Shown: one piece after another, positions 1 to 64,000 of the stretch
Numbering within the stretch: the stretch's first letter is position 1
How the letters are laid out: each line of letters begins with the position of its first letter
Assembly: GCA_021782815.1 (NCBI GenBank)
Contig: JAJXUO010000001.1
Location: 1-64,000, forward strand
Source of the DNA: Pseudomonadota bacterium
GTDB lineage: Bacteria; Pseudomonadota; Alphaproteobacteria; Rhodospirillales; Magnetospirillaceae
Reading direction: 5' to 3'
Length of the DNA stretch: 64,000 nucleotides
Translations under genes and position numbers: made by a program
The notes under the pieces: model-generated
What the model was told of the DNA's origin: nothing
The model's input: only the letters and a program-made list of their open reading frames with translations
The model's database searches: none

Positions 1-1733
1 TCGAGGACGGCACCCTGAACGTGGCCGCCAATTGCCTGGACCGCCACCTGGCCACCCGCGGCGACCAGACCGCCATCATCTGGGAAGGCGACGATCCCAA
101 CGAAAGCGCCCACATCACCTATCGTGAACTGCACGAAAAGGTGTGCCGCATGGCCAACGCCATGGAGAGCCTGGGCGCCAAGAAGGGCGACCGCGTCACC
201 ATCTACATGCCGATGATCCCCGAAGCGGCGGTGGCCATGCTGGCCTGCGCCCGCATCGGCGCCGTGCATTCCATCGTGTTCGGCGGCTTCTCGCCCGACA
301 GCCTGGCCGGCCGCATCCAGGATTGCGACAGCAATCTGCTGATCACCGCCGACGAAGGTCTGCGCGGCGGTCGCAAGGTGCCCCTGAAGGTCAATGCCGA
401 CAAGGCCCTGGAAACCAGCTGGAGCGTGAAGAACGTCATCGTGGTCAAGCGTACCGGCGGCGACGTGCACATGGTGCAGGGCCGCGACCACTGGTACCAC
501 GAGCTGATGGAAAAGGCCTCGCCGGTGCATCAGGCTCCCGAGATCAACGCCGAGGATCCGCTGTTCATCCTCTACACCTCGGGGTCGACCGGCAAGCCCA
601 AGGGGGTGCTGCACACCTCGGGCGGCTATCTGGTCTATGCCTCCATGACCCATCAGTACGTCTTCGACTATCAGCCGGGCGACATCTACTGGTGCACCGC
701 CGACGTGGGTTGGGTTACCGGCCACAGCTACATCGTCTACGGCCCGCTGGCCAACGGCGCCACCACCCTGATGTTCGAGGGCATTCCCAACTATCCCGAC
801 AGCTCGCGCTTCTGGCAGGTGGTCGATAAGCACAAGGTCACCATCTTCTACACCGCCCCCACCGCCATCCGCGCCCTGATGCGCGAAGGCGAGGGCCCGG
901 TGAAGAAGACCAGCCGCGCCAGCCTGCGCCTGCTGGGTTCGGTGGGCGAGCCCATCAACCCCGAAGCCTGGCTGTGGTACCACAGCGTGGTGGGCGACGG
1001 CCGCTGCCCCATCGTCGACACCTGGTGGCAGACCGAAACCGGCGGCATCCTCATCACCCCGCTGCCCGGCGCCACGCCGCTGAAGCCCGGCTCGGCCACC
1101 CGTCCGTTCTTCGGCGTCAAGCCCGAGCTGGTGGATGCCGGCGGGCAGATCCTGGACGGCGCCACCGAGGGCAATCTGGTGATCACCGACTCCTGGCCCG
1201 GCCAGATGCGCACCGTCTACGGCGACCACGAGCGCTTCATCCAGACCTATTTCAGCACCTATCCCGGCTACTATTTCACCGGTGACGGCGCCCGCCGCGA
1301 TGCCGACGGCTATTTCTGGATCACCGGCCGCGTCGACGACGTCATCAACGTCTCCGGCCATCGCATGGGCACGGCGGAAGTGGAATCGGCCCTGGTGGCT
1401 CATCCCAAGGTGGCCGAGGCCGCCGTGGTGGGCTATCCGCACGATATCAAGGGCCAGGGCATCTACGCCTATGTCACCCTGATCAGCGGCTGCAACCCCA
1501 CCGAGGAGCTGCGCAAGGAGCTGGTGGCCTGGGTGCGCAAGGAAATCGGCCCCATCGCCAGCCCCGATCTGATCCAGTGGTCGCCGGGCCTGCCCAAGAC
1601 CCGCTCGGGCAAGATCATGCGCCGCATCCTGCGCAAGATCGCCGCCAACGAGTATGAAAGCCTGGGCGATACCTCGACCCTGGCCGATCCGGCGGTGGTG
1701 GAAGATCTGGTGGAAAACCGCATGAACCGCTAA
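1..1733 (+). CDS. acs: Acetyl-CoA synthetase, 5'-truncated by window edge
   Basis: AMP-forming acetate--CoA ligase: acetate + ATP + CoA to acetyl-CoA via acetyl-AMP, in the cytoplasm. The reading frame is open from base 3, so the start and roughly the first 70 residues lie outside the window. Visible family motifs are the P-loop [19 protein letters not shown], the hinge region [17 protein letters not shown] with [11 protein letters not shown], and the C-terminal RSGKIMRR that carries the catalytic lysine acetylated in Acs enzymes. Ends in TAA and is followed by a strong hairpin terminator. A cobB-type deacylase, the known reactivator of acetylated Acs, lies at 44063-44791. Identity is very secure. 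Confidence 0.97.
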
Positions 1734-1760
1734 AATTCACATCCTTCTTCACGGACCTCG

Positions 1761-1797
1761 AAGCGGCGGGAAGGCTTTCCCGCCGCTTTTTCCGTTT
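1761..1797 (+). terminator. Rho-independent terminator after acs
   Basis: A 12-bp G/C-rich stem (AAGCGGCGGGAA pairing with TTCCCGCCGCTT around a short loop) followed by a T-rich tail. It lies 27 bases after the acs stop and separates acs from the downstream greB-like gene. Confidence 0.85.
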
Positions 1798-1817
1798 TTG
1801 GACATCCGGCCGTTCCC

Positions 1818-2366
1818 ATGAGCAAAGCCTTCACCCGCGAGACCGACAGCGACGATACCGCCGAGGACGAGGCCCCCCCTCCGCCGCCCGGCGGCAAGAA
1901 CTACATCACCCCCGCCGGCTTCCAACGCCTGCAGGACGAGCTGCGCCAGTTGATGCGGGTGGAGCGGCCCAAAGTGGTGGAGGTGGTCTCCTGGGCCGCC
2001 GGCAACGGCGACCGTTCGGAAAACGGCGATTACATTTACGGCAAGAAGCGTCTGCGCGAAATCGACCGCCGCATCCGCTTTTTGTCCAAGCGCCTGGAAA
2101 TCGCCCATGTGGTCGATCCCCAGATGCAGAAGAACCGCGATCAGGTGTTTTTCGGCGCCACCGTGCGCTACGCCAACGGCCGCGATGAAACCGTGACCGT
2201 CACCATCGTCGGCGCCGACGAGGCCGATTCCGACCGGGGCCATATCAGCTGGCTGTCGCCGGTGGCGCGCGCCCTTTTGAAGGCCTATGAAGGCGATGTG
2301 GTGGAGGTGCGCACCCCCGCCGGTCCCGACAGCCTGGAAATCATCGAGATTGTCTATCCCGCCTGA
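1818..2366 (+). CDS. greB: GreB-family transcription elongation factor
   Basis: 182 aa. GreA/GreB proteins enter the RNA polymerase secondary channel and stimulate cleavage of backtracked RNA. After a short acidic and Pro-rich leader (residues 10-27, probably disordered) the protein shows the Gre N-terminal coiled-coil start NYITPAGFQRLQDEL, the GreB-type tip region NGDRSENGDYIYGKKRLREID, and a C-terminal FKBP-like domain. The YGKKRLREID form favours GreB over GreA. The 3' end overlaps the convergent kinase gene by 13 bp. The acidic/proline leader is longer than in enterobacterial GreB. Confidence 0.9.
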   Translation: MSKAFTRETDSDDTAEDEAPPPPPGGKNYITPAGFQRLQDELRQLMRVERPKVVEVVSWAAGNGDRSENGDYIYGKKRLREIDRRIRFLSKRLEIAHVVDPQMQKNRDQVFFGATVRYANGRDETVTVTIVGADEADSDRGHISWLSPVARALLKAYEGDVVEVRTPAGPDSLEIIEIVYPA

Positions 2367-4342
2367 TCATCCGCCGCCGGGGCCCCGTCTTTCGGCAGGG
2401 TGAAATGGAAGATGCTGCCTTGTCCGGGGGTGGACTCCACCCAGATGCGACCGCCATGGCGGTGCACGATACGGCGGCAGATGGCCAGACCGATGCCGGT
2501 CCCGGGATATTTGTCGCGGCCGTGCAGGCGTTGAAAGATCACGAAGATCTGCTCGAAATAACCGGGCTCGATGCCGATGCCGTTGTCGCTCACCGCCAGA
2601 TGCCAGCCCTGCGGCTCGTCCCGCAGGGTCAGCCCCACCTGTGGCGTGCGGGCGGCGTCGCGGTATTTTACGGCGTTGCCGATAAGATTCTGCAGCAGGC
2701 TGGTCAATTCCGTGCGGTTGCCCATCACCGTGGGCAGGGGACGGTCCTGGCGGAACACCGCGCCGCTTTCCTGCAACACCTGCTCCAGATTGGCCAGGGC
2801 GGCATCCAGCGCCTCCTGCAACGGCAAGGGCGCGAATTGCGCGCTGCTGCGCCCCACCTGGGTGAACTCCAGAAGATCCAGCACCATGCGGTTCATGCGC
2901 TGGGCGCCATCGCGCACGATGGCGAGAAAGGTTTTGCCCTCGGCGTCGAAGGCCTCGGCGTAATTGCGCTCGATCAGGGTGATATAGGTGCTGATGGAGC
3001 GTAAGGGCTCGCGCAGATCGTGCGAGGCGATATAGGCGAACTGTTCCAGTTCGGCGTTGGCTTCGCGCATGGCCTGCTCCGCCGCCTTGCGCTCGGAAAT
3101 ATCGCGGGAGGCGCAGAACAGGATGGGCTGGCCGTCCAGATCCAGGGCGTGGCTGGTCACCTCCACATCCAGCACCGAGCCATCCTTACGGCGGTGGCGG
3201 GTTTCAAAACTGTGTCCCGCCCGCCGGGCCAGATGACCGGCCACCACCGCCGCCAGCTCCTCCGGCGTGAACCTGGCGTCCCATTGCCCCACCGTCATGC
3301 CGATGACCTCGTGCCGCTGATAGCCCAGCATCTGGGCGAACGAGTCGCTGGCATCGAGCACCGTGCCATCGGCGTCCAGGATATGCACGCCGTCGCTGGC
3401 ATGGCGCAGCAGGATCTCGCGGCGGCGGCGGGCGCGCTCGGTGGCGGCGAAGGCCCGCCACAGCAGGACCACCGCCAGGCTGGTGAACAACAGCAGACTG
3501 AACCCGCCGATGGCGGTCATGATCAGCCAATGGCGCAAGTCGGATTCCAGCGTGACCTGGCGCACCGCCTCCACCATGGTCCAGCCGCTGCGCGCGGACC
3601 GGTGATAGGCGGCCAGCACCGTCTCGCCATCCAGATTGACGAACTCGGCCACCCCCTGCTCGGCCGGGCCGTGGATGGCCCGCAGCACCGCCGCCGCGGC
3701 CGGATGGCCGACATAGCGGGCCGGCTCGCGCACGCGGGCCAGCACGGTGCCGGTCTGATCGATGACCGCGCCGATCCAGCTGACCGGCGATCCCGGTTCG
3801 TGGATATAGGAGAGAAACAGCCCGGACGGGCAGGTCAGAGCCAACAGGTACCGCAACCGGCCATCGCGGCGAAGCGGCAGGGTCAGGGCCACGCTGGGCG
3901 CGCCGTCGGCGGGGTCATGATAAAGCGGCGAGAGACGGAGGCCATCGGCGGCGGCCGAGGCGAAATAGGGCGGCGGCGCGGCGGCGGGGGAAAAAGCGTG
4001 GCCCCGGCTGTCCAGCAGCGGCCGGCCGTCGGCCGCCAGCAGCGTCACCCTGTGCCCGGGCAACAAGGCGGCCAGCGCCGCCGCCTGACGCTGAAAAACG
4101 GTGAAATCCCCCTGCTCCAGGCTTGGCGCGGCGGCCAGCAGGCGCAGGGCGGTTTCCTCACCGGCGATTTCCTGATCCAGGCTGTTGAGCTGGGCCTGGG
4201 CAGCGAAGGATAAATCCTCGCGCAGGTCGAAACGACCGTGCCGCCAGGCGCCCAACCCCAGATAAACGGCAAAAAACCAGATGGGCAGAATACTGATCAC
4301 CATCAGGACCAGCATCCGCCAATGTGATTTTATGGCCTGCAC
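2354..4342 (-). CDS. Membrane PAS sensor histidine kinase
   Basis: Sensor kinase of about 662 aa. Order: an N-terminal membrane segment (LVLMVISILPIWFFAVYL), a periplasmic sensing region of about 230 residues, a second membrane segment (GGFSLLLFTSLAVVLLW), a PAS domain (RHASDGVHILDADG...) with PAC, then a phytochrome-type HisKA box with the intact phospho-accepting His (ASHDLREPLR), N box (NLIGNAVKY), and G boxes DNGIGI and GTGIGLAI. No response regulator is adjacent, so partner and signal are unknown. The start is uncertain: a GTG at 4342 leaves a short basic N-terminus before the first membrane helix, an ATG at 4315 would start right at the helix, and the frame is open to a TTG at 4420. None has a convincing ribosome-binding site. 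Confidence 0.85.
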   Translation of the reverse strand: MQAIKSHWRMLVLMVISILPIWFFAVYLGLGAWRHGRFDLREDLSFAAQAQLNSLDQEIAGEETALRLLAAAPSLEQGDFTVFQRQAAALAALLPGHRVTLLAADGRPLLDSRGHAFSPAAAPPPYFASAAADGLRLSPLYHDPADGAPSVALTLPLRRDGRLRYLLALTCPSGLFLSYIHEPGSPVSWIGAVIDQTGTVLARVREPARYVGHPAAAAVLRAIHGPAEQGVAEFVNLDGETVLAAYHRSARSGWTMVEAVRQVTLESDLRHWLIMTAIGGFSLLLFTSLAVVLLWRAFAATERARRRREILLRHASDGVHILDADGTVLDASDSFAQMLGYQRHEVIGMTVGQWDARFTPEELAAVVAGHLARRAGHSFETRHRRKDGSVLDVEVTSHALDLDGQPILFCASRDISERKAAEQAMREANAELEQFAYIASHDLREPLRSISTYITLIERNYAEAFDAEGKTFLAIVRDGAQRMNRMVLDLLEFTQVGRSSAQFAPLPLQEALDAALANLEQVLQESGAVFRQDRPLPTVMGNRTELTSLLQNLIGNAVKYRDAARTPQVGLTLRDEPQGWHLAVSDNGIGIEPGYFEQIFVIFQRLHGRDKYPGTGIGLAICRRIVHRHGGRIWVESTPGQGSIFHFTLPKDGAPAADDQAG

Positions 4343-4496
4343 CTGTTTCAACCGTCCGCCGCCGCTTTTTAAAGACTGAAAACCGGGCTGACAGCATAAC
4401 TTTAAATTCTCTTTAGGCAAACGGACTGTCGGCGGGGCGCGCCCTGGGCTATGCTCATGGCGGGTGGCGTCGGCGGATTTCGACTTTTAAGGCAGC

Positions 4497-6623
4497 ATGA
4501 ACCGGAAACAGCGGCGGGCCGGCAAGGCCCAGACATCCTCCTCGCCGGCCGCGTCGCCGGCCGCGCCCCTGTTCGCCCAGGCGGTGGCCCTGCATCAGGC
4601 CGGACGGCTGGCCGAGGCGGAACAGCTTTACCGCCGCGTGCTGGCCGAGGCGCCGCGCCATGCCGACGCCCTGCATCTCCTGGGCGTGCTGGCCGGACAG
4701 GTGGGACGCCAGGACGTCGCCGCCGACCTCATCGGCCAGGCCATCGCCATCGCCCCAGGCATCGAGGCTTTTCATTCCAATCTGGGTCTGGCCCTGCAAG
4801 GGTTGGGGCGCCTCGACGAGGCCGTGGCCAGCTACCGCCGGGGAATCGCCCTCAATCCGCGCAGTCCCGAGGCCCATAACAATCTCGGCCTCACCCTGCG
4901 CGACCAGGGCCGCCTCGACGAGGCCGTGGCCTGTTTCAAGAAGGCCCTGGCCATCCGCGCCGACTTCCCCGAGGTGCGCAACAATCTCGGCCTCACGTTG
5001 CAGGACCTGGGGCGGCGCGACGAGGCCGAACAGTGTTTCAGCGAGGCCCTGCGCCTGCAGCCCGCTTACGCCGACGCCCTTTACAATCTGGGCAACCTGC
5101 TGCAGCAGAGCGGGCGGCTGCAGGAAGCGGCGGCCCGTTACGAGGCGGCCATCGCCCAGGCGCCGCACCATGCCCGTGCCTACAACAATCTGGGGCTGGT
5201 GCTGCATGAACTGGAGCGGCTGGACGAGGCCGAGACCTGGTTCCGCCGCGGCCTGGAACATTGGCCCGACGACGCCCGCGCCCACACCAATCTGGGGCTG
5301 GTGCTGCAAGCCGGGCAGCGTCCGGACGAAGCCGAGGCCTGTTTCCGCCAGGCCCTGGCCCTGGCCCCCGATAATGCCGAGGCCCTCAACAATCTGGGCA
5401 ATCTTCTGTCTGACCGCGAACAGTTCGCCGAGGCCGCGTCCCACTATCGCCGGGCCATGGCCCTGAAACCCGACTTCGCCGAGGTGCACAGCAACCTCGG
5501 CAATTGCCTGTCGCGCCTGGATCGCCCCGAGGAGGCCCTGGCCTGCTACCGCGACGCCATCGCCCGCCAGCCGCATTTTCCCAAGGCGCATTACAATGCC
5601 GGGCTGGTGCTGCAGGAACAGGAACGGTTGGACGAGGCGGTGGAGTGGTACAGAAAGGCCATTGCCCAGCGGCCCGATTATCCCGACGCCCACAATAATC
5701 TGGCCATGGCCCTGCTGGCTCTGGGCCGCTATGCCGAAGGCTGGGCCGAATATGAATGGCGCTGGAAGACCCCCAACGGCCTTAAGGTGCGGCGCGCGTT
5801 TTCCCAGCCGCTGTGGCGGGGCGAGGAGGCTCCCGGCAAGGTGCTGCTGCTGCATGGCGAGCAGGGTTTCGGCGACAGCCTGCAATTCTGCCGCTACGCG
5901 CCCCTGGCCGCCGCGCGGGGCCTTGCGGTGATCCTGATGGTGCAAAAGCCGCTGGTGCGGTTGATGGGCTCGCTGGCCGGCGTGGCCCGGGTGATCTCCT
6001 ACGACGATCCCCTGCCGGACTTCGACTATCACTGCCCGCTGCTCAGCATGCCGCTGGCCCTGGGCACCGACCGCCACAGCATTCCCGCCGCCACCCCCTA
6101 TCTGGCGCCGGCCCTGCGCGACGTGGCGCGCTGGCGGGCCCGCCTGGCCGAACTGCCGCAACAGGGGCCGCGCGTCGGCCTGGTGTGGGCCGGCAATCCC
6201 CGCCTGCATCTGGCCCAGGCGGCGGCGGTGGACCGGCGCCGCTCCATGCCGCCCGCGCATCTGGCGCCGCTGCTGGCGCTGCCGCAGATCGCCTTCTTCA
6301 GCCTGCAGAAGGACGGCCCGCGCGGCCAGCCGCCGCTGCTGGACCTGATGGACGAGGTGGGGGATTTCGCCGACACCGCCGCCCTGGTGGCCAATCTCGA
6401 TCTGGTGATCTCGGTGGATACCTCGGTGGCGCACCTGGCCGGGGCCATCGGCAAACCGGTTTGGCTGCTGGACCGCTTCGACGCCTGCTGGCGCTGGCAG
6501 CGCGGCCATCCCGGCAGCCCGTGGTATCCGCAGCTGCGCCTGTTCCGCCAAAGCCGCCCCGGCGACTGGGACGGCGTGGTGCGCCGGGTGACCGCCGAGC
6601 TGGCGGCGCTTATGGCGCGTTGA
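4497..6623 (+). CDS. TPR-repeat protein with C-terminal glycosyltransferase-like domain
   Basis: 708 aa. Residues about 20-420 are around twelve tandem 34-residue TPR units, recognisable by the repeating NNLGLxLxxxGRxDEA core. Residues about 430-700 resemble the heptosyltransferase (GT9-like) fold seen at the C-terminus of many alphaproteobacterial TPR proteins, with VLLLHGEQGFGDSLQFCRY and near the end SVDTSVAHLAGAIGKPVW, the typical nucleotide-sugar-binding stretch. This suggests protein or surface glycan modification, but no substrate can be read from the sequence. Divergent from the PAS kinase gene. The start has AAGG eight bases upstream. Confidence 0.85.
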   Translation: MNRKQRRAGKAQTSSSPAASPAAPLFAQAVALHQAGRLAEAEQLYRRVLAEAPRHADALHLLGVLAGQVGRQDVAADLIGQAIAIAPGIEAFHSNLGLALQGLGRLDEAVASYRRGIALNPRSPEAHNNLGLTLRDQGRLDEAVACFKKALAIRADFPEVRNNLGLTLQDLGRRDEAEQCFSEALRLQPAYADALYNLGNLLQQSGRLQEAAARYEAAIAQAPHHARAYNNLGLVLHELERLDEAETWFRRGLEHWPDDARAHTNLGLVLQAGQRPDEAEACFRQALALAPDNAEALNNLGNLLSDREQFAEAASHYRRAMALKPDFAEVHSNLGNCLSRLDRPEEALACYRDAIARQPHFPKAHYNAGLVLQEQERLDEAVEWYRKAIAQRPDYPDAHNNLAMALLALGRYAEGWAEYEWRWKTPNGLKVRRAFSQPLWRGEEAPGKVLLLHGEQGFGDSLQFCRYAPLAAARGLAVILMVQKPLVRLMGSLAGVARVISYDDPLPDFDYHCPLLSMPLALGTDRHSIPAATPYLAPALRDVARWRARLAELPQQGPRVGLVWAGNPRLHLAQAAAVDRRRSMPPAHLAPLLALPQIAFFSLQKDGPRGQPPLLDLMDEVGDFADTAALVANLDLVISVDTSVAHLAGAIGKPVWLLDRFDACWRWQRGHPGSPWYPQLRLFRQSRPGDWDGVVRRVTAELAALMAR

Positions 6624-6804
6624 TGGGAGCGCAGTTGCTGCGCCCCGACATCACGCAATCCTGAATGCGGCTCATGGCCGCCAGCTTGGCGGCCAGGAAA
6701 TAGCCGCCGCCCACCACCCCAACCGCCACCAGCAGCAGAAGAAGCGGCGAGGGGCCGGAGCGATGCGGCGGAGGCGTCTCGCCGGAGGGGGGACTCGCGG
6801 ACAT
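6610..6804 (-). CDS. Small single-pass membrane protein, unknown function
   Basis: 64 aa. The ATG at 6804 was chosen because AGGGAGAG lies just upstream; a longer reading back to 6858 has no such site. A Pro/Ser-rich N-terminus (about 20 residues) precedes one hydrophobic helix (PLLLLLVAVGVVGGGYFLAA) and a short tail with two cysteines (DCVMSGRSNC). Its stop overlaps the end of the TPR gene by 14 bp, convergently. I do not recognise a family; topology and ribosome site are the only support that it is a real gene. Confidence 0.5.
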   Translation of the reverse strand: MSASPPSGETPPPHRSGPSPLLLLLVAVGVVGGGYFLAAKLAAMSRIQDCVMSGRSNCAPINAP

Positions 6805-6926
6805 GATCTCTCCCTGAAAAAAACGGTGCAGCATAGCCGTTGACGCGGGCTTTGACAAAAGCGCTCCGCTTCCGGTGCGGTTTGTGCTTTAGTACGGCCT
6901 CTCATGTTTCAGGCATAAAGCTGACG

Positions 6927-8150
6927 ATGCAGACCATGAACACCTATCGCGCCGGCCCGGACGAGCGCGGTCATTTCGGGATCTTTGGCGGGCGCTATGT
7001 GGCCGAAACCCTGATGCCCCTCATCCTGTCGGTGGAACAGGCCTATAACGCCGCCAAGGCCGACCCCGGTTTTCAGGCCGAGCTGTCCGGCTATCTGGCC
7101 CATTATGTCGGCCGTCCCAGCCCGCTTTACTTCGCCCGCCGCCTCACCGAGGCCTTCGGCGGCGCCAAGATCTATCTGAAGCGCGAGGATCTCAACCATA
7201 CCGGCGCGCACAAGATCAACAACTGCATGGGGCAGGTGCTGCTGGCCCGGCGCATGGGCAAAACCCGCATCATCGCCGAAACCGGCGCCGGTCAGCACGG
7301 CGTGGCCACCGCCACCGTCTGTGCGTTGTTCGGCCTGTCCTGCACCATCTACATGGGCGCCACCGATATCGAGCGCCAGGCGCCCAACGTCTTCCGCATG
7401 AAGCTGCTGGGGGCCGAGGTCAAGCCGGTGACCTCGGGCGCCGCCACCTTGAAGGACGCCATGAACGACGCCCTGCGCGACTGGGTGTCGAACGTGGACA
7501 ACACCTATTACATGATCGGCACCGCCGCCGGCCCGCACCCCTATCCGCAGATGGTGCGCGATTTCCAGGCGGTGATCGGCCAGGAGACCCGCGAGCAGAT
7601 CCTGGCCGCCGAAGGCCGCCTGCCCGACAGCCTGATGGCCTGCATCGGCGGCGGCTCCAACGCCATCGGCCTTTTCCATCCCTTCCTCGACGACCGCGAA
7701 GTGAAAATCTTCGGCGTCGAGGCCGCGGGCCTGGGGCTCGATACCGAAAAACATGCCGCTTCGCTGAAGGGCGGCAAGCCCGGCGTGCTGCACGGCAACC
7801 GCACCTATTTGCTGCAAAGCGACGACGGACAGATCACCGAGGCCCATTCCATTTCCGCCGGGCTCGACTATCCCGGCATCGGGCCGGAACATTCCTGGCT
7901 GCACGAGGTGGGCCGGGTGGACTATGTCTCGGCCACCGACGAGGAGGCGCTGGAGGCCTTCCAGCTCACCACCCGCCTGGAAGGGATCATTCCCGCCCTG
8001 GAGTCCTCGCACGCCATCGCCTACGCCAAGAAATTCGCCCCCACCACCGGCCCCGACCATGTTCTGGTGCTGTGCCTGTCGGGACGCGGCGACAAGGACG
8101 TGAACACCGTGGCCCGCGCCCTGGGTGGCGCCACCCCGGGAGGACTTTAA
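6927..8150 (+). CDS. trpB: Tryptophan synthase beta subunit
   Basis: 407 aa. PLP enzyme that condenses indole with L-serine to tryptophan, as the alpha2-beta2 complex with TrpA. The PLP lysine sits in HKINNCMGQ, the PLP-phosphate loop is GGGSNAIG, and the N-terminus [19 protein letters not shown] is typical. The ATG at 6927 gives the usual family N-terminus; the frame is open to 6840 but that extension is not family-like. A second in-frame ATG lies at 6936. Three bases separate the stop from trpA, so the two are co-translated or nearly so. Confidence 0.97.
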
Positions 8151-8153
8151 GCC

Positions 8154-8993
8154 ATGAGCCGCCTGCCCGCCCGTTTCGCCAGGCTGAAGGCCGAGGGCCG
8201 CGCCGGTCTGGTGACCTTCATCACCGCCTGCGACCCCGACCGCGCCACCAGTCAGGCCCTGCTCGACGGCATGCCCGCCGCCGGCGCCGACATCATCGAA
8301 CTGGGCATGCCCTTCACCGACCCCATGGCCGATGGCCTGGCCATCCAGCACGCCTCGCAGCGCGCCCTGAAGGCCGGCGGCGGCATGGCCGCCACCCTGG
8401 ATATGGTGCGCGCCTTCCGCCGGAACGACGCCGACACCCCCATCGTGCTGATGGGCTATTACAATCCGGTCTATGCCCACGGCGTCGAAGGCTTCTGCGC
8501 CGAAGCCGCCGAAGCCGGCGTGGACGGCCTGATCATCGTCGATCTGCCGCCGGAAGAGGCCGAGGAGCTGGCCGCGCCGGCCCGGGCCCACGGCATCGAC
8601 TTCATCTTCCTGGCCGCCCCCACCACCGACGACGCCCGGCTGCCGGTGGTGCTGGACCGCGCCTCGGGTTTCGTCTACTACGTCTCCATCACCGGCGTGA
8701 CCGGCACCGCCTCGGCCAGCGCCACGGCCATCGAGGCCGCCGTCGCCCGGCTGCGCCGCCATACCGCCCTGCCGGTGGCGGTGGGATTCGGCATCAAATC
8801 GCCCGAAGCCGCCGCCGAGATGGCCGCCCTGGCCGATGCCGCCGTGGTGGGCTCGGCCATCGTCTCGCGCCTGGCGGCGGGGCTCGACGCCGAGGGCAAG
8901 CCCCGGCCCGGCCTGGTGGACGAGGTATTGCAATTCGTCGGTGCGCTGGCCCGGGGCGTGCGTTCCGCCGCCCGGCCTTCCACCGCCGCCTGA
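8154..8993 (+). CDS. trpA: Tryptophan synthase alpha subunit
   Basis: 279 aa TIM-barrel lyase that cleaves indole-3-glycerol phosphate to indole, channelled to TrpB. The catalytic Glu and Asp lie in [13 protein letters not shown], followed by [11 protein letters not shown] and the phosphate-binding end GFGIKSPE. Start ATG three bases after the trpB stop with GGAGG in the trpB tail as ribosome site. Followed after 22 bases by accD, the order usual in alphaproteobacteria. Confidence 0.97.
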
Positions 8994-9015
8994 ACGACCA
9001 TATAGAGAGTTTTCC

Positions 9016-9933
9016 ATGAGCTGGCTTACCGATTTCGTCCGCCCCAAGATTCAGCGCCTGGTCGCCCCGCGCGAAGTGCCGGACAATCTGTGGGGCAAGT
9101 GCCCGCAATGCGGCCATATGATCTTCCACCGCGACCGCGACAAGCTGCTGGCGGTGTGCCCGCAGTGCGATCATCACATGCGCCTGGGCGTGAAGAAGCG
9201 CCTGGACCTGATGTTCGACGAGGGCAAGTATCAGCGTATCGAGCTGCCGAAGAGCCCCGTCGATCCGCTGAAGTTCAAGGACGGCAAGCGCTACACCGAC
9301 CGCCTGAAGGACGCCCAGAGCAAAACCCAGGAGCAGGACGCCATCGTGGTGGCGCACGGCAAGATCGGCGGTAACGCCGCCGTCATCGCCGCCTTCAATT
9401 TCGAGTTCATGGGCGGCTCCATGGGCATGGCGGTGGGCGAGGGCATCGTCGCCGCCGCCGAGCTGGCGGTACTGCAGGACGCCGCCCTCATCGTCATTCC
9501 GGCCTCGGGCGGGGCGCGCATGCAGGAAGGCATCTTAAGCCTGATGCAGATGGCCCGCACCACCGTGGCGGTGGACAAGGTCAAGGACAAGGGCCTGCCC
9601 TATATCGTGTTGCTGACCGATCCCACCACCGGCGGCGTGTCGGCCAGCTTCGCCATGCTGGGCGACGTGCATATCTCCGAGCCGGGCGCCGTCATCGGCT
9701 TCGCCGGGGCGCGGGTGATCGAAACCACCATCCGCGAAAAGCTGCCGGAAGGCTTCCAGCGCGCCGAATATCTGCTGGATCACGGCATGGTGGACATGGT
9801 GGTGCACCGCGCCAAGCTGCGCGAGACCATCGGCCGCCTGCTGTCGCTGCTGCGTCAGCGCGGCCCGGCCGGCGAGGTGGTGGCCCTGGCCGTGGACACC
9901 CCCGACGACTTCGATGACGACAGCAACCCCTGA
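9016..9933 (+). CDS. accD: Acetyl-CoA carboxylase carboxyltransferase beta subunit
   Basis: 305 aa. Transfers carboxyl from biotin-BCCP to acetyl-CoA to form malonyl-CoA, together with AccA. The N-terminal zinc ribbon is clear (Cys29/Cys32 and Cys48/Cys51 in CPQC pairs), followed by the crotonase-like carboxyltransferase fold with [10 protein letters not shown] and [14 protein letters not shown]. The ATG at 9016 ([11 protein letters not shown]) matches family N-termini; the frame is open further upstream only as a shadow of trpA. The 3' end overlaps folC by 20 bp. Confidence 0.97.
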
Positions 9934-11194
9934 CGCCGTTCTCGAACGGCTGAAGGGACTGCATCCCAAGGTGATCGATCTGGCGCTGGACCGGATCGAA
10001 CGCCTGCTGGCCGCCCTTGAGCATCCCGAACGGACCCTGCCGCCGGTGGTGCATCTGGCCGGCACCAACGGCAAGGGCTCGACCCAGGCCAATCTCCGCG
10101 CCATGGCCGAGGCGGCCGGGCAACGGGTGCATGCCTATACCTCGCCGCATCTGGTGCGCTTCGCCGAGCGTATCCGCGTGGCCGGGCGCATCATCGCCGA
10201 CGACGCCCTCACCGCCCTGCTGGAGGAATGCGAGGCCCGCAACGGCGGCGCCCCTATCACCTTCTTCGAAATCACCACGGCGGCGGCCTTCCTGGCCTTC
10301 GCCCGCACACCGGCCGATCTCTGCCTGCTGGAAACCGGCCTGGGCGGCCGGGTGGACGCCACCAACGTGCTGGACCGCCCGGCCCTGACGGTGCTGACCG
10401 CCCTGTCGCTCGACCATCAGGCCTTCCTGGGCGACACCCTGGCCGCCATCGCCGCCGAAAAGGCCGGCATCCTGAAAGCCGGGGTTCCTTGCGTCTCGGC
10501 CGCCCAGCCGCCCGAAGCCCTGGCGGTGATCGACGCCCGCGCCCAGGCCCTCGGCGTGCCGCTTTATGTGCAGGACCGGGATTGGTCCGTTTGCGAAACG
10601 GAAACCGGCCTCACCTTCACGCAAGGGATCGAGCGCCTGGCCCTGCCGCGTCCGGCCCTGCCGGGGCCGCACCAGGTGCAGAATGCCGGTCTGGCGGTGA
10701 TGGCCGCCCGCCTGCTGGGCCTGCCCGCCGCCGCCATCGCCCAGGGCCTGCGCCAGGCCCAATGGCCGGCCCGCCTGCAACGGCTGAGCACCGGCCCGCT
10801 GCCCGCCCTGCTGGGCCCCGGTCAGGAGCTGTGGCTGGACGGCGGCCACAATCCGGCGGCCGGCGAGGCGCTGGCCGCCTTCATCGGCGACAGTTGGGCC
10901 GACCGGCCGGTGCGGGCGGTGGTGGGCATGATCAATACCAAGGACAGCCAGGGCTTCCTGCTGCCGCTGGCGGCACGGCTGGCCGAGGCGCGCACCGTAA
11001 CCATCCCGCACGAGCCCAACAGCCTGGAGGCGATCCAGGTGGCGGAAACCGCCCGCGCCGCCGGTCTGGCCGCCCATCCCGCCGCCTCGGTGGCCGAGGC
11101 GGTGGCGGCGCTGGCGCAAACGCCCGGCCCGGCCCGCCTGCTGATCTGCGGCAGCCTCTATCTGGCCGGCCATGTCCTGGCTGAAAACGGCTGA
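9914..11194 (+). CDS. folC: Bifunctional dihydrofolate synthase/folylpolyglutamate synthase
   Basis: 426 aa. Adds glutamate to dihydropteroate and to folates. ATP-binding P-loop GTNGKGST, Mur-ligase motifs [24 protein letters not shown] and the ligase C-domain [12 protein letters not shown] are visible. Starts inside the accD tail (20-bp overlap), which suggests translational coupling. Two short hairpins lie at and just after its stop. Confidence 0.96.
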
Positions 11195-11228
11195 TGACAG
11201 CCGTCGCCGAAAACGGCTGATTACAGCC
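11183..11228. repeat. Tandem small hairpins between convergent folC and lipoprotein genes
   Basis: A unit GAAAACGGCTGATgACAGCC occurs twice in a row (second copy with T for the marked G), about 26 bp apart. Each contains CGGCTG-4 nt-CAGCCG, a 6-bp stem. The first copy includes the folC stop and the second the stop of the convergent lipoprotein gene. May act as a weak bidirectional terminator; there is no T-tract. Confidence 0.5.
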
Positions 11229-11865
11229 GCCCGCTGCGGATGGTAACGCGCCCCACCGGGCCGGGGGTCAGGAGAATATCGGCGTGCGGCAGCATATCGG
11301 CCAGAGTCTGGTCGCCGCCGCTGCCCACCAGCGGCGCCTCCGACAGTTGGGGCGCGGTTCCCGCGGCGTAATAGCTGCTTTGCGCCTGCTGGGGGGTGAG
11401 CAGAATGATATAGCGCTCGCCGCTTCTGGCCGGATCGAAATAAAGCGTGCCCTCGATGGTGGCGGAACTGCTGAAATGGGCATGGTCCCGCCAGCTGATC
11501 ACCGGCGCCCCCACTTGGCGGGTGGGCCGGAACAGCCCATCCAGCACCAGCACGCTGGGATAGAACACCCGATGCTCATCGGGCCAGCTGATCACATGCA
11601 GATAGAAGGGCGGACTGCCCTCGGGGATCTTCAGGGCCTGAAAATAGCTTTTGCCGGTGGGAAAAACGAAGGCGGGCGAGGTGGCGCTCAGCGACACATC
11701 CTGCTCGCTGCCCAGGTTCAGCCGCCGATAGGGAAAATCGGCATATCCGCTGCAGCAGCTGGGCGCGGCATCGAAACGCGCCAGATCGTCGGGATAGGGG
11801 CCGTTGACATCGGAACAGGCCGTCAGCGCCAGAACCGCCAGCAGCATCACAAAGCGCGCCCGCAT
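11221..11865 (-). CDS. MalM-like envelope lipoprotein
   Basis: 214 aa. Signal peptide MRARFVMLLAVLALTACSD with a lipobox (LTAC), so probably lipidated at Cys17 and envelope-anchored. The rest resembles the MalM family: a CC-containing segment followed by FPYRRLNLG, a SPAFVFPTGKSYFQALKIP stretch and an Ig-like beta-rich core. I recognise the family from this pattern only, and no maltose genes are near, so a role in maltodextrin uptake is not implied. The ATG at 11865 was chosen for GAGGTGG immediately upstream and because the signal peptide starts there. Lies between folC (convergent) and trxA (same strand) with the trxA terminator in between. Confidence 0.7.
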   Translation of the reverse strand: MRARFVMLLAVLALTACSDVNGPYPDDLARFDAAPSCCSGYADFPYRRLNLGSEQDVSLSATSPAFVFPTGKSYFQALKIPEGSPPFYLHVISWPDEHRVFYPSVLVLDGLFRPTRQVGAPVISWRDHAHFSSSATIEGTLYFDPARSGERYIILLTPQQAQSSYYAAGTAPQLSEAPLVGSGGDQTLADMLPHADILLTPGPVGRVTIRSGRL

Positions 11866-11886
11866 GCCATCCACCTCGTTACGATC

Positions 11887-11925
11887 TAAAAACAAAGCCC
11901 CGCCGCCGGAGTGGCGGCGGGGCTT
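11887..11925 (-). terminator. Rho-independent terminator after trxA
   Basis: A 13-bp perfect stem (AAGCCCCGCCGCC / GGCGGCGGGGCTT) with a 5-nt loop; on the minus strand it is followed by TTTGTTTTTAG. It begins about 20 bases after the trxA stop. Confidence 0.9.
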
Positions 11926-11946
11926 CACCCGTGACGCTGCAACGCC

Positions 11947-12261
11947 TTACAGGCTGGATTCGACCCATTCATAGAGCTTGCTCTTGGGCAGGGCGCCGAT
12001 TTTGGTGGCCGCCACCTGGCCGTTCTTGAACAGGATCAGGGTGGGAATGCCGCGCACGCCGAACTTGCCGGGGGTGCCCGGGTTCTCGTCGATATTGAGC
12101 TTGGCAACGGTGACCTTGTCGGCCAGATCCTTCGACAGATCGTCCAGGGCGGGGGCGATCTGACGGCAGGGGCCGCACCATTCGGCCCAGAAATCCACCA
12201 GAACGGGGCCGGGGGCGTTCAGCACATCGGCTTCGAAAGAGCTATCGGTCACAGCGATCAT
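11947..12261 (-). CDS. trxA: Thioredoxin
   Basis: 104 aa cytoplasmic disulfide reductase with the active site [10 protein letters not shown] and the cis-Pro loop GIPTLILF. Normal length for TrxA. AGGTGA precedes the ATG. In related genomes trxA commonly follows addA; here a fic gene on the opposite strand lies between them. Confidence 0.96.
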
Positions 12262-12488
12262 CGTCAGGTCACCTTTAAGAATGTGGTCGGGCGGGGCGCG
12301 TCCACTGGTCGCGGCCCCGCTAAAGATCCTTAGATAGGGACTCTAGGACACCGGGAGAAGACCCGTCAAGCTGTCGTCCTGCGGGATTGGCCCAGGCGAT
12401 CCTGCTGAACCGGGTTTCTCAGGCGCCGGATGCGTCCCCCTGGGAAACCGCACAGCTCGTTTAAGCCCGCTTATCTTAGCACGCCCGC

Positions 12489-12518
12489 TATTTAAGCGAA
12501 GTCGATATTGCTTAAATA
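12489..12518. promoter_or_regulatory. Inverted repeat upstream of fic, probable operator
   Basis: Perfect 9-bp arms TATTTAAGC / GCTTAAATA separated by 12 bp, in an unusually AT-rich pocket ending 23 bp before the fic start. The Fic protein itself carries a C-terminal winged-helix domain, so autoregulation is plausible but is inference. Confidence 0.55.
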
Positions 12519-12541
12519 AGTACTGGCCATCATAATGAGCC

Positions 12542-13723
12542 ATGAGCGATTCCGACCCCAAACAACGCCTTGGCCGCTTCGCAGAGACACGCGTCGCAGG
12601 CGAAACGGTGCGCGCTTTCGTGCCACCTCCCCTGCCTCCAGTGCCAATGATCGACGTGCTGGCGCTTCTCGACCGGCTCAGCCTTGCCGAACGCGCCTTG
12701 GGACGGCTGGACGGCATCACGATGCTGCTGCCGCGCCAAGAACTGTTCCTCTATATGTATGTCCGCAAGGAGGCCGTGCTTTCCTCGCAGATCGAAGGAA
12801 CACAATCGACGCTGACCGACTTGCTGCGCTTCGAAACCGAAGCACAGGCGGGTCATCCGATCGACGACATCCGCGAAGTCTCGAACTACGTTGATGCGAT
12901 GATGTATGGGTTGGAACGGCTGCAGACGCTGCCACTGTCCCTGCGACTGATCCGCGAGATGCATGCACGCCTGCTGCAAAGCGGGCGCGGCGGCACCAAG
13001 GACCCCGGCGAGTTTCGCCGCTCGCAGAACTGGATCGGCGGGACACGTCCGGGCAATGCGCTGTACGTGCCACCGCCCGTCACGGAACTGGACGATTGTC
13101 TCGGGGCATTTGAACGCTTCATGCACGAGGATCACTCTCGCCTTCCGGCTCTCATCAAGGCCGGGCTGTTACATGTCCAGTTCGAAACCATTCACCCTTT
13201 TCTCGACGGCAATGGCCGCATCGGCCGCCTGCTGGTGACGCTGTATCTTTGCGTCAATGGCGTACTGCGAAAGCCGCTCCTCTATCTCAGCCTGTTTCTC
13301 AAAACCCATCGCGCTGATTACTACCGACTCCTTCAGGAGGTACGCGAACATGGTCATTGGGAAGCTTGGCTCGATTTCTTTCTTGCCGGTGTGGCCGAAA
13401 CGGCGAACCAGGCGTTCGATGCCGCCACGCGGATTGTCGACCTGTTCAAAGAGGATCGTGAACGCATCACGGCGGAAAGCGACCGCGCGGGTTCCGCACT
13501 GCGCATCCATGAGCTGTTTCAGCAGCACCCATTTCTGACCGCGAACCAGCTCGTTGAGCACACCGGCCTATCGGCGCCGACGGTCAATGCGGCACTCGCC
13601 GACCTTGAGCGTTTTAGGATTCTCGAGGAGATCACTGGGCGGAAGCGAGGGCGTGTTTTCAGCTATCGCGCCTATCTGACCATCCTCAGCGAGGGGACCG
13701 ATCCGTTACCCACGATCACCTGA
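12542..13723 (+). CDS. Fic-domain protein with inhibitory motif and winged helix
   Basis: 393 aa. Fic enzymes transfer AMP (or another phosphate-containing group) from a nucleotide to hydroxyl side chains of target proteins. The active motif HPFLDGNGRIGR (218-229) is complete. An N-terminal autoinhibitory motif of the (S/T)xxxE(G/N) type is present in the same chain (SSQIEG, residues 81-86, Glu85), so this is a class II, self-inhibited Fic with no separate antitoxin needed. The end (about 325-380) is a winged-helix DNA-binding domain (TANQLVEHTGLSAPTVNAAL). It lies between trxA and addA on the opposite strand, and its codon use is more mixed than that of its neighbours, consistent with acquisition. 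Target unknown. Confidence 0.93.
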   Translation: MSDSDPKQRLGRFAETRVAGETVRAFVPPPLPPVPMIDVLALLDRLSLAERALGRLDGITMLLPRQELFLYMYVRKEAVLSSQIEGTQSTLTDLLRFETEAQAGHPIDDIREVSNYVDAMMYGLERLQTLPLSLRLIREMHARLLQSGRGGTKDPGEFRRSQNWIGGTRPGNALYVPPPVTELDDCLGAFERFMHEDHSRLPALIKAGLLHVQFETIHPFLDGNGRIGRLLVTLYLCVNGVLRKPLLYLSLFLKTHRADYYRLLQEVREHGHWEAWLDFFLAGVAETANQAFDAATRIVDLFKEDRERITAESDRAGSALRIHELFQQHPFLTANQLVEHTGLSAPTVNAALADLERFRILEEITGRKRGRVFSYRAYLTILSEGTDPLPTIT

Positions 13724-13766
13724 CGGCAGGAGCGATGATGCACCATCAAAGCCTGGGATCAAACAG

Positions 13767-16700
13767 TCATACCAGTCCCAGGCTGTCGTCCAACAACGCG
13801 GCGTCGAGGGGCATCAGGGTGGGGCCGTCGGTCCACAGCAGGGCGCAGCGAATGGCCCGGCCGGGATAGATGCAGGCCAGAGCGGCGCGGTAGGCCGCCA
13901 TCTGCCGCACATAAACCGGCGCCACCTCTGCGGCCCGGCGCGGCGGTGGGCGGTTGGTTTTGAAATCCACGATCAGCACCGCCTCGGGTGTGACCACCAG
14001 CCGGTCCACCTGGCCGGACAGAATGCGCTCGCCCACCATCCCCACCACCGGCACCTCGGCGCGGCTGCCGGGGCCGAACAGCGCCCCCCAGGCCGGATCG
14101 GTGAGCACGGCATGCACCTCGCGGGCGATCTCCGCCTGCCGGGCCACGCTTAAAGACCAGACCGGGCGGGCCAGAAAGCGCGCCGCCGCCGCCGGACGCT
14201 CTTCCGGCGGCACCTCGGGCAAGGTTTGCAGCAGGCGATGCACCAGCCGGCCGCGCTGAAAGCGCGCGCCGTTATCGGCACCGAAAGGCGACCGCACCGC
14301 CGGCTCCTCGTCATCGGGGCGTGACGGCGTCAGCGGCCGCGGCGGCGACGGTTCCTGCGGCGCCGCCAGGCGGGCCCAGGCGGGCAGGGGGGGCGGGGCC
14401 GCCGCCGCCGGGGCGGTTTCGCTCTGAGGCGGCACCCCCTCCTGCGCCTGGCGCCAGCGCAGCACCCAGGGCTCCACCACACCCTGACCGGCCTCGGCCA
14501 GGAAGCCGTCGGGCTCGGGATCGGCGGTGGCGCCCAGGGCGGCGCGGATCAGGTCGTACCAGCAGTGCCCCGGCGCCGCCCGCCGGGTGTTCCAGCCGCA
14601 GATGTAAAGCCGGTCCTCGGCCCGGGTCATGGCCACATAGAGCAGGCGGCGATATTCATCGTCGCGGGCCTGGGCCGCCGCGTCGCGCGCCGCCTGACAC
14701 AGGCTGTCCTGATCCTCGGTGCGCGGCGGCCAGACCGGCAGTTCGTCCCCCTCCTCGCCCAGCCACAGGAACCGGGGCGGCTTCACCGGCGCCTGCAGGG
14801 TGTCGGGCAGGAAGACGATGGGAGCCTGCAAGCCCTTGGAGCCATGCACCGTCATGATGCGCACGGCGTCGTTGCCCGCCTCCAGATCGCGCTTGATCTC
14901 CACACCGCCCTGTTCCAGCCAGTGCAGGAAGGCCTGCAGCGAGGGCGGATGCAGCCGTTCGTGCGCCAGGGTCAGGCTCATGAACTCGTCGATGGGATCT
15001 TCCGCCTCCGGTCCCAGCCGGGCCAGCAACCGGGCCTTGCCGCCGCGCGCCAGCAGATGGGCATAAAGATCGTGCGGCGGCACCCGGTCGGCCAGGGCCA
15101 TCAGCTCGCTCAAAAGGCCATGGGCGAACGCGTACTCAGGCTCGCCGGCACGGTCGCGCAGCGCCTCCCACAGGCTGGCCGGGCGGTTCCAGGCCAGGGT
15201 GAACAGCTGCTCTTCCGTCAGTCCCAGCAGCGGGCTTTTCAGCACCGTGGCCAGGGTGAGATCATCGTCGGGCAGCAGCAGGACCTGGCCCAGGGCCATC
15301 AGATCCATCACCGCCAGCTGTTCGGTCAGCACCATGCGGTCGGCCCCGGCCACCGCCACCCCCAGGGTTTTCAGCTCGCGCACCAGCTCTTCCACGAAGG
15401 CGTTGCGGCGGCGCACCAGCACCATGATGTCGCCGGGGCGGATGGCGCGACCCCGGCTGTCCAGCCGCTCGCCGCCCTGCACCATGGCGCGGATGCGCTG
15501 GGCCAGAAGCCGGGCCAGACGGCCGCGCGGACTGTCGCCCTTCTGCCGTTCCACCGGCGGTTTCCAGGCGGCGGGATCGTCCTTGGGCTTGGGCTCGACG
15601 GCGGGCCACAGCTCCACCAGCCCGGCGGCGGCGCGCCGCCAGGCCTGATGGGTGATGCCGGCCTCGCCCACCACCCCCTGGCGGCCCTGGGGCGAATTGA
15701 TCACCGCGTCCACCGCATCCAGCACCCGCTGCGCCGAGCGGAACGACACCAGCAGATCCACCTCGTCCCACCGGCCGCCGGCCGCCGGCACCTTTGCGGC
15801 GAAACGGCGGCGCATGCGCTCGAATTCGCGCGGATCGGCGCGCTGGAAACTGTAGATGGACTGTTTGGGATCGCCCACGGCGAACACCGTGCGGGTCACG
15901 CCATCGGCCTGACCGGCCCCGGCGAAAAATTCGTCGGTCAGGGCCCGCACCACCGCCCACTGATCGGGATTGGTATCCTGCGCCTCGTCGATGAGAATGT
16001 GATCCAGACCGCCATCCAGCTTATAGAGCACCCAGGCGGCCTGGCCCTCCTGTTGCAAAAGCGAAACGGTTTTCAGGATGAGATCGTCGTAATCCAGCAT
16101 GGCCCGTGCCCGCTTCTGGCGCTGATAGCCGTCCAGCAGGGCCTCGCCCAGGGCATAGAGCGCGGCGGTGGCGGCAACGGTGGTGGCGGCGCGCAGGCGG
16201 TCTTGCAGGCGATAGAGCCGTTCGGCCTCGCGGGCCAGGATGTCGGCGGTGCCGGGATGCGCCGTTTCCACCCCCTTGGTGCACAGGGTTTTGCGGATTT
16301 CCCCCTTGTCGGTGAGGAAGGCCTTGCACCAGAGGGAGAACTGCCCGGCCCGCGCCGCCGGATCGGCGGCCAGCCAGGGGGCCATCAGGGCGGCGCGGTC
16401 GAGATCGCTTTTGCTGCCGCCCAAGAGCGCCGCCAGCGCCTGGCGGCAGGCCGGGGCGTTGCAGGCCTCGTCCGCGACGGCGGCGGCCACCAGGGCGGCG
16501 GGAGTCTGTTCCGAGGTCAAACCGAAGCGGCGCCGCAGCTCGGCCGCCGCCGCCTCCAGGCCGCCGAACCGCTCCTTCAGGCGCAAAAGCCGTCCGCGTT
16601 CGCGGGCCAGGTCGGCCATCAGCTCGGGGAAGAAACTTTCATGCACCGAGGCGGTGACCAGGGCCAGGGCGGCGGCCAGCCGGGCATCGCCGCCGGCCCG

Positions 16701-17210
16701 GGCGCGGAAGATCACCTCTTCCCGCGCCGCCTCCAGCATTTCCCCGGCATCCTGGTCGTCCATCACCTGGAAGTGCGGCGCCAGTCCCGCCTCCAGCGGG
16801 AAGCGTCGCAGCAGCGACTGGCAGAAGGCGTGAATGGTTTCGATATGCATGCCGCCCGGCGCGTCGAGCACCTGGGCGAACAGGCGGCGAGCCCGGATCA
16901 GGGTGGCGGCCTCGGGCGGGCGGCCCAGCAGTTTTTCCACCGCCGCCGCCAGATCCTGGTCGGCGCAGGTGGCCCAGCGTCCCAGGGTGGTGGCGATGCG
17001 GTTGGCCATTTCCGCCGCCGCCGCCTTGGTGAAGGTCAGGCACAAGAGGCGGTGCGCCGGGGTTCCGGCCAGCAGCAGCCCCAGCACCCGATCGGTCAGC
17101 ACCTTGGTCTTGCCGCTGCCCGCCGAGGCCGACACCCACACCGAACGGCCGGGATCGGCGGCGCGCCGTTGCGGCACCTCGGGATCGATCAGCGGCGACA
17201 GCGGGCTCAT
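13767..17210 (-). CDS. addA: Double-strand break repair helicase/nuclease AddA
   Basis: 1147 aa UvrD-like helicase with a C-terminal RecB-family nuclease; with AddB it resects double-strand breaks for RecA. Walker A ASAGSGKT is near residue 30, motif II LIDEAQDTNPDQW, a late helicase motif LLYVAMTRAEDRLY, and the PD-(D/E)XK core SGQVDRL...LIVDFKT close to the C-terminus. The ATG at 17210 (MSPLSPL) forms an ATGA overlap with the addB stop and has GAGGAGGG upstream, so it is preferred to the longer frame reaching 17240. Confidence 0.96.
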   Translation of the reverse strand: MSPLSPLIDPEVPQRRAADPGRSVWVSASAGSGKTKVLTDRVLGLLLAGTPAHRLLCLTFTKAAAAEMANRIATTLGRWATCADQDLAAAVEKLLGRPPEAATLIRARRLFAQVLDAPGGMHIETIHAFCQSLLRRFPLEAGLAPHFQVMDDQDAGEMLEAAREEVIFRARAGGDARLAAALALVTASVHESFFPELMADLARERGRLLRLKERFGGLEAAAAELRRRFGLTSEQTPAALVAAAVADEACNAPACRQALAALLGGSKSDLDRAALMAPWLAADPAARAGQFSLWCKAFLTDKGEIRKTLCTKGVETAHPGTADILAREAERLYRLQDRLRAATTVAATAALYALGEALLDGYQRQKRARAMLDYDDLILKTVSLLQQEGQAAWVLYKLDGGLDHILIDEAQDTNPDQWAVVRALTDEFFAGAGQADGVTRTVFAVGDPKQSIYSFQRADPREFERMRRRFAAKVPAAGGRWDEVDLLVSFRSAQRVLDAVDAVINSPQGRQGVVGEAGITHQAWRRAAAGLVELWPAVEPKPKDDPAAWKPPVERQKGDSPRGRLARLLAQRIRAMVQGGERLDSRGRAIRPGDIMVLVRRRNAFVEELVRELKTLGVAVAGADRMVLTEQLAVMDLMALGQVLLLPDDDLTLATVLKSPLLGLTEEQLFTLAWNRPASLWEALRDRAGEPEYAFAHGLLSELMALADRVPPHDLYAHLLARGGKARLLARLGPEAEDPIDEFMSLTLAHERLHPPSLQAFLHWLEQGGVEIKRDLEAGNDAVRIMTVHGSKGLQAPIVFLPDTLQAPVKPPRFLWLGEEGDELPVWPPRTEDQDSLCQAARDAAAQARDDEYRRLLYVAMTRAEDRLYICGWNTRRAAPGHCWYDLIRAALGATADPEPDGFLAEAGQGVVEPWVLRWRQAQEGVPPQSETAPAAAAPPPLPAWARLAAPQEPSPPRPLTPSRPDDEEPAVRSPFGADNGARFQRGRLVHRLLQTLPEVPPEERPAAAARFLARPVWSLSVARQAEIAREVHAVLTDPAWGALFGPGSRAEVPVVGMVGERILSGQVDRLVVTPEAVLIVDFKTNRPPPRRAAEVAPVYVRQMAAYRAALACIYPGRAIRCALLWTDGPTLMPLDAALLDDSLGLV

Positions 17211-20137
17211 TCCTCGCCCTCCTCGGCGGCCGAGGCCCATTCCCGCACCCGCGCCAGATGCAGATAATCGCTGTATTTCGGCGCGTAATCGGGGTTGGGC
17301 CGGGCTTCATAGGCGGTGGCGGGATCATCGAAGGCGGCGATGAGCGCGCTCAAGCCCTCCAGCGCCTCGGCGGCCAGCCGCTCGGGCTCGGATCCGGCCG
17401 ATTGTTCCTTGCCGCCCTCGCGGCCGCCGCTCAAACGCCAGAACAGCAACTGGCTGACCGGACGGGCCGGCAGGCCCTCGAAACCGCCATGGCGGGCGAT
17501 CAACGCCTCGATGGGCAGCTGCGGCGCATAGCCCGCCGCCACCTCCTTGGCCGTGGGCGGACTGCCGGTCTTGTAATCGAGCACCGCCAGGCTGCCGTCC
17601 CGCAAAAGATCGATGCGGTCGGCGCGGGCCCGCAGCAGGAACGGCCCGCCCGGCGCGGTGATCTCCAGCCGCCCCTCGATCTCGCAATGGGCCTCGGCCA
17701 GCAGGGCGCGCCGTTCGGCCTCGTGCCGCGCGAACCAGGCCGCCACCCGTTCGAATTTCGGCTCCCAGAACGCCGCCAGGCCGGGGCGGCTGTCCAGCAG
17801 CGGCGCGAAGGTTTCGCGTCCCAGCGCCAGCAGCTCCTCCAGGGCGTTTTCCGGCAACGGTCCGCGCGGATGGCGGCGGATATAAAGATCGAGGATGGCA
17901 TGAATCACCGTGCCGTACTGGGCGGCGCCGGGATCGGCATCGATGGGCTCCAGCGCCCGCAGCCTGAGGATATGCCGGGCATAAGCGCCGTAGGGATCGC
18001 GCATCAGGGTTTCCACGGCGGTGGCGAACAGTTCGCGCGGCCGCGCCGCCAGCGGCGGCCGGGGCGCCGGCGGGCGTGGGCGCGTTACCGCGGCGGGCTG
18101 ATCCAGGGCGCCGTGCCAGGCCGCCCAGGGGCCGGCGCTCCAGGCCGGGCCGGCGCCGCAGGCCTCCAGCACCGCATCCAGCCGCAGCAGCCAGCGCGAC
18201 GGCACCGTCGGCGCGCCCTCCACCCGGGCCGAGCGGGTCAGCGCCACGCGGGGGGCGCAGAAGGCCTGGGCGAAATCATGAGCCGACAGACCAATGCGCC
18301 GCTCCGGCAGCGGCAGGCCGAACTGCTGACGCATGGGGCGGCTCATCCAGGGGTCGGCATCGGCCTTGCCCGGCCAGGTGCCTTCGTTGAGCCCCCCTAA
18401 AATCAACAGATCGGCCTGTTGCAGGCGGGCCTCCAGCGGCCCCCAGATCGACAGGCGGGGATGGCCGCCCCAAGGCGGCCGTACCGGCACCATCCCCATC
18501 AGGCCGCGCAACAGGCCGGGATAATCGCGGCCGCGCAACGGCGGCAGGGCATCGGCGGCATCGGCCAGATCGCGCAGGAAGGCGCTGGCGGCCTCGCCGG
18601 CCGGACCGCGCCACAGCCGGGCGGCGCCGTCGCCCTCCTCGCCGGCGGCCAGGGCTTCCACCAGATCCACATGGGCGCGCAAAAGATCGGCCAGGGCCGC
18701 CTCGCGCTCCATCAGCGCCGCCAGCGGGCGGGTGACGTGCTCCACCCCCTCCAGCCAGCGCGTCAGATCCTCCTCCTGCGCCACCGCCGCCTTCAACCCG
18801 GCCAGACCGGGAGCCGGACGCACGCCGCGCAAGGCGGCCCGCTCCAGACGGCGCACGCGGGCGCGGAAGCGGCCCGGCGCCAGGCCGCCCAGGGCCAGGG
18901 GATGCTTCAGGGCCGAGAGCAGGGCATGGGGGGCGAACGCCTCGGCCACCATGCGGGCGCTCAACAGCAGAAACGCCCCCACCGGCGTCAGATCCAGAGG
19001 CCGTCCGGCCGAATCATCGATTTCGATATCGTAACGCTTCAGTTCGGCGGCCACGCGCCGCGCCAGATCGCGATCGGGGGTCACCAGGGCGGCGGTGCGC
19101 CCCTCGTCCTCCAGCACCGCGCGCATCATCAAGGCGATGGATCCGGCCTCCTCGCGCGGGCCGGGACAGTCGAGGCGCTCCACCCCGGCCAGGGCCGCCG
19201 CCGCGTCGTCGGCGCGCCCCGCCAGCCGCCGCCAGCGGTCGGTGGTTTCCGCCGGGCGCATGGCCTCGGCCACCAGCCAGGCCCGGACGCCGGGGCGGCA
19301 GCCCGGCCACAGCGGCACCTGGGCCGGGGTCAGGCCCAGAACGCCCAAAAGCCGCACCAGACCATATTGCGGATGGCTTTCCTCCAAGCGCTCCAGGCTG
19401 TCGGCATCGAGATCGCGGTCGAGGCCGGGCAGCACCAGGCGACCTTGCGGCAACCCGGCCACCACCGCCAGCAGGCGGGCGGTGGCGGGAATGGAGCCGG
19501 TGGAGCCGGCCGCCACCACCGGCCCGGCGGGCGGCGCCTCCCGCCAGCGCCGGGCCTGGGCTTCGATCAGGCGGTTGCGGCGCAGCGCGACGTCCATCCA
19601 GCCCTGTTCGGCCAGGATGGCCGGCCAGTGCTCGGTCAGGATACGCAGAAAATCCAGGGTGATTTGCCAATGTTCGGCGAAATCGTCGCGCACCAGCCGC
19701 GCCAGTCCGGAAAAATCCAGCCCTTCCGTATGCACCTGATCCAGCAGCCGCGCCAGTTCGGCGGCCAGGGCCACCGCCTGTTCGGGGCTCGGCGTCTGAC
19801 CGCCGCGGCCGCCGCCCAGGGCCAGGATGGTGCGGGCCAGCAGCAGCTGGCGGCGCAACGGCGGCACGGCGGGGGCCAGATCCAGACCATCGGCCAGATC
19901 GAGGTCGTCCTCGTCGCCGTCGCCGAAGGCCCGCATGGTCGGCAGCAGCAGCGGCGCCCCGCCGGTCTGGCGCAAAAACGCCTCGCGCAGGGCGCGGGCG
20001 GCGCGGCGATTGGGCAGCAGCACCAGGGTGGCCGACAGGCGCAGGGGATCGGCGGCATGATCGGCCAGCAGGCCCCGCGCCAGGGCGTCGACGAAGCTTT
20101 CGCCCGGCGGAATGGAGAAGACCGAGGGCGCCGCCAT
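17207..20137 (-). CDS. addB: Double-strand break repair protein AddB
   Basis: 976 aa partner of AddA. The N-terminal helicase-like fold is degenerate (VLLPNRRAARALREAF, no Walker A lysine), and the second nuclease domain near the C-terminus has RADRIDLLRDGSLAVLDYKTG. I do not see the C-terminal cysteine cluster that binds Fe-S in Bacillus-type AddB. The ATG at 20137 (MAAPSVFSIPPG) lies five bases after the upstream gene's stop. Stop overlaps addA start. Confidence 0.95.
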   Translation of the reverse strand: MAAPSVFSIPPGESFVDALARGLLADHAADPLRLSATLVLLPNRRAARALREAFLRQTGGAPLLLPTMRAFGDGDEDDLDLADGLDLAPAVPPLRRQLLLARTILALGGGRGGQTPSPEQAVALAAELARLLDQVHTEGLDFSGLARLVRDDFAEHWQITLDFLRILTEHWPAILAEQGWMDVALRRNRLIEAQARRWREAPPAGPVVAAGSTGSIPATARLLAVVAGLPQGRLVLPGLDRDLDADSLERLEESHPQYGLVRLLGVLGLTPAQVPLWPGCRPGVRAWLVAEAMRPAETTDRWRRLAGRADDAAAALAGVERLDCPGPREEAGSIALMMRAVLEDEGRTAALVTPDRDLARRVAAELKRYDIEIDDSAGRPLDLTPVGAFLLLSARMVAEAFAPHALLSALKHPLALGGLAPGRFRARVRRLERAALRGVRPAPGLAGLKAAVAQEEDLTRWLEGVEHVTRPLAALMEREAALADLLRAHVDLVEALAAGEEGDGAARLWRGPAGEAASAFLRDLADAADALPPLRGRDYPGLLRGLMGMVPVRPPWGGHPRLSIWGPLEARLQQADLLILGGLNEGTWPGKADADPWMSRPMRQQFGLPLPERRIGLSAHDFAQAFCAPRVALTRSARVEGAPTVPSRWLLRLDAVLEACGAGPAWSAGPWAAWHGALDQPAAVTRPRPPAPRPPLAARPRELFATAVETLMRDPYGAYARHILRLRALEPIDADPGAAQYGTVIHAILDLYIRRHPRGPLPENALEELLALGRETFAPLLDSRPGLAAFWEPKFERVAAWFARHEAERRALLAEAHCEIEGRLEITAPGGPFLLRARADRIDLLRDGSLAVLDYKTGSPPTAKEVAAGYAPQLPIEALIARHGGFEGLPARPVSQLLFWRLSGGREGGKEQSAGSEPERLAAEALEGLSALIAAFDDPATAYEARPNPDYAPKYSDYLHLARVREWASAAEEGEE

Positions 20138-20142
20138 CGGGA

Positions 20143-20877
20143 TCAGGCCGCGCCGGTGCGGGCCCGCCGCGCCAGCAGATCCTCGGCCTCGGCCAGGGCC
20201 TGCGGCGTGCCGATATGATACCACTCGCCGTCATGGACGATGCCGAACAGCCGCCCGGCGGCGGCGGCCCTGTCGTACAGCAGGTTCAGCGAGAACGGCC
20301 CGGGCGGCGCGTCAGCGAACAGGCGCGGATGCAGGATCTGCACGCCGGCGAACAGCGTGGGGCTGACCTCACCCTCGCCGCGCCGCCGCGCCTGGCCCTG
20401 GGAATCGAGGAAGAAATCGCCCTGGCCCTCGTAGCCGAAGGCGGTGACGGTGGGGGTCATCAGCAACAGGGCGTCCATGCGCGCCGAATCCCAGGCCGCC
20501 GCCAGGCGGCGCAAGGCCGGAACCGGGCCGTTGCGCCACAGAATGTCGGCGTTGCACACATAAAACGGCGCGTCGCCCAGCCAGGGCAGGGCCTTGGCCA
20601 CGCCGCCGCCGGTTTCCAAAAGCCGCTCGGCCTCGTTGGACAGGGTGACATGGGTGCGCCCCGCCAGATGGGCGCGGATCTTTTCCCCCAGCCAGTGGAT
20701 GTTGACCACCCGATGCGTCACTCCGGCTTCGTCCAGGTGGTCCATCACCCGGTCCAGCATGCAGCGTCCGGCCACCTCCACCAACGGCTTGGGCAGGGTT
20801 TCGGTGATGGGCCGCATGCGCAGGCCGAGGCCGGCGGCCAGGACCATGGCGTGATCGGGACGAAGGGCCGCGCTCAT
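20143..20877 (-). CDS. murU: MurU-type nucleotidyltransferase
   Basis: 244 aa sugar-phosphate nucleotidyltransferase. The N-terminal signature MVLAAGLGLRMRPITETLPKPLVEVAGR and the metal-site NAD (FYVCNADILWR) are clear. Paired with the AmgK-like kinase just upstream, it should convert MurNAc-1-P to UDP-MurNAc in the peptidoglycan recycling route that bypasses MurA. The assignment within the family rests on this pairing. Start ATG 20877 overlaps the amgK stop (ATGA). Confidence 0.85.
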   Translation of the reverse strand: MSAALRPDHAMVLAAGLGLRMRPITETLPKPLVEVAGRCMLDRVMDHLDEAGVTHRVVNIHWLGEKIRAHLAGRTHVTLSNEAERLLETGGGVAKALPWLGDAPFYVCNADILWRNGPVPALRRLAAAWDSARMDALLLMTPTVTAFGYEGQGDFFLDSQGQARRRGEGEVSPTLFAGVQILHPRLFADAPPGPFSLNLLYDRAAAAGRLFGIVHDGEWYHIGTPQALAEAEDLLARRARTGAA

Positions 20878-21866
20878 GCCGGGATGATCCGCTTGTCGGC
20901 GGGGATGACCTCGTCCAGCCATTGGCGCAGCGGCGCCATCTGTCCGCCTTGCAGCGCCGCCTCGAACAGCCGCCAGACCCGGGGCAGATGCACCAGATAG
21001 CCGGGTTTGCCGTCGCGCTTGTAAAGCCGGGTGAAGATGCCGATGACCTTGGCGTGGCGCTGCGCCGCCAGCACCGCCCACGACGCCTCGAAACGGGCCG
21101 GGGTCAGATCGGGGAAGGCGTCGAGATAGCGCCGCTTCAGCCCGGCGATGAGGGCGGGATCGATATCGCGGCGGGCATCCTCCAGCAGCGACATCAGATC
21201 ATAGGTGATGGGGCCGGCCACGGCGTCCTGGAAATCCAGCAGGCCGCAGGCGGCGATGCCGGGCCGTTCGAGGCGCATCAGATTGTCCACATGGAAATCG
21301 CGCAGCACCAGGGTTTCCGGCACCTCGTGCGCGGTGGGGAAAAGATCGCGCCACAGCGCCATATACTCGTTGCGCCGCGCCTCCGGCAGCGGATGCCCCA
21401 GCACGGCGGGCAGATACCAGTCGGCCAGCAGCAGCACCTCGGTCATCAGGCGCTCGTCGTCGTAAGGCGCCAGGCCGGTGGGAATGGCGGCGTCGCCCTG
21501 GCCGTGCAGGTCGATCAGCATGTCCACCGCCAGCCAGTAGAGGTCCTCCTCGTCCTCGCCGCGCGCCAGCAGGCGGCTGAAGGTGGCGTCGCCCAGATCC
21601 TCCAGCAGCAAAAGACCCGCCGCCTCGTCGGCGGCCAGGATCTTCGGGGCGCTGTAGCCCAGGTCCAGCAGATGCTCGGCGATGCGGATGAAAGGCCGCA
21701 CATCCTCCTGCGGCGGCGGCGCGTCCATCAGCACCACCGAGCGGCCGCCGTCGCTCAGGCGCTCGTAGCGGCGGAACGAGGCATCCCCGGCCAGGGGGCC
21801 GCGCCGGGCCTGGCCCCAGCCGTGCCCTGCCAGAAAGTCCGCGATCCGTTGGGCGCGTTCACTCAC
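20874..21866 (-). CDS. amgK: AmgK-type anomeric sugar kinase (APH-like fold)
   Basis: 330 aa aminoglycoside-phosphotransferase-fold kinase. Catalytic loop LVLRDFHVDNLMRL and the metal-binding LLDFQDAVAGP are present. In alphaproteobacteria and Pseudomonas this protein phosphorylates MurNAc (and GlcNAc) at the anomeric carbon; the adjacent MurU-type gene supports that role. Start is GTG at 21866 with AAGGAGAG upstream. It overlaps the tsaE stop by 8 bp. Confidence 0.85.
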   Translation of the reverse strand: MSERAQRIADFLAGHGWGQARRGPLAGDASFRRYERLSDGGRSVVLMDAPPPQEDVRPFIRIAEHLLDLGYSAPKILAADEAAGLLLLEDLGDATFSRLLARGEDEEDLYWLAVDMLIDLHGQGDAAIPTGLAPYDDERLMTEVLLLADWYLPAVLGHPLPEARRNEYMALWRDLFPTAHEVPETLVLRDFHVDNLMRLERPGIAACGLLDFQDAVAGPITYDLMSLLEDARRDIDPALIAGLKRRYLDAFPDLTPARFEASWAVLAAQRHAKVIGIFTRLYKRDGKPGYLVHLPRVWRLFEAALQGGQMAPLRQWLDEVIPADKRIIPA

Positions 21867-22344
21867 CGAAGCTCTCCTTCAAACGTTGCCGCCACTGTTG
21901 CCCCACCGCCGCGAGCTCGGCCCGCCGCCCGCCATCCGCCGTCGCCGACAGCCGCAGCGCCAGCCGCTGGCGCGGCAGCCACGGCCCCAGCCGCTCGGGC
22001 CATTCGATCAGGCTGATGCCGTCGGCGAAAGCCTCCTCGATGCCCAGTTCCAGGGCGTCGTCGGGCTTTTCCAGGCGGTAGAGATCGAAATGCCAGATCG
22101 TTCCGGTATCGCATTCATAAAGCTGGGCCAGGGTGAAGGTGGGGCTGGGCACCTCTTCCGCCGCATGGGTCAGGGCGCGCACGAAGGCCCGGGCGAAGCT
22201 GGTCTTGCCCGTGCCCAGATCCCCTTCCAGGGCGATGACGTCGCCCGGCCGCGCCAGGGGCGCCAGCCGCGCCGCCAGACGGGCGGTGGCGGCCTCGTCG
22301 GCCAGAGCGACGCAATAAGTGGTCTTGCTTTCAGCCATGCCCAT
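21859..22344 (-). CDS. tsaE: tRNA t6A biosynthesis ATPase TsaE
   Basis: 161 aa. P-loop ATPase needed with TsaB/TsaD for threonylcarbamoyladenosine in ANN-decoding tRNAs. Walker A EGDLGTGKTSFAR, SPTF following it, and the characteristic HFDLYRL...ELGIEE are all present. ATG at 22344 or 22338 both possible; the frame runs on upstream without family similarity. First gene of tsaE-amgK-murU-addB-addA. Confidence 0.93.
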   Translation of the reverse strand: MGMAESKTTYCVALADEAATARLAARLAPLARPGDVIALEGDLGTGKTSFARAFVRALTHAAEEVPSPTFTLAQLYECDTGTIWHFDLYRLEKPDDALELGIEEAFADGISLIEWPERLGPWLPRQRLALRLSATADGGRRAELAAVGQQWRQRLKESFGE

Positions 22345-22450
22345 GTTTGTAGCTTGCCCCCGGGTCGGGCGCAACCGGCCTTGATTTACCGGCGAAATTC
22401 CCCCACTTGTTGCCACGATCGTCTTTTCCTCGTTTCTGGGAGTTTCCGCC

Positions 22451-23470
22451 ATGTTCACCACCCGCCATGAAACCGATGCCGTGGTCGTGGGGGCCGGGCC
22501 GGTGGGACTGTTCGCGGTGTTCCAGCTGGGCATGCTGAAGATGAAGGCGCATGTGGTGGACGCCCTGGACGCCATCGGCGGCCAGCTGACGGCGCTTTAT
22601 CCGGAAAAACCCATTTACGACATTCCCGGTTTCCCCAAGGTGCTTGCCGCCGATCTGGTGGACCGGCTGGCCGAGCAGGCCGCGCCCTTCGCGCCGCGCT
22701 ACCACATGGACGTGACCGTGGAAACCCTGGTGCAGCTGCCCGACGGCCGCTGGGAGGTGGGGCTGTCCAACGGCGAGGGCATCGTTGCCCGCGTGGTGCT
22801 GATCGCCGCCGGAGCCGGGGCCTTCGGCCCCAACCGTCCGCCGCTGGAGGGACTGGACCGCTTCGAGGGGCGTTCGGTGTTTTATTTCGTCAAACGCCGC
22901 CAGGAGTTCGCCGGCAAGAAAGTGGTGATCGCCGGCGGCGGCGACAGCGCCGTCGATTGGGCCATTTCGCTGTCCGAGGTGGCGGAGCGGGTGATGGTGG
23001 TGCACCGCCGCGCCAAGTTCCGCGCCGCGCCGGACTCGGAGGCGCAGCTGAAAGCCCTGGCCGACCAGGGCCGGGTGGAGCTGGTGGTGCCCTATCAGCT
23101 GCACGCCCTGGAGGGGGAGGCGGGCCGCCTGACCTCGGTGGTGGTGTCCACCCTCGACGGCCAGACCCGCGCCCTCGAAGCCGATGTGCTGCTGCCCTTC
23201 TTCGGGCTGGCCGGCAATCTCGGCCCCATCGCCCAATGGGGGCTGGAGATGGCCGGCACGCAGATCGCCGTGGCCTCCGGCAGCCAGGCCGCCAGCCTGC
23301 CGGGCATTTTCGCCATCGGCGACGTTTCGAGCTATCCCGGCAAGCTGAAGCTGATTCTGCAGGGCTTCGCCGAGGCGGCCCAGGCCGCCCATGCCGCCTA
23401 TCCGCTGGCCTTCCCCGGCGAGGCGGTGCATTTCGAGCATTCCACCAGCAGCGGCCTGTTCAAAGCCTGA
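22451..23470 (+). CDS. Ferredoxin--NADP+ reductase, thioredoxin-reductase-like (type 2)
   Basis: 339 aa flavoprotein. FAD-binding GAGPVGLFA near the N-terminus, NADPH-binding GGGDSAVDWA in the middle, and the C-terminal FAIGDVSSYPGKLKLIL. It lacks the CxxC of thioredoxin reductase, which places it in the FNR2 family that exchanges electrons between NADPH and ferredoxin/flavodoxin. GGGAG upstream of the ATG. Divergent from tsaE; convergent with the GNAT gene, overlapping it by 11 bp. Confidence 0.93.
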   Translation: MFTTRHETDAVVVGAGPVGLFAVFQLGMLKMKAHVVDALDAIGGQLTALYPEKPIYDIPGFPKVLAADLVDRLAEQAAPFAPRYHMDVTVETLVQLPDGRWEVGLSNGEGIVARVVLIAAGAGAFGPNRPPLEGLDRFEGRSVFYFVKRRQEFAGKKVVIAGGGDSAVDWAISLSEVAERVMVVHRRAKFRAAPDSEAQLKALADQGRVELVVPYQLHALEGEAGRLTSVVVSTLDGQTRALEADVLLPFFGLAGNLGPIAQWGLEMAGTQIAVASGSQAASLPGIFAIGDVSSYPGKLKLILQGFAEAAQAAHAAYPLAFPGEAVHFEHSTSSGLFKA

Positions 23471-23927
23471 CGCGCAACAGGCATTCGCTTTGCCCGTCCA
23501 CCAGCAGGTCGGGCAGCTCGGCCACCGGCTCGAAGCCTTGCGCGGCGTAAAAGGCGCGGGCCCGGTGGTTGAAGGCGCTGACCGTAACCCACAGATTGCC
23601 GCCGGCCTGGGCCTTGGCCCAGCGCACGGCGGCGCGGCCCAGGCCGCGCCCCTGCGCCGCCGGCACCAGGGCCAGCATTTCCAGAAACGGCCCGCGCAGC
23701 CAGGGCGCGCGCAAAAAAATCAGCCCGGCCTGGGGCAGATCGTCCGTCTCGATCACGAAACGGTCCAGGGAAACATCGGGTTTCTGAAAATATCGGGCCA
23801 AGGCGGCGGCGCTGAAGCGCAATTGCCGCCAGGGATCCATGGCGGCGCAGGCCTGGGCCAGCACGGGAATATCCCCAGGCGCCAGGGGCCGCAGCCGGGC
23901 CCCCTCCGTCAGCGCCTGCGCGCTCAT
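23460..23927 (-). CDS. GNAT-family N-acetyltransferase
   Basis: 155 aa. Acetyl-CoA-binding motif A LALVPAAQGRGLGRAAVRWA, and a C-terminal NHRARAFYAAQGFEPV typical of GNAT enzymes. Substrate cannot be inferred. Start ATG 23927 forms an ATGA overlap with the stop of the upstream polysaccharide deacetylase gene, so the two are probably co-translated. Confidence 0.88.
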   Translation of the reverse strand: MSAQALTEGARLRPLAPGDIPVLAQACAAMDPWRQLRFSAAALARYFQKPDVSLDRFVIETDDLPQAGLIFLRAPWLRGPFLEMLALVPAAQGRGLGRAAVRWAKAQAGGNLWVTVSAFNHRARAFYAAQGFEPVAELPDLLVDGQSECLLRVRL

Positions 23928-24643
23928 GGCAACATGCGGTCCAGACGGGTGAAGCGGTAGCCGCGCTTCTCCAGGGCCGCCACGATGCCGGGCAGGGCCC
24001 GGGCGGTGGACCAGCCCCGGCCGTTGATATGGAAAATCAGGATATCGCCGGGCCGGGTTTTCAGCAGCACCCACTCGGTCAGATGGGCCGGGGTGACGGA
24101 ACGGCCGGGGTCGCCGCTGGCGAAGCTCCAATGCACCACCTTGTAGCCGGCGCCCTCCACCACCGCCAGGCTGCGGGCGTCGTCATTGCCGGCGGGAAAG
24201 CGGAAATAGCGGCTATGACGGCCGCTGGCCTGGAACAGCGCCGTGTCGGCCTGGGTCAGTTCCTGGCGGATGGCCTGATCCGACAGCCGTTCCATGTGAT
24301 TGAAATGGTTCATCGAGTGGTTTTCCAGCTCGACGAAATCCAATTTGCCCAGGGCCGCCAGATCGGCGCCGTTGTGACGGGCGAAACGGCCGCTGACGAA
24401 AATGGTGAAAGGGATCTTGTGCCCCACCAGGAAATCGCTGATGCCGTGATCGAGAAAGGCCGGCGTGCGGCTTTCGCAGGCGTCGAAGGTCAGGGCCACC
24501 ACCTTGTCGGTGGTGGGAAGATGCGTGATGACCTTGGCCGCCGCCGGCAGGGTCGGCAGCAGCAGACCGGCGAGGGCGGCGAGGGTGGTCCTCCCCAGAC
24601 GCCTGGTTCCCAAGCCTCCGGATAAGGAGGCCCACCACGTCAT
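23924..24643 (-). CDS. Exported polysaccharide deacetylase family protein (NodB domain)
   Basis: 239 aa. The N-terminus from the ATG at 24643 has a twin arginine (GTRRLGRTTLAALAGLLL) and AAA cleavage site, so it is probably Tat-exported. NodB motif 1 is TFDACES (the second Asp of the usual TFDD is Ala-Cys here, a known variant), motif 2 is ENHSMNHFNH with the metal His, motif 3 RFPAGND, and a late HINGRGW. Predicted to act on an envelope or extracellular N-acetylated glycan. The ribosome site is weak, and the frame is open further upstream without recognisable signal. Confidence 0.85.
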   Translation of the reverse strand: MTWWASLSGGLGTRRLGRTTLAALAGLLLPTLPAAAKVITHLPTTDKVVALTFDACESRTPAFLDHGISDFLVGHKIPFTIFVSGRFARHNGADLAALGKLDFVELENHSMNHFNHMERLSDQAIRQELTQADTALFQASGRHSRYFRFPAGNDDARSLAVVEGAGYKVVHWSFASGDPGRSVTPAHLTEWVLLKTRPGDILIFHINGRGWSTARALPGIVAALEKRGYRFTRLDRMLP

Positions 24644-24657
24644 CGACGTGTGGACAC

Positions 24658-24698
24658 AAATCTGCCGTTTGCGCTGGGGCGCAAGCGTCAGATTTTTT
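24658..24698. terminator. Hairpin between GST and deacetylase genes
   Basis: Inverted repeat AAATCTG...GCGC / GCGC...CAGATTT with two mismatches and a short loop. The T-run (ATTTTTT) follows on the plus strand; on the minus strand, where the flanking genes lie, the tail is only TTTGTG. Probably a terminator for the GST gene despite the weaker tail. Confidence 0.5.
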
Positions 24699-24701
24699 CC
24701 C

Positions 24702-25376
24702 CTAGAAATCCAGATCGGCATAATGTCTGGGCGGAGCCACGCCCGGCACATGATCGGCCAGCAACGGGCGCAGGCTGGGCCGCGACTTGATGCGGGCATA
24801 CCAGTCCTTGACCGCCGGATAATCATCCCACGGCACATCGCCGATATAATCCACCGCCGACAGATGGGCGGCGGCGGCGATATCGGCCAGGGAGAAGGAT
24901 TCGCCCGCCAGCCAGCGGCGGCGCTCGGTCAGCCAGCCCACATAGTCGAGATGATCGCGGATACGGGCATAGCCGATGCGGATGGCCCGGGAATCCGGAC
25001 CGCCGGGATGCCCCATCTGCCGCTTGATCAGCTTTTCCCCCACCAGATTGAGGGTGACCTCCACATTGAAGCGGCCGTCGAACCAGCCCACCAGGCGGCG
25101 CACCTCGGCCCGCTGCAGCGGCTCGGCGCCGAACAGCGGCGGCTCGGGGCGGATTTCATCGAGATATTCGCAGATGGCCATGGAATCGGCCAACACCGCG
25201 CCGCCCTCGTTCACCACCAGAACCGGCACGTCGCCGCCGGGATTGAGGGCGGTGAACTCCGGCCGTTCCTCCCACGGCAACTCCACCACCGGCTCGAACG
25301 CGCACTTCTTTTCGCCCAGGGCGATGCGCACCTTGCGGGAAAAGGGACAGACCGGAAGATGATAGAGCGTGAACAT
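24702..25376 (-). CDS. Glutathione S-transferase family protein
   Basis: 224 aa. N-terminal thioredoxin-like domain with the CPFS site (PVCPFSRKVRIAL, Cys at the GST active position) and the glutathione-binding GGDVPVL...LADSMAICEYLDE; C-terminal all-helical domain with SLADIAAAAHLS. Substrate unknown. Lies alone between the deacetylase gene and gltB on the same strand. Confidence 0.9.
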   Translation of the reverse strand: MFTLYHLPVCPFSRKVRIALGEKKCAFEPVVELPWEERPEFTALNPGGDVPVLVVNEGGAVLADSMAICEYLDEIRPEPPLFGAEPLQRAEVRRLVGWFDGRFNVEVTLNLVGEKLIKRQMGHPGGPDSRAIRIGYARIRDHLDYVGWLTERRRWLAGESFSLADIAAAAHLSAVDYIGDVPWDDYPAVKDWYARIKSRPSLRPLLADHVPGVAPPRHYADLDF

Positions 25377-25426
25377 GGCTCCGTTTTAGCCGACCGGATG
25401 GGGAGACTGCAAAGGAATTAGCGGCA

Positions 25427-25453
25427 GGGCCCCCCGGCATCGCCGGGAGGCCC
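25427..25453. terminator. Strong GC hairpin downstream of gltB
   Basis: 12-bp stem with one mismatch (GGGCCCCCCGGC / GCCGGGAGGCCC) and a 3-nt loop, between the repeat element behind gltB and the GST gene. No T-tract, so termination is only possible. Confidence 0.35.
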
Positions 25454-25466
25454 CTCCGAAGCGCTT

Positions 25467-25613
25467 ATACCAAATTGCAGTGATCGGAACCGATCACTGC
25501 ACCCTCATGCGCCGGGCGGGTTTCTCCGAAACCCTTGGCTTCGCGCCATCAGGCGCGCGTCGCCTTGCTCCTAACCGGCGTCGCGATGAGTCAAACTCAC
25601 CGCGACTTGGTAT
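25467..25613 (-). repeat. Dispersed palindromic element, copy 1 (147 bp)
   Basis: Full copy, reverse orientation, ending TTGGTAT on the plus strand; its last base is the first base of the gltB stop codon complement, so gltB reads TAA then TACCAAGTCGCG. Bounded by 7-bp inverted ends (ATACCAA / TTGGTAT). Internal hairpins include GTCGCG(G)TGAGT/ACTCATCGCGAC, GGGTTTC/GAAACCC and GCAGTGATCGG/CCGATCACTGC. Nearly identical to the copy at 58771-58917. Confidence 0.9.
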
Positions 25614-28600
25614 TACTCCGCCGCCCGCGCCGTTACCGGGTGGGGCAGGCGGCTCAGCATTTCCTTCGGCACCACCTGCCAGAAGCAGCCGCGTTCGCGG
25701 TGCCAATGGGCCAGGATCTCCTGGGCATGGGCCGACTGGGTTTCCTGGGCATGCTGGCGGATCAGATCCAGCAGCCGATCCTCCCAGTAATTGACCTCGA
25801 TGCGCTGATAGACCACCGATTCCGGATTGACGCGGTGCTGGAAACTGCCGTCCGGATCGTAGACGAAAGCCATGCCGCCGGTCATTCCGGCAGCGAAATT
25901 GGCCCCCACCGCCCCCAGGATGACGGCGGTGCCGCCGGTCATGTACTCGCAGCCGTTGGAGCCGCAGCCCTCCACCACCACATCGGCGCCGGAATTGCGC
26001 ACGGCGAAGCGTTCCCCGGCCTGACCGGCGGCGAACAGCTTGCCCGCCGTGGCGCCGTAGAGCACCGTATTGCCGATGATGGTGTTTTCGTTGGTCTTGA
26101 GCGGGCTCGACACCGGCGGACGGATGACGATCATGCCGCCCGACAGGCCCTTGCCCACATAGTCGTTGGCATCGCCGAACATTTCCAGGCGCAGGCCCTG
26201 CACCGCCCAGGCCCCCAGCGACTGCCCGGCCGAACCGCGCAGGCGCACGGTGATATGGCCGGGCTGCAGCCCGAACATGCCGTAGCGCTTGGTGATCATG
26301 TGCGACAGCTTGGTGCCGATGGCGCGATGGGTGTTGCGCACCGTGTAGGTGAGCTGCATCTTCTCGCCCTCCTCCAGCGCCGGACGGGCGTCGGCGATGA
26401 TCTGGGCGTCCAGGGTTTCCGGCACCTCGTTGCGCCCCTCCAGGGTGCAATAGCGCGGGAACCCGCCGGAATCGGCCTGGGCCAGCAGCGGATTGAGGTC
26501 AAGATCGTCGAGATGGGCCGAACCGCGGCTGACCTGGGCCAGAAGGTCGGAACGGCCGATGATGTCCTCGAGCTTCTTCACCCCCAGACCGGCGAGAATT
26601 TCACGCACCTCCTCGGCGACGAAGCTGAACAGGTTGACCACCTTTTCCGGAGTGCCGGTGAACTTCTTGCGCAGATCGGCATCCTGGGTGCACACCCCCA
26701 CCGGACAGGTGTTGGAGTGGCACTGGCGCACCATGATGCAGCCCATGGCCACCAGCGAGGTGGTGCCGATGCCGAACTCCTCGGCCCCCAGCATGGCGGC
26801 GATGACGATGTCGCGCCCGGTCTTCAGGCCGCCGTCGGTCCTGAGCTTCACGCGGTGGCGCAAACGGTTCAGGGTCAGCACCTGATGCACTTCGGAGAGG
26901 CCCATTTCCCAGGGCAGGCCGGCGAACTTGATGGAGGTTTGCGGGCTGGCGCCGGTGCCGCCCACATTGCCCGACACCAGGATGATGTCGGCCTTGGCCT
27001 TGGCCACACCGGCGGCAATGGTGCCGATCCCTGAGCGGCTGACCAGCTTGACGCAAACCTTGGCCACCGGATTGATCTGCTTCAGATCGTAGATGAGCTG
27101 GGCCAGATCCTCGATGGAATAGATATCGTGATGCGGCGGCGGACTGATCAGGGTGACGCCGGGGGTGGCGTGGCGCAGCTTGGCGATCTCCACCGTCACC
27201 TTGAAGCCGGGCAGCTGGCCGCCCTCGCCGGGCTTGGCGCCCTGGGCCACCTTGATTTCGATCTCGCGGCAGTTCTTCAGATATTCGGCGGTCACGCCGA
27301 AACGGCCCGACGCCACCTGCTTGATGGCCGAATTGGCGTTGTCGCCGTTGGTGGCGGGCTTGTAGCGGCTGGGATCCTCGCCGCCCTCGCCCGACACCGA
27401 CTTGGAGCCGATGCGGTTCATGGCGATGTTCAAGGTGCCGTGCGCCTCGGGCGACAGCGCCCCCAGGCTCATGCCCGGGGTGATGAAGCGCTTGCGCACC
27501 TCGGTGATGCTTTCCACCTCGTCGGTGGAAATGGCCGGACCGGCGGGCTGATATTCCAGAAGGTCGCGCAGACTGATGGGCGGCAGCTTGCGCAGGCCCT
27601 CGGAATAGCGCTTGTAAAGGGTATAGCTGTCGCTGCTGACGGCGCTTTGCAGGGTGTGGATCAGGGTGCCGTCGAAACTGTGGCTCTCGCCGCCCTTGCG
27701 CACGCGATAGAAACTGCCCACCGGCAGGGTGACGGTGCCCTCGCCCCAGGCGCGGCGGTGCATCTCGATCATCTTGTGCTGGATGCCGGTGAGGCCCAGA
27801 CCGGAAATGCGCGAGCTCATGCCGGGGAAGAATTCCGCCACCAGGGCGCGCGACAGGCCCACCGCCTCGAAGCAATAGCCGCCGCGATAGCTGGAGATCA
27901 CCGAAATGCCCATCTTCGACATGATCTTCAGCAGGCCCTGATCCACCGCATGCTTGTAGCGGCGCATGCAGGCTTCCAGGGTAAGGCCGGGGAACAGGCC
28001 GCGGCGATGGCGGTCGGCGATGCTTTCCTGGGCCATGTAGGCGTTGACGGTGGTGGCGCCGACGCCGATCAGCACGGCGAAATACTGCACATCCAGGCAT
28101 TCGCCCGAGCGCACGTTGAGCGAGGTGAAGGTGCGCAGCTGCTGGCGCACCAAGTAGGTGTGCACGGCGCCCGCCGCCAGGATCATGGGAATGGCGGCGC
28201 GGTTGGGGCCGTTCTGTTCATCCGAGAGGATGACGTGGGTGCAGCCGCCGCGCACGGCGTCCTCGGCCTCGCGCTTGATGCGCTGCAGGGCGTCGGCCAG
28301 GGCGTGATCGCCGCCGTTGGGATCGAAGGTGCAATCGATCTCGGCGGCGGTATCGCCCATATAGGCGCGCATGGCCTGGAATTCGGCGGTGGACAGCACC
28401 GGGCTTTCCAGCTGCAGCATGTCGCACTGGCTTTCCTCCTCGTCGAGGATATTGCCGAGATTGCCCAACCGGGTCTTCAGGCTCATCACCCGGCTTTCGC
28501 GCAAGCTGTCGATGGGCGGATTGGTCACCTGGCTGAAGGTCTGGCGGAAATAATGGTGCAGGCCGCGATACTGGTCCGACAGCACCGCCAGCGGCGCGTC

Positions 28601-30142
28601 GTCGCCCATGGAGCCGATGGCCTCCTTGGCGTCCTCGACCATGGGCTGCAGGATCAGCTCCAGATCCTCCATGGTGATGCCGTAGCCGAACTGGCGGCGG
28701 CGCAGATCGTCGCCCGAGAGGGTCGAGGGCTCGGGGGCGTCGGTGCGGATCAGACTGTCGAGCTGGGTGCAGCGCTTGACCCACTGGCCGTAGGGGCGGC
28801 GGGCCGCCAGCATGTCCTTGAGGGGGCCGTCCTTATAGAAGGCGCCGGCCTTGAGATCGACGCCGATCATCTGACCGGGGCCGACGCGGCCCTTTTCCAC
28901 CACATCCTGTTCGGGAATGCGCACCATGCCGGTTTCCGAACCGACGATGAGCAGGCCGTCGCGGCTGATGGTGTAGCGCATGGGACGCAGGCCGTTGCGG
29001 TCCATGCCCGCCACCACCCAGCGGCCATCGGTGGCGCACAGGGCGGCCGGACCGTCCCACGGTTCGATGACGCTGTTGCAATAGCTGAAGAAATCGCGGT
29101 GCGACTGCGGCATGGTGGCGTTGGCGCCCAAAGATTCCGGCACCAGCATGCATTTCACCAGCGGCGCCTGACGCCCGGCCCGCACCATCAGCTCGAAGAC
29201 GTTGTCGAGGGCGGCGGAATCCGAGCCCCCGGCCTGCACCACCGGCTTGATGTCGGCGATATGCTCGCCCAGGGTCTCATGCGCCAGCCGGGTTTCGTGG
29301 CTTTTCATCCAATTGAGATTGCCGTTCAGCGTGTTGATTTCGCCGTTATGGGCCAACATGCGGAAGGGCTGGGCCAGACGCCAGGTGGGGAAGGTGTTGG
29401 TGGAATAGCGCTGGTGGTAGATGGCGAAGGACGAGACGAAGCGCGCGTCCAGAAGGTCGGGATAGAACACCGAAAGCTGTTCGGCCAGGAACATGCCCTT
29501 GTAGATCACCGAGCGGCAGGACAGCGAACAGATATAGAAATCGGCGATATGCTCGGCCAGCACCGCCTTTTCGATGCGGCGGCGGATGATGTAGAGCTCG
29601 GTCTCGAAGGTCTGCTCGTCCACATTGCGGTTGTTGGCCACCATGATCTGCTCGATCTCGGGCCGGGTGGCGTTGGCCTTCTCGCCGATCACCGACACGT
29701 TCACCGGCACCTGGCGCCAGCCGTAGATGGTGTAGCCGAACTTCAGGATCTCGCTTTCCACGATGGAACGGCAGCGTTCCTGGGCGCCGAGATCGGTTTT
29801 GGGCAGGAAGCACATGCCCACGGCCAGACGGCCGGGCACCGGCTCGTGACCCTGGTGGCGGATATGATCCTTGAAGAAATCCTGGGGAATTTCCACGTGA
29901 ATGCCGGCGCCGTCGCCGGTCTTGCCGTCGGCGTCCACGGCGCCGCGATGGAACAGCACCTTCAGGGCCTCGATGCCGGCCACCACCACGGCGCGGCGCG
30001 GCTTGCCGTCCAGCGCCGCCACCAGGCCGACGCCGCAGGCGTCGTGCGGAGTGGTGTCGATACCGGCCTGCTCCAGGAGGGCGCGGTTCTTTTCATACTG
30101 CTCGACGAACAGCTCGCCTTCGGTGCGGATGATCTTGCTCAT
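25613..30142 (-). CDS. gltB: Glutamate synthase (NADPH) large subunit
   Basis: 1509 aa. Transfers the amide of glutamine to 2-oxoglutarate. The maturing Cys (Cys36, in HDACGVGLVA) follows a 35-residue propeptide and is the Ntn glutaminase nucleophile. Downstream are the central and FMN-binding barrel domains (VSGEGGEDPSRY, SGNVGGTGASP), the 3Fe-4S cysteines in CIMVRQCHSNTCPVGVC, and the C-terminal beta-helix (GNTVLYGATAG). ATG 30142 was chosen over 30160 for AGAGGAC upstream. Follows gltD by 14 bp. The stop codon abuts a repeat element. Confidence 0.97.
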   Translation of the reverse strand: MSKIIRTEGELFVEQYEKNRALLEQAGIDTTPHDACGVGLVAALDGKPRRAVVVAGIEALKVLFHRGAVDADGKTGDGAGIHVEIPQDFFKDHIRHQGHEPVPGRLAVGMCFLPKTDLGAQERCRSIVESEILKFGYTIYGWRQVPVNVSVIGEKANATRPEIEQIMVANNRNVDEQTFETELYIIRRRIEKAVLAEHIADFYICSLSCRSVIYKGMFLAEQLSVFYPDLLDARFVSSFAIYHQRYSTNTFPTWRLAQPFRMLAHNGEINTLNGNLNWMKSHETRLAHETLGEHIADIKPVVQAGGSDSAALDNVFELMVRAGRQAPLVKCMLVPESLGANATMPQSHRDFFSYCNSVIEPWDGPAALCATDGRWVVAGMDRNGLRPMRYTISRDGLLIVGSETGMVRIPEQDVVEKGRVGPGQMIGVDLKAGAFYKDGPLKDMLAARRPYGQWVKRCTQLDSLIRTDAPEPSTLSGDDLRRRQFGYGITMEDLELILQPMVEDAKEAIGSMGDDAPLAVLSDQYRGLHHYFRQTFSQVTNPPIDSLRESRVMSLKTRLGNLGNILDEEESQCDMLQLESPVLSTAEFQAMRAYMGDTAAEIDCTFDPNGGDHALADALQRIKREAEDAVRGGCTHVILSDEQNGPNRAAIPMILAAGAVHTYLVRQQLRTFTSLNVRSGECLDVQYFAVLIGVGATTVNAYMAQESIADRHRRGLFPGLTLEACMRRYKHAVDQGLLKIMSKMGISVISSYRGGYCFEAVGLSRALVAEFFPGMSSRISGLGLTGIQHKMIEMHRRAWGEGTVTLPVGSFYRVRKGGESHSFDGTLIHTLQSAVSSDSYTLYKRYSEGLRKLPPISLRDLLEYQPAGPAISTDEVESITEVRKRFITPGMSLGALSPEAHGTLNIAMNRIGSKSVSGEGGEDPSRYKPATNGDNANSAIKQVASGRFGVTAEYLKNCREIEIKVAQGAKPGEGGQLPGFKVTVEIAKLRHATPGVTLISPPPHHDIYSIEDLAQLIYDLKQINPVAKVCVKLVSRSGIGTIAAGVAKAKADIILVSGNVGGTGASPQTSIKFAGLPWEMGLSEVHQVLTLNRLRHRVKLRTDGGLKTGRDIVIAAMLGAEEFGIGTTSLVAMGCIMVRQCHSNTCPVGVCTQDADLRKKFTGTPEKVVNLFSFVAEEVREILAGLGVKKLEDIIGRSDLLAQVSRGSAHLDDLDLNPLLAQADSGGFPRYCTLEGRNEVPETLDAQIIADARPALEEGEKMQLTYTVRNTHRAIGTKLSHMITKRYGMFGLQPGHITVRLRGSAGQSLGAWAVQGLRLEMFGDANDYVGKGLSGGMIVIRPPVSSPLKTNENTIIGNTVLYGATAGKLFAAGQAGERFAVRNSGADVVVEGCGSNGCEYMTGGTAVILGAVGANFAAGMTGGMAFVYDPDGSFQHRVNPESVVYQRIEVNYWEDRLLDLIRQHAQETQSAHAQEILAHWHRERGCFWQVVPKEMLSRLPHPVTARAAE

Positions 30143-30156
30143 GGTGAGTCCTCTGC

Positions 30157-31593
30157 TCACGAGGCCTGGGCGCCGACGGCGCGGCCCTGGATGAAATCAT
30201 GAATGGCGGCGGCGGCGGCGCGGCCGTCGCGGATGGCCCACACCACCAGCGAGGCGCCGCGCGCGATATCGCCGGCGGCGAACACGCCGGGCAGGCTGGT
30301 GCTCTGGCTGACGGCATCAACACCGACGGTGCCCCAGCGGCTGACCGCCAGATCGGGGCTGCCGAACAGCGCCGGCACGTCCTCGGGGTCGAAGCCCAGG
30401 GCCTTGATGACCAGATCGGCCTTGACCTCGAAGGCCGAGCCCTCCACCGGGGTGGGCACCTGGCGGCCCGAGGCGTCGGCCGTGCCCAGATGCATCTTGA
30501 CGCAGCGCACCGTCTGCGCCCGGCCCTTGCCCAGCACCGCTTCGGGCGCCGCCTGCCAAACGAACTCCACGCCCTCCTCCTCGGCATGGGCCACCTCGCG
30601 CTGCGAGCCCGGCATGTTGGCGCGATCGCGGCGATAGAGGCACTTCACCGATTTGGCCCCCTGGCGAATGGCGGTGCGCACGCAGTCCATGGCGGTATCG
30701 CCGCCGCCGATCACCACCACCGCCTTGCCGGCGGCGTTCAAGGTACCGTCGGCATAGGCCGGCACGCTGTCGCCCAATCCGGCCTTGTTGCTGGCGATGA
30801 GATAATCGAGGGCAGCGTGCACGCCGTCGAGCTCGGCCCCGGCCACCTCGAGGGGGCGGGCCTTGTAAACGCCGGTGGCGATAAGCACGGCGTCGTGGCG
30901 CTGCCGCAGCTCTTCCAGGCTGGCATCACGCCCCACCTCGAAGCCCAGATGAAACACCACGCCGCCCTCGGCCAGCAGCCGGGTGCGGCGCTCCACCACC
31001 GCCTTGTCGAGCTTGAAGCCGGGAATGCCGTAGATGAGCAGCCCGCCGGCGCGGTCCTGGCGTTCGTAGACATGCACCTGATAGCCCAGCGTGCGCAACT
31101 GATCGGCGGCGGCCAGTCCGGCCGGGCCGGAGCCGATGATGCCCACCGACTGCGCCTTCTCGGCCAGCGGCCGGGGCGGGCGCACCCAGCCTTTTTCCCA
31201 GGCGGTATCGGTGATGTATTTTTCCACGGCGCCGATGGTGACGTTGCGGTGCCCGCTTTGCTCCAAAACGCAGGAGCCTTCGCACAGACGGTCCTGCGGG
31301 CAGATGCGGCCGCAGATTTCGGGAAAGTTGTTGGTGGCCGACGACAGACCGTAGGCCTCTTCCAGGCGACCGGCGGCGGTCAGCATCAGCCAGTCGGGGA
31401 TGTTATTGGCCACCGGGCAGTGGATCTGACAGAAGGGAATGCCGCACTGCTCGCAGCGCGAGGCCTGGCTGGCGGCGCGGCTGTCGTCGAACGGACGGTA
31501 AATCTCGTCGAAATCGGCTTTCCGCTCGCCCGGCGTCCGCTTGTCGGGCATGACCTGGGGCAACGTGATGAATTGCAGCATTTTCGACGGCAT
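30157..31593 (-). CDS. gltD: Glutamate synthase (NADPH) small subunit
   Basis: 478 aa. Passes electrons from NADPH through FAD and two 4Fe-4S clusters to GltB. N-terminal cysteine clusters CEQCGIPFCQIHCP and CGRICPQDRLCEGSC, FAD site GIIGSGPAGLAAA, NADPH site VVVIGGGDTAMDC, and the closing FAD motif GVFAAGDIARG. ATG at 31593 has GGGAGC upstream. First gene of gltDB; the 263-bp region before it also holds the start of the divergent UppP-like gene and is unusually AT-rich around 31660-31720. Confidence 0.96.
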   Translation of the reverse strand: MPSKMLQFITLPQVMPDKRTPGERKADFDEIYRPFDDSRAASQASRCEQCGIPFCQIHCPVANNIPDWLMLTAAGRLEEAYGLSSATNNFPEICGRICPQDRLCEGSCVLEQSGHRNVTIGAVEKYITDTAWEKGWVRPPRPLAEKAQSVGIIGSGPAGLAAADQLRTLGYQVHVYERQDRAGGLLIYGIPGFKLDKAVVERRTRLLAEGGVVFHLGFEVGRDASLEELRQRHDAVLIATGVYKARPLEVAGAELDGVHAALDYLIASNKAGLGDSVPAYADGTLNAAGKAVVVIGGGDTAMDCVRTAIRQGAKSVKCLYRRDRANMPGSQREVAHAEEEGVEFVWQAAPEAVLGKGRAQTVRCVKMHLGTADASGRQVPTPVEGSAFEVKADLVIKALGFDPEDVPALFGSPDLAVSRWGTVGVDAVSQSTSLPGVFAAGDIARGASLVVWAIRDGRAAAAAIHDFIQGRAVGAQAS

Positions 31594-31856
31594 GGCCGTG
31601 GGCTCCCATCAGGATGAATGCCCGGCAAGGGCGGAAACGAGCCTGTGATAGGGCAGATTTTAGCGGAAATCCAGGGAAAAACGTAAAATAGGGAACATAT
31701 ACTGACCTATTTTTCCCGAAATGCCACCGTAGACCCGCGGCGCCTGCGGGCGCCGCCGTAACATGGCCGAATAATAGTCTCATATCGGGCCTATTTCGGC
31801 GATTTTTATGGTCGCCCCCCTATGCTATAAGCCCATCACCAGGGGGTACCGAAGCC

Positions 31857-32642
31857 TTGCATCCACTAGACCTTGTAGATGTCGTGATCCTCGCCCTGAT
31901 CCAGGGCGCCGCCGCCGTGCTGCCCATTGATGCCGGCGCCCACGCCCAGCTTTTGGCCCATCTCACCGGTTGGAAGGCCGGGTCCATCATCATCGCCGTG
32001 CAGGTGGGCGCGCTGCTGGCGCTGCTGTTATGGCTGTGGCGCGATGTGGCGTTGATCGGACAAGGCCTGTGGAAATTACGCAAGGCCCGGGTGGAAGCCG
32101 GCGCCCGTTTGCTGGGCAAGGCCCTGATCGCCGCCGTGCCCTGGATCGTCGCCGACAGCCTGCTGCCGCCGCTGTCGTTCCACCTGCTGGCGGTGGGGCT
32201 GATCACCGTGGCCTGCGCCCTGCTGATGGCCGCCATCGACCTGATGAGCATGACGGTGAAACGCATCGAGCACCTCACCCCCGCCGAAGCGGGACTGATC
32301 GGCGGTTTGCAGTGGCTGGCGCTGATCCCCGGTGTCGGCCGGGTGGCGGTGGCCCTGACCACCGCCCGCCTTATCGGCCTGGAACGTCCGGCCGCCTACC
32401 GCTTCATGCTGCTGGCCACCACGCCGGTGCTGATGTTCGGTATCGGCCGCAATCTTTTTTATTTCGCCGCGCACGGCGCCTCGCCCAGCGGGGCCGATTT
32501 GCTGACCGCCGCCACCACCTTCACCCTGGTGCTGATCGCCGTCGCCCTGGCCAGCGCCTGGATCCGCCGGGCCGGGCTGTTCTTCTTCGCCTTCTACCGC
32601 TTCCTGGTGGGAGCGCTGATGATCTGGCTGGGTCTGATGTAA
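31857..32642 (+). CDS. UppP/BacA-like integral membrane protein, catalytic residues missing
   Basis: 261 aa, about seven or eight hydrophobic helices, same length and layout as undecaprenyl-diphosphate phosphatase. The two family motifs are recognisable but altered. Motif 1 reads QGAAAVLPIDAGAH (residues 16-29) where active enzymes have EGLTEFLPxSSxGH, so the catalytic Glu is Ala and the Ser pair is Asp-Ala; only the His remains. Motif 2 reads PGVGRVAVA instead of PGxSRSGxT; the Arg remains. Probably not a phosphatase, perhaps a lipid-carrier binding or transport relative. Starts with TTG, preceded by AGGGGGT. Followed by a strong terminator. Confidence 0.8.
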   Translation: MHPLDLVDVVILALIQGAAAVLPIDAGAHAQLLAHLTGWKAGSIIIAVQVGALLALLLWLWRDVALIGQGLWKLRKARVEAGARLLGKALIAAVPWIVADSLLPPLSFHLLAVGLITVACALLMAAIDLMSMTVKRIEHLTPAEAGLIGGLQWLALIPGVGRVAVALTTARLIGLERPAAYRFMLLATTPVLMFGIGRNLFYFAAHGASPSGADLLTAATTFTLVLIAVALASAWIRRAGLFFFAFYRFLVGALMIWLGLM

Positions 32643-32643
32643 C

Positions 32644-32684
32644 AAATGAGGCCGGGGAGAACGCCCCCCCGGCCTCATTTCTTG
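32644..32684. terminator. Bidirectional terminator
   Basis: Perfect 14-bp stem AAATGAGGCCGGGG / CCCCGGCCTCATTT with an A-run before and TTTCTT after, located between the convergent UppP-like and NDUFA9-like genes. Confidence 0.9.
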
Positions 32685-32702
32685 GTCCGCTCCCGCCGCC
32701 GG

Positions 32703-33707
32703 TTACACCGGCTGCTGGTGGACGTAAGGGTTGATGTAGCGCGACAGATAGGTGGGCAGCACCACCTCGGCGGCGGTGGGCGCGATGCCGAGATCGGCCA
32801 GGCCGGGGGCGGTGCCGTCAGTCACATTGTCCACCGCCAGCAGCTTGACCTGATCGGGGGTCAGCGGCGGCTTGGGCAGGAACTGCAGCACCGCGGCCAG
32901 CATCTTGGCGGCCAGCATCGGCTTGGGCACGATCAGGCGCTTGCGGCCCGAGGCGGCCAGGGTCATCTCCAGGATCCGCTTCATGCTGTAGACGCTGGGG
33001 CCGCCCAGTTCATAGGTGCGGCCCTGGGCGTCGGTCCGCTCGGCGGCGGCCACCACCGCCTGCGCCACATCGCCCACATAGACCGGCTGGAACTTGGTGC
33101 CGCCCGAACCGAACAGATCGATGCCGCAGGGAATCTTGCCGCAGAAGCGCGGCCGCAGGCCGTCGGTCACGAACACCGGCAGCACCGGGCTGACGGTGGC
33201 CAGGGCGGCGAAGCGGTTGAAGAAATCGTCCTCGGGGCCGAACACCACGCTGGGGCGGAGGATGGTGGCGGTGGGGAAGGCGGCGCGCACCGCCTCCTCG
33301 CCCGCCGCCTTGCTGCGGGCATAGGCCGACGCCGAGGTGGCGCTGGCCCCCAGGGCCGAAACATGCACCAGCCGCGCCACCCCGGCGGCGGCGGCGGCGG
33401 CGGCCACCCGTCCAGCGGCCTCCTCGTGCAGGGCCTTGAAGCTGCGCTTGCCGCGCGACACCAGCACCCCCACCAGATTGACCACCAGATCGGCGCCCCG
33501 CACCATGGTGGCCACCGAGGCGTCGTTACTTATATTGGCATGCACCGGCACCACCTGGCCCACCTCGCCCAGGGGCTTCAGGAAGGCGGCGCCCTCGGCG
33601 TCGCGCACGGCGACGCGCACGCGCCAGCCCTGCCGGGCCAGATGCTGAACCACATGACGGCCGATAAAACCCGATCCGCCAAAAACCACAGCCAGGCGAC
33701 TTGCCAT
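32703..33707 (-). CDS. NDUFA9-like NAD(P)-binding SDR protein
   Basis: 334 aa atypical short-chain dehydrogenase. N-terminal Rossmann motif VVFGGSGFIGRHVV, then NLVGVL, HVSALGAS, a YARSK in the active-site Tyr-x-x-x-Lys position, and RPSVVFGPEDDFFNRFA. This pattern is that of the complex I NDUFA9 subunit family found in alphaproteobacteria. Association with NADH dehydrogenase or quinone metabolism is by family. ATG 33707 has GGGAGAGGA upstream. Confidence 0.85.
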   Translation of the reverse strand: MASRLAVVFGGSGFIGRHVVQHLARQGWRVRVAVRDAEGAAFLKPLGEVGQVVPVHANISNDASVATMVRGADLVVNLVGVLVSRGKRSFKALHEEAAGRVAAAAAAAGVARLVHVSALGASATSASAYARSKAAGEEAVRAAFPTATILRPSVVFGPEDDFFNRFAALATVSPVLPVFVTDGLRPRFCGKIPCGIDLFGSGGTKFQPVYVGDVAQAVVAAAERTDAQGRTYELGGPSVYSMKRILEMTLAASGRKRLIVPKPMLAAKMLAAVLQFLPKPPLTPDQVKLLAVDNVTDGTAPGLADLGIAPTAAEVVLPTYLSRYINPYVHQQPV

Positions 33708-33866
33708 TGTTCCTCTCCCCTGCATTGATGCGGTCATCTGGAAACGTGGCAGCAAGCTAGAACACCACGGCCGGGGTTTCAACTGCCGCATAGGGCGGAA
33801 AAGCGGCTCTTTTTCCCCATGGCGCACTTTTTTCGCCGCCTTGCGCAAAAAACTTCACGAAAGTGT

Positions 33867-33895
33867 TTGACAAGCCCCTCGGCTCCGGATATTTC
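33867..33895 (+). promoter_or_regulatory. Sigma-70-type promoter for tRNA-Leu
   Basis: TTGACA (33867-33872), 17-bp spacer, TATTTC (33890-33895), about 80 bp upstream of the mature tRNA 5' end on the same strand. Good -35, moderate -10. Confidence 0.5.
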
Positions 33896-33974
33896 TCTGG
33901 CCCTCGGCACGGCCGGGCAGGCAGCGAAAAACAAGTTTTAGGCTTGTAGATCAAAGCGTTAGCCCGGACCCTAT

Positions 33975-34061
33975 GCCCAGGTGGCGGAATTGGTAGACGC
34001 GCTAGATTCAGGTTCTAGTGGCCGAAAGGTCGTGGAAGTTCGAGTCTTCTCCTGGGCACCA
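33975..34061 (+). tRNA. tRNA-Leu (CAG)
   Basis: 87 nt. Acceptor stem GCCCAGG/CCTGGGC, D-loop TGGTAGACGC, anticodon stem-loop CTAGA-TTCAGGT-TCTAG giving anticodon CAG, a long variable arm typical of class II tRNAs, T-loop TTCGAGT, and an encoded CCA end. It reads CUG, the dominant Leu codon in this window. Confidence 0.97.
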
Positions 34062-34152
34062 ATCTTCCCGTCGGCGGAAGGGGTTTCCCCTTCCGCCGGG
34101 GAAGGCCGGAACGCTTCCGGAAAAATATCGTAGCGTCGAGGGGCTTCCGTCC

Positions 34153-34764
34153 GTGGCCATTCATTATCATTCCTATGATCTGTCCGAGGACGTCGCCTTC
34201 AACGGCTCCGTCGCCATCGACACCGAAACCATGGGCCTGTCGCTGCAACGCGACCGTCTGTGCGTGATCCAACTGTCGGCCGGCGACGGCGATGCGCATC
34301 TGGTGCACTTCCCCACGCCCGATTACGCCGCCCCCCGCCTGCGCGCCCTGCTGGCCGATGGCGGCGTCGCCAAGCTGTTCCATTTCGCCCGCTTCGATCT
34401 GGCGATGATCCAGAAGCATTTCGGGGTGATCTGCCAGACCGTCTATTGCACCAAGGTGGCCAGCAAGCTCTGCCGCACCAACTGCGACCGCCATGGCCTG
34501 CGCGATCTGTGCCGCGATCTTCTGGGCGTGGATCTTTCGAAGCAGCAGCAGACCTCGGACTGGGGCGCCCCCCGCCTCAGCGAGGAGCAGATGGCCTATG
34601 CCGCCTCGGACGTCCTGCATCTGCACGCCCTGAAGGCGCGGCTGGATCCGCTGCTGGAGCGGGAGGGGCGCAAACCCCTGGCCGAGGCCTGTTTCTCCTT
34701 CCTGCCCATCCGCGCCGCCCTCGATCTGGCCGGCTGGGGCGAGGAAGACATCTTTTCGCACTGA
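34153..34764 (+). CDS. rnd: Ribonuclease D-like 3'-5' exonuclease
   Basis: 203 aa, DEDD-family nuclease without the HRDC domains of long RNase D. The first exonuclease motif is VAIDTETMGL, the second HFARFDLAMI, the third MAYAASDVLHLHAL with the conserved Tyr and Asp. Start GTG at 34153 (GAGGGG upstream) was chosen because the open frame further upstream runs through the tRNA-Leu gene. Probably in tRNA or small RNA 3' processing. Confidence 0.9.
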   Translation: MAIHYHSYDLSEDVAFNGSVAIDTETMGLSLQRDRLCVIQLSAGDGDAHLVHFPTPDYAAPRLRALLADGGVAKLFHFARFDLAMIQKHFGVICQTVYCTKVASKLCRTNCDRHGLRDLCRDLLGVDLSKQQQTSDWGAPRLSEEQMAYAASDVLHLHALKARLDPLLEREGRKPLAEACFSFLPIRAALDLAGWGEEDIFSH

Positions 34765-34766
34765 GA

Positions 34767-34970
34767 GGCAATCGGGCGAAGCCGATTACCCTGGTTTTCA
34801 CATGTCCGCTCAGGCGCCGGGCGCTGGCGTGCCGCCAGCTTGGCTGTCCTCACTTATGCCTCCGCGTTACCGCTCCGGCAACGCTCCGGCGCCCTCAACG
34901 GGCTAGTCAGCCGCTGATAGCGGCTTCCATATGCGATCACCCTGGCAATCAGGCGAAGCCGATTACCCTG
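34767..34970. repeat. Direct repeats flanking a 150-bp noncoding segment
   Basis: A 27-bp unit beginning GGCAATCGGGCGAAG and ending CCGATTACCCTG occurs at 34767-34793 and again, with one change, at 34944-34970. The segment between them is GC-rich with several short dyads (e.g. AGCCGC...GCGGCT at 34911-34925) and no reading frame that resembles a protein. The whole intergenic stretch 34765-35126 holds nothing else I can support. Confidence 0.6.
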
Positions 34971-35126
34971 CGTCCCTCGCCGATTGCGCTTCTTTCCGCT
35001 CCGGGCACAGGATACAACTGCGTCGGATTGACCCATCGCAGGCCGGCACGCATACTGCCGGGCAAGAGACACGCCCCGCGCCGTTTCGGTCGCGGGCCTT
35101 TCAGCGTTTCAGGAACACCGCCGATC

Positions 35127-36122
35127 ATGAACATCCAGCCCGAACCCTGTTCGCCGGAACAAGCCGCCGCCGATCTCGCCGTGGGCCGCACCCTGCTGCG
35201 CTCGGAAGCCGAGGCCCTGCGCATTCTGGCCGACAGCCTGGGACACGACTTCACCACCGCCCTGTCGCTGCTCACCGTAACCGGCGGCGGCCGCGTCATC
35301 GTTTCCGGCATGGGCAAAAGCGGCCATGTGGGCCGCAAGATCGCCGCCACCATGGCCTCCACCGGCACCCCGGCCTCCTACGTGCATCCCGGCGAGGCCA
35401 GCCACGGCGATCTCGGCATGATCACCCAGCACGACGCCGTGCTGGCCCTGTCCAATTCCGGCGAAACCGCCGAACTGACCGATGTGGTCAGTTTCTGCCG
35501 CCGCTTCGACATTCCCCTGGTGGCCATCACCAGCCGGGCCGACAGCGCCCTGGCCCAGGCCGCCGACCAGGCCCTGATCCTGCCCGATCTCGGCGAAGCC
35601 TGCCCCATGGGCCTGGCCCCCACCACCAGCACCACCATGATGCTGGCTTTGGGCGACGCCCTGGCCGTGGCCCTGCTGGAGCGCAAGGGATTTTCCTCGG
35701 CCGACTTCAAGGTGTTCCATCCCGGCGGCAAGCTGGGCCGCCGCCTGGCCAAGGTCTCCGATCTCATGCATGGCGGCGATCTGATGCCGCTGGTGCATAG
35801 CGGCCTGCCCATGGGCGAAGCGCTGCTGGTGATGACCAACAAGGCCTTCGGCTGCGTCGGCGTGCTGGACGACCAGGGCCGGCTTCTCGGCATCGTTACC
35901 GACGGCGACCTGCGCCGCCATCTTTCCGCCGATCTGTTCACCCGCACCGCCGCCGAGGTCATGACCGCCGGCCCCAAGACCGTGCGCCCCAACATGCTGG
36001 CGGCGGAAGCCCTGCACATCATGAACGCCCGCTCCATCACCAGCCTGTTCGTGGTGGATGCCGAGGGCCATCCCGTCGGCATCCTGCATGTGCACGACTG
36101 CCTGCGCGCCGGCGTGGCCTGA
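35127..36122 (+). CDS. kdsD: Arabinose-5-phosphate isomerase (KpsF/GutQ family)
   Basis: 331 aa. Interconverts ribulose-5-P and arabinose-5-P, first step of Kdo synthesis for lipopolysaccharide. N-terminal SIS domain (VSGMGKSGHVGRKIAATM, HGDLGMIT, SNSGETAEL), then FKVFHPGGKLGRRL, then a pair of CBS domains (GVLDDQGRLLGIVTDGDLRR and FVVDAEGHPVGILHVHDCL). ATG 35127 with AGGAAC upstream. Followed 14 bp later by lptC, fitting an LPS cluster. Confidence 0.95.
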   Translation: MNIQPEPCSPEQAAADLAVGRTLLRSEAEALRILADSLGHDFTTALSLLTVTGGGRVIVSGMGKSGHVGRKIAATMASTGTPASYVHPGEASHGDLGMITQHDAVLALSNSGETAELTDVVSFCRRFDIPLVAITSRADSALAQAADQALILPDLGEACPMGLAPTTSTTMMLALGDALAVALLERKGFSSADFKVFHPGGKLGRRLAKVSDLMHGGDLMPLVHSGLPMGEALLVMTNKAFGCVGVLDDQGRLLGIVTDGDLRRHLSADLFTRTAAEVMTAGPKTVRPNMLAAEALHIMNARSITSLFVVDAEGHPVGILHVHDCLRAGVA

Positions 36123-36136
36123 GGCGGGAGCGTTTG

Positions 36137-36871
36137 ATGGATATCCGCGTCGGCAGCGAGGACCGGGTGGCGCCCCCATCGCCGTCGCGCCCGCCGATGG
36201 GTGGGCGGCGCGGCCCGTCGTTCCGCCGCCTCTTCGCCCGCTACACCCGCTTTGTCGGCATCATGCGGCTGGTGCTGCCGGCCATTGCCGCCGCCCTGCT
36301 GGGACTGGTGCTGATCTGGCCCAAGGTGGCGCCGCGCAATTCGGTGTTCCGCGCCGCCTTCGCCGATTTCAATCTGAAGACCGTCGATACCATGGCCATG
36401 CAGAATCCGCGCTATTACGGCACCGACAACCAGAACATGCCCTTCACCGTGACCGCCCGGGTGGCCACCCAGGTGGATACCCAATCCATGGTGGAGGAAC
36501 TGGAGAATCCCCAGGCCGATTTCACCACCAAGGGCGGCGCCGGGGTGATCCTGCAGGCCGACAACGGCCTGTTCCGCCAGAAGGTCAATCTGCTCGATCT
36601 CCTGGGCCATGTTGACCTCTACGAGGACACCGGCTACGAAGTGCACACCAACAGCGCCCGCATCAATGTCGCCACCAACGACGCCAGCGGCGACGAGCCC
36701 ACCCGCGGCCATGGGCCGGCCGGCACCATTACCGGCGAAGGCTTCCGCATGCAGCACCGGGGCCAGGACATCATTTTCACCGGCAAGGCCCATGCCGTGT
36801 TGTTCGGCGCCCGGGGACCGGCGCCGGATCATCCGAAAAAAGCGGAAAAAGCCAGGAAACCCAAATCATGA
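36137..36871 (+). CDS. lptC: LPS export system protein LptC
   Basis: 244 aa bitopic inner-membrane protein that passes LPS from LptB2FG to LptA. A Pro-rich cytoplasmic start, one membrane helix (MRLVLPAIAAALLGLVLIWP, residues about 43-62), and a periplasmic beta-jellyroll with TVTARVA...LENPQADF and a lysine-rich tail. ATG 36137 is preferred to the TTG three bases upstream. The stop overlaps lptA (ATGA). Confidence 0.9.
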   Translation: MDIRVGSEDRVAPPSPSRPPMGGRRGPSFRRLFARYTRFVGIMRLVLPAIAAALLGLVLIWPKVAPRNSVFRAAFADFNLKTVDTMAMQNPRYYGTDNQNMPFTVTARVATQVDTQSMVEELENPQADFTTKGGAGVILQADNGLFRQKVNLLDLLGHVDLYEDTGYEVHTNSARINVATNDASGDEPTRGHGPAGTITGEGFRMQHRGQDIIFTGKAHAVLFGARGPAPDHPKKAEKARKPKS

Positions 36872-37848
36872 AGCAGATCCGCCGTTTCCCCCTGGCCCTG
36901 TGCCTGCTGGCCTGCCTGACCGCCCTGCCCGCCGCCGCCAAGACCCGGACGGCCCCGGCCCCGGCCGCTCCCGCCCAGCCCGGCGTCAATCTCGGAACCT
37001 CGAAATCGGGCACGCCCGTCGAGGTTTACGCCGATGACGGCATCGAACTGGTGCAGAACGAGCGCAAGGTGGTGGCGCACCGCAACGCCCGCGCCGTCCG
37101 TGGCGACGTGACCGTCTACGCCGATACCCTGATCGCCTATTACCGCAACAAGGCCGCCGGGCCGGGCGCCGCCGGCAAGGCCGCCCCGCCCCCGCCCACC
37201 CCCGGCAAGACCGATGCCAATCCCATGGACAGCCAGGGCGGCTCCAGCGAGATCTGGCGGATCGAGGCCATCGGCCACGTCATCGTCAAATCCTCCACCG
37301 ATACCGCCTACGGCGATCACGGCGATTACAATATCGACGACGACAAAGTGGTGCTGACCGGCCAGAATCTGCGCCTGATCACCACCAGCGACGTCATTAC
37401 CGCCCGCGACAGTCTGGAATACTGGAACCAGAAGCAGCAGGGCGTGGCGCGCGGCAATGCCAAGGCGGTGCATCTGGACAAGACCGTCACCGCCGACGTG
37501 CTGACCGCCGATTTCGCCAAAAACGCCCAGGGCGCCATGGAAATCGAGAAGGCCCACGCCGACGGCCACGTGGTGCTGACCACCCCCACCGAAACCGTCA
37601 CCGGCAACCACAGCGACTACGATGTGGCCAAGGGCATGGTCTATGTCACCGGCAATGTGCAGCTGACCCGCGACAAGAATACCTTGAACGGCCAGTACGC
37701 CACCGTTGACCTGAACAGCGGCATCAGCAACCTTTATCCCACCCTGCCCGGCGCGAAGTCGGGCCATCAGCGGGTGAAAGGCTATTTCGTGCCGCAGCAT
37801 AAGAACAAGGACACCAAGGATCCGTCCGCCGCAGGAGGAAAGCCCTAG
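36868..37848 (+). CDS. lptA: LPS transport periplasmic protein LptA
   Basis: 326 aa. Signal peptide [25 protein letters not shown], then the OstA-like repeats: [37 protein letters not shown], a Pro/Gly-rich insert (about 92-120), and [23 protein letters not shown]. It bridges the periplasm for LPS. Longer than enterobacterial LptA because of the insert and C-terminal tail, as usual in alphaproteobacteria. Start overlaps lptC; the stop is one base before lptB. Confidence 0.93.
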
Positions 37849-37849
37849 C

Positions 37850-38605
37850 ATGTCGGCACCGCTCACGGACGATCCCACCAGCTTCGAAGGGCTGGTGGCC
37901 TCGAACATCGGCAAGCATTTCAAGAAGCGGCCGGTCCTGCGCGACGTGACCGTGAAGGTCCGGCGCGGCGAGGCCGTGGGCCTTCTTGGCCCCAACGGCG
38001 CCGGCAAGACCACCTGCTTTTATTGCATCACCGGCCTGATCAATCCCGATCGCGGCGCCATCCATCTCGACGGCCACGAAATCACCGGCCTGCCCATGTA
38101 CCGCCGCGCCCGACTCGGCATCGGCTATCTGCCGCAGGAGGCCTCGATCTTCCGCGGCCTGACGGTGGAGAACAATATCCGCGCCGTGCTGGAGGTGAGC
38201 GAACCCGACCGCGACGCCCGCGAGGCGCAGCTGGAAGACCTGCTGTCGGAATTTTCCGTTACCCATCTGCGCAACGCCCCGGCCCTGGCCCTGTCGGGCG
38301 GCGAACGGCGGCGCGTGGAAATCGCCCGCGCCCTGGCCTCGCGCCCCGCCTTCATCCTGCTGGACGAACCGCTGGCGGGGATCGATCCCATCGCCGTTTC
38401 CGATATCCGCGATCTGGTCTCGCACCTGAAGCATCGCGGCCTCGGCGTGCTGATCACCGATCACAACGTGCGCGAAACCCTGGATATCATCGACCGCGCC
38501 TACATCCTGCACGACGGCGTCGTGCTGATGGAAGGCGCTCCCTCCGAGATCGTCGCCCACGAAGGGGTGCGGCGGGTCTATCTCGGCGAACATTTCAGCC
38601 TGTAG
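37850..38605 (+). CDS. lptB: LPS export ABC transporter ATPase LptB
   Basis: 251 aa cytoplasmic ATPase of LptB2FG. Walker [11 protein letters not shown]-loop [13 protein letters not shown] signature LSGGERRR, Walker B FILLDEP, and switch His in [10 protein letters not shown]. Preceded by AGGAGG inside the lptA tail. Followed 13 bp later by rpoN, the standard proteobacterial order. Confidence 0.97.
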
Positions 38606-38618
38606 GCGGACGCTTCCC

Positions 38619-40118
38619 ATGTCGCTGACGCCGCGCCTCGATCTTCGGCAAACCCAGTCCCTGGTGATGACGCCGCAGTTGCAGCAAGCCATCAAGCTTT
38701 TGCAGCTGAACAATATCGAGCTGTCGGCCTTCATCGAGCAGGAGCTGGAACGCAATCCCCTGTTGGAACGCGACGAGATCGACCGCGACGCCCCCGCCGC
38801 CGAGGAGGGCCCGGCCCCCGACAGCGCCGCGACCGAACCCGAACGGGTGATGGACGCCCTGCCGGGCCAGGCCGAGGAAACCCCGCTCGACGTCGATTAC
38901 GACAATACCTGGAACAACGACAGCGCCGCCGACGGCGGCGACGGTTACGCCACCGAATGGAACGGCAGCACCCGTGGCGGCGGCGGCGGTTTCGAGGAGG
39001 GCGAAAACGGCCTGGAACAGACCCTGACGCGCGATATTTCCCTGCGCGACCATCTGACCGGCCAGCTCAACATGGACCTGCCCGATGCCGCCGACCGCCT
39101 GATCGGCCTGCATCTGATGGAAATGCTGGACGAAAGCGGTTACCTCATCGGCGATCTGGCCGAGGTGGCCGCCCTGCTGGGCTGCGCCCCCGAACGGGTG
39201 GACCGGGTGCTGGACCGCCTGCAGCATTTCGATCCGCCCGGCATCTTCGCCCGCAGCCTGTCCGAATGCCTGGCCCTGCAGCTGCGCGAAAAAAACCGCC
39301 TCGATCCGGCCATGCAGGCCCTGCTCGACAATCTGGCCCTGCTGGCCCGGCGCGACATGCCGGGCCTTTTGCGGGTGTGCGGCGTCGACGCCGAGGATCT
39401 GGCCGAGATGGTCGCCGAGATCCGCGCCCTCGATCCCAAGCCCGCCCTGGTGTTCGACGACGCCGTGGCCCAGCCCGTCACCCCCGACGTGCTGATGCGC
39501 CCCGCCCCCGGCGGCGGCTGGATCGTGGAACTGAACAACGACACCCTGCCGCGCGTGCTGGTCAACAGCCGCTATTTCGCCCGCGTCAGCGGCGCCGCCA
39601 AGGGCAAGGACGACAAAGCCTATCTCAATGAACAGTTCCAGTCGGCCAACTGGCTGGTGAAATCGCTGCACCAACGGGCCACCACCATCCTCAAGGTGGC
39701 CAGCGAAATCGTGCGCCAGCAGGAAATGTTCTTTCAGCGCGGCGTGCAGTATCTGCGCCCACTGGTGCTGCGCGACATCGCCGCCGTGATCGGCATGCAT
39801 GAAAGCACCGTCAGCCGCGTTACCGCCAACAAATACATGGCCACGCCGCGCGGCATCTACGAACTGAAATACTTCTTCACCCAGGCCATCGCCGGCGCCG
39901 ACGGCGGCGAGGCCCACTCCGCCGAGGCGGTGCGCCATCGCATCAAGGGCCTGATCGACGCCGAAAGCGCCAAGGACGTGCTGTCGGACGACAAGATCGT
40001 CGAGATTCTCAAGGCCGAAGGGGTGGATATCGCCCGCCGTACCGTGGCGAAATACCGGGAATCGATGAAAATTCCATCGTCCGTGCAACGGAGACGGGAA
40101 AAATCCATCTCCGGGTAA
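38619..40118 (+). CDS. rpoN: RNA polymerase sigma-54 factor
   Basis: 499 aa. Region I glutamine-rich start LDLRQTQSLVMTPQLQQAIKLLQ, acidic region II (about 50-125, Asp/Glu/Gly rich), core-binding region, HTH IGMHESTVSRVTANKYM, and the RpoN box ARRTVAKYRE near the C-terminus that reads the -24 element. Directs genes activated by AAA+ enhancer-binding proteins, for example nitrogen assimilation. Confidence 0.97.
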   Translation: MSLTPRLDLRQTQSLVMTPQLQQAIKLLQLNNIELSAFIEQELERNPLLERDEIDRDAPAAEEGPAPDSAATEPERVMDALPGQAEETPLDVDYDNTWNNDSAADGGDGYATEWNGSTRGGGGGFEEGENGLEQTLTRDISLRDHLTGQLNMDLPDAADRLIGLHLMEMLDESGYLIGDLAEVAALLGCAPERVDRVLDRLQHFDPPGIFARSLSECLALQLREKNRLDPAMQALLDNLALLARRDMPGLLRVCGVDAEDLAEMVAEIRALDPKPALVFDDAVAQPVTPDVLMRPAPGGGWIVELNNDTLPRVLVNSRYFARVSGAAKGKDDKAYLNEQFQSANWLVKSLHQRATTILKVASEIVRQQEMFFQRGVQYLRPLVLRDIAAVIGMHESTVSRVTANKYMATPRGIYELKYFFTQAIAGADGGEAHSAEAVRHRIKGLIDAESAKDVLSDDKIVEILKAEGVDIARRTVAKYRESMKIPSSVQRRREKSISG

Positions 40119-40129
40119 GCCGGCTTCGC

Positions 40130-40158
40130 TTGACTCGCCAGGACAGCACGCCTATTGT
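40130..40158 (+). promoter_or_regulatory. Candidate sigma-70 promoter upstream of ptsN
   Basis: TTGACT (40130-40135), 17-bp spacer, TATTGT (40153-40158) in the 215-bp gap between rpoN and ptsN. A second TTGACT occurs near 40189. Confidence 0.45.
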
Positions 40159-40333
40159 CCGGCGCCCGTTTCTGGACTCCGATAGCGCTTGACTGTTGGA
40201 AACCGGAAGCGTTTATGAGCATATAACTTGGTATGGCGCAGGCTTCGGGAGGCGGGAAACGATCCCGTCCGAACCGCCCGCCCGGTCGTAATCGACCGAA
40301 GTTGACATCGGCGGACGGCCGCAAGGACATGTG

Positions 40334-40798
40334 ATGGAAATCATCGATTTGATCAGCCCGGAAAGCGTGGTGCCCAATCTGCGGGCCACCAGCAAGAAGC
40401 AGGCCCTGCAGGAGCTGGCCCGCCGCGCCGCCGATCTTGTCGGCCTGCCCGAACGCACGGTGTTCGACGTGCTGCTCGACCGCGAACGGCTGGGCACCAC
40501 CGGCGTGGGCAACGGCATCGCCATTCCCCATGGCAAACTGCCCGATCTCAACCGCCTGCACGGTCTGTTCGCCCGCTTGGAAAAACCCATCAATTTCGAC
40601 AGCATCGATGAACAGCCGGTGGATCTGATCTTCCTGCTGCTGGCCCCGGAAAGCGCCGGCGCCGATCATCTGAAGGCCCTGGCCCGGGTGTCGCGCCTGT
40701 TGCGCGACAAGGCGGTGTGCGAAAAACTGCGCGGCACCGATTCCGCCGAAGGGCTGTACGCCCTGCTGACCGATAACCCGGCCACCCGCGCCGCATAA
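40334..40798 (+). CDS. ptsN: Nitrogen-PTS EIIA component
   Basis: 154 aa regulatory phospho-carrier of the PTS-Ntr chain. The phosphorylated His is in GIAIPHGKL, and the C-terminal ARVSRLLRDK is typical. ATG 40334 has AAGGA six bases upstream; a GTG three bases earlier is also possible. In many relatives a ribosome-hibernation gene (hpf) lies between rpoN and ptsN, but none is found here. Confidence 0.94.
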   Translation: MEIIDLISPESVVPNLRATSKKQALQELARRAADLVGLPERTVFDVLLDRERLGTTGVGNGIAIPHGKLPDLNRLHGLFARLEKPINFDSIDEQPVDLIFLLLAPESAGADHLKALARVSRLLRDKAVCEKLRGTDSAEGLYALLTDNPATRAA

Positions 40799-40919
40799 TC
40801 CCAAGTCCCGATGCGTTCACCTCATCAAGACTTGATATAACCTCCCACCCTTGTCTTTTTCCGCTCTTCGGGGCACCCTGGGGACCTGTCACACCGGCCG
40901 GTCTTACCTGGGGATTTTC

Positions 40920-43439
40920 ATGCGGCTGTTCAGAATGTTGCCCGGCCTGGCCGCCCTGGCGCCGGTTCCGGCCCTGGCGCAAAGCACTAGCGCCCCCCCG
41001 ACCGCGCTCTCGTCTTTCCTGCCCGGCGATCCCGTCCTGCTCAGCGTGCTGATCGCCGCCTTGCTGGTGGCCGTGGCCGGAATGGCCGTCCTGGTGATCC
41101 AGAGCCGGCTGCTGCGGGCCGCCGGAGCGGGAAGCGACCAGCTGGAAGCCGACCGCCTGCGCCTGGAGGCGCTGCTGGCCGCCGCTCCCGATGGCCTCTA
41201 CCGCTGGACCCTGGCCCCCAACAACAGCGTGCTGGCCGAACATTGCTCGCGCCGCCTGGCCGTGCTGCTGGGCCTGTTCGGCGGCACCGAGGCCACCTTC
41301 AGCGATATCGTGCAAAGTTTCGAGGCGGGCGAGGGGGTGCTGCTGGAAAAGGCCGTGGCCGAGCTGCGCCGCCAGGGCACCGGCTTCGAACTGGAGCTGA
41401 CCTTGCGCGACAGCCCGCGCCGCATGCTGGTGGCGGGCGGCCGCGCCGCCGACGACAACGATGTGCCCCTGGCCGACATGCTGTGGGTGCGCGACGTTAC
41501 CGAAGGGGCCACGGCGGTGGACCGCCTGTCGCATGAAAGCGAGGATCTGGGCCGCGAGCGCGATCTGCTCCGCGCCCTGCTCGATGCCCATCCCCTGCCG
41601 GTATGGCTGCGCGACGGCGATCTGGCCCTGGTGGCCTGCAATCAGGCCTATGCCCGCGCCGTCGATGCCGCCAGCCCGAAAGAGGCGGTGGAGGGCGGCC
41701 GCGAACTGGTGCCCGGCACCGCCATGCGCGAGGCCCGCGCCCTGGCCGCCCGCGCCCGCGCCGCCGGCACCGCCCGCAGCGAGCGCTTCCATCTGGTCAT
41801 GGGCGGCGCCCGCCGTCTGGTGGAGCTGACCGAGGCGCCCCTGCCCAGCCTCAGCGGCGGCGACGGCCTGATGACCGTGGGCATGGCCATCGACCGCACC
41901 CACGAGGAGGAGCTGACCGGCCAGTTGGACCGCCATGTGGCCGGCCATGCCGAGGTGCTGGAAAATCTCGGCACCGCCATCGCCATCTTCTCCAGCGACA
42001 CCCGGCTCACCTTCTTCAACACCGCCTTTTCCATGCTATGGCGCCTGGACGCCGACTGGCTGGGCACCAAGCCGACCTACGCCAATCTCATCGATGTGCT
42101 GCGGGACAACCGCCGCCTGCCGGAAGTGGCCGATTTCCGCGCCTACAAGGACGAGGAACTGCGCCGTTTCACCTCGCTGCTCGAGGCCCGCGAGGATCTT
42201 TTGCATCTGCCCGACGAACGCACCTTGCGGCGGGTGGTTTCGGCCCATCCCTTCGGCGGCCTGCTGTTCACCTACGAGGACGTTACCGACGCCCTGGCCC
42301 TGGAGCGCCAGCACAAGACCTCGCTGGCGGTGCACCGCGAAACCATCGACAATCTGCACGAAGGGGTGGCGGTGTTCTCGTCCGACGGGCGGCTGCGCCT
42401 GTCCAACCCCTCTTACGGCCGCATCTGGAAACTCTCGCCGGAGGAACTGGCCGACGAACCCCATCTCAGTCAGCTGGTGGAGCGGCACAAGGATTTCTTC
42501 TTCTCGGCGGTGGACTGGCCCGAGGTGCGCGACGGCATGACGGCGCTGTTTTCGGAACGCATCGCCCGCCATGGCCGCCTGGAACGCTCCGACGGCTCGA
42601 TTCTCGACTACGCCTCGGTGCCGCTGCCCGACGGCGCCGTGCTGACCACCTGGCTCGACGTCTCCGACACCGCCCGGGTGGAGCGGGCCTTGCGCGAACG
42701 CAACGAGGCCCTGGCCGCCGCCGACCGCCTGAAAAGCGAATTCATCGCCAATGTCTCGGTCGAGGTCAGAACGCCGCTCACCACCATCCTCGGCTTTTCC
42801 GAGGTGTTGAGCGAAGGCTATTTCGGTCCGCTCAATCCCCGCCAGTCGGAATACAGCCGCGGCATCAATCAGGCCGGTCACACCCTGTTGCAGGTGATGT
42901 CCGATATTCTCGACCTCGCCAATATCGAGGCCGGGCAAATGACCCTGAGCCTCAATACCGTCGATGTGCACGCCATGCTGACCTCGGTGCTGCAATTGAC
43001 CCGCGAGCGGCTGCGGGAAAAGCGGCTGGTGCTGAATTTCGACTGCCCGCTGGATATCGGCTGGATCGTGGCCGACGAGCGCCGCGTGCGCCAGGTGCTG
43101 TTCAACCTGCTGTCCAACGCCGTCAAGTTCACCCCCGAGCACGGCCAGATCACCCTGGCGGCCATGCGCGCCCAGAACGAGCAGACCGGCGACACCGAAC
43201 TGCTGTTCACCATCGCCGATACCGGCCAGGGCATCCAGCCCGAGGAACAGGACCGGGTGTTCGGCAGCTTCGTGCGCGGTATCGCCACCGAATCGCGCAA
43301 CAGCGGCGCCGGTCTCGGCCTGTCGCTGGTGAAAAGCTTCGTTGAGCTGCATGGCGGCCGTATCGAGATCGCCTCGGTGCCGGGCGAAGGCACCACCTTC
43401 ATCATCCATCTGCCCGGCGGCCGCGACGACATGATCTAG
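40920..43439 (+). CDS. PAS-rich membrane sensor kinase homologue with Val in place of the H-box His
   Basis: 839 aa. Signal-like start and one membrane helix (VLLSVLIAALLVAVAGMAVLVIQ), then about three or four PAS-like modules (for example LLAAAPDGLYRWTL, LENLGTAIAIFSSD, NLHEGVAVFSSDGRLRLSN), a HisKA dimerisation region and an intact HATPase (N box NLLSNAVKFT, G1 DTGQGI, G2 GAGLGLSLV). The H box reads FIANVSVEVRTPLT: the phospho-accepting His is Val614 (codon 42759-42761). Not a frameshift; the flanking frame is intact. It could act by ATP binding, by heterodimerising, or as a phosphatase. ATG 40920 (GGGGA upstream) gives the membrane start. Confidence 0.87.
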   Translation: MRLFRMLPGLAALAPVPALAQSTSAPPTALSSFLPGDPVLLSVLIAALLVAVAGMAVLVIQSRLLRAAGAGSDQLEADRLRLEALLAAAPDGLYRWTLAPNNSVLAEHCSRRLAVLLGLFGGTEATFSDIVQSFEAGEGVLLEKAVAELRRQGTGFELELTLRDSPRRMLVAGGRAADDNDVPLADMLWVRDVTEGATAVDRLSHESEDLGRERDLLRALLDAHPLPVWLRDGDLALVACNQAYARAVDAASPKEAVEGGRELVPGTAMREARALAARARAAGTARSERFHLVMGGARRLVELTEAPLPSLSGGDGLMTVGMAIDRTHEEELTGQLDRHVAGHAEVLENLGTAIAIFSSDTRLTFFNTAFSMLWRLDADWLGTKPTYANLIDVLRDNRRLPEVADFRAYKDEELRRFTSLLEAREDLLHLPDERTLRRVVSAHPFGGLLFTYEDVTDALALERQHKTSLAVHRETIDNLHEGVAVFSSDGRLRLSNPSYGRIWKLSPEELADEPHLSQLVERHKDFFFSAVDWPEVRDGMTALFSERIARHGRLERSDGSILDYASVPLPDGAVLTTWLDVSDTARVERALRERNEALAAADRLKSEFIANVSVEVRTPLTTILGFSEVLSEGYFGPLNPRQSEYSRGINQAGHTLLQVMSDILDLANIEAGQMTLSLNTVDVHAMLTSVLQLTRERLREKRLVLNFDCPLDIGWIVADERRVRQVLFNLLSNAVKFTPEHGQITLAAMRAQNEQTGDTELLFTIADTGQGIQPEEQDRVFGSFVRGIATESRNSGAGLGLSLVKSFVELHGGRIEIASVPGEGTTFIIHLPGGRDDMI

Positions 43440-43443
43440 GAGC

Positions 43444-44082
43444 CTAAAGCGCCTTACGGAAGGTCAGGTTGAGGCGCGCGGCCCCCAAGGCGGGGTGATG
43501 GCCCTTGGGCACGGTGCCGATCCCATGGAAAAACAGCCGCGACGGCCCGCCCCACACCACCACATCACCATGATGCAGCGGGATTTTTTGCGTCGGATCG
43601 CCCCGGCGCGCCCCGCCGAACAGGAAGCGTGCCGATAGTCCGAACGATAACGAAACGATCGGCGCCGACAGATCCCGTTCATCCTTGTCCTGATGCAGGG
43701 CCATGCGGGCGCCGGGCTCGTAGCGGTTGATCAGGCAGGAATCGGGCTGGAAACCGGGATAGCCGCTTTCCGCCGCCAGGGTGCCGGCCAGCGTGCTCAA
43801 AAACGGCGGCAGGGGCGGCCAGGGGCGGTCGCTCAAGGGATCCCGCGGGCCATAGCGGTATCCCGACCGATCGGTCAGCCAGCCGACGCGACCGCAGCTG
43901 GTCATGGCGGCGCTCATGGTGAAGCCGCCCGGCGTCTCCATACGGCGGAACGGCGCCTGGGCGGTGACCGACGCCACCACGGCCAGGATGTCCGCGGCCT
44001 CGGCCAGCACCCGGCCGCGCCGCAGCCAGGCGCCGGGCGCCAGCGGCAGCGGCGCGTCGCTGTCAAACAGATCCCAGGTCAT
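43444..44082 (-). CDS. alkB: AlkB-type alpha-ketoglutarate-dependent dioxygenase
   Basis: 212 aa. Repairs 1-meA/3-meC alkylation in DNA/RNA by oxidative demethylation. Iron ligands are HQDKDE (His and Asp) and the distal His in LFFHGI; 2-oxoglutarate Arg residues in RLNLTFR; substrate-loop NRYEPGARMALH. Overlaps cobB by 20 bp, so the two are translated as a unit. Confidence 0.95.
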   Translation of the reverse strand: MTWDLFDSDAPLPLAPGAWLRRGRVLAEAADILAVVASVTAQAPFRRMETPGGFTMSAAMTSCGRVGWLTDRSGYRYGPRDPLSDRPWPPLPPFLSTLAGTLAAESGYPGFQPDSCLINRYEPGARMALHQDKDERDLSAPIVSLSFGLSARFLFGGARRGDPTQKIPLHHGDVVVWGGPSRLFFHGIGTVPKGHHPALGAARLNLTFRKAL

Positions 44083-44791
44083 CGCCCCTCAGCAGCGCCT
44101 CGACGAAGCGCGGCACCAGGGTGCCGGCCGGTCCATAGAGAGTTTGATGAAACAGGCTGGCCCCGTTGGACGGCTCCAGATTGAGCTCCACCGTGGGCGC
44201 CACGCCCCGCTCGCGCACATGGGCGACGAAGCCCGCCGCCGGATAGACGTTGCCCGAGGTGCCGATGGACAGGAACAGGGCGCAGGTATCCAGCGCCTGG
44301 AAAATCCGCTCCATCTCCAGCGGCACCTCGCCGAACCACACCACATGCGGCCGCACCAGGCCGTTCCGCCCGCAGGCCGGGCAGCGGCTGTCCACCGTCA
44401 TGTCGCCCGGCCAGTTCAGCACCCGGCCGCAGGCCTCGCAGCGGCCCTTGCGCAGTTCGCCATGCATATGCAGCACGGCGCGGCTGCCGGCGCGCTCGTG
44501 CAGATCGTCGATATTCTGCGTCACCACCAGCACCGGCGCCGGCCAGTCCCGTTCCAAGCGGGCCAGGGCCAGATGGGCGGGATTGGGCCGCACCGCCTCA
44601 TCCTCCAACTGACGGCGGCGGGCATTGTAGAAATCCTGCACCAGCACCGGATTGCGCTGATAGCCCTGCGGCGTCGCCACATCCTCAAGGTCGTAGCGCG
44701 ACCACACCCCGCCTTCGCAGCGGAAGGTGTCGAGACCGGATTCCTGGGAAACACCGGCACCGGTCAAAATCACGATGGGTCCCTGGAGCAT
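44063..44791 (-). CDS. cobB: Sirtuin NAD-dependent protein deacylase
   Basis: 242 aa. Removes acyl groups from lysines using NAD+. NAD motif LTGAGVSQESGLDTFR, QNIDDLHERAG, catalytic His in HMHGEL, zinc cysteines CEAC and CPAC, and GTSGNVYPAAG. YNAR (in DFYNARRRQ) is the Tyr-x-x-Arg pair that marks desuccinylase/demalonylase-competent class III sirtuins. Acs at the left edge of the window is a classic substrate. Confidence 0.95.
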   Translation of the reverse strand: MLQGPIVILTGAGVSQESGLDTFRCEGGVWSRYDLEDVATPQGYQRNPVLVQDFYNARRRQLEDEAVRPNPAHLALARLERDWPAPVLVVTQNIDDLHERAGSRAVLHMHGELRKGRCEACGRVLNWPGDMTVDSRCPACGRNGLVRPHVVWFGEVPLEMERIFQALDTCALFLSIGTSGNVYPAAGFVAHVRERGVAPTVELNLEPSNGASLFHQTLYGPAGTLVPRFVEALLRGDDLGSV

Positions 44792-44949
44792 GGTATTTAT
44801 CTTTCGTCAAAGGGGGAATGAAATGACTTGATCGTAGGCATGCGATCCCGGAATGATAATTATCTGTGCCCATCAGAATGGTGCCTGTTTCTTTCCGGGG
44901 AAACATGCACTAGAAAGAGCCGCCTTGGAGCGCGGGGCAGGAGAATCCG

Positions 44950-45426
44950 TTGGTCAGTGTTTTGTTCGTTTGTACCGGCAACATCTGCCGTTCGCCCACG
45001 GCGGACGGGGTGATGCGCGCGCGGGTGGCCGCCCTGGGGCTGGAGGCGGCCATCGCCGTCGATTCCGCCGGCACCCACGGCTATCACCAGGGCGAGGCGC
45101 CCGACGCCCGCAGCCAGAAAACCGCCCTGAAACACGGCGTCGATCTCTCCATGCTGACGGCGCGCAAGGTGGTGCCCGAGGATTTTCACCGCTTCGACAT
45201 CATCGCCGCCATGGATCGCGGCCATCTCGACGCGCTCACCCGCCATTGCCCGCCCGAGCGGGCCGACCGGCTGCATCTGTTCATGTCGTTCGCCCCCGCC
45301 TATGTCGGCGAGGACGAGGTGCCGGATCCTTATTACGGCGAGCACGGCTTCGAAGAGGTGTTCGCCATGATCGAGGCCGGGGTGGCCGGTCTTATCGGCC
45401 ACATCCGCCACACCTATAAGATTTAA
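44950..45426 (+). CDS. Low-molecular-weight protein-tyrosine phosphatase
   Basis: 158 aa. P-loop CTGNICRSP (C-x5-R-S) at the N-terminus and the general-acid Asp in VPDPYYG. Normal length. Starts with TTG at 44950, supported by AGGAG seven bases upstream and by the strand-beta1 sequence VSVLFVCTGN following at once. Ends in a 4-bp convergent overlap with the LysR gene. May dephosphorylate tyrosine kinases of exopolysaccharide export, or act on small arylphosphates; not decided by context. Confidence 0.93.
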   Translation: MVSVLFVCTGNICRSPTADGVMRARVAALGLEAAIAVDSAGTHGYHQGEAPDARSQKTALKHGVDLSMLTARKVVPEDFHRFDIIAAMDRGHLDALTRHCPPERADRLHLFMSFAPAYVGEDEVPDPYYGEHGFEEVFAMIEAGVAGLIGHIRHTYKI

Positions 45427-46280
45427 TCCTCGTTTTCCAGGGCCGCCACGTGGCGCAGGCCGCGCACGGCGATGCGCAGATCCTCGCTCTGATCGTCGGC
45501 CGCCGGATAGACCATATAGGCCGGACGGCGGAAATCCGGCGCGTCCTCCACCAGATGCAGGCGGCCCTCGGCCAGATAGGGCCGGGCCACCCGCATGGGA
45601 TAATAGCCGAAGCCGCCATTGGCCAGAATATGCTGCAGCCCCAGCGCCCCCAGCCCCACCGATACCGCCGGCGTGGACAGATCGGGGAAATTCTGGCTGT
45701 GGGCGGCGCGGAATTCCGGGCCCCAATCGACGAAAACATAGCCGCCGTCCCACTGCCCCATGGCGCGCGGCGTGGTGGAGACCAGCACCAGCCGTTCCTC
45801 CAGCAGCTTTTCCATCACCAGACCGGGGCGGCTTTGCGGCGAATACATCACGCCGATATCCAGCAGCCCCTCCGACAGCTGGCGCATCAACCCGTCCGAC
45901 AGCCCCACCTCGACCCGCAAGGCCACATCCGGCTTGGCCTCCCGCATCCACGGCACCCAGCGCAGCAGCATGCGGTCCCACAGCGAGAACTGGCCGCCCA
46001 CCGTCAGCACCGAGCGGAAGCCCGGCGGCAGCGCCAGCTCCTGGCGGGCCTGCTCCCACACCCGCACCATGGTGGTGGCGTAACGGCGGAACTGGGTGCC
46101 GGCGGCGGTCAGCTCGGTGCCGGCCTTGCTGCGGGCGAACAACGGCCGCCCCAGCTCATCCTCCAGCGCCTTGATGCGCATGGACACCGTGGACTGGGTA
46201 ACGCTCAGGCGTTCCGCCGCCTTGTTGAAATTCCCGGTTTCGGCGATTTCCAGGAAGGTTTTGGCCAGATCGATATTCAT
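45423..46280 (-). CDS. LysR-family transcriptional regulator
   Basis: 285 aa. N-terminal winged HTH DLAKTFLEIAETGNFNKAAERLSVTQSTVSMRIKALEDELG, followed by a type 2 periplasmic-binding-like effector domain. The HTH is close to the HdfR/LrhA type. Target genes not evident: neighbours on the left converge with it. ATG 46280 starts at the usual MNIDLA; an upstream extension to 46322 is not family-like. A 13-bp perfect inverted repeat lies 45 bp upstream. Confidence 0.9.
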   Translation of the reverse strand: MNIDLAKTFLEIAETGNFNKAAERLSVTQSTVSMRIKALEDELGRPLFARSKAGTELTAAGTQFRRYATTMVRVWEQARQELALPPGFRSVLTVGGQFSLWDRMLLRWVPWMREAKPDVALRVEVGLSDGLMRQLSEGLLDIGVMYSPQSRPGLVMEKLLEERLVLVSTTPRAMGQWDGGYVFVDWGPEFRAAHSQNFPDLSTPAVSVGLGALGLQHILANGGFGYYPMRVARPYLAEGRLHLVEDAPDFRRPAYMVYPAADDQSEDLRIAVRGLRHVAALENED

Positions 46281-46324
46281 TTTAGGGGCACGTTTCGTTG
46301 CCGCGCGACTGTTGCGGCGCAAAA

Positions 46325-46353
46325 GGTTTATTCAGCGCCCCGCTGAATAAACC
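46325..46353. promoter_or_regulatory. Perfect 13-bp inverted repeat upstream of the LysR gene
   Basis: GGTTTATTCAGCG-CCC-CGCTGAATAAACC. On the minus strand it is followed by TTTTGCG, so it could terminate the DUF3422 transcript, whose stop is about 100 bp upstream. Equally, its position before the LysR gene fits an autoregulatory site (T-N11-A spacing occurs inside it). Confidence 0.6.
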
Positions 46354-46456
46354 GATCACATCACAACATCAATAATTTTGATGGAAATTATGGCGAAATT
46401 CGGGCCGGTCAGCCGCATAAAGCGGCTTCCGGGATACGCCGCTGGCGTTCGGGACG

Positions 46457-47758
46457 TTATGGTTCGGTATGGCCCGAAACCGCCTTGCGCAGGCGGCGCA
46501 CCCCCAGGGCCACCATGATCACCACCACCGGCAGCCCGGCCAGCATCGCCACCTCGCTGTCGACGGGCAGGCCCACCGCGTGCAGGCCGCGGGCGGCATC
46601 GCCCAGCAGGGCCAGGCAGTAATAGCTGATGGCCACCACCGACAGGCCTTCCACGGTTTCCTGCAGGCGCAATTGCAGTTCGGCCCGCCGGTTCATGGAT
46701 TTCAGCAGATCGCGGTTCTTCTCTTCCAGGGCGATATCCACCCGGGTGCGCAAGAGGGCGCCGGTGCGGGCGATATGGCGCACCAGGGCGGTATGGCGCC
46801 GCGCCGTGGACTGGCAGGTTTTCATGGCCGGCTCCAGGCGGCGGTCCATGAATTCGCCGAAGGTCTGCATGCCGGCGATGCGGGTTTCTCGCAGATCCTC
46901 GATGCGCTTGCGCACCAGGGCGGCATAGGCCTCGGCCGCCGAGAAGCGGTAGCCATGCGCCGATTCCTGCTGTTCGGCCCGCGCCGCCAGGGCGCTCAGG
47001 CGTTCCAGCAGGGCGCGGTCGTCGGCATCGCCCCCCGGCTGGGCCAGGGCGGCGGTGATGTCCGACAGCACCGTGGTCATCTCGGCCAGTTCCGGCCCCA
47101 GCCGCCGCGCCACCGGAAAGGCCAGCAACGCCAGAATACGGTAGGTTTCGATCTCCAGCAGCCGCTGCGTCACCCGGCCGGCCTGACCGTGGGTCAGCCC
47201 CAGGTCGTAGACCAGGATACGGCCGAAGCCGTCGGGATGAAGCCTGAAATCGGTGAAGGCCTCGGCCCGGCCGCCCACCATGGTGCTGCCGATGATGGAA
47301 TGACCGGCGAACAGGCTGTTCAGGCAATCGGCGTCGCGGCGCACGCCGTCCAGGGCCAGATGCACCGCCGCCAGAGCCATCCCCGGCAGGGCCGCCAGCC
47401 AATCGGCGGGGCACAAATCCAGCGCGGGGGCGGCGAAGGGATCGTCGAAGGCCTCGAAGCGGTAGAAGGTATAGGTGGAAAATTCGGTATGCCCCTCCCA
47501 GCGCAGGCTGAAAGCGCCGAAATCGGCGGCGAAATGGGTGGCGCCGGCCTCGGGTGGGGCCATGCCGTAGCGGGCGCAGAGATCGGCCAGAGCCGCCAGA
47601 TCGGCCCGCGCCCCCGTTTCGCCGTGCGCCAGGGCCAGATGGCTGGCCCGCACCGGCGGCGGCAGGATGGCGAAGGGCCGGGCGTGCACCTCGTCGGCCA
47701 GGGTCCGGCGCAGAGGATGCTCGTTCAGGCGGAAACCCGCATTCACCTCGGCTGACAT
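46457..47758 (-). CDS. DUF3422 family membrane protein
   Basis: 433 aa. Starts NEHPLRRTLADEVHARPF, a hallmark of this family, continues with a soluble alpha/beta part (FYRFEAFDDPF, STMVGGRAEAFTDFRLH), a coiled-coil-rich helical section (about 230-370) and two C-terminal membrane helices (VVAISYYCLALLGDAARGL and VAMLAGLPVVVIMVALGV). It resembles CorA-like topology (long helix then two TM), which is only an analogy. Function unknown. ATG 47758 has GGAAGGGG upstream at good spacing. Confidence 0.87.
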   Translation of the reverse strand: MSAEVNAGFRLNEHPLRRTLADEVHARPFAILPPPVRASHLALAHGETGARADLAALADLCARYGMAPPEAGATHFAADFGAFSLRWEGHTEFSTYTFYRFEAFDDPFAAPALDLCPADWLAALPGMALAAVHLALDGVRRDADCLNSLFAGHSIIGSTMVGGRAEAFTDFRLHPDGFGRILVYDLGLTHGQAGRVTQRLLEIETYRILALLAFPVARRLGPELAEMTTVLSDITAALAQPGGDADDRALLERLSALAARAEQQESAHGYRFSAAEAYAALVRKRIEDLRETRIAGMQTFGEFMDRRLEPAMKTCQSTARRHTALVRHIARTGALLRTRVDIALEEKNRDLLKSMNRRAELQLRLQETVEGLSVVAISYYCLALLGDAARGLHAVGLPVDSEVAMLAGLPVVVIMVALGVRRLRKAVSGHTEP

Positions 47759-47901
47759 CGGCACCGCCCCTTCCCATATAAATTAGGCCTCGGCCCTACT
47801 ATTCACCGAGCCCGCGCCCTTGCCAACGGTTTCGGCGAAGGGGAAGATACGGCGAGCGGACAGTCCGAAGCGCCGCGCCGTCGACCACAGGGAGTTTATT
47901 C

Positions 47902-49335
47902 ATGCCCCACAGCGCCACCACCGAAGAGCTGTTTTTCCATCGCACCGGCCTGGATGGCGAACGGGTGGGCAAGATCGTGGCCAAGGCCCTGGACGGCTGC
48001 GACGACGGCGAGCTGTTTCTGGAATACCGCCAGTCGGAAAGCCTGTCGCTGGACGATGGCCGCATCAAGAGCGCCAGCTTCGACACCGCGCAAGGCTTCG
48101 GCCTGCGCGCCGTGCTGGATGAGGCCACCGGCTACGCCCATGCCAGCGACCTGAACGAGGCGGCGCTGATCCGGGCCGGCGAGGCGGTGCGGGCGGTGCA
48201 GAGCGGCCATGCCGGAAGCATGGCCACAGGCCCCTCCGGCACCAACCAGTCGCTTTACACCGATCTCAATCCGCTGCCGCTGGTGCCGTTCGAGGCCAAG
48301 GTGGCGCTTCTGGAAGAGATCAACGCCTATGCCCGCGCCAAGGATCCCCGCGTGCAGCAGGTCATGGCCTCGCTGGTGGGATCGTGGCAGGCGGTGCGCA
48401 TCGTGCGGGCCGACGGCGGCCACGCCTCCGACATCCGCCCCATGGTGCGCCTCAACGTGGCGGTGATGATGGCCGACAAGGGCCGCATGGAAAGCGGCAG
48501 CTACGGCACCGGCGGCCGCGTGCCCTACGACGGCCTGCTCGATCCCGCCACCTGGCGCGGCGCCGTGGACGAGGCGGTGCGCCAGGCCCTGGTCAATCTC
48601 GACTCGGTGCCCGCCCCGGCCGGCGACATGACCGTGGTGCTGGGGCCGGGCTGGCCCGGCGTGCTGCTGCACGAGGCCATCGGCCACGGCCTGGAAGGCG
48701 ACTTCAACCGCAAGGGCACCTCGGCCTTTTCCGGCCGCATCGGCCAGCGGGTGGCCGCTCCCGGCGTGACCGTGGTGGACGACGGCACCCTGCCCGACCG
48801 GCGCGGCTCCATCTCCATCGACGACGAGGGCACCCAGTCGGGCCGCACCGTGCTGATCGAGGACGGTATCCTCAAAGGCTATCTGTTCGACCGCCTGAAC
48901 GCCCGCCTGATGAAGGCCCGCCCCACCGGCAACGGCCGGCGCCAGAGCTACGCCCACCAGCCGCTGCCGCGCATGACCAACACCTTCATGCTGGCCGGCG
49001 ACAAGGATCCGGCGGAGATCCTGGCCTCGGTGAAGAACGGCCTTTACGCCGTCAATTTCGGCGGCGGCCAGGTGGATATCACCAACGGCAAGTTCGTGTT
49101 CTCGGCCACCGAGGCCTATCTGATCGAAAACGGCAAGGTGGGCCCGGCGGTGAAGGGCGCCACCCTGATCGGCAACGGCCCCGACGCCCTGACCCGCGTT
49201 TCCATGATCGGCAACGATCTGGAACTGGATGCCGGAGTGGGCACCTGCGGCAAGGACGGGCAGGGCGTGGCGGTGGGCGTGGGCCAGCCCACCCTGCGCC
49301 TCGACGGTCTGACCGTGGGCGGCACCGCGGTTTAA
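47902..49335 (+). CDS. tldD: Metalloprotease TldD
   Basis: 477 aa. TldD with TldE/PmbA forms a heterodimeric zinc protease active on unfolded or microcin-like peptides. The zinc motif HEAIGHGLEGD (HExxxH) is present, as are the TldD stretches FGLRAVL, DDGTLPDRRGS and GVGTCGKDGQGV at the C-terminus. GGGAGTT precedes the ATG. Divergent from DUF3422. Confidence 0.96.
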   Translation: MPHSATTEELFFHRTGLDGERVGKIVAKALDGCDDGELFLEYRQSESLSLDDGRIKSASFDTAQGFGLRAVLDEATGYAHASDLNEAALIRAGEAVRAVQSGHAGSMATGPSGTNQSLYTDLNPLPLVPFEAKVALLEEINAYARAKDPRVQQVMASLVGSWQAVRIVRADGGHASDIRPMVRLNVAVMMADKGRMESGSYGTGGRVPYDGLLDPATWRGAVDEAVRQALVNLDSVPAPAGDMTVVLGPGWPGVLLHEAIGHGLEGDFNRKGTSAFSGRIGQRVAAPGVTVVDDGTLPDRRGSISIDDEGTQSGRTVLIEDGILKGYLFDRLNARLMKARPTGNGRRQSYAHQPLPRMTNTFMLAGDKDPAEILASVKNGLYAVNFGGGQVDITNGKFVFSATEAYLIENGKVGPAVKGATLIGNGPDALTRVSMIGNDLELDAGVGTCGKDGQGVAVGVGQPTLRLDGLTVGGTAV

Positions 49336-49365
49336 AGCCCTTTCCGCCTTTGGCGCCCAGGCTTC

Positions 49366-49393
49366 AAGCGAGTCCGGCAAACCGGACTCGCTT
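49366..49393. terminator. Hairpin between tldD and the Lrp-family gene
   Basis: 12-bp perfect stem AAGCGAGTCCGG / CCGGACTCGCTT with a CAAA loop, 31 bp after the tldD stop and reaching the last codon of the convergent regulator. No long T-tract on either side. Confidence 0.6.
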
Positions 49394-49877
49394 AAGAGCG
49401 CGGCCCCGTCCGTCCGGCATGGCCGGTGGGCAGGAGCGGGCTGTCCTTCACCCGTTCCATGGAAATGTAGGCCGAAACGTCGAACAGCTCGATGCGCGAC
49501 ACCAGCTGCTTATAGATCACGTCGTAATGCTCCACCGTGGGCAGCACGATCTTGGCGATATAGTCGGCGTTGCCGGTCAGGCGGTGCACCTCGACGATTT
49601 CGGGGATATCGCCCACCGCCCGGCGGAATTTTTCCAGCCAGTCCATGCTGTGGCGGCCGCTGCGGATCAGGGCGAACACCGTGGTGGGCAGACCGGCCTT
49701 GTCACGGTCGAGCACCGCCACCTCGCGGGCGATGAGCCCGCCCTCCTTCAGGCGCTGAATGCGGCGGGCGCAGGCCGACACCGAAAGATGCACCTCGCCC
49801 GCCAGATCGGCGAGGGGGCGGGCGCAGTCCGCCTGCAGCAGCGCCAGCAGCCTGCGGTCGCGATCATCCAGAAGCAT
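49392..49877 (-). CDS. Lrp/AsnC-family transcriptional regulator
   Basis: 161 aa. N-terminal HTH (DDRDRRLLALLQADCARPLADLAGEVHLSVSACARRIQRL) and C-terminal RAM/AsnC effector domain (VEVHRLTGNADYIAKIVL). Probably controls the divergent racemase gene, since the 140-bp region between them has several TGCGCA/TTGCGCAA-like dyads (49895-49940, 49965). ATG 49877 has AAAGGAACC upstream; an upstream extension to 49925 is unlikely. Confidence 0.93.
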   Translation of the reverse strand: MLLDDRDRRLLALLQADCARPLADLAGEVHLSVSACARRIQRLKEGGLIAREVAVLDRDKAGLPTTVFALIRSGRHSMDWLEKFRRAVGDIPEIVEVHRLTGNADYIAKIVLPTVEHYDVIYKQLVSRIELFDVSAYISMERVKDSPLLPTGHAGRTGPRS

Positions 49878-50019
49878 TGCCGGTTCCTTTGCGCATAATC
49901 CGCATATCATGCGAAATTTTTGCAAAGTTTCGCAAGAGGCCGCCTGATAACCGCTGCCTTTTGCGCAAATCTCCGGCCATCATCATCCCGGTTTTCAGAT
50001 ATTTGCGGAGCATCGCGTC

Positions 50020-50709
50020 ATGAAGCGTATCGGCCTGATCGGCGGCATGAGCTGGGAAAGCACGGCCGTTTACTACCGCCTGATCAATCAGGCGGTACGG
50101 CAGCGGCGGGGCGGCCTGGAATCGGCGGATCTGCTGCTGCATTCGGTGAATTTCGCCGAAATCGTCGCCTGCCAGACGGCGGGGCGCTGGGATCGGGCCG
50201 CCGATCTGCTGGCGGCCAGCGCCCGCCGCCTGGAACAGGCCGGGGCCGACATGGTGCTGATCTGCACCAACACCATGCATCTGGTGGCCGACACCGTGGC
50301 GGCGGCGCTGTCGGTGCCGCTGCTCAACATCATCGATGAAACCGCCGCCGCCGTGCGCCGGTCCGGCTGCGCCCAGCCGCTGCTGCTGGCCACCCGCTAC
50401 ACCATGGAACAGGGTTTCTACGGCGAGCGCATGGCCCGCCAGGGCCTGGAGCCCCGCATTCCCGCCGCCGCCGACCGCCAGCGCATGCACGACATCATCT
50501 TCCAGGAACTGTGCCACGGCGTGGTGCGCGAAGAGTCGCGGCGGGCGGTGCTCGACATCATCGCCCGCCACCGCGCCGGCGGCGCCGATTCGGTGATCCT
50601 CGGCTGCACGGAGATCTGCCTGCTGATCGACGCGGGACTGCTGGATTGCCCGCTGTTCGATTCCACCGCCCTGCATGCCGAGGCCGCCGTGGCCTTCGCC
50701 CTGGCCTGA
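50020..50709 (+). CDS. Aspartate/glutamate racemase family protein
   Basis: 229 aa, YgeA type. Starts RIGLIGGMSWESTAVYY, has the two catalytic cysteines in CTNTMH and GCTEI, and the family stretch MHDIIFQELCHG. Interconverts D/L amino acids without cofactor; exact substrate not readable. Divergent from an Lrp/AsnC regulator, which fits amino-acid-responsive control. Confidence 0.92.
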   Translation: MKRIGLIGGMSWESTAVYYRLINQAVRQRRGGLESADLLLHSVNFAEIVACQTAGRWDRAADLLAASARRLEQAGADMVLICTNTMHLVADTVAAALSVPLLNIIDETAAAVRRSGCAQPLLLATRYTMEQGFYGERMARQGLEPRIPAAADRQRMHDIIFQELCHGVVREESRRAVLDIIARHRAGGADSVILGCTEICLLIDAGLLDCPLFDSTALHAEAAVAFALA

Positions 50710-50715
50710 ACCGCT

Positions 50716-51609
50716 TCAGGCCGGGGACCGCAGCGCCGCCAGATCGGCCAGCAACCCCGGCCCCGACGGCGACCAGCCCAGGCGCGCCCGCGTCCGGGCG
50801 CTGGAGGCCGGCATATCCAGCCCGGCGAACAGGGCCAGCCAGCCGAACGCCGTTTGAGCGGCCTCGGCGGAGAGGGACCGCGCCGGCAACCCCAGGCGAC
50901 GCCCGAGGGTTTCGGCGATGGCCCGCAACGGCACTCCTTCCTCGGCCACCGCATGATATCTGGCGCCCGGCCGCGCCGCCTCGACCGCCAGCCGGTAAAG
51001 CCGGGCCACGTCGAGGCGATGCGCCGCCGGCCAGCGGTTGCCGCCGTCGCCCACATAAACACAGGCGCCAAAGGCGCGGTACTGTTCGATCAGGGGGGTG
51101 ATCAGTCCCTGGCGCACGGGATCGTGCACCTGGGGCAGGCGCACCACCGAGACATTGACGCCCCGCCCGGCCAGGGCGGCGGCGGCTTCCTCGGAGGCGG
51201 CGCGGGGATGGACGGCGGCGCCGACCACGGCATTCTCCTCCAACGCCGCCTCGCCGGGAACGCTGTTGGCGATGGCGGTGCCCGAGGTCACGATCAGCGG
51301 GCGGTCGCTGCCGGCCAGCGCCTCGCCGAGGATGTGCACGACGCGGCGGTCATCCTCGCAATTGGCCACGAAGCGGGAAAAATCATGGTTGAAGGCCAGA
51401 TGCAGCACGCCATCGGCGCGGGCGGCGGCGCTGCGCAGGCTGTCGGCATCCTCGAGCCTGCCGCGATGCACCTCGGCGCCGCTGGCGGCCAGAGCCGCCG
51501 CCTTGGCGTCGTTGCGGCACAGGCCGATCACCTGATGCCCGGCGGCGATCAATTCCGCCACCACGGCCGATCCGATATGGCCGGTGGCGCCCGTTACAAA
51601 ATATCGCAT
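50716..51609 (-). CDS. NAD(P)-binding SDR, atypical epimerase type
   Basis: 297 aa. Glycine-rich MRYFVTGATGHIGSAVV at the start, NADP-preferring CRND after strand 2, HLAFNHDF, IVTSGTAIA, and a late substrate domain. ATG 51609 has AAGGATC upstream. Divergently paired with an XRE-MmyB regulator, a common arrangement in which the regulator represses the dehydrogenase. Substrate unknown. Confidence 0.9.
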   Translation of the reverse strand: MRYFVTGATGHIGSAVVAELIAAGHQVIGLCRNDAKAAALAASGAEVHRGRLEDADSLRSAAARADGVLHLAFNHDFSRFVANCEDDRRVVHILGEALAGSDRPLIVTSGTAIANSVPGEAALEENAVVGAAVHPRAASEEAAAALAGRGVNVSVVRLPQVHDPVRQGLITPLIEQYRAFGACVYVGDGGNRWPAAHRLDVARLYRLAVEAARPGARYHAVAEEGVPLRAIAETLGRRLGLPARSLSAEAAQTAFGWLALFAGLDMPASSARTRARLGWSPSGPGLLADLAALRSPA

Positions 51610-51656
51610 GATCCTTGTCTCCGGAAAGGAAGCGGAAGACAAGCCTGGACGGGTAT

Positions 51657-51692
51657 TTTATCCTGGTAAATACGTGACTTTATCATAGTAAA
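51657..51692. promoter_or_regulatory. Paired operator sites between SDR and XRE genes
   Basis: Two direct copies of a near-palindrome, TTTATCCTGGTAAA (51657-51670) and TTTATCATAGTAAA (51679-51692), 22 bp apart (two helical turns), in an AT-rich pocket of the 95-bp divergent intergenic region. Likely binding sites of the adjacent XRE regulator. Confidence 0.65.
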
Positions 51693-51704
51693 AGAGCTAC
51701 CAGG

Positions 51705-52538
51705 ATGCCGGCCTCTTCCGGAAGCGCTCCCTCGCTTGGCGCCTATTTACGCGACCGGCGCCAAAAGCTGGACCCCCTTGCCCTGGGCTTTCCGCCAGGG
51801 CGCCGCCGCACCCCCGGCCTGCGCCGCGAGGAGGTGGCCGCCCGCGCCCATATCAGCCCCACCTGGTACACCTGGCTGGAACAGGGCCGGGGCGGAGCGC
51901 CATCGGCCGAGGTGCTGGACCGCATCGCCAAGGCCCTGCTGCTGACCGATCTCGAACGCGAACATCTGTTTCTGCTGGGGCTGGGCCACCCGCCCGAGGC
52001 CCGCTACCGGGGCGGCGACGGCGTCAGTCCCCGCCTGCAACGGGTGCTGACGGCGCTGGACCCCAGCCCCGCCCTGATCCGCACCGCCACCTGGGACGTG
52101 GTGGCCTGGAACCGCGCCGCCACGGTGATGCTGATGGATTACGGCGCCCTGCCGCCGCAACAGCGCAACATTCTCCGCTTTTTCTTTCTCGATCCGCGCG
52201 CCCGCGCCAGCCAGCACGACTGGGACGGCGTGGCCCGGGTGATCCTGGGGGCCTTCCGCGTCGACGCGGCCCGGGCCGGCGCCACCGCCGAGGCCGCGGC
52301 GCTGGTGGCCGAGCTCTGCGGCCAGAGCCCCGCCTTCAAGGCGCTGTGGGAGGACCACGAGGTCAGCCCCTGGCGCCATGAGGGGGTCAAACAGCTGCGC
52401 CATCCGCGCCTCGGCCCTCTGGCCTTCGAATATTCGGCCTTCGCCGTCGACGGCCGCACCGATCTCACCATGGTGGTCTACAACCCCGCCACCCCGGACG
52501 ACGCCGACAGGATCGCCCGGGCCCTGGCGGAGGGATGA
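51705..52538 (+). CDS. XRE-type regulator with MmyB-like ligand domain
   Basis: 277 aa. HTH at about 35-75 (TPGLRREEVAARAHISPTWYTWLEQGR), then an MmyB-type PAS-like domain (LIRTATWDVVAWNRAATVMLMDY, RFFFLDPRAR, VKQLRHPRLGPLAFEYSAF), known in related proteins to bind fatty-acid-like ligands. Divergent from the SDR gene with two operator-like repeats between. Ribosome site is weak (CCAGG). Confidence 0.92.
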   Translation: MPASSGSAPSLGAYLRDRRQKLDPLALGFPPGRRRTPGLRREEVAARAHISPTWYTWLEQGRGGAPSAEVLDRIAKALLLTDLEREHLFLLGLGHPPEARYRGGDGVSPRLQRVLTALDPSPALIRTATWDVVAWNRAATVMLMDYGALPPQQRNILRFFFLDPRARASQHDWDGVARVILGAFRVDAARAGATAEAAALVAELCGQSPAFKALWEDHEVSPWRHEGVKQLRHPRLGPLAFEYSAFAVDGRTDLTMVVYNPATPDDADRIARALAEG

Positions 52539-52552
52539 GCCGCGCCCCCTGT

Positions 52553-52789
52553 TTATGGCGCCATGGTCTTGTGGGGCATGGTCCCGCCGGTCATATCCTT
52601 CTTCATCATGCCCTTCCTGGCCATGGTCTTGTGGGGCATGGTCTTGTGGGTCATGGGCGTCTTGCTCATGGCGCCCTGGGTCATGCTGCCCTGGGTCATG
52701 GCGGTTCCCGGCCCGGCATCGGCGGCCAGGGCGGCGCTAGCGGCCAGGGCCAGGCCGAGGGACAGGGCGGAAACGGTGATGATCTTCAT
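52553..52789 (-). CDS. Secreted Met-rich MXKDX-type pentapeptide repeat protein
   Basis: 78 aa. Sec signal peptide MKIITVSALSLGLALAASAALA, cleaved around residue 22 or 23. The mature part has Met at 31, 36, 41, 46, 51, 56, 61, 66, 71 and 76, exactly every fifth residue, plus Met62: 11 Met in about 56 residues, with Thr, Lys and His filling between and no Cys or Trp. This is the MXKDX pentapeptide pattern. Related Met-rich periplasmic peptides (MrpX of Azospira) absorb hypochlorite and are repaired by methionine sulfoxide reductase. AAGGAGG precedes the ATG. Divergent from a two-component system, with msrB and dipZ just beyond. Earlier part of the coding DNA has a 23-bp exact repeat with 60-bp period. 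Confidence 0.85.
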   Translation of the reverse strand: MKIITVSALSLGLALAASAALAADAGPGTAMTQGSMTQGAMSKTPMTHKTMPHKTMARKGMMKKDMTGGTMPHKTMAP

Positions 52790-52963
52790 GGAAAGCCTCC
52801 TTCTGATGACCTGAGGACAGGGACAGGCGGCGCCTGTTCGTCCCATTGGCCAGCGTCGGCGCGGCGGCGTCGCGGAGTCCTCACCGGGGCTTAAACAATT
52901 CGTGATTTCTGGCGCAGCGGAAAATGAGGGACAATGATCGCCCCTGTCCCGGAAGGACCGCCG

Positions 52964-53692
52964 ATGGAACGCAGCAGACGTGTCCTGATCGTCGAGGATG
53001 ATGCCCAGATCGCCGCGCTGCTGCGGCTGCATCTGACCGACGAATCCTACGCGGTGGAACATGCCGCCGACGGCCCGGCCGGGCTGCGCCTGTTGGAAAG
53101 CGGGGCCTGGGATCTGCTGGTGCTGGATCTGATGCTGCCCGGCCTGGACGGGTTGGAGCTGTGCAAGCGGGCGCGCGCCCTGCCGCGCTATGTGCCCATC
53201 ATCATCATCAGCGCCCGCTCCAGCGAGGTGCAGCGCATCCTCGGCCTGGAACTGGGCGCCGACGATTATCTGGCCAAGCCCTTTTCCATGCTGGAACTGG
53301 TGGCCCGCGCCAAGGCCCTGCTGCGCCGCGCCGACGCCCTGGCCCATAATGCCCGCCTCGACGCCGGACTGCTGGACCGCCACGGCCTGATCCTGGACCC
53401 GCTGGCCCGCACCGCCCGGCTGAACGGCCGATCCCTCGACCTTACCCCGCGCGAGTTCGATCTGCTGGCCTTCTTCGCCCGCCATCCCGAACGGGTGTTC
53501 TCGCGCCTGCACTTGCTCAACGAGGTCTGGGGCTACAGCCACGACGGCTACGAACATACCGTCAACACCCACATCAACCGTCTGCGCGCCAAGATCGAGG
53601 CCGATCCGGCGGCGCCCACCCGCCTGCTCACCGTCTGGGGGCGCGGCTACAAATTCGCCGATCCGCCCGAAGGCGGCGGGGAGGCGCCATGA
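52964..53692 (+). CDS. OmpR-family response regulator
   Basis: 242 aa. Receiver domain with acidic pocket VEDD, phospho-Asp in LVLDLMLPG, Thr/Ser switch position IISARSS and Lys in YLAKPFS; C-terminal winged helix (LTPREFDLLAFFARHPERVFSR, TVNTHINRLRAKIE, VWGRGYKF). ATG 52964 with GAAGGA upstream gives a normal N-terminus; an ATG at 52934 (GAGGG upstream) is the alternative. Stop overlaps the kinase start. Confidence 0.94.
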   Translation: MERSRRVLIVEDDAQIAALLRLHLTDESYAVEHAADGPAGLRLLESGAWDLLVLDLMLPGLDGLELCKRARALPRYVPIIIISARSSEVQRILGLELGADDYLAKPFSMLELVARAKALLRRADALAHNARLDAGLLDRHGLILDPLARTARLNGRSLDLTPREFDLLAFFARHPERVFSRLHLLNEVWGYSHDGYEHTVNTHINRLRAKIEADPAAPTRLLTVWGRGYKFADPPEGGGEAP

Positions 53693-55149
53693 TGCGGCTG
53701 TCTCTGGCCACCCGCCTGTCGCTGGCCTTCGCCCTGCTGCTGCTGGCCTGCAGCGCCGTTTCCGTGGCCTTGCAGATCCAGTCCAGCGCCCGCCACGAGC
53801 AGGCCCTGGCCCAGCAATTATCGGCGGGACTGGCCGGGCATATCGCCGGAACGGCGCAACTGATGGATGCCGGCGGCTGGCGGCCCGGGGCGGTGCGCGC
53901 CCTGTTCGACAAACTGATGGCGGTCAATCCCGCCGTCGAGGTCTATCTCCTGGACAATGACGGCCGCATCGTCGGCAACGCCGCCCCGCCCGGCCATCTG
54001 AAACGAACGCGGGTGGATCTGGCCCCGCTGCGCCGCCTGCTGGCCGGGGCGGCGCAGCCGGTGCTGGGCGACGATCCCCGCAGCCCCACCGGCCGCAAGG
54101 TGTTCAGCGCCGCCCCGGTGCGGGTGGCGGGACGGCCCGCCGGTTATGTTTATGTCATCCTTCAGGGTGAAACCCGCGACGCCCTGGCCGCCCGCCTGGC
54201 CGACGACGCCGTGCTGCGCACCACGCTGTGGACCACCGCCCTGGTGGCCCTGCTGGGGCTGGGGGTGGGCCTGGCCGCCTTCCGTCTGATCACCCGCCCC
54301 TTGCGCGCCCTGACCGAGGCGGTGCGCGGCTTCGACGCCAACGGCGAAAGCGCGGCGGCCCTGGCCGATGAAGACGCCGCCGACGGCGACGAGATCGCCG
54401 TGCTGCGCGCCGCCTTCGCCCAAATGGGGCGGCGCCTGGGCGAACAATGGCGGGCCCTGACCCGCCAGGATCAGGACCGCCGCGAGCTGATCGCCAATCT
54501 GTCGCACGATCTGCGCACGCCGCTGACCGTGCTGCACGGATCGCTGGAAACCCTGCGCCTGAAGGAGGACGGCCTCGATTGCGGGGAACGGCGGCGCTAT
54601 CTCGACCTCGCCCTCGACCAGAGCGGCAAGGTCAACCGCCTGGCCCGGGAGCTGTTCGATCTGGCCCGCCTGGAATCCGGGCTGATCCAGCCCGAGATCG
54701 AGGTCTTTTCCCTGGCGGATCTGGTGCAGGACGTGGCGCAGAAATTCGAGCTGGCCCTGGCCGCCAACCCGCACCCCCTGACGGTGGCGGCGACACCGCC
54801 GCTGCCGCCGGTGCGCGCCGATCTGGCCATGGTCGAACGGGTGCTGACCAACCTGATCGACAACGCCATCCGCCACACTCCGGCGGGCAGCGCCATCACC
54901 GTCTCGTTGCGCCGGGCGGAGGAGGGGGGGCAACCGGGCGTGGAGGTGGAGGTGGCCGATAGCGGCCCCGGCATCGCGGCGGCGCGGCGAGACGGCCTTT
55001 TCACCCGGGCCTCGGCCTTCAGCCACGCGGGCGGCGGCGGTCTGGGGCTGGTGGTGGTGCAGCGCCTGCTGGCCCTGCAGGGCAGCGCGGCGCGGCTGGC
55101 CGACCTGCCGGACCGGGGCGCGGTGATCCGCTTCCGCCTGCCGGAATAA
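53689..55149 (+). CDS. Two-component sensor histidine kinase
   Basis: 486 aa. Two membrane helices (LSLAFALLLLACSAVSVAL, residues about 9-28, and TTLWTTALVALLGLGVGLAAF, about 180-200) bracket a periplasmic sensor domain of about 150 residues that lacks cysteines; then HAMP, HisKA with ANLSHDLRTPLT, N box NLIDNAIRHT, and G boxes DSGPGIA and GGGLGLVVV. ATG overlaps the response regulator. Its TAA stop is directly followed by a collapsed repeat element. Confidence 0.93.
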   Translation: MMRLSLATRLSLAFALLLLACSAVSVALQIQSSARHEQALAQQLSAGLAGHIAGTAQLMDAGGWRPGAVRALFDKLMAVNPAVEVYLLDNDGRIVGNAAPPGHLKRTRVDLAPLRRLLAGAAQPVLGDDPRSPTGRKVFSAAPVRVAGRPAGYVYVILQGETRDALAARLADDAVLRTTLWTTALVALLGLGVGLAAFRLITRPLRALTEAVRGFDANGESAAALADEDAADGDEIAVLRAAFAQMGRRLGEQWRALTRQDQDRRELIANLSHDLRTPLTVLHGSLETLRLKEDGLDCGERRRYLDLALDQSGKVNRLARELFDLARLESGLIQPEIEVFSLADLVQDVAQKFELALAANPHPLTVAATPPLPPVRADLAMVERVLTNLIDNAIRHTPAGSAITVSLRRAEEGGQPGVEVEVADSGPGIAAARRDGLFTRASAFSHAGGGGLGLVVVQRLLALQGSAARLADLPDRGAVIRFRLPE

Positions 55150-55150
55150 G

Positions 55151-55203
55151 ACCAAGTCGGGATGAGGAGGCGGGGATCGGGTCCGATCACCGCACTTTGG
55201 GAT
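55151..55203 (+). repeat. Collapsed remnant of the dispersed element
   Basis: ACCAAGTCGGGATGAG, matching the left end of the element with one change, is joined after 8 bp to GATCGGGTCCGATCAC and a degenerate TTTGGGAT right end. The middle of about 90 bp is missing. Begins two bases after the kinase stop codon. Confidence 0.65.
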
Positions 55204-55207
55204 AAGT

Positions 55208-55234
55208 CTCACGGAATTTTGAACTTTCCGTGAG
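55208..55234. promoter_or_regulatory. 9-bp inverted repeat upstream of msrB
   Basis: CTCACGGAA / TTCCGTGAG with a 9-nt spacer, 64 bp before the msrB start. Could be a regulator site or an mRNA hairpin. Confidence 0.45.
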
Positions 55235-55298
55235 GACTCCGCCACCGGCGCCACCCCATCTTTATGTCATCACGCCCTTTAAACGCCGCGAGGATGCG

Positions 55299-55781
55299 AT
55301 GACAACCCGACGTTCCTTCCTGCTGTCCGCCGCCGCCCTGGGATCGCTTCTGGCCGTCCGCCCCGTCCGGGCGCAGGAGCGCTTCGCCGTTTCCATGAGC
55401 GAGGCCCAATGGCGGGCCCGGCTGACCCCGGCGCAATACGACATCCTGCGCGCCGAAGGCACCGAGCCGCCTTATTCCAGCCACCTGACCGGCGAACACC
55501 GTTCCGGCCTGTTCGCCTGCGCCGGCTGCGCCCTGCCGCTGTTCTCCTCGGCCGCCAAGTTCGACAGCCATACCGGCTGGCCCAGTTTCTGGACGCCGCT
55601 GCCCGGCGCCGTGAAGGAACGCGCCGATTCCTCCTTCGGCCTGCAGCGTACCGAGGTGCATTGCGCCCGCTGCGGCGGCCATCTCGGCCATGTTTTCCCC
55701 GACGGCCCGCCGCCCACCGGCCTGCGCTACTGCATCAACGGCCTGGCCCTGGCCTTCACGCCCGGCCCCGCCCGCCTCTAA
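55299..55781 (+). CDS. msrB: Tat-exported peptide-methionine (R)-S-oxide reductase MsrB
   Basis: 160 aa. Twin-arginine signal TTRRSFLLSAAALGSLLAV with an AxA-like end near VRAQ predicts a periplasmic enzyme, unlike cytoplasmic MsrB. The reductase core has zinc Cys74/Cys77 (CAGC) and Cys122/Cys125 (CARC), WPSFW, and the catalytic Cys145 in RYCIN. I see no obvious resolving Cys close to the usual recycling position, so regeneration probably uses the neighbouring membrane thioredoxin fusion. ATG 55299 with GAGGA upstream; a GTG at 55230 would bury the Tat signal. The stop codon's last base begins a full repeat element. Confidence 0.92.
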   Translation: MTTRRSFLLSAAALGSLLAVRPVRAQERFAVSMSEAQWRARLTPAQYDILRAEGTEPPYSSHLTGEHRSGLFACAGCALPLFSSAAKFDSHTGWPSFWTPLPGAVKERADSSFGLQRTEVHCARCGGHLGHVFPDGPPPTGLRYCINGLALAFTPGPARL

Positions 55782-55930
55782 TACCAAGTCGCGATGAGTT
55801 TGACTCATCGCGACGCCGGTTAGGAGCAAGGCGACGCACGCCTGATGGCGCGTTAGGCAAGGGTTCTGGAAGAACCCGCCCGCCGCCTGAGGGACTCCGT
55901 TGATCGGTTCCGATCAGCGGGATTTGGTAT
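55781..55930 (+). repeat. Dispersed palindromic element, copy 2 (150 bp)
   Basis: Full copy, ATACCAA to TTGGTAT. The left end is fused to the msrB TAA; the right end is followed at once by AAGGA, the ribosome site of the next gene. Hairpin 1 here is perfect (GTCGCGATGAGT / ACTCATCGCGAC). Confidence 0.9.
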
Positions 55931-55944
55931 AAGGAACCCCCGCC

Positions 55945-57684
55945 ATGCTGCTGTTCGTGCTTTCCTATCTGGGCGGCGCCCTGACCATTCTCAGCCCCTG
56001 CATCCTGCCGGTGCTGCCTTTCGTCTTCGCCCGCGCCGACCAGCCCTTCCTCCGCTCCGGCCTGCCGCTGCTGGCCGGCATGGCCGCCACCTTCGCCCTG
56101 GTGGCCTCGGCGGCGGCCCTGGGCGGCGGCTGGGTGGTCACCGCCAATCAGGCCGGGCGCTGGGCCGCCCTGGCCCTGATGGCCCTGTTCGCCCTGACCC
56201 TGCTGCTGCCCGGCTGGGCCGAACGGCTGACCCGGCCGCTGGTGGCGGCGGGCGCCCGGCTGGCGCGGGTGGCCGAAGGCGGCGAGGGCCGGCCCGCCAC
56301 CGCCTTCCTGCTGGGCATCGCCACCGGCCTGCTGTGGGCCCCCTGCGCCGGGCCGATCCTGGGCCTGGTGCTGGCCGGCGCCGCCCTCAACGGCGCCTCG
56401 GCGGCCACGCTGCTGCTGCTGCTGGCCTACGGCGCCGGGGCCGCCACCTCGCTGGCCCTGGCGCTGCTGGCGGGAGGAAAGGTCTTCGCCCTGCTGAAAC
56501 GGTCGCTGCATGCCGGGGAATGGATCCGCCGCGGTCTGGGCGCCGCCATGCTGGCCGGGGTGATCGCCATCGCCCTGGGGTTGGATACCGGGGCCCTGGC
56601 CGCCCTGTCCACCGCCTCGACGGCGGGATGGGAACAGGATCTGCTGGACCGCCTGACCCCGCCGGCCCCCGCCGCCTCGGCCACCTCGGCTGCCGTGCCG
56701 CCCGCCGCCGCCGACGCCCTGCCGGTGGAGGGCCGGGCCCCGCCGCTGGACGGCGCCGTGCAATGGCTGAATTCGCCGCCGCTGACCCCGGCCGCCCTGA
56801 AAGGCAAGGTGGTGCTGGTGGATTTCTGGACCTATTCCTGCATCAACTGCCTGCGCACCCTGCCTTACGTGAAAGCCTGGGCCGCCAAATACCGCGATCA
56901 GGGCCTGGTGGTGATCGGCGTGCATACGCCCGAATTCGCCTTCGAGCGCGATCCGGCCAATGTGGCCGCCGCCGTGGCCCGCCTGGGCATTTCCTATCCC
57001 GTGGCCCTCGACAACCGCTACGCCGTCTGGAACGCCTTCGCCAACCAGTACTGGCCGGCGCATTATTTCATCGACGCCCGGGGCCGGATCCGCCACCACC
57101 ATTTCGGCGAGGGCGGTTACGCCGAGTCGGAACGGGTGATCCAGAGCCTGCTGCGCGAGGCCGGAGCGGCGCATGTCTCCACCAGCCTCGTCGATGTGCG
57201 GGGGCAGGGGGTGCAACGGGCCGCCGAGGATGCCGACGAGCGCTCGCCCGAAACCTATCTGGGTTACAGCCGCGCCGAACGCTGCGCCTCGGCTCCGGTG
57301 CAGCCCGATCGCGACGCCCTCTACCAGAGCCCCGCCACCCTGCCGCCCGATGGCTGGGGGCTGACGGGGCGCTGGATCGTCGGCGCCGAACAGGTGCGGC
57401 TGAGCGCGGCGGGCGGGCATATTTTCTACCGCTTCCACGCCCGCGACCTGCATCTGGTGCTGGGGCCGGGCCCCGGCGGCGCGCCGGTGCGCTTCCGGGT
57501 CAGCCTCGACGGCCACGCCCCCGGCGCCGCCCACGGGGTGGACACGGCGGCCGACGGCAGCGGCGTCATCCGCGCCCAGCGGCTCTACCAGCTGATCCGC
57601 CAGCCCGGCCCCATCACCGACCATGTCTTCGGCATCGAGTTCCTCGATCCCGGCGCCGAGGCCTATGCCTTTACGTTCGGCTGA
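55945..57684 (+). CDS. DipZ-type CcdA/thioredoxin fusion, periplasmic reductant supplier
   Basis: 579 aa. Residues 1-230 are a CcdA/DsbD-beta-like membrane domain with the redox Cys pair in LSPCILPVLPF and WAPCAGPILGL; 245-400 is a TlpA-like thioredoxin domain with a CINC active site (WTYSCINCLRTLPY) and YPVALDN; 400-579 is a beta-rich DipZ C-terminal domain. It carries electrons from cytoplasmic thioredoxin across the membrane. Directly behind msrB, so MsrB is the likely client. RBS AAGGA follows the repeat element. Confidence 0.9.
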   Translation: MLLFVLSYLGGALTILSPCILPVLPFVFARADQPFLRSGLPLLAGMAATFALVASAAALGGGWVVTANQAGRWAALALMALFALTLLLPGWAERLTRPLVAAGARLARVAEGGEGRPATAFLLGIATGLLWAPCAGPILGLVLAGAALNGASAATLLLLLAYGAGAATSLALALLAGGKVFALLKRSLHAGEWIRRGLGAAMLAGVIAIALGLDTGALAALSTASTAGWEQDLLDRLTPPAPAASATSAAVPPAAADALPVEGRAPPLDGAVQWLNSPPLTPAALKGKVVLVDFWTYSCINCLRTLPYVKAWAAKYRDQGLVVIGVHTPEFAFERDPANVAAAVARLGISYPVALDNRYAVWNAFANQYWPAHYFIDARGRIRHHHFGEGGYAESERVIQSLLREAGAAHVSTSLVDVRGQGVQRAAEDADERSPETYLGYSRAERCASAPVQPDRDALYQSPATLPPDGWGLTGRWIVGAEQVRLSAAGGHIFYRFHARDLHLVLGPGPGGAPVRFRVSLDGHAPGAAHGVDTAADGSGVIRAQRLYQLIRQPGPITDHVFGIEFLDPGAEAYAFTFG

Positions 57685-58543
57685 GCTTGTCTGCGGTGCG
57701 GGTTTCGAAATCGGCGGCGTCGTGGCGTTCGTGCAGCTGTTCGGCCGGATCGCCGGTCAGGCGGTTGACCATGCGCCCGCGCCGCACCGCCGGACGCGCC
57801 TGAAGGGCCTCGGCCCAGCGCCGCACGTTCTTGTAGTCCTGCACCGACAGGAAGGTGGCGGCGCCGTAGAGCCAGCCCAGAACCAGCCCGCCATACCAGG
57901 GAAACACCGCCATATCGGCGATGGTGTAGTCCGGCCCGGCCAGATAGGCGGTTTCGGCCAGGCGGCGGTCCAAAACGTCGAGCTGGCGCTTCGTCTCCAT
58001 GGCGAAGCGGTCGATGGCATATTCGAACTTGGCCGGCGCGTAGGCGTAGAAATGCCCGAAACCGCCGCCGAGATAGGGAGCGCTGCCCATCTGCCAGAAC
58101 AGCCAGTTCAGGGTTTCGGTGTGGCCGGCATGATCCTGGGGCAGGAAGGCGCCGAATTTTTCCGCCAGATAGAGCAGGATGGAGCCGGATTCGAACACCC
58201 GCACCGGGGCGGGGCCGGAGCGGTCGAGCAGGGCGGGGATCTTGGAGTTGGGATTGATGGCGACGAAACCGCTGCCGAACTGCTCGCCATCGCCGATGCG
58301 GATCGGCCAGGCGTCGTACTCGGCCCCGGCATGGCCCAGGGCCAGCAGTTCCTCCAGCAGAATGGTCACCTTCTGGCCGTTGGGCGTGGCCAGGGAATAA
58401 AGCTGCAAGGGATGGCGGCCCACCGGCAGCTCTTTTTCGTGCGTCGGCCCGGCGATGGGCCGGTTGATGCTGGCGAAGGCGCCACCGCTGGGCTTGTTCC
58501 AGGTCCAGACCGGCGGGGGGGTATAGTCGGGGCTATCCGTCAT
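57671..58543 (-). CDS. yghU: YghU-type glutathione S-transferase
   Basis: 290 aa. N-terminal PPPVWTWNKPSGGAFASINRPIAG and PVGRHPLQLYSLATPNGQKVTILLEEL identify the YghU/Ure2p-like class, which binds two glutathiones and has disulfide-bond reductase activity. ATG 58543 starts the family N-terminus. Overlaps the dipZ stop by 14 bp, convergent. Confidence 0.93.
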   Translation of the reverse strand: MTDSPDYTPPPVWTWNKPSGGAFASINRPIAGPTHEKELPVGRHPLQLYSLATPNGQKVTILLEELLALGHAGAEYDAWPIRIGDGEQFGSGFVAINPNSKIPALLDRSGPAPVRVFESGSILLYLAEKFGAFLPQDHAGHTETLNWLFWQMGSAPYLGGGFGHFYAYAPAKFEYAIDRFAMETKRQLDVLDRRLAETAYLAGPDYTIADMAVFPWYGGLVLGWLYGAATFLSVQDYKNVRRWAEALQARPAVRRGRMVNRLTGDPAEQLHERHDAADFETRTADKLSRT

Positions 58544-58770
58544 GGGGGGCGTCCTTGAGGAGGAGGAGGATCGGGCATGCGGGCGGGCGAACCGGCCGCT
58601 GGGCCTTATATAGGACGCCGGCAAACGATTTTGCAGCCGGGTGGATGCTGCGGCCCCACCTGCGCCTCACACGGATAGGGAGGCTCGCCCGACGTTGTGG
58701 GCTCATTGAGCGGCATGTTGGAGGGGGAGGGGTCGGTGCTTGTCACCTTCGTGCGACAGATCGGCCAGTT
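58544..58770. other. Intergenic, nothing recognised
   Basis: About 230 bp between the GST and repeat copy 3. No reading frame resembles a protein and I see no clear promoter or terminator. Confidence 0.5.
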
Positions 58771-58917
58771 ATACCAAGTCGCGGTGAGTTTGACTCATCG
58801 CGACGCCGGTTAGGAGCAAGGCGACGCGCGCCTGATGGCGCGAAGCCAAGGGTTTCGGAGAAACCCGCCCGGCGCATGAGGGGGCAGTGATCGGTTCCGA
58901 TCACTGCAATTTGGTAT
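58771..58917 (+). repeat. Dispersed palindromic element, copy 3 (147 bp)
   Basis: Full copy in open intergenic DNA: ATACCAA (58771) to TTGGTAT (58917). Hairpin 1 is 58778-58804 (12-bp arms, one G-T mismatch); GGGTTTC/GAAACCC follows; the last hairpin GCAGTGATCGG/CCGATCACTGC is 58884-58907. Best copy to use as the family consensus. Confidence 0.92.
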
Positions 58918-59121
58918 TATGTCGCACGAAGCTTACAAATTTTCCAGGTGCCCGAGGTGCCGGCCGATCCGTTCGCTCCCGGCAGGACCGGGATCAGATG
59001 CTTGGGATCGCGCCACCCAGATCAATGAGACGGGACAGCCGGTAGCGAATTCGTGGGCCGGGCGAGGAAAATGCGTAGATTTTTTCCTGGTCACCACGGT
59101 CGCAATCGGTGTTGACCAAAC
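58918..59121. other. Intergenic, nothing recognised
   Basis: About 200 bp between repeat copy 3 and the terminator behind tRNA-Gly. An 86-codon frame (58919-59179) runs into the tRNA and has no recognisable content. Confidence 0.5.
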
Positions 59122-59158
59122 CCCGAAAACGACGAGGGCCGCTTGCGCGGCCCGTCTC
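59122..59158 (-). terminator. Terminator of the first tRNA-Gly
   Basis: Stem GAGGGCCGC / GCGGCCCGTCTC (one bulge) with a TTGC loop; on the minus strand it is followed by GTTTTCGGGGTTT. Lies about 28 bp downstream of the tRNA 3' end. Confidence 0.7.
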
Positions 59159-59185
59159 GTAACATACTGGTTTTCTTAGAAAATT

Positions 59186-59260
59186 TGGAGCGGGCGAAGG
59201 GATTCGAACCCTCGACCCCAACCTTGGCAAGGTTGTGCTCTACCCCTGAGCTACGCCCGC
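59186..59260 (-). tRNA. tRNA-Gly (GCC), copy 1
   Basis: 75 nt including an encoded CCA. Acceptor GCGGGCG / CGCCCGC, D-loop AGCTCAGGGGTAGAGC, anticodon stem-loop CAACC-TTGCCAA-GGTTG (GCC), T-loop GTTCGAATC. Identical to the copy at 61013-61087. The exact repeat extends to 59181-59272. Confidence 0.97.
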
Positions 59261-59434
59261 CCGCTCCTTAAGAAGCGCCGCTACCATGAAGCAACGGCGC
59301 CGTCGGGTGGTGGTTATTATGCAAATCGCCGCCGGTTGCAACGGCTAATCGCGGAATTCGCCGCAAAAATCATGGTCTGCCGCCTTTACGGCGCGACATG
59401 GAGAACCAGCCGTCCTGGACGCAGCGCCAATTTA

Positions 59435-59462
59435 ATCAGTTTAGCTTGTAAGTTAAACTGAT
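59435..59462. promoter_or_regulatory. 28-bp palindromic operator before marR
   Basis: ATCAGTTTA-G-CTT-GT-AAG-T-TAAACTGAT: twelve of fourteen symmetric pairs match. It ends 16 bp before the marR start, where it would cover the promoter. Size and symmetry fit a MarR-dimer site. Confidence 0.75.
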
Positions 59463-59478
59463 AAAGTGCTACAAGGCG

Positions 59479-59925
59479 ATGATGACGACGACGCCAGACA
59501 CCCCCAGCCTGCCTGAAACCATCGTTCCGGCGCTGACGCAGGCCATCGGGCAGATCCTGCGCCGATTGCGCCAGGAGGCCAATCCGGGCGGATTCAACAT
59601 TTCGCAAATCGCGGTGTTGAGCCAACTGGACGAAAGCGGCCCCATGACCTCCGCCGATCTGGCCCGGACTCTGGCGATGACGCCGCAGTCCATGGGCGCC
59701 ATTCTGACCGGTCTTGAGGGCTGGGGGCTGGTGGGACGCGCCCCCCATCCCAGGGATGGCCGGCAAATCCTGTTCTCCTTGTCGGAACGGGGCCGCGAGG
59801 CACGGCGGAGCAGACACATGGCCAAGCAGGATTGGCTGCTGGCGGCCATCGGCGCCCTTGACCCCGACGCGCAGCGCACGCTGCTGGCGGCGGCGGCCAT
59901 TCTCAAGGATTTAAGCAAGCCATGA
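59479..59925 (+). CDS. MarR-family transcriptional regulator
   Basis: 148 aa. Winged HTH in FNISQIAVLSQLDESGPMTSADLARTLAMTPQSMGAILTGLEGWGLVGRAPHPRDGRQILFSLSERG. First gene of a three-gene operon linked by 4-bp ATGA overlaps, with a palindromic operator upstream, so autorepression is probable. Start 59479 or, with better AAGG spacing, 59482. Confidence 0.93.
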   Translation: MMTTTPDTPSLPETIVPALTQAIGQILRRLRQEANPGGFNISQIAVLSQLDESGPMTSADLARTLAMTPQSMGAILTGLEGWGLVGRAPHPRDGRQILFSLSERGREARRSRHMAKQDWLLAAIGALDPDAQRTLLAAAAILKDLSKP

Positions 59926-60491
59926 CCGTAACCGTTCTCGATAGCAACACCGCGCTTCTGGTCATCGATCTGCAGAAGGGCATCATGGCGCTTCCCGGCC
60001 TGGCGGAGCGGCTGACGGAGGTGATCCACCGGGCCCGCGCCCTGGCCGAGGCCTTTCGCCGGCAGGGTTTGCCGGTGGTTCTGGTCAATGTCGCCGGTGG
60101 CCCGCCCGGCCGCACCGAACAGCCGCGACCCCTTCGGCCCCTCACCGCCGATTGGACCGAGCTTTGCCCCGAGTTGGACGCACAGCCGCAAGACCATCTG
60201 GTGACCAAGACAACACCCGGCGCCTTCACCAAAACCGGCCTCGAGGACTATCTGCGCGCCCGGGCGGTCACCCAGGTGGTGATCGCCGGCGTCGCCACCA
60301 GCAACGGCGTGGAAGTGACCGCCCGCCAGGCCTATGAGCTGGGTTTCAACGTGACCCTGGCCACCGACGCCATGGCCGATCCGCGCGACGACGCCCACGC
60401 CTGGAGCCTGAGCCGGGTTTTTCCCAGACTGGGCGAAACCGGCAGCACGCACGACATTCTCACCCGTCTCGACCGGAGCCCCCGGTCATGA
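59922..60491 (+). CDS. Isochorismatase-like hydrolase lacking the catalytic Cys
   Basis: 189 aa cysteine-hydrolase fold. Asp16 (VIDLQKG) and Lys96 (VTKTTPGAF) of the catalytic triad are present, but the usual Cys is Gly129 (GVATSNGVEVTARQAYELG). That form is known in the YecD-like subgroup, so activity is doubtful or unlike isochorismatase. Overlaps marR and the next gene by 4 bp. Confidence 0.9.
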   Translation: MTVTVLDSNTALLVIDLQKGIMALPGLAERLTEVIHRARALAEAFRRQGLPVVLVNVAGGPPGRTEQPRPLRPLTADWTELCPELDAQPQDHLVTKTTPGAFTKTGLEDYLRARAVTQVVIAGVATSNGVEVTARQAYELGFNVTLATDAMADPRDDAHAWSLSRVFPRLGETGSTHDILTRLDRSPRS

Positions 60492-60859
60492 CCTGGCTGC
60501 ACGATCTCTGCTATCTGTTCGGCGGCGCCTTTTTCGCCAATGCCGTTCCACATATGGTCAGCGGCATGATGGGGCGGCCCTTTCAAAGCCCTTTCGCCAA
60601 ACCGCCGGGCCAGGGGCTTTCCTCCTCCACCGTCAATGTGCTCTGGGGCGGCGCCAATCTCGTTGCCGCCTATTGTCTGATTTTTCAGGTGGGCAGGATC
60701 GATCTTCACGCCGTCGACCAGGCCGGGGCCATCGGGGGCGGCGTGCTGCTGAGCGCCATGCTGGCGGCGCGCCTGTTCGGGCGGTTTCACGGCGGCAACG
60801 CGCCGTCCGTTTCCGCCTCCGGGCAAAGGCCGGTTAGGAGCAAGGCGACGCGCGCCTGA
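60488..60859 (+). CDS. Conserved small membrane protein with repeat-derived C-terminus
   Basis: 123 aa, about three hydrophobic segments (LFGGAFFANAVPHMVSGMMG, VLWGGANLVAAYCLIFQV, GGGVLLSAMLAARLFGRF). GRPFQSPFAKPPGQGLSSSTVNVLWG is a conserved family stretch, function unknown. The last nine residues (PVRSKATRA) and the stop are encoded by repeat copy 4, so the original C-terminus has been replaced or extended. ATG overlaps the upstream stop. Confidence 0.8.
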   Translation: MTWLHDLCYLFGGAFFANAVPHMVSGMMGRPFQSPFAKPPGQGLSSSTVNVLWGGANLVAAYCLIFQVGRIDLHAVDQAGAIGGGVLLSAMLAARLFGRFHGGNAPSVSASGQRPVRSKATRA

Positions 60860-60941
60860 TGGCGGGGTGAGGCAAAGCGCGCCATCAGGCACGACGCCAA
60901 GGGTTTCGGAGAAACCCGCCCGGCGCATGAGGGCGCGGTAT
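60829..60941 (+). repeat. Dispersed palindromic element, truncated copy 4 (113 bp)
   Basis: Starts at GCCGGTTAGGAGCAAGG, so it lacks the left end and first hairpin; the GGGTTTC/GAAACCC hairpin is intact; the right hairpin is missing, leaving GCGCGGTAT at the end. It carries an internal inverted duplication of the CGCGCCTGATGGCG segment not seen in other copies. Confidence 0.8.
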
Positions 60942-60956
60942 AAGGGATCCCCATAC

Positions 60957-60988
60957 GCAAAAACGGCCCTGATGGGCCGTTTTTTTGC
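60957..60988. terminator. Bidirectional terminator
   Basis: Stem ACGGCCC / GGGCCGT with flanking A5 and T7 runs, so it serves the marR operon on the plus strand and the second tRNA-Gly on the minus strand. Confidence 0.88.
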
Positions 60989-61012
60989 GCGCCTTTCCGT
61001 GGAAAGGAAATT

Positions 61013-61087
61013 TGGAGCGGGCGAAGGGATTCGAACCCTCGACCCCAACCTTGGCAAGGTTGTGCTCTACCCCTGAGCTACGCCCGC
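61013..61087 (-). tRNA. tRNA-Gly (GCC), copy 2
   Basis: Identical in sequence to the gene at 59186-59260, same strand, 1827 bp away. Exact identity extends to 61008-61099. Confidence 0.97.
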
Positions 61088-61310
61088 CCGCTCCTTAAGG
61101 CCGCAACGGTAAACCGTCGGCGGCGTCGGGAGCCGGATATTATTCAAATCCACCCGGCTTGCAAGCATTTTTTTCCGCAACCACGGTTTTTTCCCGCGCG
61201 CCGTCACCGCTTTGGGCTTGCCAGTCTCGCGGGGCGGGTCCATCTATTACGCAGATTTCACACCCCCCTCCGGGCCCCCCCGCGCAACGCCCGGACCACC
61301 AGGAGACGAC

Positions 61311-62225
61311 ATGGAATTTCTGTTGAACGACGGTCCCGCCCAGTCCGCCCCCGCCGGCGATCTGATCAAGGACGGCGATACCGCCAGCTTCATGCAGGAC
61401 GTTATCGAAATGTCGATGACGGTGCCGGTCATCGTGGATTTCTGGGCCACTTGGTGCGGCCCCTGTAAAACCCTGGGTCCGCTGCTGGAAAAGCATGTGA
61501 AGGCCGCCAAGGGCGCGGTGCGCATGGTCAAGATCGATGTGGACCGCAATCAGGATCTGGCGGCGCAGATGCGCGTTCAGTCGGTGCCGTCGGTCTACGC
61601 CTTCTCGCAGGGCCGCCCGGTGGACGGGTTCACCGGCGCCCAGCCGGAAAGCCAGATCAAGGCCTTCATCGCCCGCCTGGCCCAGGGCGGCGGCGATAGC
61701 GGCCTGGACGAGGCCCTGGCCCAGGCGGCGCAGCTGCTGGCGGCGGGCGACGTGGCCAGCGCCCATGGGCTTTATCAGCACATCCTGCGCGAGGATAACG
61801 CCAACGCCCCGGCCTTCGGCGGGCTGTTGCGCTGCATGGTGGCCCTGGGCCAGGCCGATCAGGCCCAGGCCCTGCTGGCACGGCTGCCGGCCGAGATCGC
61901 CAAACATGCCGATGTGGCGGCGGTGCGCACCAGCCTGGAGCTGGCGGCCCAGGCCAGCCAGTCGGGCCCGGCCGAGGATTTGGCCGCCGCCGTCGCCGCC
62001 GATGCCGGCAATCACCAGGCCCGCTACGATCTGGCCCTGGCGCTGTTCGCCGCCGGGCAGCGGGAACAGGCCATCGATCATCTGCTGGAGATCGTGCGCC
62101 GCGACCGCGCCTGGAACGAGGACGGCGCCCGTAAACAGCTGCTGCGGCTGATGGAAGCCATCGGCTATTCCGATCCTTTGAGCGTGGCCACCCGTAAACG
62201 GTTGTCCTCGCTTCTGTTTTCCTGA
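61311..62225 (+). CDS. CnoX/YbbN-like thioredoxin-domain co-chaperone
   Basis: 304 aa. N-terminal thioredoxin fold with an intact WCGPC site ([18 protein letters not shown]), then a C-terminal TPR-like helical region ([31 protein letters not shown]..., [29 protein letters not shown]). That layout is the YbbN/CnoX family, which protects client proteins from oxidation and aggregation. ATG 61311 with AGGAG upstream. Confidence 0.92.
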
Positions 62226-62246
62226 ACCATCGAGGGGCGCGGCGCC

Positions 62247-62918
62247 ATGGACCGGCCTTTTCATCCCCGCCTGGACGATCTGCCGGCCCTGCTGCCGGTA
62301 TTTCCCTTGAGCGGCGTGCTGTTGCTGCCGGAAAGCCGTTTGCCCCTCAATATTTTCGAGCCGCGCTATCTGGCCATGGTGCAGGACGCCCTGGGCTGGG
62401 GCCGCCTGATCGGCATGGTGCAGCCGGGCGACGGCCGGCGCGGCGGCATCGGCAAGGCCGTGCCCGACCTGTTCGAAACCGGTTGCGCCGGGCGCATCAG
62501 CGCCTTTTCCGAAACCGAGGACGGCCGCATCCTGCTGACCCTGACCGGGGTTTGCCGCTTCACCATCACCAGCGAGGTGGACAGCCAGCGCGGCTACCGC
62601 CGCATGGCGGTGGACTGGAGCCCCTTTCATCACGATCTGACCCCCGCCGCCGAACCGGAGTGGGACCGCGCCCATCTCCTGTCGCTCTTGAGGGCCTATC
62701 TCAAACTGAAAAGCATCGATCTCAACTGGAAGGCCATCGAGGCGGCCAGCGATCTGGCCCTGTCGCTGTCCATGCCCATGGTGCTGCCGTTCGATGTCCG
62801 CGAGAAACAGGCCATGCTGGAGGCCGCCGACGCCAATCAGCGCGGACAAACCCTGCTGGCCCTGCTGGAAATGGCCCTGGCCGAAGCGGCGGGCCACCGC
62901 ACCACCACCAAACAATAA
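62247..62918 (+). CDS. LON N-terminal (substrate-binding) domain protein
   Basis: 223 aa. [33 protein letters not shown] is the start of the Lon substrate-binding domain; no ATPase or protease part follows. Probably a protein-quality adaptor, consistent with the CnoX-like gene 21 bp upstream. Confidence 0.92.
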
Positions 62919-62929
62919 AGGAACCCGTC

Positions 62930-63127
62930 ATGTCCGAGCGCGCCGTCGGCGTCGATGCCAAGCTGCTGGAAATTCTGGTCTGCCCCCTGACCAAGGGGCC
63001 GTTGCGCTACGACCGCGATGCCCAGGAACTGATCAGCGACAAGGCTGGGCTGGCCTATCCCATCCGCGACGGCATTCCCATCATGCTGCCCTCGGAAGCC
63101 CGCGCCCTCGATCAGACCTCCGCCTGA
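62930..63127 (+). CDS. Trm112/YcaR family small protein
   Basis: 65 aa. [23 protein letters not shown]...[14 protein letters not shown] is the standard pattern. Only one of the zinc cysteines of eukaryotic Trm112 is kept, as is usual in bacteria. AAGGAACCC precedes the ATG. Confidence 0.92.
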
Positions 63128-63132
63128 CCGCC

Positions 63133-63486
63133 ATGGAGGCCCCCAGCGAGCTGCGCTACGACCGCGCCGCCAAAATTCTGCATGTGCGCTTTCCCGACGG
63201 CCAGAGCTTCGCTCTGCCCGCCGAACTTCTGCGGGTGGAAAGCCCCAGCGCCGAAGTGCAGGGCCATGGCCCCGGCCAGAAGACCCTGGTTTCCGGGCGA
63301 CGCCATGTCGGCCTCATCGGCATCGAGCCCGTGGGCCATTATGCCGTCAAACTGATCTTCGACGACCTGCACGACAGCGGCCTTTACACCTGGGACACCC
63401 TCTACGCCCTGGGGCAAAACCGCGACGCCCTGTGGCAGGACTATCTCGACGCCCTGGCCGAACGGGGCTTGAGCCGCGATCCTTAA
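63133..63486 (+). CDS. DUF971 family protein
   Basis: 117 aa. SELRYDRAAKILHVRFPDGQSFALPAELLRVESPSAEVQGHG and a C-terminal IEPVGHYAVKLIFDDLHDSGLYTWDTLY are the family signature, similar to the N-terminal domain of gamma-butyrobetaine hydroxylase. In bacteria often near Mrp/Fe-S genes; function not settled. Begins five bases after the Trm112-like stop. Confidence 0.92.
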   Translation: MEAPSELRYDRAAKILHVRFPDGQSFALPAELLRVESPSAEVQGHGPGQKTLVSGRRHVGLIGIEPVGHYAVKLIFDDLHDSGLYTWDTLYALGQNRDALWQDYLDALAERGLSRDP

Positions 63487-64000
63487 TCCAGCTTGGGAAA
63501 ATCGCCCCGGCCCATGGAGGTTTCGATCATGGCGCGCAGGCGGCCCCACAGGCGGCGCGAGATGGGCGCCACCCGGCTTTCGCTGTGGCGCAGCACCGTT
63601 TCCGGCCGCACCTTGTTGGCCTGCCACGAGCCGCCGCCCGCCAGATGATTGTTCATGATGGGTTGGAAACGGTCGATGGCCTGGGCGAACCGGGCCTCGG
63701 CGCTGTCCCTGGCCTCGAACTCGTCCCATAGGGCGCGAAAAGCGGCGCCCTGGTCGGGCGGCAGCAGACCGAACAGTCGGTCGGCGGCGCGGCCCTCGCG
63801 CTCGGCCTTGTCGGCATTGCCCTTGTCGTCGTAGATGAAGGTGTCGCCGGCGTCGATTTCCACAACATCGTGGATCAGCAGCATCCTGGCCACCTTGAGG
63901 GCATCCACCGGCGCGTCGGCATGTTCGGCCAGCAACAGGGCCATCACCGCCACATGCCAGCTGTGCTCGGCGTCGGTTTCGCGGCGGCTGCCGTCCACCA
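63483..64000 (-). CDS. HD-domain hydrolase, 5' end beyond window
   Basis: At least 171 aa. Metal-binding residues visible in DAEHSWHVAVMAL (His) and LLIHDVVEIDAGD (His-Asp), typical of the YfbR-like 5'-nucleotidase/HD_3 family. The frame is open to the edge, so the true start, and perhaps the first HD-fold helix, is missing. Overlaps the DUF971 stop by 4 bp, convergent. Confidence 0.88.
   Translation of the reverse strand, partial: VDGSRRETDAEHSWHVAVMALLLAEHADAPVDALKVARMLLIHDVVEIDAGDTFIYDDKGNADKAEREGRAADRLFGLLPPDQGAAFRALWDEFEARDSAEARFAQAIDRFQPIMNNHLAGGGSWQANKVRPETVLRHSESRVAPISRRLWGRLRAMIETSMGRGDFPKLD

Follow-up and report, generated by a model that had tools for sequence, protein, structure and literature searches.

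Genes and features of the locus

The window (the whole stretch of DNA that was analysed, 64,000 nucleotides) encodes on its reverse strand, at 52553..52789, an exported methionine-rich protein (MRP) of 78 amino acids with a methionine at each fifth residue, defined by its open reading frame, a profile search and a register test. The methionines are at positions 31, 36, 41, 46, 51, 56, 61, 62, 66, 71 and 76; within residues 23-78, ten of the eleven share one register of five, an arrangement that never arose when this segment was shuffled 200,000 times. With this spacing and a Sec-type signal (judged by eye) the protein has the traits of the MXKDX type: it scores 32.8 bits against TIGR02953 (NCBIfam, pentapeptide MXKDX repeat protein) and does not reach the curated cut-off of 41, which is passed by the syntenic MRPs of the relatives G020, G025, G029 and G034 and missed by the MRP of G049. 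A Pfam scan of the MRP gave no domain matches, and the protein is probably disordered.

Divergent from the MRP gene, on the forward strand, are the genes of an OmpR-type response regulator (52964..53692; Response_reg and Trans_reg_C in Pfam) and a sensor histidine kinase with a periplasmic domain (53689..55149; HisKA and HATPase_c). They are followed on the same strand by msrB (55299..55781), the product of which reaches 159.1 bits with the Pfam model SelR and likewise with TIGR00357 (cut-off 113.05), has five cysteines and, as we assume, lacks the classical resolving Cys. Export of MsrB by the Tat route is predicted from the twin-arginine motif of its N-terminus (MTTRRSFLL), with R4 and R5 invariant in all 14 aligned rows; against the TAT model of Pfam the protein scores 13.3 bits, below the cut-off of 22.7. 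The last gene, dipZ (55945..57684, forward strand), encodes a CcdA-type membrane part joined to a thioredoxin-like domain with a CINC motif and to a C-terminal domain, the architecture of DipZ: residues 5-224 resemble CcdA (5vkv, E 1.1e-9) and residues 258-511 resemble the solved structures of 'Protein DipZ' (5cyy and 2hyx, E 1.2e-61), and in Pfam Thioredoxin_10 scores 152.3 bits and DsbD_TM just 18.7 (below its cut-off of 27.1).

These results agree with a previous sequence-only reading, which had described an exported 78-residue protein with a methionine at every fifth residue, a divergent OmpR/kinase pair and an MsrB with a twin-arginine signal. It had also placed a CcdA/thioredoxin fusion directly behind msrB: the fusion is confirmed by the structure matches, but the two genes are separated by 163 bp, into which a dispersed repeat is inserted (55779..55933, no strand assigned; two near-full and one broken extra copy within the window). 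Of the 18 other MsrB-DipZ loci, 17 have a spacing of -9 to 57 bp and one of 147 bp. The repeat contains a terminator-like stem, which counts against the main explanation given below.

A 33-bp operator shared by the MRP and msrB genes

Matrix and pattern searches identified an operator of 33 bp, for which 26 sites give the consensus TCACgntTtnTTTAACTtTnCGTGAGGAcTTnG, at two positions of the locus: site 1 (52873..52905, reverse strand) lies between the MRP and regulator genes, 83 bp before the MRP start, and site 2 (55209..55241, forward strand) lies 57 bp before the msrB start. These are the only two places at which a pattern search of the whole genome found it. With a matrix built on 11 sites of relatives, aligned by eye, these two sites rank first and second across the window (39.7 and 34.9 bits) and the next independent match has 2.1; this test is cleaner than the reciprocal one, which is not fully independent because its 13 extra-family sites were chosen with a matrix that included the sites of the window.

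Presence of the operator follows presence of the regulator: the pattern has 14 matches over seven regulator-bearing genomes and is absent from all nine tested relatives that have no regulator, and a control pattern has no match in any of the 16. Each of the six relatives with an orthologous regulator has the operator in front of msrB, even where msrB is remote: in G020, G025 and G033 the gene is located away from the regulator and the operator is retained. Among 80 named loci the operator is found upstream of msrB in seven, and in Pseudomonas putida ASAD and P. moorei it is found upstream of cytochrome b-MsrP-MRP. A wider matrix search detected it in 12 of 12 positive loci, of which only L118, L132, L134, L136, L139 and L144 are independent, as the matrix includes the family's own sites. 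The operator was not found at L095, L113, L140, L143 and L147, the regulators of which are more distant (45-60%); the DNA of L143, a distant regulator/kinase pair, gave no matches to E. coli genomes.

We infer that the MRP and msrB belong to one regulon, marked in silico by the common operator, to which the regulator would bind. The distribution of the operator also bears on the simplest alternative, a mere neighbourhood of unrelated genes held together by descent: the closest relatives are not independent and six relatives have MsrB-DipZ with neither regulator nor MRP, both in line with this idea, but the operator tracks msrB and cytochrome b-MsrP to remote places in the three relatives and two Pseudomonas species named above, and we consider this alternative highly improbable.

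Recurrence in other genomes and exchange of the repair module

Co-occurrence beyond this genome had been proposed as a check on the sequence-only reading, and the combination of MRP, orthologous regulator/kinase and Tat-MsrB does recur in relatives. Among 149 relatives, six have kinase and MRP together, one has the kinase alone and three have the MRP alone; the gene order of the window is repeated in G034 and G049. DipZ adjoins msrB in the window, in G025, G033, G034 and G049 and in six regulator-less relatives, and does not adjoin msrB in G020, G029 and P. putida ASAD. An independent second case is G854, with MRP, Tat-MsrB, DipZ and MsrA under a SigF-type sigma/NrsF.

A scan for methionine content overlooked diverged MRPs, which were recovered by profile search. 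Of 62 MRP loci listed, 58 were kept: L107, L109, L110 and L111 were removed by eye, being weak TIGR02953 matches in long, Lys-rich or cytochrome-type proteins, and L106 and L112 were retained despite doubt. Two further candidates were not counted, a match in G042 that sits in a long efflux-type outer-membrane protein and a longer Met/His-rich protein of a Stenotrophomonas MAG (L256). At 26 of the 58 loci a stretch of about 6 kb around the MRP gene contains no gene for an Msr.

The neighbourhoods of these loci speak to the possibility of a copper-stress module, in which Cu(I) would be bound by a Met/His-containing MRP and copper sensed by the two-component system, with MsrB/DipZ maintaining the copper-binding methionines in reduced form. 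Met-rich segments bind Cu(I), and in E. coli the copper sensor CusSR switches on msrPQ, the products of which repair CusF, a copper chaperone (PMC9302797); the mature MRP of the window has three His, and heavy-metal subfamily models match the regulator (154 bits, cut-off 279) and the kinase (118 bits, cut-off 293), both below threshold. However, none of 27 neighbour clusters (each in at least three of the 58 MRP loci; the main clusters were scanned for families) is by eye a copper exporter, oxidase or chaperone, the operator has no third place in the genome of the window, and the MRPs of relatives mostly carry Lys and Asp and few His. A role in copper stress is unlikely.

Equally doubtful is a reading in which MsrB, MsrA and MsrP serve general repair of the envelope and the MRP, instead of being a bulk sink, acts as a signal or chaperone substrate, its oxidation reporting stress to the kinase. 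The single intergenic operator common to the MRP and regulator genes would suit such a role, as would Met77 in the periplasmic part of the kinase, which is invariant (17/17). Yet no MRP was found in two Stenotrophomonas genomes that carry the regulator and operator along with MsrB, DipZ and MsrA, nor in G033, which carries regulator, operator and MsrB, indicating that signalling in these genomes can do without the MRP; moreover, many MRPs occur without a kinase of the window's type.

Elsewhere, the identical regulator type and operator accompany MRP and cytochrome b561-MsrP, and in Pseudomonas, Stenotrophomonas and Paraburkholderia they accompany MsrB(-DipZ)-MsrA; thus, one regulon appears to swap its repair enzyme. 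The genome of the window has no gene of the MsrP family (PF00174), and the earlier suggestion that MsrB here takes the place of MsrP is upheld by both observations. In the kinase tree, from which G049 was excluded because its kinase is split, the MsrB-type regulators cluster with moderate support (85/92), and the number of exchanges is not readable from this tree. We lean towards a two-component regulon that is constant in regulator and operator and that alternates between cytochrome b561-MsrP (quinone/molybdenum) and MsrB(-DipZ)(-MsrA) (thiol), a few members having both, within the family of the window, the three genera above and other lineages of the phylum. In the genome of the window, where the molybdoenzyme is absent, the sacrificial methionine protein would be recharged by thioredoxin electrons via DipZ and MsrB.

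Proposed function and related systems

The locus is best explained, with a probability of about 0.7, as a regulon under two-component control that defends the envelope against oxidation of methionine. At the level of sequence this explanation builds on the genes, on a common operator that goes with the regulator, and on a repair module that recurs and is exchanged. The kinase would sense an oxidant-related signal in the periplasm and the regulator would bind the operator before the MRP gene and before msrB-dipZ; the evenly spaced methionines of the exported MRP would react with the oxidant, Tat-exported MsrB would reduce the R-sulfoxides of the MRP and of other envelope proteins, and MsrB would obtain its electrons through DipZ from thioredoxin of the cytoplasm. 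A search of the window's genome for an exported MsrA gave none, so that S-sulfoxides would stay; this weighs against the explanation, as do the msrB genes without adjoining dipZ, the MRP loci without a nearby Msr gene and the regulator-bearing genomes in which no MRP was found. The system of the window would be the thiol-driven form of the regulon, the other form using cytochrome b561 and MsrP.

Several described systems share parts of this design. Azospira suillum SigF/NrsF-MrpX-MsrP (YedY), as cited in PMC8315932 and PMC8550376, likewise contains a Met-rich peptide in the periplasm and a reductase for Met sulfoxide, but has sigma/anti-sigma control and a molybdoenzyme where the window has two-component control and MsrB/DipZ; what the two have in common is co-regulation of the MRP with an exported Msr, for the window seen in silico in the common operator, and not the molybdoenzyme MsrP. 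In Brucella, related Met-rich proteins work with Msr systems against HOCl: in B. melitensis BcrS/AbcS-BcrXQP an MXKDX Met-rich protein and a Met sulfoxide reductase pair are encoded by one HOCl-induced operon, which differs from the window by ECF sigma control and MsrQP homologues (PMC8315932). E. coli HprSR/CusSR-MsrPQ also places periplasmic Met sulfoxide repair under two-component control (PMC9302797), but uses MsrPQ, and the genes annotated in the K-12 stretch that was covered include no Met-rich sink.

In the uropathogenic E. coli locus OrhK/OrhR, C3566/C3567, C3568, a two-component system, an Msr system and a small Met-rich MrpX homologue stand together; its enzyme is MsrPQ-like and it has no MsrB/DipZ (PMC8550376). 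Fusobacterium nucleatum ModRS-MsrAB-Trx-CcdA, induced by H2O2, resembles the window in that a single locus unites a two-component system, a thiol-type Msr and proteins of thioredoxin and CcdA type; there, MsrAB is fused, Trx and CcdA are separate and the five-gene locus, as described, has no Met-rich sink (PMC9239216). PMC9751292 reports systems for Met sulfoxide reduction in the vicinity of genes for chlorite dismutase, and its main text never mentions MsrB. The author of the sequence-only reading knew of no described system with this combination. For MRP, MsrB, DipZ and a two-component system together this holds among the open-licence papers searched, judged by title or abstract, one of which names DipZ along with methionine sulfoxide; given the near precedents in uropathogenic E. 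coli and Fusobacterium, the system of the window is less without precedent than first stated.

With these data, the cluster becomes part of a regulon for which a binding site can be predicted and which extends to genera that are tractable in the laboratory. Envelope repair by MsrP/quinone and by MsrB/MsrA/thiol, studied separately, would be linked as interchangeable parts under one regulator, and the recharging of a sacrificial Met-rich protein becomes testable by swapping repair modules on one type of sink.

Gene content of the locus

The Met-rich exported protein (MRP; 78 residues, 52553-52789, minus strand) resembles the NCBIfam pentapeptide MXKDX repeat model TIGR02953, at 32.8 bits and thus under the cut-off of 41. 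Ten of its 11 Met fall into a single five-residue register, matched by none of 200,000 shuffles; the Lys and Asp of the repeat are mostly substituted and the Met spacing of five is retained, a pattern that reads as if selection acted on methionine itself. Divergent from MRP are the genes of an OmpR-type response regulator (52964-53692) and a HisKA/HATPase kinase (53689-55149), followed by msrB (SelR; 55299-55781) and dipZ (DipZ family; 55945-57684). In the periplasmic part of the kinase, Met77 lies within a conserved LFxxLMxxNPSVEVY stretch and Met occupies this position in 17/17 close kinases; up to residue 262 the window's kinase has no Cys other than Cys21, in the first membrane helix.

The five Cys of MsrB (74, 77, 122, 125 and 145) are invariant in all 14 aligned rows; four are presumably zinc ligands and we take Cys145 to be the probable catalytic residue. 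Lacking a classical resolving Cys, the enzyme would depend on direct reduction by a thioredoxin-like partner, most obviously the domain of DipZ that carries CINC. The window's genome, rated 100% complete, has no gene with the MsrP-family marker PF00174, and encodes three MsrB and one MsrA. The sole MsrA and its adjoining MsrB show no signal sequence by eye; thus no exported MsrA was found in this genome, in contrast to its relatives G029 and G033.

The msrB and dipZ genes are separated by a dispersed repeat (55779-55933) that contains a terminator-like stem (55896-55921) and may uncouple them. Further copies lie at 25464-25615, 58771-58917 and 60829-60933, two other near-full copies being 86-87% alike; partial copies are present in the kinase-msrB gap and on other contigs of the genome.

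Recurrence and a shared operator in the family

The sequence-only reading had proposed an envelope defence against methionine oxidation whose parts should co-occur in other genomes. A close kinase is present in seven of 149 related genomes, a set that includes the window's genome (G000): G000 itself and, at 66-77%, G020, G025, G029, G033, G034 and G049. The kinase of G058 reaches 34%. TIGR02953 matches ten of the 149, nine judged real by eye. For close kinase and MRP the expected co-occurrence was recovered: the two are found together in six of the 149 genomes, on the same contig and opposite strands (Fisher p 4e-8, uncorrected for kinship of the genomes). The order regulator-kinase-MsrB-DipZ recurs in G034 and G049; the G049 kinase is divided between two overlapping frames (locus L035, 8828-10281), either by a frameshift or by an assembly error. 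In G033 and G025, msrB-dipZ lies 7-9 kb downstream of the kinase; in G029, msrB lies 1.4 kb downstream, with no DipZ found within the fetched stretch, and in G020 it is on a different contig, with no DipZ found nearby. A Tat-MsrA is encoded behind dipZ in G033 and behind msrB in G029 (PF01625 in the latter), and in G058 the regulator pair is followed by an exported MsrA-MsrB fusion.

The strongest evidence for reading these genes as a regulon is a predicted 33-bp operator, which precedes both MRP (52873-52905, minus strand, common to the regulator gene) and msrB (55209-55241, plus strand), 54-58 bp before the msrB start in 7/7 genomes. A matrix built from 11 sites of relatives ranks the two window sites top (39.7 and 34.9 bits), followed by the msrB site read in reverse (11.9) and an independent score of 2.1; the best of 20 mononucleotide shuffles reached 14.8. 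As a pattern with up to three mismatches, the operator has two matches in the window versus none in 100 shuffles; this search found no match near the convergent neighbour of dipZ, a glutathione-dependent disulfide-bond oxidoreductase gene (57671-58552, minus strand; PRK11752, 517 bits). With up to two mismatches, 16 whole genomes contain 14 matches: three in G020, one in G033 and two each in G000, G025, G029, G034 and G049. None was found in G001, G005, G007, G014, G017, G042, G044, G050 and G119, six of which do possess Tat-MsrB-DipZ, and a control pattern had no match in any of the 16. In G033, where MRP was not found, the msrB site is intact; the one on the regulator side is decayed, at 7.7 bits. 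The third G020 site precedes genes of cytochrome b561 (PF01292) and of the MsrP family (PF00174), and the regulator-side site of G029 precedes cytochrome b-MsrP-MRP.

Met-rich protein loci and the operator beyond the family

TIGR02953 was searched in three genome sets that overlap (149, 385 and 398 genomes; 887 when counted by handle), and 58 of 62 listed loci were retained. Neighbours within about 6 kb were MsrP-like (24 loci), cytochrome b (20), ECF sigma (16), a regulator with 60% identity or more (12) or 45-60% (5), MsrA (8), MsrB (6) and DipZ (4); 26/58 had no Msr gene within this distance. An operator of at least 33 bits is present at 12/12 close-regulator loci, for six of which the matrix is an independent test, and at none of the remaining 46, where the best scores were 25.7 (L119, with MsrP and MRP) and 18.0. 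When 202 loci (3.27 Mb) were reversed, the maximum was 17.0. In G854, listed in the same phylum but not the same class as the window's genome, a SigF-type sigma factor, NrsF (PF06532), MRP, a weakly FecR-like Tat protein, Tat-MsrB, DipZ and MsrA are encoded together (L137, 5430-10735), joining control of the Azospira type to a sink and repair of the window type. Four loci (L086, L096, L097, L147) have a more distant regulator/kinase pair (regulator 52-56%) by MsrA and MsrB genes, fused and exported in L086 and L147, with MRP only in L147; the operator is missing from all four, and their regulators therefore probably use another site. Six others (L089, L090, L091, L102, L103, L105) encode Met-rich lysine/aspartate repeat proteins by an ECF sigma factor and one other conserved gene; no Msr was found in their vicinity.

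Among the best 80 MsrB loci of named-genome contigs, the operator precedes msrB in seven: Pseudomonas putida ASAD (50.4), P. moorei (49.5), Burkholderia sp. SRS-46 (48.5), a Comamonas MAG (41.1), Paraburkholderia nodosa (40.2), S. maltophilia LMG 978 (29.8) and a Stenotrophomonas MAG (24.6); the eighth-ranked scored 16.1. Regulator (68-73%) and kinase adjoin in five of the seven, DipZ is present in six (not P. putida ASAD) and MsrA in six (the Comamonas contig ends early). A search of ten named genomes, these seven and three others, gave six MRP matches, five real by eye and all within the seven; the profile found none in either Stenotrophomonas genome. The Stenotrophomonas MAG encodes a 193-residue Met/His-rich membrane-anchored protein (L256, 1246-1827), dissimilar to MRP and perhaps metal-binding. 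MRP is the last gene of a separate cytochrome b-MsrP-MRP operon, headed by the operator, in both P. putida (48.9) and P. moorei (52.1); in Burkholderia and Paraburkholderia it lies by cytochrome b-MsrP and the operator is absent (-0.5 and 1.9). Reciprocally, with a matrix of 13 non-family sites, not fully independent as they were picked with a matrix including the window's, the two window sites again take the top ranks (36.6 and 29.7), against a maximum of 21.1 in the reversed background of 186 loci.

Evolution and precedents

The MsrB-type regulators, 11 of the 28 rows in a kinase tree, are united (85/92) beside the MsrP-only ones, and G020, G029 and the two Pseudomonas have both modules. With moderate support, the tree fits a gain of MsrB-DipZ by an MsrP regulon that would later have lost MsrP. 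Two-component systems with MsrPQ-like proteins and a Met-rich peptide (PMC8550376) and with MsrAB, Trx and CcdA (PMC9239216) are already published; the comparison also drew on PMC8315932, PMC9751292 and PMC9302797. No description of the four-part combination, the operator or the module exchange was met in the open-licence papers searched. Judged by its sequence, with function inferred, the locus is a new variant of the known envelope defence by Met-rich peptides and Msr enzymes.
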